Source of the DNA: a bacterium
GTDB lineage: Bacteria > Vulcanimicrobiota > Vulcanimicrobiia > Vulcanimicrobiales > Vulcanimicrobiaceae
DNA length: 32,026 nt
NCBI GenBank assembly: GCA_021807065.1
Contig: JAKAPO010000002.1
Location: 1 to 32,026 of the forward strand
Direction of reading: 5' to 3'
A program made the position numbers and the translations under genes. The notes beneath the pieces are model-generated. The model was given only the letters and a program-made list of their open reading frames with translations. It did not search any database and was not told where the DNA came from. Shown piece after piece: positions 1 to 32,026 of the stretch (position 1 is its first letter; the number at the start of each line of letters is the position of its first letter).

Positions 1-30
1 GGAAAGGGCCGAACCGGGCATAACCCCTCC

Positions 31-1452
31 TTAGTTGACGGAAGCGACTTCGATGACCGCAGCGCGTTTGTACCGTGCGTTCGAAGCGGTCGGAACGACC
101 ACCGGCGTGATCGTGACATCGGTCGGGGCAACGTGGCCGCCGATCCAGAACCACGACTGCGCGATGATTTGCTGCAAGCGGTCGAGCGCCGGCCGCGTAA
201 CCATCGCGATGTCGTTTGCGATGGCGACGTGCGCGGTCTGGTAGTCCGCCATCGCTGCGATCGCTTTGGACGTTCCCTCGAAGGGGCATTCCAGAAGCGC
301 CTGATCGCCGACGATGAGCGCGTGACGCGCAACGAGCGATGCGCTCGCCGCGTTCACGAACGAATAGCTCGGGCTGTTGGTCACCGGGACGAACGACAGG
401 CCGTACAGTTTGCTCACCATCGCGTTGCTGTACAGTTTCGAATCCACCGCGCCCTGCGCCATGATTTCGAACTGCGGGTCCGCGAAGAGTTGGCTATGTA
501 GGATCGGGTCGATGAAGCAGTGGTACGTCCCGTCCGCGTGCTTCGGAATGTTATTCCGCTCCAACTCGAACTTCGCGTTGATAAACAACTGCATCGCCGC
601 CGTGTCGCTCTGCGTGAGCGCCAGGCGAGAGAGTTTGTTGTTCGGACGGAACACGGAAGGCGCGTCCGACGCCACGATGACATCGCCGACCGCAAGCGTC
701 TGCGCGGCCGAGAAGGTGACGTCGCCCGAAACGCCGATGGGGCGCTTCGTGAAACCGATCATGGTCGAGGCGTTCGAGCCGTCCGGGGTTGCGCCCGTGA
801 CCGTCACGGGATACGACGCAGCACCGCTCGCCGGGTAAACCGTCGCGGTGACCGGGTAGGTGACGCTCGTGCTCTGCGGCGTGCCGCCGGAGAACACCGA
901 CCCGTCCACCATCGTGAACTGCTGGAAGGCCGTGTCGAAACCCTTGAGGTTGTCGAGGTGCGCCGTGGTCGAAGCCGACGTTGCGACGGTGACGTATGAG
1001 CGCCCGGACTCGTATGCCTGGTGGTAATCTGCGGCGCAGATCAAGTCCAGGTTGAGCGCGGCCTGCTCGATGAGGTTCTTGGCGTTCTGCATGAACACCG
1101 GCGCGATGGCTTCGTAGTTCTGGATGATGTTGAGATCGATCGACTCGGCGTATTGCGAGATCGACACGAGGAATTGCTCGAAGGGGTAGGTGTTGTTCCC
1201 ACTCCCGACGCCGCCTGCGGTGAGCCCGTTGTCCAGGTTCGTGTTGTTCGCAGGGTTGAGCGCCACGAGCGGCGGCGCGAGCCGGCCCGCCCGCGAGCGG
1301 ATGTAGGTTTCACCGTCTTTGATCGGCACGGGATTCCGTTTCGCCGATTTGCGGTAGGTCATCAGCGCGCCGAGTTGCTCCTCGAAGTACCGCGCCAGCA
1401 TGTTCTCCTGGAGAATCGGCTGCAATGCAGCCGGTAGGTTTTCGTAGGCCAT
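31..1452 (-). CDS. Major capsid (coat) protein, possibly N4-gp56/P22-like fold family
   Basis: 473-aa ORF downstream of scaffold-like and portal ORFs; late segment 'HCFIDPILHSQLFADPQFEIMAQGAVDSKLYSNAMVSKLYGLSFVPVTNSP' resembles N4-gp56-type coat proteins; position fits a terL-portal-scaffold-MCP order. Confidence 0.72.
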   Translation of the reverse strand: MAYENLPAALQPILQENMLARYFEEQLGALMTYRKSAKRNPVPIKDGETYIRSRAGRLAPPLVALNPANNTNLDNGLTAGGVGSGNNTYPFEQFLVSISQYAESIDLNIIQNYEAIAPVFMQNAKNLIEQAALNLDLICAADYHQAYESGRSYVTVATSASTTAHLDNLKGFDTAFQQFTMVDGSVFSGGTPQSTSVTYPVTATVYPASGAASYPVTVTGATPDGSNASTMIGFTKRPIGVSGDVTFSAAQTLAVGDVIVASDAPSVFRPNNKLSRLALTQSDTAAMQLFINAKFELERNNIPKHADGTYHCFIDPILHSQLFADPQFEIMAQGAVDSKLYSNAMVSKLYGLSFVPVTNSPSYSFVNAASASLVARHALIVGDQALLECPFEGTSKAIAAMADYQTAHVAIANDIAMVTRPALDRLQQIIAQSWFWIGGHVAPTDVTITPVVVPTASNARYKRAAVIEVASVN

Positions 1453-1568
1453 AAGTGTGCCCTCTATTGACAGTTTGAGTGTGCTGTTGTTCAGCCCTCA
1501 CTGCGTCTGGCAGACTGTCGGGACATGGTATGGCGCAGAGTATCTACTCGGCAAACCAGAAACGGGAT

Positions 1569-2210
1569 TTACGGACCCGTCAAGCGGGCCATCTCCTTCG
1601 AAAACTCTTCGGGAGACATGGAAAATGCGTCTTTCGGACCGGGCTTTGCTCCGCCGCCGGAAACCGGGACCTTCTGTCCGACGGGTTTCTCCGGCTCGGT
1701 CTTTTCGGTCTTGAACCAGTGCGGCTTCTTCGTCTTGAGCGATTCGATGGCGTCCTTGCCCCCGACTACAACGCCGTCATCATCGACGCGCAGATCGCTG
1801 ATGTCGATGGACTTCACGTCGTCCGGGTCGATGATGCCCAGGGATACCGCCTGAGCCTTCAGCTCCGCTACGATGTAGCGTCGTTCGGCCTTCTTGATCG
1901 CGTCGGCCGATTTCGCTTCGGACTCTTCGCGTTTCTTGACTTCCCCCTCGGCGATCTCGCGGTACCGCTTCTCCTCTTCCAGGTCCTTGCGCTTCCGCGC
2001 TTCGTCGGCCTTTTCGAGTTCCGCAATCTTCTTCGCGAGCGCCTCTTCGTTCAGCCGGCGACGTTTGTTCTCGTCGCGCAACTCTGAAACATGCTGCCTC
2101 CAGCCCTCGGGGGTCTCGATCTCTTTGGTCTTGTCAACCGGTTTATCCTCAACCTTGGGAGGATCCACTTTGGGTTCGATCTTGGTATCAGGTTTGAGTT
2201 CCTCGGCCAT
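1569..2210 (-). CDS. Capsid scaffold-like protein (charged, coiled coil)
   Basis: Highly charged K/E-rich 213-aa ORF between portal and MCP. Confidence 0.6.
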   Translation of the reverse strand: MAEELKPDTKIEPKVDPPKVEDKPVDKTKEIETPEGWRQHVSELRDENKRRRLNEEALAKKIAELEKADEARKRKDLEEEKRYREIAEGEVKKREESEAKSADAIKKAERRYIVAELKAQAVSLGIIDPDDVKSIDISDLRVDDDGVVVGGKDAIESLKTKKPHWFKTEKTEPEKPVGQKVPVSGGGAKPGPKDAFSMSPEEFSKEMARLTGP

Positions 2211-2213
2211 GAA

Positions 2214-3755
2214 TTAGTCCTTCCCGGTATCAACCGGTCGTGGTGCCGAATCAATCGGCTTTGTTTCGTCAGAATCGACGAGTTCTCGAACGGCTCTATT
2301 GGGGTCGTCTAACCCCACCGTCGTCGCTGCTAACCGCGCGACCGTATCGCGCGAGAGTAACGCCACGGGGTTCTTGACCGAGCCGCCCGCAAAGGTCTGC
2401 AAGGCATTTGCCTGCTGCGCTAAATCCGACCCGCGAGGCGTCCACCATGACGGCCACACCAGCCGCATCGACGCATCGGGGTCTGGAGCGTCAACGCCCG
2501 CAATAACGAGCGACCCGGACTTGATTCCACGGAGAATGATTCGCAGTACGGGCAAGAGCCCGCGCGTGCCATACGCAATCCGCATCCGTTCGACCAGCCA
2601 AATGAGCGGCTGCGACAATACTTCTAAGGCTCTGCCGCTCTGCGGTCCGCGCGAGTTCTCCGCATCGGCTTTCATTCCCCCGACCACTTCAAGCGCCCAC
2701 TCGCGAAGCATCTTCACGTACTCACGCGCAGAGTCTAACCCCTGCCCCGTAATCTCTAACAACTTCGCCGAGCCGCCCTCGCCGAGTTCAAGCGCGCGCG
2801 CAACCGATTTCACAATCGGCCCCTCCGACTCGCCGCCCATGAGCGACATCATATCTCCACGACTTACAACCAGCGTTGGGTCCGCAGAATACCGCAACCC
2901 TCTCCCGGTTTGGCTGAGACTGTAGTCGATCTCCACGCAGAAGTTCGCGATCGGTTCGAACGTCGCCGCGCCGTCCACGCGATCGATCGCTGGAGGATTC
3001 ACCATCCAGACCACCGGCGTACACCCAAACCCGTGATCGACCGCTTCACCCAGTTTCCACCGAGGAGCCTTTTTGTCGTCCGGGTCTGCCGATTGCATCT
3101 CGGCAAACTCCTGCTCCGTCAAGGGGAGGAACCGGCGCTCCTCTTTCGCGTCAAACTCAACCCGCAGCCAGTACGTCTTGTCGGCCAATGCCTTTTCGTA
3201 CCCTTCGGCCTGCAACACTTCCCCGCTCACCGTATAGACCTGCACCATCCCGCCAAGGGATGTCGGGTCCTTCGGGTTGAAAATCGGCCGCGCAACTTTC
3301 CCCGACACCACTTCGATGTGCGGAATGCGCTTCGGGCCAATCCCCCGGACGATCACGGCAGAGGACCCAATGCTCCCCCGATAGATCGCGGACATCATCG
3401 CGGATTCCAAGTCGCACGCCTCGACAATGCGCTCGATCTCGCGCTCGAACCCGCCGGAGCGGTCCGACGCATCCTCCGACTCCCACGACCGAATAGACGG
3501 GAAATGCGCCTCGCCAAACGTCAACGAGGAGGTCTGATCAACGATGAGCCGAGCTAACTGATACACTAAGGACGGTCGGCGTTCGCGAAGCAAAATATGC
3601 CGCGTGCCCTCGTCTTCCTGATCGAACGAGAACGGCAGGAAGTCGTACAGCGTCCCGTTGAGCAGCCGTTCCAGCGCATCCAATCGGGCATACCGTGCAG
3701 AGGTCCCCTTGGGAGCGTTCCTGGCGACAAGTTTCGCTAAATCTGCGAAAGCCAT
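2214..3755 (-). CDS. Portal protein
   Basis: 513-aa ORF directly downstream of terL; portal-like N-terminus and gene order. Confidence 0.7.
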   Translation of the reverse strand: MAFADLAKLVARNAPKGTSARYARLDALERLLNGTLYDFLPFSFDQEDEGTRHILLRERRPSLVYQLARLIVDQTSSLTFGEAHFPSIRSWESEDASDRSGGFEREIERIVEACDLESAMMSAIYRGSIGSSAVIVRGIGPKRIPHIEVVSGKVARPIFNPKDPTSLGGMVQVYTVSGEVLQAEGYEKALADKTYWLRVEFDAKEERRFLPLTEQEFAEMQSADPDDKKAPRWKLGEAVDHGFGCTPVVWMVNPPAIDRVDGAATFEPIANFCVEIDYSLSQTGRGLRYSADPTLVVSRGDMMSLMGGESEGPIVKSVARALELGEGGSAKLLEITGQGLDSAREYVKMLREWALEVVGGMKADAENSRGPQSGRALEVLSQPLIWLVERMRIAYGTRGLLPVLRIILRGIKSGSLVIAGVDAPDPDASMRLVWPSWWTPRGSDLAQQANALQTFAGGSVKNPVALLSRDTVARLAATTVGLDDPNRAVRELVDSDETKPIDSAPRPVDTGKD

Positions 3756-3771
3756 GCGCTACTCCCTATCG

Positions 3772-5283
3772 TCATCGTTGCATCCATCCGGCAAGAGAAG
3801 GTGTTTGTCGGCGCCACTTCTCGTCGCCGGCGGCACGCGCAATGGCTAACTGCATCTGCGAGATCCCCAACACCACCGCGTCCACGATGTCATCGTGCCG
3901 GCCATGCGGGAACCGTAAAAACTCTCCGAGTAACTCGGGCATCCAGGACGCATAGCGAGGAAACTTCACCCGCCCCGATTCGAACAGGCCCGTCACCGCT
4001 TCAGCCCGAGCCTCATGGTTGTCTTTTCCCGGCTTTATCCCAACCAGCGGGAGGGCCGAGGATGCCCGTAACTCGTCCAGCAAGGCGTACCCACTCGACG
4101 CTTCTTCCACGTACACCGTCCGCGGCCCAAACCGGTCGTACAACTCCATCGTCTTGCGCTTCAAGTCCGGGAACCCCACCCGGTCGAACCACACGTCCTC
4201 AATGAAAATATCGCGCATATCGGAGACGATCGTGGCAATCGCCGTCCGGTCATTGCGAACCCCCGTCCGCGCCGCGCAGTCGATCGACTGAATCCTCACC
4301 ACCGGCATCGCCTTCGCTGTGGTCCCAAGGAGCATCCGGGTAATCGCGTCCCCTGGGTCTACCCTCTCCCGAACGTACCGCGTGGCCGGCAACGTCTCGT
4401 ACCGGTGCTCGAACCACCGGTCATGGAACATCTTCCCGCCCGCCGGTACCGGGTCGCCCTGATACTGCGCCCCAAACGCCCCCGCCCCGATCTCTAACCG
4501 CTTCTGCTGCAAGAGCCGTAAGGGCCACCGCTCCTCCCACAACGCCTCGCCTGGACTGCGACCGAGAACATCCTCATCCCCGGCAATCGCCGGAATGTTC
4601 ACCACCACCCACTGATCGGCCGACTCGCCCTCCTGCAGCCGGCCGATCAAATCCCCATCCGACCACCTGGTCTGAATGACGACCACAATCCCGTCCGGCT
4701 CAAGCCGCGTCGTCAGAATCTCCCGAAACCACGCCTCCAAAGCGTCCCGCGTCGTCTCCGTCCCGGCATCCGGCTGCACATCGTCGCAGAGTATCAATTC
4801 GGCCCGAAACCCCGTGACCGTGCCGGTCTGCCCAATGGCCCGCACACCCCCGCCCTGCGCCGTCTGCCACTCCTCCAAAGACTCCCCAACTAACGCGACC
4901 TCGGGCCACGGCCACGACTCCCCCTGAACCATCGACCGCACCGCGCGCGAGTTCCGACGAGCCAGCATCTCACTCGCCGACAACGCCAATATCCGACGAC
5001 GAGGGTCGCGCCCTAAAAACCACGCCAGGTAAATCTGCAATAACGTCGATTTCCCATGACCCGGACCCATACTGATCGCAAGCCGACGTATCTCGCCGCG
5101 CTCCGCCGCCTCTAACAACTCCGCCAAATACCGAAGATGCTTCGGTGACTCAAAACCCGGATACGCGACCCGCCCGAAATCGCATAACCCCGAACGGGCT
5201 AACTCCCGATCAACAAGCCCAAGCGCCCCAGCACGATCAATACCGTGCTCCGAACACCATGACAGAAATGCCTCGGCTTCCAA
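3772..5283 (-). CDS. Terminase large subunit (TerL)
   Basis: Walker A 'GPGHGKST', Walker-B-like 'LILCDDVQ', 'VVIQTRWSDGDLIGRL' and a C-terminal nuclease-like region; probable TTG start. Confidence 0.9.
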   Translation of the reverse strand: MEAEAFLSWCSEHGIDRAGALGLVDRELARSGLCDFGRVAYPGFESPKHLRYLAELLEAAERGEIRRLAISMGPGHGKSTLLQIYLAWFLGRDPRRRILALSASEMLARRNSRAVRSMVQGESWPWPEVALVGESLEEWQTAQGGGVRAIGQTGTVTGFRAELILCDDVQPDAGTETTRDALEAWFREILTTRLEPDGIVVVIQTRWSDGDLIGRLQEGESADQWVVVNIPAIAGDEDVLGRSPGEALWEERWPLRLLQQKRLEIGAGAFGAQYQGDPVPAGGKMFHDRWFEHRYETLPATRYVRERVDPGDAITRMLLGTTAKAMPVVRIQSIDCAARTGVRNDRTAIATIVSDMRDIFIEDVWFDRVGFPDLKRKTMELYDRFGPRTVYVEEASSGYALLDELRASSALPLVGIKPGKDNHEARAEAVTGLFESGRVKFPRYASWMPELLGEFLRFPHGRHDDIVDAVVLGISQMQLAIARAAGDEKWRRQTPSLAGWMQR

Positions 5284-5871
5284 CCTTGAGACTACTCCCT
5301 ATCGGCAAAATCAAAAAAATGAAGCGCGAAAATTGAGACGGCATGGAAAATGGAGACGGATTTGCGAGGGGTCCGCACACACCCTCACCCAAGTTTTGCG
5401 TATAGACCCGCCCCTTGCTTGCTTTGCTAGTAGCGACCATCCCCGCCCGCAAAGCCCCGTAGACAGGGCGTTTCCCGCCGTCCGATCGTCTTTGCCTGTC
5501 CATTGTGTGTTCAGTCTGTGGACAGGGTTGGCCGCTTGGTGGGCGCTTGGTGGCGAGACTTTTGCGGCGATTTGCGGCTCGCGCTTTGCAGCCGGCCATC
5601 CATCCTCGTTCTTCACTGGCCGCCGTCGTCGTCTTTGTTCGTTCGATTGGTGTGCCGTTTATTTGCCGATCGCTTGTCGTTTGCCGTGCCTTGACATCGC
5701 AGTGTGCTGGTGGTCATGGCTCTGACCTTGCTTTGCCGGTGTTCTCGCTATGTTTGGGGATGGTCACCTTGATGAGGAGGGTGGTGGGATAGGGGCCCGA
5801 GGGGAGGACGAGGACCGGGGTGCTGGCCGATTTTTGGGCTCGCACGCTGCGGGGACGCTGCTTGCCGAATT

Positions 5872-5887
5872 GTTAGGCATGCCTCAT
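5872..5887. repeat. Palindromic site 1: GTTAGGCATGCCTCAT
   Basis: Member of a TTAGG-N4-CCTMA family, see also 6021, 6342 and 19600. Confidence 0.55.
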
Positions 5888-5974
5888 TATCGGCTCTCAC
5901 CATCCAATGCGGGCCGACTCAGGTCTCAGCCCGGTGTTTTCGGTGCCTTTTCGGCTCGCCGGCGGCTTCGGTAT

Positions 5975-5995
5975 CCATCCATTCCTCATGGATGG
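5975..5995. repeat. Perfect inverted repeat CCATCCAT-N5-ATGGATGG
   Basis: 8-bp arms read directly, between palindromic sites 1 and 2. Confidence 0.7.
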
Positions 5996-6020
5996 TATGG
6001 TCGCTTGGATGGTTCGGCCT

Positions 6021-6036
6021 GTTAGGCGCACCTAAT
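6021..6036. repeat. Palindromic site 2: GTTAGGCGCACCTAAT
   Basis: TTAGG-N4-CCTAA. Confidence 0.6.
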
Positions 6037-6055
6037 AGCAGCGAATACCGAAAAT

Positions 6056-6099
6056 AGAACACCTGTTCGCTTGTATCAGTGGCGTCAGTGTGCGATACT
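6056..6099 (+). promoter_or_regulatory. Promoter with GAAC-N4-GTTC operator (LexA/Cheo-box-like)
   Basis: AGAACACCTGTTCG, -35 TTGTAT 6071-6076, 17-bp spacer, -10 GATACT 6094-6099; ATG at 6106. Confidence 0.65.
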
Positions 6100-6105
6100 A
6101 TGGAC

Positions 6106-6357
6106 ATGAGAACGAACCGTCAGCGGCACACCTGCGATCTCAGCGAAAGAGCCTTCGGCAGACGGCACCCGGGCTGCCCGCGGTGCGACGAACTTGTGGC
6201 GCTCGTGGGCGCCTACGAGGCCCAGACGGGCGACGATGCGATAGCCGCGAGCCTGGTCGCGGCCTCAGAATTGGCGGAGATCGATCGCCACCTGTTCGCC
6301 CGTAACACACAGTACCGGCTTGGCTCGATTCTTGGCCGAGTATTTAGGAGCGCCTAA
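6106..6357 (+). CDS. Small Cys-containing protein upstream of recombinase
   Basis: MRTNRQRHTCDLSERAFGRRHPGCPRCDELV...; promoter directly upstream; stop 3 bp before the recombinase start. Confidence 0.6.
   Translation: MRTNRQRHTCDLSERAFGRRHPGCPRCDELVALVGAYEAQTGDDAIAASLVAASELAEIDRHLFARNTQYRLGSILGRVFRSA
6342..6357. repeat. Palindromic site 3: ATTTAGGAGCGCCTAA, overlapping the stop codon of the small ORF
   Basis: TTAGG-N4-CCTAA, immediately 5' of the recombinase ATG at 6360. Confidence 0.6.
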
Positions 6358-6359
6358 TA

Positions 6360-7055
6360 ATGAGAGTAGCAGCGTATTACCGGGTGAGTACCCGCGCTCA
6401 GGGCGAGGACGACCGGCTCGGCCTGCCCGTGCAGGTCGCCGGCGTCGAAGCCTACTGCGCCAGGGAGGGCCACGAGATCGTCGCCACCTATACGGATGTC
6501 GGCTTCTCGGGCTCGACCATCGATCGCCCGCAGCTCGCCGCGCTGCTTGCCTCGCGCGACCCCAAAAATTCTCACGAGAATGGTTGTGTTTTGTTCGAGG
6601 CGGTCATCGTGCATAAATGGGATCGATTGGCGCGCGATACCATGCTCGACGGGTATCTGCGCTATCAACTGTCCCAACGTGGCTGCGCGGTTGTCTCAGC
6701 CAGCGAAACCAATGGCGTGGACCCCATCTCGACCATGACGCAGCAGATTCTCGCGGTTGTGGCCCAGTATGAGCGAACCCTGATAACACAGAGGCTACAG
6801 GCCGGCAGAAGGCTGAAGAAGGCTCGCGGGGGGTACGCCGGCGGGAAGCCGGCCCTGGGGCTGCGGCTCTCCGAAGGAGTGCTGGTGCCCTGCGAGGCTG
6901 AGATCGAGGCACTCCGCACCGTGCAAGACCTGCACGGAGCAGGGAAGTCTGTTCGGGCAATCACCCGCGCACTCAACGATTCGACCCTCCGCACCCGTGG
7001 GGGCAAACCCTGGGCGTCGAGTACGGTACACGCGATGCTTGGGCGGCGGCCGTGA
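6360..7055 (+). CDS. Short serine recombinase (resolvase/invertase-type catalytic domain plus short recombinase domain)
   Basis: 'VAAYYRVSTRAQGEDDRLGLPVQ', 'GFSGSTIDRPQL', 'VHKWDRLARD', 'GGKPALGLRLSEG', 'LNDSTLRTRGGKPWASSTVHAML'. Confidence 0.92.
   Translation: MRVAAYYRVSTRAQGEDDRLGLPVQVAGVEAYCAREGHEIVATYTDVGFSGSTIDRPQLAALLASRDPKNSHENGCVLFEAVIVHKWDRLARDTMLDGYLRYQLSQRGCAVVSASETNGVDPISTMTQQILAVVAQYERTLITQRLQAGRRLKKARGGYAGGKPALGLRLSEGVLVPCEAEIEALRTVQDLHGAGKSVRAITRALNDSTLRTRGGKPWASSTVHAMLGRRP
6563..6593. repeat. Copy 1 of a ~30-bp repeat, in frame inside the recombinase
   Basis: CAAAAATTCTCACGAGAATGGTTGTGTTTTG; the last 23 bp are identical to 7133-7155. Confidence 0.85.
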
Positions 7056-7125
7056 ACGTGGACCTGGCCGTCCGCGTCCGCCTCTCCGGCCGCGAAGAGT
7101 GGGACCGATGACCCCGCGCGCGAGG

Positions 7126-7156
7126 CAAAAACCTCACGAGAATGGTTGTGTTTTGC
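7126..7156. repeat. Copy 2 of the ~30-bp repeat, between convergent genes; possible hairpin/terminator
   Basis: GCAAAAACCTCACGAGAATGGTTGTGTTTTGC; ends pair GCAAAA/TTTTGC. Confidence 0.8.
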
Positions 7157-7702
7157 CTACTCGGCAGGCTGCAAGGCATCCCTCAAGGCCAGGAGCGTAT
7201 CCCGAGAGACGTTCCCAAAGACGTTGAGGATTTGGTTGTGAGCGCCCTCGTCAGCCCGTATCCACCCGCTGGCCTTGGCAAGCGTCGTCGCGTTCTCACG
7301 GGCTTCTTTGATCGCCATTTGCCACATCCGATGATTGTCGGCTTGAGCAGCTTTGGCCACAAGCGTGGTCGCGTGGTCCTGAAGCCACCGCATGTACTGC
7401 CGGTAATCTTCGGCCGACTCCAGCGCCCAGGTCAGCAGGTCCCCGGCTTCGACCAAGGGAGGCCGTTCGACCGCGCGCTCCGGCATCTTGGGAGGCGTGG
7501 CGACAGGCATCGCGCCGCTCAAACAGAGTCTGCGGTGACGATCGACCATCGACCGGCTACACCCCGTTTGCGCCGCAATGTCGCGAATCGAGGTCCGCAA
7601 GAAGAAGAGGCGCTTTACCTGGTCGTCCAGGACCTGATCGTGGCAGATTTTACAGGCGACGGTTGCCTTTTCGGGAACCTTCACCTTCTCTGCGACCGCC
7701 AT
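7157..7702 (-). CDS. HTH protein with CxxC motif, possible small terminase-like DNA-binding protein
   Basis: 'CKICHDQVLDDQVKRLFFLRTSIRDIAAQTGCSRSMVDRHRRLC'. Confidence 0.5.
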   Translation of the reverse strand: MAVAEKVKVPEKATVACKICHDQVLDDQVKRLFFLRTSIRDIAAQTGCSRSMVDRHRRLCLSGAMPVATPPKMPERAVERPPLVEAGDLLTWALESAEDYRQYMRWLQDHATTLVAKAAQADNHRMWQMAIKEARENATTLAKASGWIRADEGAHNQILNVFGNVSRDTLLALRDALQPAE

Positions 7703-7730
7703 TCGAAATCCTCTAGAAAGGAGCACTCTC

Positions 7731-7919
7731 GTGAGTGAAACCGGGATGCACAAAGGGTCTAGAATCCACGTTGCCGGGGCCGGCAAGTTCGCCAACGGGA
7801 CGATCTCCCGAGAACCGGAGCCGGGGGCTTCGCATATCGCTTACCGGTCGGAGTACAACCTCGGCGAACGGCTTGTGCCGATCTCCAAGGTGCAGGTTCG
7901 GGAGGAGTGGGACCGCTAA
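7731..7919 (+). CDS. Small hypothetical protein
   Basis: 62 aa, GTG start with AAAGGAG SD upstream. Confidence 0.55.
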   Translation: MSETGMHKGSRIHVAGAGKFANGTISREPEPGASHIAYRSEYNLGERLVPISKVQVREEWDR

Positions 7920-7923
7920 CCCG

Positions 7924-8280
7924 CTACAGAAACACCCGGAGGTCAACAGTGACCTCGTGGTCTCGCTCGATTGGCGATAGCGTTACCTTGACTAGCCGCG
8001 GAAGGTCCGCCTCGTTATATATGACCCGCACGTCTTGACCTATCAAGAACGTGTTCATGCGCTGCGCCTGCTGCTTCTCATAGGCTGGAGCGCTGATGTG
8101 AAGGGCCCCAAGTTCAACCTCAAGACGGTGCGGCAGGATTCGGCGTTCGTTGCATTTCAGCGCAAGCGCCTCCTGGATAGCCGCTGCCTCGTCGAACGAA
8201 AACGATTCGCCCTCGCGAATGAGGCGCTTAATTTGCTCGGCGTGCAAGCCGAGGACCCTGCTAACCATGCTCCCCCTCAC
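7924..8280 (-). CDS. Hypothetical protein
   Basis: 118-aa ORF, 4-nt overlap with upstream ORF. Confidence 0.55.
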   Translation of the reverse strand: MRGSMVSRVLGLHAEQIKRLIREGESFSFDEAAAIQEALALKCNERRILPHRLEVELGALHISAPAYEKQQAQRMNTFLIGQDVRVIYNEADLPRLVKVTLSPIERDHEVTVDLRVFL

Positions 8281-8513
8281 GAAAAGTCTTGCGGCCCTGG
8301 CGAAACGAAGATCGCATCGAGCGCGGCCTGAATCCTCACGGCCTCATCGTTCGGCGGCTCTAGCCGTGCCACCCCGTAGTAATCGGCGTCAACGCACTCG
8401 CAGCAGTACCCCATGATCTCTTGAGCCATCTCATACGGAAGCCCCTCAGATACCCAGAGGTTGGCCCACCATTCGATAGCCGAGATGCGCGCCCGATAGC
8501 CTTCCGGGCTCAC
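8277..8513 (-). CDS. Hypothetical protein
   Basis: 78-aa ORF in coupled operon, GTG start. Confidence 0.5.
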   Translation of the reverse strand: MSPEGYRARISAIEWWANLWVSEGLPYEMAQEIMGYCCECVDADYYGVARLEPPNDEAVRIQAALDAIFVSPGPQDFS

Positions 8514-8605
8514 CTGCGTCCTTTAGGATAGTGGATGAGCCAAGGAGCCTTGCACCGCTCGCAGTCGCCCCCAGGGTACCCGATGAAGAACGCGCAGGGG
8601 GTCAC
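8510..8605 (-). CDS. Mini-protein with CxxC (VTPCAFFIGYPGGDCERCKAPWLIHYPKGRR)
   Basis: Not in ORF track; GTGA overlap with the next ORF start. Confidence 0.45.
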   Translation of the reverse strand: MTPCAFFIGYPGGDCERCKAPWLIHYPKGRR

Positions 8606-8701
8606 AACGCCCGTCTTGCCTCGAAGGCTGCGCGCCGATCGTATTCCGCCAGGATGGCAGCGTACAGCCGGCGACGGCGAAGCGTGCTCCCTCTGCGGGC
8701 C

Positions 8702-8836
8702 TTAGTCTTCGATCTCAACGGCTGGCCCTCCGCATTTCGGGCAGTGCTTCGCGTTCTTGGTGCCCGCGTCGGCGTACCAACGGCGCTCGCAGTCCGGGCA
8801 GGCGTAGTGCTTGGCGAGCGCAGCCATCGGTGCCAT
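8702..8836 (-). CDS. 44-aa zinc-ribbon mini-protein
   Basis: Not in ORF track; MAPMAALAKHYACPDCERRWYADAGTKNAKHCPKCGGPAVEIED with two CxxC pairs. Confidence 0.6.
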   Translation of the reverse strand: MAPMAALAKHYACPDCERRWYADAGTKNAKHCPKCGGPAVEIED

Positions 8837-8839
8837 ATT

Positions 8840-9166
8840 CTAGCGCTCCTGGAACGCGTTCAAGGCTTGCATGATCCGAACGTCGCCGCCGACATCGGGG
8901 TGGAAGATCGTTGCGAGCGCTCTGTAGAGACGCTTGCGGCGCTCGGCATCGCCTGCGGCACGGAACGCCGCGGTGAGCCACGCCGTCGCCTGTTCGATGG
9001 CTGCCTCCCGCTGCGCGGTCTCAAAGCACGGTGAGCAGAGTAGCCGGCCGTCCTGGCCTCGCATTGTGGCGACCGCCCCGCACGCGCACCTTGGCGGCGC
9101 GTACTGCTGGATCGTGAACCCGACGACGACTTGGCCACCGCCGAACGTCGATGTCGAGTAGTACAC
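8840..9166 (-). CDS. Zinc-knuckle plus J-domain-like protein
   Basis: 'RCACGAV...LLCSPCF' then 'RRKRLYRALATIFHPDVGGDVRIMQALNAFQE' with HPD motif. Confidence 0.65.
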   Translation of the reverse strand: MYYSTSTFGGGQVVVGFTIQQYAPPRCACGAVATMRGQDGRLLCSPCFETAQREAAIEQATAWLTAAFRAAGDAERRKRLYRALATIFHPDVGGDVRIMQALNAFQER

Positions 9167-9169
9167 GGG

Positions 9170-9364
9170 CTATTTGGCCGACTTCCGAGCAACAGCGGTC
9201 GCGGAACGAGGTTTTACTTCGCTCTTGAGATTGCGGCTCAGATTGGCGAGCAGCTGGTGTTCTAGACCGCGGAGGCGCCGCTCAAGGAAGAGCACGCGCG
9301 ATTCGAGTTTGTCGAGGTCGTCCGAGAAGAGCGCACGGATGCGTCTGAACATGAGCCACCCCAT
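9170..9364 (-). CDS. Small coiled-coil hypothetical protein
   Basis: MGWLMFRRIRALFSDDLDKLESRVLFLERRLRGLEHQLLANL... Confidence 0.45.
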   Translation of the reverse strand: MGWLMFRRIRALFSDDLDKLESRVLFLERRLRGLEHQLLANLSRNLKSEVKPRSATAVARKSAK

Positions 9365-9452
9365 AATGAAACGCACGTGACGGTTTCCCGCACGTGCGCT
9401 CTTGGTTGTGTCACCTGGCTGAAGTAATACTGCCTTCAGAGTGTACCACGGA

Positions 9453-9710
9453 CTATGACGAGGGCGCAATGGGATGCGCTTGCTCTGATTTACGCACCCG
9501 CAGAAATGTCTGCGCGAGCGCCTGAACGTACTGCGCCACCGGAACCCGATACTCCGAGAGCACCGCCTTCTCGGCCGGCGTCACCCGAATCCAAATCCGC
9601 GCCGTGCTCGCACCAACGTCCCGAGGCTTTCGGCCCGGACGCTTTGGCGACCGCCGGCGCGTCGATCTCACCCGAGCATCATCCGAATGAGCGAGGTGGC
9701 GACGTCGCAC
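9453..9710 (-). CDS. Small basic protein, possibly DNA-binding
   Basis: 'TARIWIRVTPAEKAVLSEYRVPVAQYVQALAQTFL'. Confidence 0.4.
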   Translation of the reverse strand: MRRRHLAHSDDARVRSTRRRSPKRPGRKPRDVGASTARIWIRVTPAEKAVLSEYRVPVAQYVQALAQTFLRVRKSEQAHPIAPSS

Positions 9711-10087
9711 GGGTCGGGAACGCGGGTCGTGGGCTTGCCCCTGCCGTGAGAGCGTGAGCCACCGTGGCCTGGCTCGACCGAGGCGCGCATCAGGTCTTCG
9801 ACGCTTTCCCCGAGGTAGGTGTCCCGGTATGGCCGCTCTTGGGGGGTGTCCGCCGATACCTCTTGCTCGGCCATCTCAATCGCGTCGATCGTACCGTATC
9901 CGGCGGCCAAGAAAGGCTGCATCCGTTTCGCGAGATCCGCTGCGGCACCGTCGTTGCGAGCGATCACCCGCTGAAGGTCGGCCTCGTTCTTCACGCCGAT
10001 CTCCTTGAGGTAGGCTTCCTTCTGCGCCGTCGCAGAATGCGATAAGCCCAGGGCCGCACTAGAGTCGTCCGTGAAATCCGTTCGCAC
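9668..10087 (-). CDS. Hypothetical protein
   Basis: 139-aa ORF in minus operon. Confidence 0.5.
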   Translation of the reverse strand: MRTDFTDDSSAALGLSHSATAQKEAYLKEIGVKNEADLQRVIARNDGAAADLAKRMQPFLAAGYGTIDAIEMAEQEVSADTPQERPYRDTYLGESVEDLMRASVEPGHGGSRSHGRGKPTTRVPDPCDVATSLIRMMLG

Positions 10088-10129
10088 GGAAGAGTTCCTT
10101 CGCCGCGCCTTATCGCTGGCTCCTGCACC

Positions 10130-10327
10130 TCATACGCCTTGGTCCGTGGCTTTGCATTTGCGGCAGATGGCTTGTGGAACGCCAGTCGCCGGGTCGCGGA
10201 CGTATCGGCGCTGGTTCCACTTCACGGCGCAGGCGCAGCGCTCGCAGGTCGTATCGACGCGCACGGCTTGGCGCATCGCGTGGCTTGGTCGCATGATGGA
10301 GCGCGCACCGTTGGCGTAGCCGGTCAC
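10130..10327 (-). CDS. Zinc-ribbon mini-protein
   Basis: ...CERCACAVKWNQRRYVRDPATGVPQAICRKCKATDQGV; GTGA overlap with upstream ORF. Confidence 0.5.
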   Translation of the reverse strand: MTGYANGARSIMRPSHAMRQAVRVDTTCERCACAVKWNQRRYVRDPATGVPQAICRKCKATDQGV

Positions 10328-10533
10328 GGCAACCCCAAGTCTGACCGCGTCGGCGTGGCGGCGAACGCTTGCCGAAACCGGAGAAGCGCATCGGCGGCGT
10401 CCTGCGTATCCTCTTCGGTGGCACCGGGCGCGTTGGCTCTCACGATCGCAACGCACTCGTCGCGGCTAATCGCCGCAACACGAGCCGCCCGAATCTTCCG
10501 GGCTCGCGCAACACGTTTACTGACAAGCGTCAT
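10324..10533 (-). CDS. Small hypothetical protein
   Basis: MTLVSKRVARARKIRAARVAAISRDECVAIVRAN...; ATGA coupling. Confidence 0.5.
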   Translation of the reverse strand: MTLVSKRVARARKIRAARVAAISRDECVAIVRANAPGATEEDTQDAADALLRFRQAFAATPTRSDLGLP

Positions 10534-10697
10534 GGCTTGCCGTAATCGAAGCGCGGGCAGTCGCAATGAAGCACGAAGCACCGTCTTCTTTCGCCGAATC
10601 TGTAGAGGTGATCTCGCCGAGGATGCTGACAAGCGATGCACCACGCTTGAACATCCGGCTGATCGAGCGCCTGCGGATTGCGCGTAGCCTTGGGCAT
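10530..10697 (-). CDS. Small Cys-rich protein
   Basis: MPKATRNPQALDQPDVQAWCIACQHPRRDHLYRFGERRRCFVLHCDCPRFDYGKP. Confidence 0.5.
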   Translation of the reverse strand: MPKATRNPQALDQPDVQAWCIACQHPRRDHLYRFGERRRCFVLHCDCPRFDYGKP

Positions 10698-10717
10698 GCG
10701 AGCGTGTGCGGTGCGGC

Positions 10718-10954
10718 TCACGACGCCCCCGGGTCCGGCACTAACGCAAGCCTTGTGTTCCAGCCGTCTACGCCGCAATGCGGGCACTTCGTCATCAGCG
10801 GTGCGTGATCTCCGAGACGAAGCTTCACGATAAAATGGCTGCTGCAATTAGAACAGGCATACTCCAGGTAATAGCGCCCCTCTATGCCATCGTCCTCGCA
10901 GGCGTTGCAGTAGCAGACGCAATCGACGACCCGGAGCAGTGCGTCGTTACTCAT
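10718..10954 (-). CDS. Zinc-ribbon protein
   Basis: Several CxxC: CYCNAC, CSNC, CPHC. Confidence 0.55.
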   Translation of the reverse strand: MSNDALLRVVDCVCYCNACEDDGIEGRYYLEYACSNCSSHFIVKLRLGDHAPLMTKCPHCGVDGWNTRLALVPDPGAS

Positions 10955-11214
10955 TCCGTGTTCCCCTCGCCTGTTAGAATCCAGCGCAAGGTTGTTTCGC
11001 CAGCGGGAACGTGCTTGAGTCGCGCCTCTATTGCGCGTAGCCTGCGAACCTCGACAACCAGCGCGGGAACATCGTCGCTCTCACAAAACGCTACACTCTG
11101 AACCCGCTGACATTCTACGCAGGAGCGCGTCTTGAGGTGCTCGCAGGGATAGTCGATAGAATTATAGCGCCTCATGATCGCGCTCAGGTCGAGGGCTTCG
11201 TATGTGTCACTCAT
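10951..11214 (-). CDS. Hypothetical Cys-containing protein
   Basis: 87 aa, coupled. Confidence 0.5.
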   Translation of the reverse strand: MSDTYEALDLSAIMRRYNSIDYPCEHLKTRSCVECQRVQSVAFCESDDVPALVVEVRRLRAIEARLKHVPAGETTLRWILTGEGNTE

Positions 11215-11435
11215 CGGTTAGCCTTTCGGCTTGTCCGTGCAGCCTTGGCTTTCTTGCGGCGCTTCTCTTTTGAGAACGTGGCTTGCGTGTCTCGCACCTT
11301 CGATCTCGCAAGCGCCATAGCCGCAGCGCCGACCTCGACCATATCGGCCACCTCTTTTGAGACGGGGACAAGTCCGAGCCTCGCGGCCTGTTCGTCGGTA
11401 AGGCCCTTGTAAATCTTTCCGCTATTTGGGTCCAT
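11211..11435 (-). CDS. Hypothetical protein
   Basis: MDPNSGKIYKGLTDEQAARLGLVPVSKEVADMVEVG... Confidence 0.5.
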   Translation of the reverse strand: MDPNSGKIYKGLTDEQAARLGLVPVSKEVADMVEVGAAAMALARSKVRDTQATFSKEKRRKKAKAARTSRKANR

Positions 11436-11445
11436 TTCGTGCTCC

Positions 11446-11715
11446 TTACGGCTTCGCCTGATCGTCGGTAACGCTGGAGAGCGAAGCATCGCCCTCCTCG
11501 TAGATGCGGATAGCCACGCAGGCGACTTGCAGTGCCTCCTTGCGAATCTCGTCGCGACTCTTGCGCTGTAACTGCGCCTGGCATAGTTCGCCGAACTCTT
11601 CGCCCAGCGCGATGGTGAGCAGATCGTTGCCAGGGAACTTGGTGCGGGCAAAGTGTACCTCGGCCATGAGGTCCGATAGGGTCGATTCGGTTGGGAAACG
11701 CATCGTCTCAGCCAT
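11446..11715 (-). CDS. MazG-like nucleotide pyrophosphohydrolase
   Basis: 'NDLLTIALGEEFGELCQAQLQRKSRDEIRKEALQVACVAIRIYEEGD' matches the EExxE MazG pattern. Confidence 0.65.
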   Translation of the reverse strand: MAETMRFPTESTLSDLMAEVHFARTKFPGNDLLTIALGEEFGELCQAQLQRKSRDEIRKEALQVACVAIRIYEEGDASLSSVTDDQAKP

Positions 11716-11926
11716 TTCGTGCCGCCTCCAGCGCGGCTCGCATTGCTTCAATCGCCATTTCTGCACCCGTGAACCACGCTTCTTTTGTGTCCGCATTTCT
11801 GTATACAGCAGTTCTCAGGCGCTCGATCTCGTCGGCGGCTTTACGCAAGAATTCAAAGCCTTGCGGGTCGCGATAAAAGTCCGACGTTTTATACTTCCAC
11901 CGGAGTTGCTCCACTATATCACTCAT
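11708..11926 (-). CDS. Hypothetical protein
   Basis: 72 aa; 'LRKAADEIERLR' shared with the neighbouring ORF. Confidence 0.5.
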   Translation of the reverse strand: MSDIVEQLRWKYKTSDFYRDPQGFEFLRKAADEIERLRTAVYRNADTKEAWFTGAEMAIEAMRAALEAARNG

Positions 11927-12537
11927 TATGTTCCCTCGTAGCGTTTGAGATCGAGAATCTGTAGGGCCATACGAAGCCCGCTTGCCATGCCCGTATAGTA
12001 TTCGGAGAGGCTATCGCCACGATAATCACCGCTGCCCTTCGTACCGAAGATTTCAAACTGCTTCACCTGCCCTTCAATTTGCCCATAAGGGTCTTGTGCT
12101 ACTACTTGTGCTACTACTTCATCTACGTCAGCCATGCGGCGGCCGTAGACCTCGTCTTTGTCGTCAATGCAGGTAGTCTCTGCCGCTGAGTTGCCGCGGT
12201 TTCTGAGTTCCCCAAGCGTACTGTCGATTATGCTTTCTATCTGCCCCGCATTTTCGAGGTGGCTCTCGCCTTCGCGGGGAGTTCGCTCCCATGCGGCGGC
12301 TATTTTTTCTAGGATGTTCCGCAGGCGTTCGATCTCATCTGCGGCAGCGCGTAAAAGGTTCGACTCATCGCCACTCAGTTGATATTCCCTTAGAATTGCG
12401 GGGCCGTACTTCTTGGCCAGATACTTCTCGGCAGCATCCATCTCGTTAGCGAGAATGCGTAGTTCTGCGGCAAGGTCAGCCGGAGGCCCATTTTCGCCTC
12501 TCGTTATGCTCGTGATCCTTGGCTCGTTATCTTCCAC
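11926..12537 (-). CDS. Hypothetical protein
   Basis: 203 aa with 'LLRAAADEIERLRNILEKIA'; TAATG overlap. Confidence 0.55.
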   Translation of the reverse strand: MEDNEPRITSITRGENGPPADLAAELRILANEMDAAEKYLAKKYGPAILREYQLSGDESNLLRAAADEIERLRNILEKIAAAWERTPREGESHLENAGQIESIIDSTLGELRNRGNSAAETTCIDDKDEVYGRRMADVDEVVAQVVAQDPYGQIEGQVKQFEIFGTKGSGDYRGDSLSEYYTGMASGLRMALQILDLKRYEGT

Positions 12538-12640
12538 CGCTCAGCCCTCCTCCGCGCCGCATCCATTGTGCGATCTCGCTTGCGTAACAAACGATAACCG
12601 TGCCGATCACCGTCGGGATGAGCCACCAGGCGCTAATCAT
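12527..12640 (-). CDS. 37-aa single-TM mini-protein
   Basis: Not in ORF track; MISAWWLIPTVIGTVIVCYASEIAQWMRRGGGLSGGR; ATGA overlap with the upstream ORF. Confidence 0.45.
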   Translation of the reverse strand: MISAWWLIPTVIGTVIVCYASEIAQWMRRGGGLSGGR

Positions 12641-12843
12641 GATTCACGCATCGCTTTCTCGTATGCTTCGCGCTCTTGGCCCGTAACGCGGCGCACGAAC
12701 GTATGCAATGGGGGCACGGGGAATCCGCCCTTAGCATTGATTGTGCAGACCGCGCATTCGTTTATATTGCCGTAGTCGTGATCGGCGTAGCGGTGGCCGC
12801 ATCCCTTCACGGCACACAGGTCGTTCTGCGGTATTTTCGTCAT
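12637..12843 (-). CDS. Small Cys/His protein
   Basis: CAVKGCGHRYADHDYGNINECAVC. Confidence 0.5.
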   Translation of the reverse strand: MTKIPQNDLCAVKGCGHRYADHDYGNINECAVCTINAKGGFPVPPLHTFVRRVTGQEREAYEKAMRES

Positions 12844-13187
12844 GCTGCTACCTCTGTGATAATCCAGCCCGTCGCCTTGTTCGGGTGACGAACTAGGAAG
12901 AACCGAAACGGGTACATCGCGGCTGCGACCTTCAACTTCACGGCTGCGTCATCTTCGATCCAACCTTTGCATTCGTGCGCTTCGAGGTCGCCGTTCGTCA
13001 GCATGACGAAGAAGTCAACAGTGAGGAACGTCTTCTGCGCGAGCCGCAGCTTCACGGCCTCGTAGCTGTACCACGCGATCTCGCCCAACCGCTTGCGCGC
13101 TTCGAGCTGCTGCGCGTAGCTCGCTTCGAGTTTGTTCATCGTGCCCGGCTCTTTGCGCTGCCGCCCGCGTGCGATCTGGTGCCTCAT
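12840..13187 (-). CDS. DUF1064/VRR-NUC-like putative PD-(D/E)XK nuclease
   Basis: 'FLTVDFFVMLTNGDLEAHECKGWIEDDAAVKLKVAA' (D...E-x-KG). Confidence 0.6.
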   Translation of the reverse strand: MRHQIARGRQRKEPGTMNKLEASYAQQLEARKRLGEIAWYSYEAVKLRLAQKTFLTVDFFVMLTNGDLEAHECKGWIEDDAAVKLKVAAAMYPFRFFLVRHPNKATGWIITEVAA

Positions 13188-13197
13188 GCGAACGTCC

Positions 13198-13533
13198 TCA
13201 TAGGCCGTTATCAAGCGGCATGGCCGCCGTGCTCGGCCAGTAAGAGGGCGTTATACCCTGTACCATCGACTTGTTCGGCGCGTAGCGATCGGTGATATAC
13301 GCGATGACCCGGCGCACACCGTCGTCGGGGAGAGCCATGCGTTCGAACGCGCGCGTCACGGCCGAGATCAGCGCGCCCTCGTCTTGCGGATCGAACGAGA
13401 GCAACGCGCCGACGGCGTAGTCCGGCGCATCGCGCTTCTTGCGCGACGTCGTCGGATGGCCTGCAGCCTTGTAGTGCTGGCGCATTGTGCGCTGGTTCTC
13501 GGCGACGTGATCGCACTGCTTGCATTTAGGCAT
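13198..13533 (-). CDS. C2H2 zinc-finger protein
   Basis: 'CKQCDHVAENQRTMRQHYKAAGH' = C-x2-C-x12-H-x5-H. Confidence 0.6.
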   Translation of the reverse strand: MPKCKQCDHVAENQRTMRQHYKAAGHPTTSRKKRDAPDYAVGALLSFDPQDEGALISAVTRAFERMALPDDGVRRVIAYITDRYAPNKSMVQGITPSYWPSTAAMPLDNGL

Positions 13534-13560
13534 GGTGGATCCTTTCAGTTTCGAGGTGTT

Positions 13561-13869
13561 TCATCGTGTGTACCACGCTTCCCAGAGCCGCTCGACGGCG
13601 GCGCGAGAGTCAAACGCACCCGTTTTCGCGTGCGGCTCCAGAATCGGAACGTTCGGGTGGCGCATCCGTCGCGTCACGTAGCCGCGATACCGGCTTGCAG
13701 AGTCGCGCCGACGTTTGCCGCGCTTGCGTAGCGCCAGCCCCAGGGTTCGCACGCGGCCGGATACGGCGTTCGCGGTGCGCCCGATCTTCTCTGCGATCTC
13801 CACGGCGAGGAAATCGCTCGACCATAGGGCCTTGAGGGTGGCGTCCTCCTTGGGGCTTCAGCGTACCAT
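13561..13869 (-). CDS. SANT/Myb or GcrA-like DNA-binding protein with an in-frame TGA at codon 4
   Basis: M-V-R-[TGA]-SPKEDATLKALWSSDFLAVEIAEKIGRTANAVSGRVRTLGL; ORF track starts at GTG 13803. Confidence 0.5.
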
Positions 13870-13997
13870 CAGCGCACCACGAGCGGCACGATGGTGAGGG
13901 TAACGAGAACGACGACGAGCGCGACGAGCAGCACGGCCGACGCGAGCGCGCCAGAGTCGGACCAAAGCCAGGCATCGAAGCGGCTGAAGAGGCTCAT
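13869..13997 (-). CDS. Small single-TM protein
   Basis: MSLFSRFDAWLWSDSGALASAVLLVALVVVLVTLTIVPLVVR. Confidence 0.5.
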   Translation of the reverse strand: MSLFSRFDAWLWSDSGALASAVLLVALVVVLVTLTIVPLVVR

Positions 13998-14158
13998 GGT
14001 TGCCGCTCCTCGCCGCACCAACGGCATTGCTGGTAGACCCTTAAAAATATGGAGCAGCAATTCTCGTAGTCATGGCCCTGCTCGTGACAGCGATCTCGCA
14101 TCGCATCGAGAACCTCTGCGCTGGCCTTTTCGTAGCTGTAGGTGATTTTTAGGCTCAT
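13994..14158 (-). CDS. 54-aa Cys-containing mini-protein
   Basis: Not in ORF track; MSLKITYSYEKASAEVLDAMRDRCHEQGHDYENCCSIFLRVYQQCRWCGEERQP; ATGA overlaps on both sides. Confidence 0.55.
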   Translation of the reverse strand: MSLKITYSYEKASAEVLDAMRDRCHEQGHDYENCCSIFLRVYQQCRWCGEERQP

Positions 14159-14529
14159 GCTTTCGGCCTCGCAGCGTCACGGAACGATGCCCACGCATCC
14201 GCGCTGAAATCGTGGCCGAATACCTCGCCGAGCGTGGCGATCGCCTCTTCGGGGATGCAATCCTCTCCGTGGTCGGCTCGCTCGCGGGCGTAGTCCAGAA
14301 ACGCGATAGCGTCGATGATCGCCGAGTACCGCATCCCGGTTCTGCAGCAGTTCATACGGCGTATCTCCCCATACGAGCGCAGAACGATGCGCTCGGCGCC
14401 CCCGTAACCCTGCTCCTCGGCGTAAGAGTCGAACATCTCGCGCGGGTTGTCGTCGCATATCGGCGCGCCGCATTGCGGGCACGGGTTCGGGTCGCCGTCA
14501 TTGAAGCGGTCGAGGTCGCTGTCGTTCAT
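14155..14529 (-). CDS. Hypothetical protein with CPxCG motif
   Basis: MNDSDLDRFNDGDPNPCPQCGAPICDDNPREMF... Confidence 0.55.
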   Translation of the reverse strand: MNDSDLDRFNDGDPNPCPQCGAPICDDNPREMFDSYAEEQGYGGAERIVLRSYGEIRRMNCCRTGMRYSAIIDAIAFLDYARERADHGEDCIPEEAIATLGEVFGHDFSADAWASFRDAARPKA

Positions 14530-14669
14530 TGTGCGTTCCCCTCTCGCATCTTCCGGCGCTCTTCGACTAGCCCGGAGTCGATCAAAGCTTGGCGATAAAA
14601 CTCCCAAACGAATGGGATGCGCTCGCGGGCCTTGCGAAGCGCTTGGATCAACGATACATCGTCAGGCAT
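14526..14669 (-). CDS. 47-aa hypothetical mini-protein
   Basis: Not in ORF track; MPDDVSLIQALRKARERIPFVWEFYRQALIDSGLVEERRKMREGNAQ; ATGA coupling. Confidence 0.5.
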   Translation of the reverse strand: MPDDVSLIQALRKARERIPFVWEFYRQALIDSGLVEERRKMREGNAQ

Positions 14670-14862
14670 TGGGATCTCCCTTTTCCTCGTCGGCGGCGGC
14701 GCGGGCGGCGTCGGCGGCGGCGAGGGCGTCGTCGGCGGCGTCGTAGGCGTCGAGGGCGGCTTTGTAGGCGGCGCGGGCGGCGTTGCAGGCGGCGAGGGCG
14801 GCGCGTGCGGCGTCGTAGGCGGCGAGGGCGGCTGCCTCTCGGGCGCCGGTTTGATCGGTCAT
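14662..14862 (-). CDS. Ala-rich repetitive helical protein
   Basis: AAYDAARAALAACNAARAAYKAALDAYDAADDALAAADAARAAADEE. Confidence 0.5.
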   Translation of the reverse strand: MTDQTGAREAAALAAYDAARAALAACNAARAAYKAALDAYDAADDALAAADAARAAADEEKGDPNA

Positions 14863-15047
14863 GACTTGCTCGATTCTGCGCCAGAGGCTTCAATGGCAGC
14901 GTAGTAGGCATCGTAGGCGGAAATATACTTCGTGCGAGCGGAGCGAGCGGCAATGTCAGCGGCGGTAAGAGCCGCATTAGCATCAGCGACGGCTTCCCGG
15001 GCTTTGTCCAGTTCGATGAGGGCGGCACTCTCGGCGGCATTGCTCAC
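14859..15047 (-). CDS. Second Ala-rich helical protein
   Basis: ...ALTAADIAARSARTKYISAYDAYYAAIEAS; GTGA overlap with upstream ORF. Confidence 0.5.
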   Translation of the reverse strand: MSNAAESAALIELDKAREAVADANAALTAADIAARSARTKYISAYDAYYAAIEASGAESSKS

Positions 15048-15811
15048 GACTTGCTCGTTTCCGGTCTGGTTCTTTTTCGGAGCAGTTCTCCGAGGGAGTA
15101 CCGCAGGTCGGGTTTCAAGTCGGACATTGACCGCAGGCACCACTCAACGTAGTCGTCAGGAGCGTTCCCTAGCGGCTGGTTGCGATATTTTCCGAGAGGC
15201 CACGACGTGTAGAGTATCGGCGAAGCAGCGAAGCCAAGGAGATCGTCGAGAAGCATCGTGCCCGACGTTTCGCAGTACACCTGCAAAAGCGAATCGAGAA
15301 GCGCGGCCGTCACGATCACGTCGGCAAGCGCACGATGCGGCGCGGTGCCCATCATATCGAGCGAGAGCCCGAGATAGTACCGCAACGTCTGATTCGAGTA
15401 GCCTGGAGCATCGGGGAGAAGGTGTTGCGCCAGGCGCTTCGTATCGAGGAATCTCGCGTTCGACCGGAACGGTTCATCGGCATAAACGAACCGGTCGTCG
15501 AACTCGGAGCCATTGTGCGCGACCCAGACAACCGTCCCTTCGTTCCGTAATGCGGCTTCGATGTCGGCGCACGCATCTTCCCAGGTCGGCGCGTTCACCA
15601 CGTCCTCGTCGCGAATATGATGGATTGCCATTGTCTGCGGCGGGATTGGAACGCCGGGGTCAACGAGGGTCTGGAAGAAGCGAATCCCCTCTAGGCCGCC
15701 CGCGCCGAACCGCATGAACTTGCCGGCGATCTCGACGATGCGATCGGTTGCGGGGTCGAGGCCGCAAGTCTCAAGGTCGTAGATCACGAAGGTCGCATCG
15801 CTAATACGCAT
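15044..15811 (-). CDS. DnaQ/RNase T-like 3'-5' exonuclease
   Basis: 'FVIYDLETCGLDP', 'VVWVAHNGSEFDDRF', 'APHRALADVIVTAALL' = DEDDh-type Exo motifs. Confidence 0.85.
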   Translation of the reverse strand: MRISDATFVIYDLETCGLDPATDRIVEIAGKFMRFGAGGLEGIRFFQTLVDPGVPIPPQTMAIHHIRDEDVVNAPTWEDACADIEAALRNEGTVVWVAHNGSEFDDRFVYADEPFRSNARFLDTKRLAQHLLPDAPGYSNQTLRYYLGLSLDMMGTAPHRALADVIVTAALLDSLLQVYCETSGTMLLDDLLGFAASPILYTSWPLGKYRNQPLGNAPDDYVEWCLRSMSDLKPDLRYSLGELLRKRTRPETSKS

Positions 15812-15816
15812 CCGGT

Positions 15817-16839
15817 TTACTGCGATCCATCCAGCAGCGTCAACGGCGGCGCTCCTGATTTCGCTGCGCCCTCGATTGCGACCATGATGCCATCCATCTG
15901 CCGAGGGACGAGGCTCTCCCACCCGCCGAAGTCTTGCACGACGGCCTCAAGACGCGCAGGGTCGCAGTTGCAACCATCGGCGAAGTCTTTGATTCCCTGA
16001 ACCTGCTCCGGGCTGATCTTCCGCGCATTGCCGGTACGCGGATGGATGCGCTCCTCGGGAGTCTTGGTGCGGTCTAGGAGCGCGGCCGACTTCGCCGCTT
16101 CGTGCGCGGCGATCTCCTCGTCGCGTAGCGCATCGAGGGCGCCCTTCTCCATTTGGCCGAATGTTTGCGCCGGAGGCTGGCCGAGTTGTGCGGCTAACTT
16201 TTCGCGTACTGCGTCGACGCGCGTGCTACCGACGACGACGTGCGGAGAGGGGGCGTCTTCGGGGGGGATGTCCGCTGCCTCTTCGGCGAATGAAAGCCCC
16301 TTGAGCGCATCGGGGAAAGCGTTGCGCCCGCAGAAACCGCGAGCACGCATCGCCATCATCCTCTCCTCATATTCCGACCACGGGCCCTGCTTTCCCCACA
16401 GTTTCGCTTTCTTTGCGTCGGCTACGGAGAAGGCCGAATGATACGGGGGCTCGCCCTGGCGCATCATTTCGCAATGCGCTACCCGTAGATCGCCTTCGCC
16501 TTCAATCCATTCGCGACACGAAATGAACTTCGGGTGCTGCTTAATTAACGCGAGCGCCGCATCCCCGTAGACCGCCGGTCGCCCATTTATGATGGCGATG
16601 TTCTGGATTGATTGCATCGGGCGTAGCCCACATTCGGCCCCCATTTGCACGGCAACCAGCACATTGCCGGGCTTCCCTCGGTAATCCCTCGGAGCGAGGT
16701 CCGAATTAGCAATGAGCGCGCAGAACGCTTGCAGCTCAGTAAAGGTCTGCGGGACGATCGAATAGCCCGCGCCACTCGTTTGGCGTTCGGCGAGCACCGA
16801 CGAAACGGTGCGTGGCTTCTGCTCTTGGTCCTCGTTCAC
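15817..16839 (-). CDS. RecT-family single-strand annealing protein
   Basis: 'VAVQMGAECGLRPMQSIQNIAIINGRPAVYGDAALALIKQHP'. Confidence 0.8.
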   Translation of the reverse strand: MNEDQEQKPRTVSSVLAERQTSGAGYSIVPQTFTELQAFCALIANSDLAPRDYRGKPGNVLVAVQMGAECGLRPMQSIQNIAIINGRPAVYGDAALALIKQHPKFISCREWIEGEGDLRVAHCEMMRQGEPPYHSAFSVADAKKAKLWGKQGPWSEYEERMMAMRARGFCGRNAFPDALKGLSFAEEAADIPPEDAPSPHVVVGSTRVDAVREKLAAQLGQPPAQTFGQMEKGALDALRDEEIAAHEAAKSAALLDRTKTPEERIHPRTGNARKISPEQVQGIKDFADGCNCDPARLEAVVQDFGGWESLVPRQMDGIMVAIEGAAKSGAPPLTLLDGSQ

Positions 16840-16843
16840 TTGT

Positions 16844-17836
16844 TCATCCTTTCGAAATGAGAAACCGCCGGCCACCCGGCAAAAGACAATCCTCGTAAGC
16901 GGCCTTGTGCTCTTTTCTCACGAGGGATTTATCGAGCACGGTCTTCGCGCATTTCGCCGCGATCTCTGGGTATCTATCGGCGAACACGCCCTCGTCGAAC
17001 TCGCGAGCGGACTTCCATGTTGCAAGTTTGCTACCCAGAAACGTCAAGGTGTCGGCGTTGCCCATGCCCGCGAGCACGAGCGTTTTCTGCGCGTCAAACT
17101 CGGCTTGCAAAGCGTCGATCTGCTCTTGTAGGCTACGCATCGAGAGGAGCGCGAGGTTCATCTCTGGGCTTGCTTCGACTGCGATCTCCCGGCTTACAGG
17201 GTAGCGTTTCCTCGCGTCCTCAATGGAGGTGATCTCAGGCGGTACGCCCGTTTTCACGCACTCCCAAAAGCGCGTCTCGGCCGCAATGAGCATCTCGATC
17301 AGAGGTTCGTCGCGAACGATGCGGTACTGCCGATACTGCTGGCCTCCGATGAGCGCCGCGACGTAGGCGACGGTTCGCCGGCGAACCGCGAGCTGGTGCT
17401 GCACCTGCACAATTACGCGGTCAGGAACCTCGTCGCCACTTTCGCCCCACTGTGCGGCGCCGCGATAGCCCGTCGTCTTGCACTCCAGTATCTCCGGCTC
17501 ACCTCCGGGCTCGGCGACAACCTCACGATCGAGGTTGGCGAGCATCCACGGGTGGTCGGGATGCTGAAGAATCGCGTTGACGCGGCGCACCTTGCGGCCG
17601 TTTCGCAAAGCGAACTCCTGCGCCACGACCTCTTCGAGCACTTGGCCGAAATGCACGGCCTCGTTATCCGAAAGGTCCTTGGGCTCGGCCTCGCCGCGCT
17701 TCTCTAGATAGAGATCGTAAGGACTGCGATCATCGTATCCCAGACCCACGACGGTAGGCGCATCGGACGCGCCGATGCCGCGCTTGCGTTCTTTGAGCCA
17801 ATCCTCGCGGCTCATGCCGACGGTGGAAATCTTCAC
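16844..17836 (-). CDS. YqaJ-type viral recombinase/exonuclease
   Basis: 'RKRGIGASDAPTVVGLGYDDRSPYDLYLEKRG', 'EILECKTTGYRGAAQWG', 'VQVQHQLAV'. Confidence 0.85.
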   Translation of the reverse strand: MKISTVGMSREDWLKERKRGIGASDAPTVVGLGYDDRSPYDLYLEKRGEAEPKDLSDNEAVHFGQVLEEVVAQEFALRNGRKVRRVNAILQHPDHPWMLANLDREVVAEPGGEPEILECKTTGYRGAAQWGESGDEVPDRVIVQVQHQLAVRRRTVAYVAALIGGQQYRQYRIVRDEPLIEMLIAAETRFWECVKTGVPPEITSIEDARKRYPVSREIAVEASPEMNLALLSMRSLQEQIDALQAEFDAQKTLVLAGMGNADTLTFLGSKLATWKSAREFDEGVFADRYPEIAAKCAKTVLDKSLVRKEHKAAYEDCLLPGGRRFLISKG

Positions 17837-17991
17837 GAGCTACGCTTCTCGCTTGCCTCGAAAGTGCGCTGCCAGGCAAGGATTGTTTCAATTTCCGCAG
17901 AGAGGGTCCGGTTATGCCGCTTCGCCTGCCCAGCCAGCCATCGTTTTATGACGGGGCTCAATCGCACGGTAAATCGTTCTGAATCAACCAT
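17833..17991 (-). CDS. Arc/RHH-like small DNA-binding protein
   Basis: 'DSERFTVRLSPVIKRWLAGQAKRHNRTLSAEIETIL'. Confidence 0.65.
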   Translation of the reverse strand: MVDSERFTVRLSPVIKRWLAGQAKRHNRTLSAEIETILAWQRTFEASEKRSS

Positions 17992-17998
17992 GGCCTTT

Positions 17999-18050
17999 AC
18001 TCTACACCATCCCGCACCCGTTGACAAGGTGTCGGTGCAGGGCATAGGAT
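17999..18050. promoter_or_regulatory. Divergent promoters sharing an overlapping -35 (GTTGACAA)
   Basis: Plus: TTGACA 18021-18026, N18, TAGGAT 18045-18050. Minus: TTGTCA (18027-18022), N17, TAGAGT (18004-17999), then ATG at 17991. Confidence 0.55.
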
Positions 18051-18057
18051 GGTGGGG

Positions 18058-19306
18058 TTGACATGCTCTTCACCCTAAAGGGCGAAGATTCCAGGGAACT
18101 ACGCACGCGTAGCCCCTTGGTGCTTCACGTTTCGCTGGCGGTTGCCGCGACGAACCGTAGTCCGTTTTGGTCTTACGCCGCCTCCACGCGCAGTCACGGT
18201 CTGCCCGACCGCCAGAATGTTCTTCGCCGCGTTCTCGTCGCGGTCGTGATGCGTTCCGCACGATTGGCAGTCCCAAGCGCGAACGCTCATCGCCATGTCC
18301 TGCTTGATATATCCGCATGTCGAACAGGTCTTGCTCGACGGGTAAAAGCGATCGATAGCCACGACCTCTTTACCGTACCGCTTCGCCTTGTATTCGAGCA
18401 TCGTTCGGAACGAAGCCAAGCCTGCGTCAGAGATCGAACGCGCGAGACTTCGCAGTTTGCTCATGCCTCGAACGTGCAAGTCCTCGATGGCGATAAAATC
18501 GAATCGGCGCACGAGATCAAGCGTTGTTTTATGCAACGCATCCGCGCGAGTATCGGAAATCTTCTCGTACAATCTGGCAACTTTGAGCCGCGCTCGGTTC
18601 CAACGCCCGGAGCCTTTCTTACGACGAGAGAGTGTACGCTGGAGATGCGCGAGTTCTCCAAGCCGTCCTCCGAGATGGCGCGGATTAGAGATACGCTCTC
18701 CGTTCGAGAGTGTTGCCAGTCGGCTCAGCCCGAGATCGGCCCCGATAGCCTCTCCCGTTTTCGCCAGATGCTTCGGCTCGGGTTCGTCAAGGATGATCGT
18801 CACGTGATAGCGGCCCGAAGGGGACTTGGTTATCGTCACCGTCGTGGGGTCGCTTTGGAAATCACGCGACCATCGAACCTTGATGGAACCGACCTTTGCG
18901 AGCGTGAGTGTTTTCGTCGCTCGGTCATACTTGAAAGCAGAGCGCGTGTATTCGGCGCTCTGCTTCCGAGACTTCTTCTTGAAACTCGGGTAGCCAGAAC
19001 GCTTCTCAAAGAAGTTTACGAAAGCCGTTTGCAAGTGCCGCAAAGCCTGCTGGGGTGGAACGCACGAGGTTTCGCTCGCCCACGGCAAAAGGTTGCGCTG
19101 CTTCGTCCATTCGGCGCTCGTAAGGAGATCGTTCATGCGAACTCCGTTACGGAAAGAATCGCTTCGTAAGCGGAGCGCCCAGTTATAGGCATACCGGGCC
19201 ACACCGAACTCGCAAGCAAGATGTTGCGCCTGTTCAGGCGTTGGGTAGATTCGGAAACGATACCGTACTTTCACGCATTGACATTTTACCGCGTGAGCAC
19301 TAGACT
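18058..19306 (-). mobile_element. IS200/IS605-like TnpB element without TnpA
   Basis: Right-end-like GGAATCTTCGCCCTTTAGGGTGAAGAGCATGTCAA (hairpin 18068-18087), intact TnpB, left end abutting TTGAC (minus strand of GTCAA 19307-19311). Confidence 0.75.
18099..19274 (-). CDS. tnpB: TnpB RNA-guided endonuclease
   Basis: RuvC-like 'IGADLGLSRLATL', 'IAIEDLHVRGM', 'DRDENAAKNIL'; zinc finger CSTCG...CQSCG. Confidence 0.93.
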   Translation of the reverse strand: MKVRYRFRIYPTPEQAQHLACEFGVARYAYNWALRLRSDSFRNGVRMNDLLTSAEWTKQRNLLPWASETSCVPPQQALRHLQTAFVNFFEKRSGYPSFKKKSRKQSAEYTRSAFKYDRATKTLTLAKVGSIKVRWSRDFQSDPTTVTITKSPSGRYHVTIILDEPEPKHLAKTGEAIGADLGLSRLATLSNGERISNPRHLGGRLGELAHLQRTLSRRKKGSGRWNRARLKVARLYEKISDTRADALHKTTLDLVRRFDFIAIEDLHVRGMSKLRSLARSISDAGLASFRTMLEYKAKRYGKEVVAIDRFYPSSKTCSTCGYIKQDMAMSVRAWDCQSCGTHHDRDENAAKNILAVGQTVTARGGGVRPKRTTVRRGNRQRNVKHQGATRA

Positions 19307-19311
19307 GTCAA
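19278..19311. promoter_or_regulatory. Face-to-face overlapping promoters in the TnpB left end
   Basis: Plus: TTGACA 19278-19283, N17, TAGACT 19301-19306. Minus: TTGACA (19311-19306), N17, TAAAAT (19288-19283). Confidence 0.55.
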
Positions 19312-19369
19312 GGAAAGGATGCGGCTCTTCCCCGGCCTGAACTCCGAGGTTTCCGCCACATAAAATCCG

Positions 19370-19825
19370 ATGACAACCGGATTGAATCGCCTGCGCGAAG
19401 CGTGGCCCGCGATCGTCGGCACCGACATCGCCGCCCACTCGAAACCGGTCCAGGTGTTGAACGGGGCCCTGCTCATCCTCACGGACTCCAGCGGATGGAG
19501 CCAGCAGGTCAGCCTGTTAACCGGCCACATCATCCCGGCCGTCAGCGAGATCGAGCCGACGATCGATCGTCTCCGGTTCCGCGTCGATGAGCAGGCGCTT
19601 TTAGGAGCGCCTAACAACGCCCTCACGTCGAAGACCCGGCGCGAAATCTTCGCCAGTTTCGAGGAGTACCTCCGCATCTTCGACCGGACTGCCCGGCTCT
19701 TTTTCACGCGCAACGTGGCCGGTATTCCGGTCAGTTCATTCACGGAATTGACCGAGGAGCAGGGGCAGAAGTTGCTCGAAGCCATTGAAATGGCCGGACC
19801 ACTTGAAAACCGCAGGCCGCGGTAG
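19370..19825 (+). CDS. DUF721/DciA-like replicative helicase loader
   Basis: 'AWPAIVGTDIAAHSKPVQVLNGALLILTDSSGWSQQVSLLTGHIIPAVSEIEPTIDRLRFRV'; encoded upstream of dnaB. Confidence 0.65.
   Translation: MTTGLNRLREAWPAIVGTDIAAHSKPVQVLNGALLILTDSSGWSQQVSLLTGHIIPAVSEIEPTIDRLRFRVDEQALLGAPNNALTSKTRREIFASFEEYLRIFDRTARLFFTRNVAGIPVSSFTELTEEQGQKLLEAIEMAGPLENRRPR
19600..19615. repeat. Palindromic site 4: TTTAGGAGCGCCTAAC within the DciA-like CDS
   Basis: Same TTAGGAGCGCCTAA core as site 3 (6342-6357). Confidence 0.6.
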
Positions 19826-19831
19826 TAGAAT
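19803..19831 (+). promoter_or_regulatory. Sigma70-like promoter of the leader RNA
   Basis: TTGAAA 19803-19808, 17-bp spacer, TAGAAT 19826-19831. Confidence 0.6.
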
Positions 19832-19835
19832 CATC

Positions 19836-19980
19836 GGGCTGGCGCAGCCCAGGCCAGGGTAGCGCACGCGCATTTCGACGCCGAGAAGGCTACGTCGAAG
19901 GGCTTCTCGGCGGCAGCAACTGCGGGCGCCGGCACCCTTTCCGAACCTCCCCGACGTGCATCTCACGGGGAGGTTTTCTT
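19836..19980 (+). ncRNA. Candidate structured leader/regulatory RNA
   Basis: Hairpins GGGCTG/CAGCCC, CGCCGAGAAG/CTTCTCGGCG (loop CGTCGAA pairs with upstream TTCGACG) and AACCTCCCCG/CGGGGAGGTT; own promoter; non-coding gap between CDSs. Confidence 0.55.
19944..19980 (+). promoter_or_regulatory. SD-sequestering hairpin or intrinsic terminator
   Basis: 10-bp perfect stem AACCTCCCCG-N12-CGGGGAGGTT then TTCTTTG; the 3' arm contains the SD GGGGAGG of the TTG start at 19980. Confidence 0.6.
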
Positions 19981-20159
19981 TGCCACAGCCAGCGCAGGTC
20001 CTAGAGATCGGCGATGTCGTCGTCCTCGAATTGCAGCATCCTCGTGGTGCGGCCCCGGTGGGCGAGATCCGATCGATCGATGCCTGGGGCATCCGGCTGA
20101 CGCGGATTGATTGGCCGACCAAGACCTTCACGGGCTCAGATATGGCGATTCCTTCGTGA
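19980..20159 (+). CDS. Small beta-barrel/SH3-like hypothetical protein
   Basis: LPQPAQVLEIGDVVVLELQHPRGAAPVGEIRSIDAWGIRLTRIDWPTKTFTGSDMAIPS; SD GGGGAGG; GTGA overlap with the next ORF. Confidence 0.55.
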   Translation: MPQPAQVLEIGDVVVLELQHPRGAAPVGEIRSIDAWGIRLTRIDWPTKTFTGSDMAIPS

Positions 20160-20920
20160 ACCCAGCGGCTGTCGTCAAGGCCGCGATGTTCCTCTGCCGA
20201 GCCGCCGGCGAGCCGCCCTCAATTCGCAGGGTCGCCGCACTCATTAAGACGGCCACGGGAAAAGCCATCCGATGGGCCGACATTTCCGCAGCGATGGATG
20301 CGGTCTGCGCCGAGCCGGGCAACACTTTTACGAGGCGCGGGCAACAAAGACGCAAGGCGGCACCGAAGCCGGGCAACACTTTTACGAGGGCCGGGCAACA
20401 AAGTGCCGATTTGGGCAACACCCCGGCAACAAACGGGCAACAGTTGGGCAACAGCCGGGCAACACTTTTACGAGGGCCGGGCAACAAAGACGCTCCAAGC
20501 ACGGGCAACATCCCGGCAACACCAATCAGATATAGAGAGACTAAGAGAATAGGAGAGACTTCGTCTCTCCCTGTGCAGCCGAAAATGAGATTCGACTTTG
20601 ACGAAACGACGAGGGCCAGCGGGTATGTCGACGCGATCTTCCCGCTCTTCGAGGCCGCGCTCTGTTCTCGTGGGGAGAAGGTCCCGATCGGCAAAACGGA
20701 GTGGAAAAAGCGGAACATGCGATGCGCTCGGGACCTGGCGAAACAAGGCATCTCCGCCGAGCGCATCATCGCTGCGTGGAAATCGGCCTGCGATCGGCTC
20801 GGTGAGCCGCCCTTCACGATGAAAATGGTCCAGGATGAGCTGATTCGCGGAGCAGCCAAGCGAGCGCCGACAGGAACAGGCAATCTCCGCGTTTTCGATG
20901 GGACCGAGGTGCTTTTGTGA
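20156..20920 (+). CDS. Replication initiator, lambda O-like in organisation
   Basis: Located directly upstream of dnaB, contains an internal iteron array; 4-nt overlap with dnaB. Confidence 0.6.
   Translation: MNPAAVVKAAMFLCRAAGEPPSIRRVAALIKTATGKAIRWADISAAMDAVCAEPGNTFTRRGQQRRKAAPKPGNTFTRAGQQSADLGNTPATNGQQLGNSRATLLRGPGNKDAPSTGNIPATPIRYRETKRIGETSSLPVQPKMRFDFDETTRASGYVDAIFPLFEAALCSRGEKVPIGKTEWKKRNMRCARDLAKQGISAERIIAAWKSACDRLGEPPFTMKMVQDELIRGAAKRAPTGTGNLRVFDGTEVLL
20317..20521 (+). repeat. Iteron array: 12 copies of GGCAACA (10 as GGGCAACA)
   Basis: Starts of unit: 20317, 20339, 20371, 20393, 20413, 20424, 20435, 20446, 20457, 20479, 20503, 20514. Confidence 0.85.
20521..20570 (+). other. Candidate origin unwinding element plus hairpin
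   Basis: AT/purine-rich accaatcagatatagagagactaagagaataggag followed by GGAGAGAC-TTC-GTCTCTCC (20552-20570). Confidence 0.5.
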
Positions 20921-22278
20921 TACAGACCCGAGATCGAATACCGCCCCAAAGCCTCGAGGCCGAGGCCGCCCTGATAGGCGCCTGCATCCAGGACCCGGTT
21001 ATCCTCGATGCCGTCGCCACGCTCGTGAGGCCCGAGGACTTCTACGCCCTCATCCACGATCGTATCTTCGGGACCCTCGCCCGCATGGTCCGGGATGGTG
21101 CGGTCGTCGACGCGATAACGGTCGCGGAACGGCTACGGGCGGCGGGGCAGCTCGAGCAATGCGGCGGGTTCTCGTACCTCTCTAGCCTTGCGGCGACGAT
21201 TCAGACCGTCGATTCGGCGGTCTATTACGCGAAGATCGTGCGCGAGAAGGCTTCGCTTCGACGGCTCATTTCGGCCGGCCAGAAACTCCAGGAACTCGGC
21301 TTTGAGGGCGAGGACGATGTTTCAGCCACGCTCGGCGCCGCGAGCAGCCTGGTCGTGGAGGCGATCGATGCCGGCACCACGCGCCGGTTCACCTCGATGG
21401 CCGAGTCCCTCGCGGCTTACGAGGCGAAGTTGGGGCAGGAGGGCGGCATCGCCTATCGCACACCCTGGGAGAAGCTCGATGCGCTCACCAGCGGCTTCGT
21501 TCCGGGCGAACTCGTGGTCTGGGCCGGCGACGGTGGGATCGGCAAGTCTCAGGCGTTGACCATGCTCACCGCATACACCGCCGAGCGGTACGGGCGCGTG
21601 GCGCTCTTTGCCACAGAGATGGGCCGTGACCGCACCGTCGCCCGCTTCGTGGCGCTCTACTCGGGCGTGAGTGCTAGGCGGCAACGGAACGACCCGCAGG
21701 CGCCGCTCACGGTGCGCGAGCAGGGCCGCATCGCGGAGGCGCGCAGGCTGCTCGAGCTCGCGCCGATAGACCTATTCGATGCGGCCCCGGCCACGACGAC
21801 TGACGACGTGGTGGCCCAATGCCGCCAGATGCACCGGGAGCGTCCGCTCAAGCAGGTGACGATCGATACCTTCGGGATGCTCGCCGATCTTGAAGAGACC
21901 GGCCGGCGCACGTTGACCTCGGTGATCGAGGCGTCAGCCCGGAAACTCGTGCGGCTTTCGCAGGAGCTCGGCATCGTGATTCACCTGGTGCAGCATTTGA
22001 ACCGCGACGGCACCGAGCGCACGAAGAAGCCCTCGAAAAGAAACCTGCGGAACGGGGGCAACCTCGAAGGCCACGCCTCGACGGTCATCCTGCTCTGGCA
22101 GAGCGCCGAGGGCAAATACTACTTCATCGTGGACAAGGCGCGGGACGGGTGCGAGCGCGATGTCGAGATGGAGCGATTCGGGCACCGCTCGGTCTGGCTC
22201 GAAAAGGGCGGACGCGAGCAGGCGTGGTGCGAGCCGCTCGATGCGATGCAAGACGACTTTTTGGACGGGCTGGGATGA
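20917..22278 (+). CDS. dnaB: Replicative DNA helicase DnaB
   Basis: 'PPQSLEAEAALIGACIQDP', Walker A 'AGDGGIGKS', 'IHLVQHLNRDGTERTKKPSKRNLRNGGNLEGHASTVILLW'. Confidence 0.93.
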   Translation: MIQTRDRIPPQSLEAEAALIGACIQDPVILDAVATLVRPEDFYALIHDRIFGTLARMVRDGAVVDAITVAERLRAAGQLEQCGGFSYLSSLAATIQTVDSAVYYAKIVREKASLRRLISAGQKLQELGFEGEDDVSATLGAASSLVVEAIDAGTTRRFTSMAESLAAYEAKLGQEGGIAYRTPWEKLDALTSGFVPGELVVWAGDGGIGKSQALTMLTAYTAERYGRVALFATEMGRDRTVARFVALYSGVSARRQRNDPQAPLTVREQGRIAEARRLLELAPIDLFDAAPATTTDDVVAQCRQMHRERPLKQVTIDTFGMLADLEETGRRTLTSVIEASARKLVRLSQELGIVIHLVQHLNRDGTERTKKPSKRNLRNGGNLEGHASTVILLWQSAEGKYYFIVDKARDGCERDVEMERFGHRSVWLEKGGREQAWCEPLDAMQDDFLDGLG

Positions 22279-22903
22279 ACCCGCTGCGGAGCGACCCTTC
22301 AATCACGGACGTGATCGCGGCCTACGAATCGTCGAGCAGTGCTGAAGAGGCCGGCCGAAAGCTGTTCCTCTCTCGCCGCGCGGTCCTCTATCGCCTTCAC
22401 GCGGTCGGCTACCCGGTGAGCCAGAAAACCGTCGCGCAACCGTTGCCACCGGCTCGTGAGTGGGCCATCACCGAGAACCTCGGCCCGATCGTCGGCGAGG
22501 CGACCATCATCGGAAACCCGTCCGCGCGCTACGTTGCGTTCCGGCTAGTGGAGAGGCGCCCCGTGAAGCGCGTGTATGTAGCCGGCCCAATGGCTGGCAT
22601 CACGGACCATAACTTCCCGGCGTTCGATGCCGCCGCAGAGAAGATCGCAGCGGCCGGCATGGATCCGATTTCGCCGGCGAATCTGTCGCGCAGGGTCTGC
22701 GCTGAGGCCGCCTCGACGTCCGCACGCTATCGATCGAGGAGGCCGAGCGAATGAGGCCAGCCTTCATGGCCGTAGACCTCTCGGCGCTCTGCACTTGCGA
22801 TGCGATCTACATGCTTCCCGGCTGGGAGTCGAGCGCCGGCGCAAAGATCGAACACGCGCTTGCGGAGTATCTCGGGCTGGAAGTGCTGGAGGATCTGCCG
22901 TGA
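22275..22903 (+). pseudogene. DUF4406 (nucleoside deoxyribosyltransferase-like) protein split by an apparent 1-nt deletion
   Basis: Frame 1 to 22754 has 'VKRVYVAGPMAGITDHNFPAFDAAAEKIAAAGMDPISPANL'; another frame to 22903 has 'GRLDVRTLSIEEAERMRPAFMAVDLSALCTCDAIYMLPGWESSAGAKIEHALAEYLGL'. Confidence 0.65.
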
Positions 22904-24273
22904 TTGACCCCACTTCATACGACAAGTTCCTGCACGCAAAAGAACGCCGAGCGCATCGTTACGGGATAGAGGTTCCAGCCGCTTCCATTCACCCGTACCT
23001 GTTCCCGTTTCAGCGTGCAATCGTATCGTGGGCGCTAGGTCTTGGTCGCGCCGCGATCTTCGCGAATACGGGGCTCGGTAAAACCCTGATGCAACTCGAA
23101 TGGCTCCGGCACATCGGGAAGCGCACGATCATATTGGCGCCACTCGCTGTATCGACGCAAACGGCGCGCGAGGCGTTGAAAATAGCCCTGGAAGCGAGAG
23201 TATGCCGGGACGATTCGGACGTGAGAGACGGGGTAAACATTACGAACTATGAGCGCATAGAGAAGTTCGACCTTTCGCGGTTCGATGCGGTGGTGCTGGA
23301 CGAATCAAGCATACTCAAAAGTTTTTCCGGGAAGATGCGTGCGCTCCTCACCGAACAATGTGAGGGCATACAATATCGCCTGGCCTGCACCGCTACCCCG
23401 AGCCCGAACGATACGATGGAACTCGGGAATCATGCGGAGTTCCTCGGAGTAATGCGCGCTGCGGAGATGCTCGCAACGTATTTCACGCACGATGGAGGAG
23501 AAACGCAGAAGTGGCGATTGAAGGGGCACGCTCAAAAAGAGTTTTGGCGCTGGGTCGCATCGTGGGCCGCGATGGCACAACACCCGAGCGATCTCGGATT
23601 CGACGATGCAGGATACGATCTCCCGGAACTGCGGATGCATGAGCACATCGTCACGGCGGAAGCGGCGGACGACCAGGAATCCCTTTTCGCGCTTCCTGCA
23701 TTGGGCTTACTTGAAACGCGCCGCGCACGGAAGCAGAGCATTAACGAGCGCGTACTTACAGCCGCGCAACTCGTTCGAGAAGAACCTGGGACGTGGCTCA
23801 TTTGGTGCGAGTTGAACGCCGAAGCAGATGCGCTACAAAACGCGCTCCCCGACGCGCTAGAGATACGGGGTTCCGATTCCTCCGACGACAAGGAGCGCGG
23901 TATGCTTGCGTTCGCAGATGGAATCGAGCCCGTGCTTATTTCCAAAGCCTCGATTTGCGGGTTTGGAATGAACTTCCAGCGCTGCCATAAGATGATCTTC
24001 GTGGGGGTTTCCTATTCATGGGAATCGCTCTACCAGGCGATTCGTCGGTGCTATCGGTTCGGGCAAACGCAGGCCGTCGACGTGCATCTCATCCTTTCAG
24101 AGCCGGAGCAGCCGGTGCTCGAAAGCCTCAAACGCAAAGAACGTGACGCGCGCGCCATGCAGACGGCGATGGTGGCGGCAGCGATGGAGGGCTTTGCCGC
24201 ACGACGGCTACGGATGCCATATAAGCAGGTGCAGGTGGAAACACCATCATGGCTTCGGCCAGAGGGAGATTAA
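22900..24273 (+). CDS. SF2 (SNF2-like) helicase
   Basis: 'ANTGLGKTLMQL' Walker A, 'VVLDESSILK', 'LACTATPSPND', 'SLYQAIRRCYRFGQTQAVDVHLI'. Confidence 0.88.
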   Translation: MIDPTSYDKFLHAKERRAHRYGIEVPAASIHPYLFPFQRAIVSWALGLGRAAIFANTGLGKTLMQLEWLRHIGKRTIILAPLAVSTQTAREALKIALEARVCRDDSDVRDGVNITNYERIEKFDLSRFDAVVLDESSILKSFSGKMRALLTEQCEGIQYRLACTATPSPNDTMELGNHAEFLGVMRAAEMLATYFTHDGGETQKWRLKGHAQKEFWRWVASWAAMAQHPSDLGFDDAGYDLPELRMHEHIVTAEAADDQESLFALPALGLLETRRARKQSINERVLTAAQLVREEPGTWLIWCELNAEADALQNALPDALEIRGSDSSDDKERGMLAFADGIEPVLISKASICGFGMNFQRCHKMIFVGVSYSWESLYQAIRRCYRFGQTQAVDVHLILSEPEQPVLESLKRKERDARAMQTAMVAAAMEGFAARRLRMPYKQVQVETPSWLRPEGD

Positions 24274-24274
24274 C

Positions 24275-25165
24275 GTGAGCGACGGCAACAGCGTAATCAC
24301 AGACGAGTACGCCGCGTACAATGGAGACTGCGTGGAAGTCCTGCGCGGTATCCCCGACAACAGCATCGGGTACTCGGTTTTCTCCCCTCCGTTTTCCTCG
24401 CTTTACACATATTCTGATAGCGATCGCGATATGAATAACTGCCGCGACAAGAGCGAGTTCTTCGGCCACTTCGCGTTTCTCATAACGGAGCTGTATCGCG
24501 TTATGAGGCCGGGCCGTGACCTGAGTTTCCATTGCATGAATCTGCCAACGAGCAAGGTGCGCCATGGATATATCGGCATAGACGATTTCCGCGGCGATTT
24601 AATTCGAGCGTTCCAGGATGGCGGCTTCATCTATCATTCCGAGGTGTGCATTTGGAAGGACCCGGTAACGGCAATGCAGCGGACAAAGGCCATCGGGTTG
24701 CTTTACAAGCAGCTGAAGAAAGATTCGTGCCTCTCGCGGCAAGGCATCCCGGATTACTTGGTGACGGTTCGTAAGCCTGGCGAGAACCTGGACCGCGTAA
24801 CAAAGGACCCGGAGGAGTTCCGCGTTGATCTTTGGCAGCGGTACGCATCTCCGATCTGGATGGATATTAACCCGAGCGATACCTTGCAGCGAGAAAGCGC
24901 GAGAGAGTTCGCGGACGAGCGCCATATTGCGCCGCTGCAGCTCGAGGTGATTCGGCGCGCGGTCATGCTTTGGTCGAACCCTGGCGACGTTGTTCTCTCT
25001 CCGTTTATGGGCATCGGCAGTGAGGGATATGAGGCGCTGAAGATGCGGCGGCGCTTCATCGGCATCGAACTCAAGGGTTCCTACTTCACTAGCGCCGTGC
25101 AAAATCTGCAAGCCGCGATTATCGAACGCGATGCGCCGACGCTTTTCGACGAGAAGCCCGCATGA
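24275..25165 (+). CDS. DNA N4/N6-methyltransferase
   Basis: 'YSVFSPPFSSLY' (SPPF motif IV), 'GDVVLSPFMGIGSEGYEALKMRRRFIGIELKGSYF'. Confidence 0.85.
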   Translation: MSDGNSVITDEYAAYNGDCVEVLRGIPDNSIGYSVFSPPFSSLYTYSDSDRDMNNCRDKSEFFGHFAFLITELYRVMRPGRDLSFHCMNLPTSKVRHGYIGIDDFRGDLIRAFQDGGFIYHSEVCIWKDPVTAMQRTKAIGLLYKQLKKDSCLSRQGIPDYLVTVRKPGENLDRVTKDPEEFRVDLWQRYASPIWMDINPSDTLQRESAREFADERHIAPLQLEVIRRAVMLWSNPGDVVLSPFMGIGSEGYEALKMRRRFIGIELKGSYFTSAVQNLQAAIIERDAPTLFDEKPA

Positions 25166-25491
25166 CCGCAAAGAGCGCGGGCGAATGGCGCACGGCCGTA
25201 TTCGCGCGGGACGGGCACCGATGCCAGGCACTCCACCACGCATCCGCGTGCTCGCTTTTCGCTCTGCACGCCCACCACATCGTCTATTTGGCGCACCTCA
25301 CAAAAGAGACGCGCTGGGTCGTCGAGAATGGGATCACGTTGTCGGCGGTTTGCCACGCCGAAGCGCATCGCGTGCATAACGCGAACATCGAACCACGCAG
25401 ATTGAGGGAGGCGGTAGATGCCGTGAACGCCATCATTGACGTGTCGAAGAACCCGGAACTGCGCCGCCCGTACTTCATGGGGGAGCAATGA
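25162..25491 (+). CDS. HNH endonuclease
   Basis: 'FARDGHRCQALH...LHAHHIVYLAH...ENGITLSAVCHAEAH'. Confidence 0.8.
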   Translation: MTAKSAGEWRTAVFARDGHRCQALHHASACSLFALHAHHIVYLAHLTKETRWVVENGITLSAVCHAEAHRVHNANIEPRRLREAVDAVNAIIDVSKNPELRRPYFMGEQ

Positions 25492-25646
25492 AAACGCGGG
25501 GGCGCAAGACGACCCCGAAACCGCGGCGCGAAAACGTCGCACGGTGGCAGTTTAAAAAGGGGGCTCGGTATCCAGAGTATCTGGAGTTCTGCTCGAAGCC
25601 GGCGGTATCGCCCGACAATCAGAACCCGCCTCCGAGCATCCGCTGA
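25488..25646 (+). CDS. 52-aa basic mini-protein
   Basis: Not in ORF track; MKTRGRKTTPKPRRENVARWQFKKGARYPEYLEFCSKPAVSPDNQNPPPSIR; ATGA overlap. Confidence 0.5.
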   Translation: MKTRGRKTTPKPRRENVARWQFKKGARYPEYLEFCSKPAVSPDNQNPPPSIR

Positions 25647-25713
25647 TCGAGAGCCTGCAAGCGAAGGGGAAGATGCAATGATGAAAACGGAATCCGCGCA
25701 CGAGTACCTCTGA

Positions 25714-26649
25714 GTGAGTTGGGTTGGAGGTCTTGCAGAGTGGCAAGACGGCGATACGCTATACCTTTCTGTCGCGTTCACATGGAAGCTCGACGAAGCG
25801 TGGTCCCGCGCCATCTTTGCTAGGGCGCAGGGCCTTCGTGTTCGGGCCGGCGGCCCTGCGCTATTCTTGGCGCAGATGCAGCACAAACTGGCGGACGTTG
25901 CGGACGTTGGACCAGACTGGCACGATGCGACCGCAAGGCATAATCCGCTCGCGACGATGGCAAGCAGGGGGTGCCCGGTGGGATGCTGGTTCTGTATCGT
26001 GCCGAAGATGGAGGGCAAAGATTTTACGCTAATCCCGGATTTTCCGGTGCGCCCGATTCTCTGCGACAATAACCTTTCGGCGCTGCCTGCTGACTATCAG
26101 GAGTGGATCATCGCTCGGTACAGGGCCGAAGGTGTTCATCTGATCGACGCAAACTCGGGGTTCGAGCCGCGCACTTTCACGAAGGATGTTTACGACCGAT
26201 GGAAGTCGCTGATAAACGAAGGCGGAGGGCCCTGGCGCTTCGCCTACGACGATATGCGAGAGCGCGCCGAGGTTCATGCCGTATTCGATCTGCTGCGCGA
26301 CGAGCCAGCGAGGCGCAAGCGCGTCTATACCCTCGTCGGCAACGAACCATTTGAAGAGTGTATGCAGCGTATTCTAGAGGTACTAGATGCTGGATGCGAG
26401 CCGCACGTTCAGCCAGTCATTGCACTAAACTCACTCGACCGAAAGCCACTTGTCCGCCACGATTGGACGGAGCAGAAGCTCTACGATGTAGCGCGGTGGG
26501 TCAACGGGTTCGTGTTTCGCCTTTGCTCGTTTGAAGAATACGATCGTACTCGATCGAAACGCAAGATGACCGAGGTCTACGACGAGCAACAGGGGCTATT
26601 CATGGCCCGAGAAGGCAAGCCGTTGACGGAGAAGGGGAAGATGCCATGA
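25714..26649 (+). CDS. Radical SAM protein
   Basis: 'ASRGCPVGCWFCIVPKMEG' (CxxxCxxC); an in-frame 5' extension from ATG 25678/25681 is interrupted by TGA 25711-25713. Confidence 0.8.
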   Translation: MSWVGGLAEWQDGDTLYLSVAFTWKLDEAWSRAIFARAQGLRVRAGGPALFLAQMQHKLADVADVGPDWHDATARHNPLATMASRGCPVGCWFCIVPKMEGKDFTLIPDFPVRPILCDNNLSALPADYQEWIIARYRAEGVHLIDANSGFEPRTFTKDVYDRWKSLINEGGGPWRFAYDDMRERAEVHAVFDLLRDEPARRKRVYTLVGNEPFEECMQRILEVLDAGCEPHVQPVIALNSLDRKPLVRHDWTEQKLYDVARWVNGFVFRLCSFEEYDRTRSKRKMTEVYDEQQGLFMAREGKPLTEKGKMP

Positions 26650-26912
26650 CCGAGCGGACACCGGCTGAGATTGCCTCGCCCGGATACGCCTGCACGATCG
26701 CCTACGTCGGGGCAGAGATTGCCGCTGGGCGGCTGCGAATCGCCCGGATAGGGGTGCGCTCGGGGATCGTGTTCGAGGCCGTGCTCACGCCCAAGGAACG
26801 CTGCGCTGAGGTGGGGAGCGCGGTCGCGGCCGTCGTCCTCATGGTGACGATCTTCGTCCTGCCGTTCGCGGTCCTCGGGGTGCTGATCGCGCTTGGTCGG
26901 GGGCTCCTGTGA
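26646..26912 (+). CDS. Small membrane protein
   Basis: C-terminal hydrophobic 'VAAVVLMVTIFVLPFAVLGVLIALG'. Confidence 0.55.
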   Translation: MTERTPAEIASPGYACTIAYVGAEIAAGRLRIARIGVRSGIVFEAVLTPKERCAEVGSAVAAVVLMVTIFVLPFAVLGVLIALGRGLL

Positions 26913-28184
26913 CGCTGCGGGTCGTAAGCCTCTTTTGCGGACTCGGAGGATTCGACCTCGGCCTGTACGCCGCCGCCGACGCGCTGGGCATCGAGGTCGA
27001 GGTCGTGGACGCGATAGACTCGTGGCCCGTCGCCGTCGAGGTCTATAACCGAAACCAGCGCCACGCCGTCGCCCGCGTTGCCGACGTGAAGAAGATGACG
27101 CGCGCCGATCTCGCGCCGCACGACCTCATCATCGGTGGCCCTCCGTGCGTGGGGGCATAGCATGGCCGGGAAGAGGCTCGGGCGCGACGACCCGCGCGAC
27201 TGTTTGGAGGATTTCGAGCGCCTCGTTGGTATCGGCACCGGCGACGAATCGCCATACATCATGGAGAACGTCGCCTCGCGCCTGATTAACGCGCCGTGGT
27301 CCGAACGATTCTGCGCGGCCGATTTCGGGGACGTGACGAGCCGTCGGCGGTGGTTCTACTCGCAGTACCTCTTGCACGTCGTTCCGACACCGGGGCCGAG
27401 GCGCATCCGCGACATTCGGGACCACGACGAAGACGAGCGCGTTCTGCGGAAACGCGGCTTCTGGACGGGCGACGAGATGCAAGCCGTTGCAGAGGACGAC
27501 GCCGTCCTTCCGTCGCTTTGCTCTGGCGACTTTCACGGGACGAAGAACAACGGCAGTGGCAACCCCACGAAAGGTTCGAAGATTCGCTGCAAAGCGGGCC
27601 AGCACCGGCACTACGACGATACGCTCGATACGCTCCAGGCCCATTCATGGCATGGGCACGATATTCGGGGAAGCGGGAAACTCATCGGGATAGCGGACGA
27701 CGGCGTATTTGGCTCGCTGACGGCAGACGCACCGCGAGCGTTTAGCGGGGAACGCGTTGCGATTGTCGTCCGAAATGGCGATCGCGCTCCGAACGATTCT
27801 CGGGTATTGAGCGAGGATGACTTCATGCCGACCACGACGGCCAAGCCGGGAAACTGCAACCTTAATGCCGCTGCGCTCAAGCTCGGGCTACGCGGCAACT
27901 CGGCCTCGGCCTCGGCCTCGGCCTTCGATGATGATGAAGTCCTCGGCTCCATCCTGTCAAACTCTTTTCACGGCAACGAGGCGTCGAAACTCGTCGGGTG
28001 CCGGAACCCTTCGATCTTGGAAATGGCGCGATCCCATAGCATCCCGGACTCGTTCGACTGGGCCGGCGCGACCAAGACCGACCGTGGCAAACTCATCGCG
28101 AACAGCGTCCCCGCAGGTATGGCGCAGGCCGTGTGCCTCTCCATGCTGCGGATGCTCAGAAACGCGAAAAGCCCCCGGCCGTGA
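26909..28184 (+). pseudogene. C5-cytosine DNA methyltransferase with apparent +1 frameshift at ~27150
   Basis: Frame A 'VVSLFCGLGGFDLGL...LIIGGPPCVG'; frame B 'HSMAGKRLGRDDPRDCL...YIMENV...DVTSRRRWFYSQ...IANSVPAGMAQAV'. Confidence 0.85.
27900..27923 (+). repeat. (CTCGGC)x4 hexanucleotide repeat in the methyltransferase variable region
   Basis: Encodes SASASAS. Confidence 0.75.
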
Positions 28185-28200
28185 AGCCAGGGGCCAAAAT

Positions 28201-28244
28201 CGAACGCCTGTTCGCTTTACAAGGGTAGCGTAGTATGCTACACT
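28201..28244 (+). promoter_or_regulatory. Promoter with GAAC-N4-GTTC operator (LexA/Cheo-box-like)
   Basis: CGAACGCCTGTTCG, -35 TTTACA 28216-28221, 17-bp spacer, -10 TACACT 28239-28244. Confidence 0.65.
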
Positions 28245-28280
28245 TAGGGCATGAGGCCGGACCTTAGAAAGAAGAAGGAA

Positions 28281-29039
28281 ATGACACAGAAAAGAAGGCC
28301 CCGCATGACCCGCGCGGAAATCGCTGCCGTCCTTGCCGATCACGCGCTTTGGGTCGGGGATCAGGCCACAGGCGCGCGCGCCAACCTCTCGTGCGCCACC
28401 CTCTCGTGCGCCACCCTCTCGGACGCCGACCTCTCGCGCGCCGACCTTTCGGACGCCACCCTCTCGGGCGCCGACCTCTCGCGCGCCGACCTTTCGGGCG
28501 CCGACCTTTCGGACGCCACCCTCTCGCGCGCCGACCTCTCGCGCGCCAAACTCTCGGACGCCAACCTCTCGGACGCCAACCTCTCGGGCGCCGACCTTTC
28601 GGGCGCCGACCTTTCGGGCGCCGACCTTTCGGACGCCACCCTCTCGGGCGCCAACCTCTCGCGCGCCACCCTCTCGGGCGCCAACCTCTCGCGCGCCATC
28701 CTTCCCCCTTTCCAGATCGTCCCCGAAACCGGAGCGTTCCGAGCGTGGAAAAAACTCACCGACGGCATCGTAGCCGAGATCGAGATACCTGCCGACGCCT
28801 CGCGCGTATCGTCTACCGGGCGCAAATGTAGAGCCGAGCGCGCGCTCGTGCTCGGACTCTATCGCGACGGTGCGCCGGCCAACACGGACCGCGCACGCGG
28901 CATCCACGATCGTACCGTCGAGTATGTCGTCGGCAGCAGCGTGATTGCCAACGCATGGGACCCTGATATTCGGGAGGAGTGTACAGGCGGTATCCACTTT
29001 TTCCTTCGGCGCGCTGAAGCGGAGGCGTACTCATGCTAA
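28281..29039 (+). CDS. Pentapeptide-repeat protein with DUF5758-like C-terminus
   Basis: ~20 A(D/N/T)LSx repeats; C-terminal '...[39 protein letters not shown]...[14 protein letters not shown]'; SD AGAAGGA; alternative ATG at 28251. Confidence 0.85.
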
Positions 29040-29088
29040 CGCATAGTGGCCTCATTCCCGATGCGATCCTGGTCGCGGTGGAGGAAGC

Positions 29089-29244
29089 ATGACCTGCACC
29101 GTCTGCGCCGCCCCGCTCAGCGAGAGGCAGGTGGTGATCGCTGAGTCCCGCGGCATGAAGGCGCTCTACTGCTCGACGCGGTGCCGCAAGAGGGCCGCAA
29201 ACCTCCGCGCCGTCGCGCGCAACCGCGCGACGGCGCAGCCATGA
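29089..29244 (+). CDS. 51-aa Cys mini-protein
   Basis: Not in ORF track; MTCTVCAAPLSERQVVIAESRGMKALYCSTRCRKRAANLRAVARNRATAQP; ATGA overlap with the next ORF. Confidence 0.6.
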   Translation: MTCTVCAAPLSERQVVIAESRGMKALYCSTRCRKRAANLRAVARNRATAQP

Positions 29245-29630
29245 AGGCGCTGAGCATCCGCCCGGCCTGGGCGCACGCAATCGCGCACCTCGGGAAGCGC
29301 ATCGAAAATCGCACCTGGTCAACGCGCTATCGCGGCCCGATTCTCATCCACGCCTCGTCCTCGGTGGACGCCGGCGATCATCGGCTCCTCGAGGCGATCA
29401 TCGGCCGTTCCGTCGACCGGGAGAGTTTCGAGCGCGGCGCGATCGTCGCCGTTGCCGAGATCGCGGACTGCGTTGACGCCGCCGAGGCTCCAAGCCGCTG
29501 GACGTGCGGGCCTATCGCTTGGAGGCTGCGCAACGTGCGCGCTCTGCGCCGGCCCGTCGCGGCGAGCGGCCGGCTCGGACTCTGGACGCCGGATGCTTCG
29601 CTTCTGCGCCGCGTGAAGGCCGCGCTCTAG
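29241..29630 (+). CDS. ASCH/PUA-like domain protein
   Basis: 'MKALSIRPAWAHAIAHLGKRIENRTWSTRYRGPILIHAS'. Confidence 0.8.
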   Translation: MKALSIRPAWAHAIAHLGKRIENRTWSTRYRGPILIHASSSVDAGDHRLLEAIIGRSVDRESFERGAIVAVAEIADCVDAAEAPSRWTCGPIAWRLRNVRALRRPVAASGRLGLWTPDASLLRRVKAAL

Positions 29631-30688
29631 CGGACCCACTCCCAGGAGGTCGTGAGGCGCTGGCTCGCGCGTTTCGCGACCTTATCAGGTGACGTGCGGC
29701 TCGCCCTGCGCACCAATCTCCAGCGAGAGGACTTCTGGCGCGCGAGATTGAGCGGCAGCGATGCCGAAACCGAACTCAGTTTTCGTTGCGGGTCCTCTTC
29801 GGCCATGAGCGCGAAGCAGGCATCAACGAACTTCGAGCCAATCCCCGCGCCTTGGTATTCCGGCAAAATCACGGCGCGATGATCGCGCCAGCGCGCCGCG
29901 TAGCCCATGACGGGGAGGAACGATGCCCACCCGCACAAGGCCGAGTAGTCGCCGATGTGAATGGCGCCGACGAAGCAGCGGGCGCTAGATGAGAGATCGC
30001 CGCTCAAATAGTGATGCGCTGCAAACAAGGGCCAGAGACTACGCGCTGCAGGATGGATGCTGACGCTGAACGCTGGTCGCCGAAGACGCCCCCTTGCCAG
30101 CGTGGCAGTTGCCGTGTCAAACACCCAATCGGCTTCGAGCCATTCCGCCACGTCGTAATGACAGGTCGCGACGACGAGGCGTTTCTTCATTCGGCGAACC
30201 GCCTTTGCTGTCGCCATTGCGGTTGTTCGCGCAACAACGCGGTCAAGCAACGACGTAAACTCATCGAAGACGATGCGATCGGTTTCGAGAATCGCCCGCG
30301 TCATCGCCGCGCGCTGCTGCTGCCCATTTGATAGCCGAAAGTATGGCAGCATCCAGGCCGGCACGGACGACAGACCAGTCCCAGCGAGCGCCCGAGAGAC
30401 TTCTTCGACGGAGGCAGATCCCGCCAAATCATCGAGAAACGATGTCCCTCCCCATTCATATTTTGAGGCATCCGTCCATCCCCCGAACGCCGCGCGCAAA
30501 AGCTGCGATTTTCCAGAGCCAGACGGTCCAACGATGAGGCCCACCGACCATTCTTCTGCCTCATCGGGAAGTTCTGCGTGCAGTTGGAAACGTGTGCGTC
30601 CACCTGGGTCATAATCCATTCGTGATGCAAGCGATTGCACACGGAACGTGTCGGAGATCGGGCTCTGGAGATCGAGATCGATTTTCAT
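29627..30688 (-). CDS. ABC-type ATPase fused to GNAT acetyltransferase
   Basis: Walker A 'GPSGSGKSQLL', signature 'LSNGQQQRAAMTRAI', Walker B 'DRIVFDEFTSLLD'; GNAT-like 'HRAVILPEYQGAGIGSKFVDACF'. Confidence 0.82.
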   Translation of the reverse strand: MKIDLDLQSPISDTFRVQSLASRMDYDPGGRTRFQLHAELPDEAEEWSVGLIVGPSGSGKSQLLRAAFGGWTDASKYEWGGTSFLDDLAGSASVEEVSRALAGTGLSSVPAWMLPYFRLSNGQQQRAAMTRAILETDRIVFDEFTSLLDRVVARTTAMATAKAVRRMKKRLVVATCHYDVAEWLEADWVFDTATATLARGRLRRPAFSVSIHPAARSLWPLFAAHHYLSGDLSSSARCFVGAIHIGDYSALCGWASFLPVMGYAARWRDHRAVILPEYQGAGIGSKFVDACFALMAEEDPQRKLSSVSASLPLNLARQKSSRWRLVRRASRTSPDKVAKRASQRLTTSWEWVR

Positions 30689-31281
30689 AGCTGCAATACT
30701 CGGACTTGTCGTCCTTCGGCTTTGAGCCGCTCGTAGAGTTCGCGCTGCTGATTCTCGTCGGCGACCGTCACCACGAGTTCAAAGCGCGTAGCATACGCGA
30801 GAGCGGCACTCTCATCGTCGACTGGCGGCAGCAGGGCATCGAGGCGGAGCTCGTGCATCATCTGCGAGTCTTGCTCCTGCAGTTCGAGGAGCATCGCATC
30901 GAGATCGTCCGTGAAGTCGCCGGCGATCTTCGGGTTATTCAGCGTCACGTTCAGCGCCCGCTCGTCCTTCTCGGCGAGATCTACCACAAGCACGTCGGCT
31001 TGCGTCTCGCCCGATTCCCGCAGCGCCAGCACCCGCTGATGGCCGCCGACGACGTGCCCGGTCCGGCTATTGTAGACGATCGGCTGCACGAGCCCGAATC
31101 GCTTGAGCGATGCCTTGAGGCCCTTGAGCGCCGCTGCCGAGATCTTCCGGGGATTGTAGGGCGCCGACTTGAGGTCCTCGATCGCCATGCGCACGAGCGG
31201 CTGCAGCGCGCCCTTCTGCGCCGATGCCGTAGCCGGTCGTTTCGCTTTTGGCGCCGGCGGGTTGGCTTTGCCCATCGCCAT
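30685..31281 (-). CDS. ParB-like nuclease-domain protein
   Basis: 'MAIEDLKSAPYNPRKISAAALKGLKASLKRFGLVQPIVYNSRTGHVVGGHQRVLALRESG'; ATGA overlap with ABC-GNAT. Confidence 0.88.
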   Translation of the reverse strand: MAMGKANPPAPKAKRPATASAQKGALQPLVRMAIEDLKSAPYNPRKISAAALKGLKASLKRFGLVQPIVYNSRTGHVVGGHQRVLALRESGETQADVLVVDLAEKDERALNVTLNNPKIAGDFTDDLDAMLLELQEQDSQMMHELRLDALLPPVDDESAALAYATRFELVVTVADENQQRELYERLKAEGRQVRVLQL

Positions 31282-32015
31282 CAGAACTTCACGAGCGCGC
31301 TCGCGCCGACCTTCGCGCCGTGGTTCATCGTGACCGACGGACCGACGCACAGGCTCGTCCTTGGGAGGCAGTACGCCAGCGCCGCGACCGGTGCCAGGTG
31401 ACCGCCGATCTGCACCGCGCCAATGTCGAGTTCGTACTGCTTGTGCCGGAGGATGCCATACGACAAGCCGTCGCCGCCGCTGCCGATGATCGAGCCGACC
31501 CGCGACGTCGGCACCTCCTGCCGCGTGATATGCACGTCCGTCTTGATGGTGGTGTCTTTAAGCGCGTGGGTCGTCGCCGCATAATCGGCGTTGTAGACCT
31601 GCTGCATCAGTGCGCTCGTCGGGGTCGGCGCCGGGGTTGGGGCCGAGAGCGCGGAGTGAACGGCAATCGCTTCGACCGTGTGCGGCTTCAGGGCCCCGAG
31701 CAACCGCCCGATCTGCGCGTCCGAAAGGCCGTGCGCGATGCCTGAACTGCGTATGACGGCGATGGCCGGCTGCTGCAAGTACGGTGCGCGCGATGTCGTG
31801 CCCGCTGCGAGCAGCTGATCGGCCTGGATGAGCGCCTGCACGGTGTGTTCGAGCGGGTTGGGCGTGAACACGGCGACCGGGCCATGAACGGGTGACGGCG
31901 GGGGCGCGACCCGGTGCAAGAACCAGAAGCCGATTGCCGTGACTGAGGCGACGACGAGCAGCACGCGCAGCGTAACGTGCGCCTCGCGCCAGAAAACGTC
32001 GGATGCGAACTTCAT
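31281..32015 (-). CDS. N-terminally membrane-anchored protein of unknown function
   Basis: Hydrophobic 'VTLRVLLVVASVTAIGFWFLH' then Pro-rich linker. Confidence 0.55.
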   Translation of the reverse strand: MKFASDVFWREAHVTLRVLLVVASVTAIGFWFLHRVAPPPSPVHGPVAVFTPNPLEHTVQALIQADQLLAAGTTSRAPYLQQPAIAVIRSSGIAHGLSDAQIGRLLGALKPHTVEAIAVHSALSAPTPAPTPTSALMQQVYNADYAATTHALKDTTIKTDVHITRQEVPTSRVGSIIGSGGDGLSYGILRHKQYELDIGAVQIGGHLAPVAALAYCLPRTSLCVGPSVTMNHGAKVGASALVKF

Positions 32016-32026
32016 AAGATCACCTC

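Follow-up and report, generated by a model that had tools for sequence, protein, structure and literature searches.

Two promoters of a phage contig carry near-identical palindromes of the form GAAC-N4-GTTC, and both palindromes are likely to be operators through which the host's LexA protein would keep the promoters repressed until DNA damage. They lie about 22 kb apart in a window (the whole stretch of DNA analysed here) of 32,026 bases, which makes up all of contig C46 in a metagenome-assembled genome (MAG) of the phylum Eremiobacterota (2.35 Mb, 84% complete). Because both promoters carry a site of the host LexA type, damage to the host's DNA probably turns on the expression of a phage recombinase and of another gene. 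The principle is already known: SOS control of phages and of mobile-element recombinases is a familiar phage strategy. The unusual part is the geometry common to the two sites, and the number of sites is unremarkable.

Two sites with a common promoter geometry

An exact scan of the window finds exactly two GAAC-N4-GTTC cores, at 6057-6068 (GAACACCTGTTC) and 28202-28213 (GAACGCCTGTTC), in agreement with the count made by eye in an earlier note on this DNA. Shuffled windows contain a mean of 0.71 cores, and because two or more cores were reached by 16 of 100 shuffles, the bare count was rejected as evidence. The layout around the cores is identical to the base at both loci: a 16-bp box, an adjoining -35 element, 17 nt, a -10 element, 6 nt, and ATGAG (Table 1). 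The boxes themselves are identical in 15 of their 16 letters. A random core would fall at the same offset from a gene start with a probability of roughly 0.001 (a rough estimate, assuming about 0.6-0.7 cores per 32 kb and about 45 genes). The earlier note had described this arrangement, and a recount bears it out: each box abuts its -35, the two loci align without a gap, the TTGTAT-N17-GATACT promoter of the first locus falls where it had been placed, the distance from GAAC to ATG (at 6106 and 28251) is 49 nt in each case, and ATGAG begins at the seventh base after the -10 at both loci.

The start of the first open reading frame is ambiguous because a second in-frame ATG lies at 6100. The suggestion that the transcripts could be leaderless fared less evenly. 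The spacing would fit leaderless transcription, and the arrangement resembles that of lexA and imuA in the genus. In a crude test, TANNNT was not in excess at the corresponding distance in same-genus host DNA, and in a related phage contig (L307, described below) the -10 is not closely followed by the start of the first ORF.

Table 1. Boxes, promoters, genes and shared block, in window coordinates
Feature	Position	Strand	Remarks
Box 1, TAGAACACCTGTTCGC	6055-6070	+	Weaker candidate LexA operator, with A in place of an outer C; core exact; 11.9-12.0 bits with host lexA matrix
Promoter 1	6071-6099	+	-35 TTGTAT 6071-6076, 17 nt, -10 GATACT 6094-6099; consensus match only
Small Cys/His protein (HTC...ERAFGRR...CPRC)	6106-6357	+	Second in-frame ATG at 6100 as alternative start
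Small serine recombinase, 231 aa	6360-7055	+	Resolvase PF00239 2e-28; PHROG integrase 2e-49
Box 2, TCGAACGCCTGTTCGC	28200-28215	+	Candidate LexA operator, strong; 18.1-18.2 bits with host lexA matrix; kept in L307
Promoter 2	28216-28244	+	-35 TTTACA 28216-28221, 17 nt, -10 TACACT 28239-28244; read from sequence; -10 offset same in L307
Pentapeptide-repeat protein, C-terminal DUF5758 domain	28251-29039	+	PF00805 2.8e-33; PF19062 4e-23
Block with ASCH-like, ABC/GNAT-like and ParB-like genes	29241-31204		Common to L307, 73.7% nucleotide identity; places box 2 as orthologous

The genes behind the promoters

The Cys/His protein and the recombinase probably form one transcription unit, since the ATG of the latter stands 2 nt past the stop codon of the former (6355-6357). 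No family was found for the Cys/His protein in Pfam, PHROGs or NCBIfam, and it has a weak relative in one other genome (G044). Both RVST and DRLAR are retained as motifs in the recombinase, which has its match in an integrase family of phages.

Two further repeated sequences lie in this region. An exact 23-bp direct repeat (CTCACGAGAATGGTTGTGTTTTG) is present inside the recombinase ORF (6571-6593) and just past its stop (7133-7155), and nowhere else in the MAG. The palindrome TTAGG-N4-CCTAA is found at 5873-5886, 6022-6035, 6344-6357 and 19601-19614 (three exact copies and one near-exact, against 0.22 expected). The MAG has five exact copies, of which three sit on this contig. One copy ends 2 nt before the recombinase ATG, and the palindrome is a possible second operator of the recombinase cassette. 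A host copy lies upstream of an Nramp gene; a general role as an Nramp operator was rejected, as 30 other Nramp loci are without it.

The host LexA and its motif

The motif of the host LexA was derived without the window. Of the lexA loci read, 31 in total, 30 came from a search for the LexA domain PF01726 in 61 genomes of the order, and one is the MAG's own. In all 31, the upstream region contains at least two palindromes of the form C-R-AAC-N4-GTT-Y-G, whose central four bases vary; those upstream of lexA in the window's own MAG are CAAACCTGCGTTCG, CAAACGCCTGTTCG and CGAACGTACGTTTG. The motif also precedes other genes: GAAC-N4-GTTC stands upstream of recA in eight of 25 cases, among them the three from the same genus, and same-genus recA has the box GCGAACAGGAGTTCGA. 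The box CGAACATATGTTCG, identical to the LexA consensus that PMC8270828 gives for B. subtilis, lies upstream of imuA in the MAG and of an ImuA-like gene in G028. (The MAG imuA matches the NCBIfam ImuA model at 1.6e-16, yet falls under the curated cut-off.) Across the MAG, the pattern CRAACNNNNGTTYG has 21 sites versus 2 for a reversed control. The LexA protein of the MAG is complete (PF01726 2.7e-25, with a full-length match to a solved LexA), and the Ala-Gly cleavage site and the catalytic Ser and Lys are present by inspection. Compared with lexA from named MAGs of Candidatus Eremiobacterota, its gene shows 86-89% identity. The earlier note had allowed that the host LexA might recognise a different motif; the lexA boxes of the order have the same one. 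Its reading of both sites as LexA (Cheo) boxes is likewise supported, with the 28200 site matching the host motif in full and the 6055 site matching in the core, one outer base being off.

Scanned with a matrix built from the host lexA boxes, as had been proposed, the window has its best site at 28200, and the score falls inside the range of true host lexA boxes (16.4-22.1 bits). The site at 6055 comes second and, by score alone, is at chance level; it is lower because an A replaces one of the outer Cs. About 7% of shuffled windows contain a site that equals box 2 in strength, whereas about one site of box-1 strength is expected in every shuffled window. Box 1 is the less certain of the two candidates, and the case for it is made by the geometry and by its likeness to the 28200 site.

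In host DNA, 398 kb from the same genus contain 10 sites above 15 bits, eight of which are in lexA promoters, while the other two lie upstream of an ImuA-like gene and of another ORF. A single strong box (>15 bits) was found in 346 kb of terminase-related prophage regions of the order, so LexA boxes are not general in these prophages. The possibility that boxes track the recombinase family was also rejected: ten relatives of the recombinase have no box above 12.2 bits near the gene. Both findings speak against the LexA reading of the window sites.

Conservation in a related phage

The sequence GAACRCCTGTTCGCTT was searched in 103 genomes and gave five matches, two of them in this window. Another is carried by L307 (G075:C211), a phage contig of 8.9 kb that comes from a different genus and also holds the block of genes downstream of box 2. 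The sole box above 10 bits in L307 (TCGAACACCTGTTCGC, 18.3 bits) lies about 955 bp upstream of the shared ASCH-like gene, and the corresponding distance in the window is about 1040 bp. The genes between box and block differ (the pentapeptide-repeat gene in the window, small ORFs in L307), and within this interval the two phages match most clearly over 22 bp that differ at a single base (AAAATCGAACRCCTGTTCGCTT). The -10 of L307 (TATGCT) stands at the same offset as in the window. Taken together, this conservation is the best single argument for selection on box 2. Box 1, box 2 and the L307 box have in common AAAAT, the core, the centre and CGCTT; no orthologue of box 1 was found.

Two other matches deserve mention. 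Both are exact 16-mers. The one in G094 falls within a long ORF and probably arose by chance, and the one in G044:C163 (L302/L309) is near an AbiEi-like gene; the symmetric sequence GCGAACGCCTGTTCGC (19.1 bits) is found there about 110 bp upstream of an AbiEi-like gene.

The phage contig and its host

The contig encodes a major head protein, portal, scaffold, TerL, RecE-like and RecT-like proteins and DnaB. It is probably partial, since no tail or lysis gene was recognised on it and its ends do not overlap. Relatives of TerL (up to 61% identity) occur in other genomes of the same order, so a host within Eremiobacterota fits; no terminase relatives were found among contigs of named genomes. That the phage resides in this very host we infer from binning and from the relatives in the same order. 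Two observations on its gene content can be added. Genes for a DciA-like helicase loader and a DnaB-like helicase are phage-borne (19370-19825 and 20917-22278), and a C5-cytosine methylase (26909-28184) seems to be split over overlapping frames (26909-27160 and 27135-28184), perhaps by a frameshift.

Proposed mechanism and alternatives

In an undamaged cell, a LexA dimer bound to the GAAC-N4-GTTC palindrome would exclude RNA polymerase from each promoter. Damage to the DNA would activate RecA, LexA would then cleave itself, and both promoters would open. Promoter 1 would drive the joint expression of the small Cys protein and the serine recombinase, probably serving excision or integration; damage-induced excision would be the natural reading for such a recombinase. 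Promoter 2 would drive the pentapeptide-repeat/DUF5758 protein. The binding of LexA, the induction by damage and the roles of the gene products are all predictions made from sequence. A more far-reaching version, in which lysogeny in this phage group is maintained mainly by host LexA as repressor (the GIL01 pattern, but in a phage with a recombinase of its own), a phage partner reads the extra conserved bases AAAATNGAACRCCTGTTCGCTT, and damage directly frees the integrase-like recombinase, appears fairly unlikely.

A repressor encoded by the phage could instead bind both sites, with an operator that resembles that of LexA through shared ancestry or mimicry. The phage boxes are indeed more alike than LexA requires: AAAATNGAACRCCTGTTCGCTT is common to both window sites and the related phage, unlike the host boxes with their varying centres, and the gene for such a repressor could lie outside a contig that is probably partial. 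Set against this, a Pfam scan of the window's proteins recognised no LexA-like, S24 or Cro/CI-type protein, and the core and outer bases of the sites agree with a host LexA motif that was derived independently, which together make a phage repressor improbable. Coincidence is a still weaker contender. GAAC-N4-GTTC is short, some shuffled windows contain two or more cores, a site of box-1 strength is expected about once per window, and even a site of box-2 strength turns up in a few of them; box 1 in particular might be coincidental. Chance would nevertheless have to place both sites at the same base relative to promoter and ATG, make them nearly identical, match both to the host motif, and conserve box 2 across phages of two genera, and it is very unlikely to have done so. 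For box 1 alone, chance is more likely than for both sites, though still rather unlikely.

The repeated sequence might also be a recombination or recombinase-binding site and not a transcriptional operator, as one copy is directly upstream of the recombinase cassette and similar palindromes stand upstream of IS607-type transposase genes in the MAG. This seems the least probable of the readings, and it can be given hardly any weight: neither the second window copy nor its counterpart in L307 adjoins a recombinase gene, the same motif is found upstream of lexA, recA and imuA, and both copies abut a promoter. The IS607-type genes (L193, G000:C195; L197, G000:C283) have their LexA-like boxes (CAAACATACGTTCG and CAAACGTGCGTTTG) 16 bp before the start, and these could reflect either SOS control of the transposon or sites for the transposase. 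Control by host LexA is the reading preferred for the two phage sites.

Known systems and significance

Several known systems resemble the arrangement proposed here. The Bacillus phage SPbeta has several LexA boxes of the CGAAC-N4-GTTCG type upstream of its own genes, some with the same off-consensus outer A as box 1, and for some of the boxes the binding of LexA was measured (PMC8270828). The yorB box of SPbeta (aGAACActTGTTCc), which has the outer A, is bound by LexA with a Kd of 12 nM (PMC8270828). SPbeta differs in being another phage of another phylum, in having no box reported before its integrase, and in the constitutive expression of sprA (PMC8270828); the SPbeta prophage is not silenced by LexA (PMC8270828). 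In GIL01, host LexA acts on phage promoters, as proposed here, and lysogeny is tied to the SOS response, but GIL01 is a linear plasmid-like phage with gp7 as a partner of LexA (PMC4551915).

Recombinases of mobile elements provide a second set of comparisons. A LexA box lies in the promoter of ccr, the serine recombinase that excises the mobile element SCCmec, according to the account of Liu et al. 2017 given in PMC9728531. The best NCBIfam match of the window recombinase is the N-terminal part of the CcrB model, but by the curated cut-off it is not a Ccr protein: it scores 76 bits against a cut-off of 900, Ccr proteins have about 550 aa versus 231, and the element there is a cassette and here a phage. 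The integron integrase gene intI is a further case in which a LexA box controls a site-specific recombinase of a mobile system, although that enzyme is a tyrosine recombinase and the LexA motif is a different one, from Proteobacteria (PMC3108266). For the second promoter there is a parallel in qnrB, where a LexA box is found upstream of a pentapeptide-repeat gene (PMC10886550). The window protein is not a Qnr by the curated cut-off (40 bits against 240); unlike Qnr, it has a DUF5758 domain, and gyrase protection is not implied.

In the open-access literature searched, no paper was found that names both LexA or SOS and Eremiobacterota. For Eremiobacterota, the analysis supplies a LexA motif derived from sequence and an initial, small SOS regulon. 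It would also link DNA damage in the host to a phage from this phylum, most of which is uncultured, by way of promoters that lend themselves to tests in a laboratory host.
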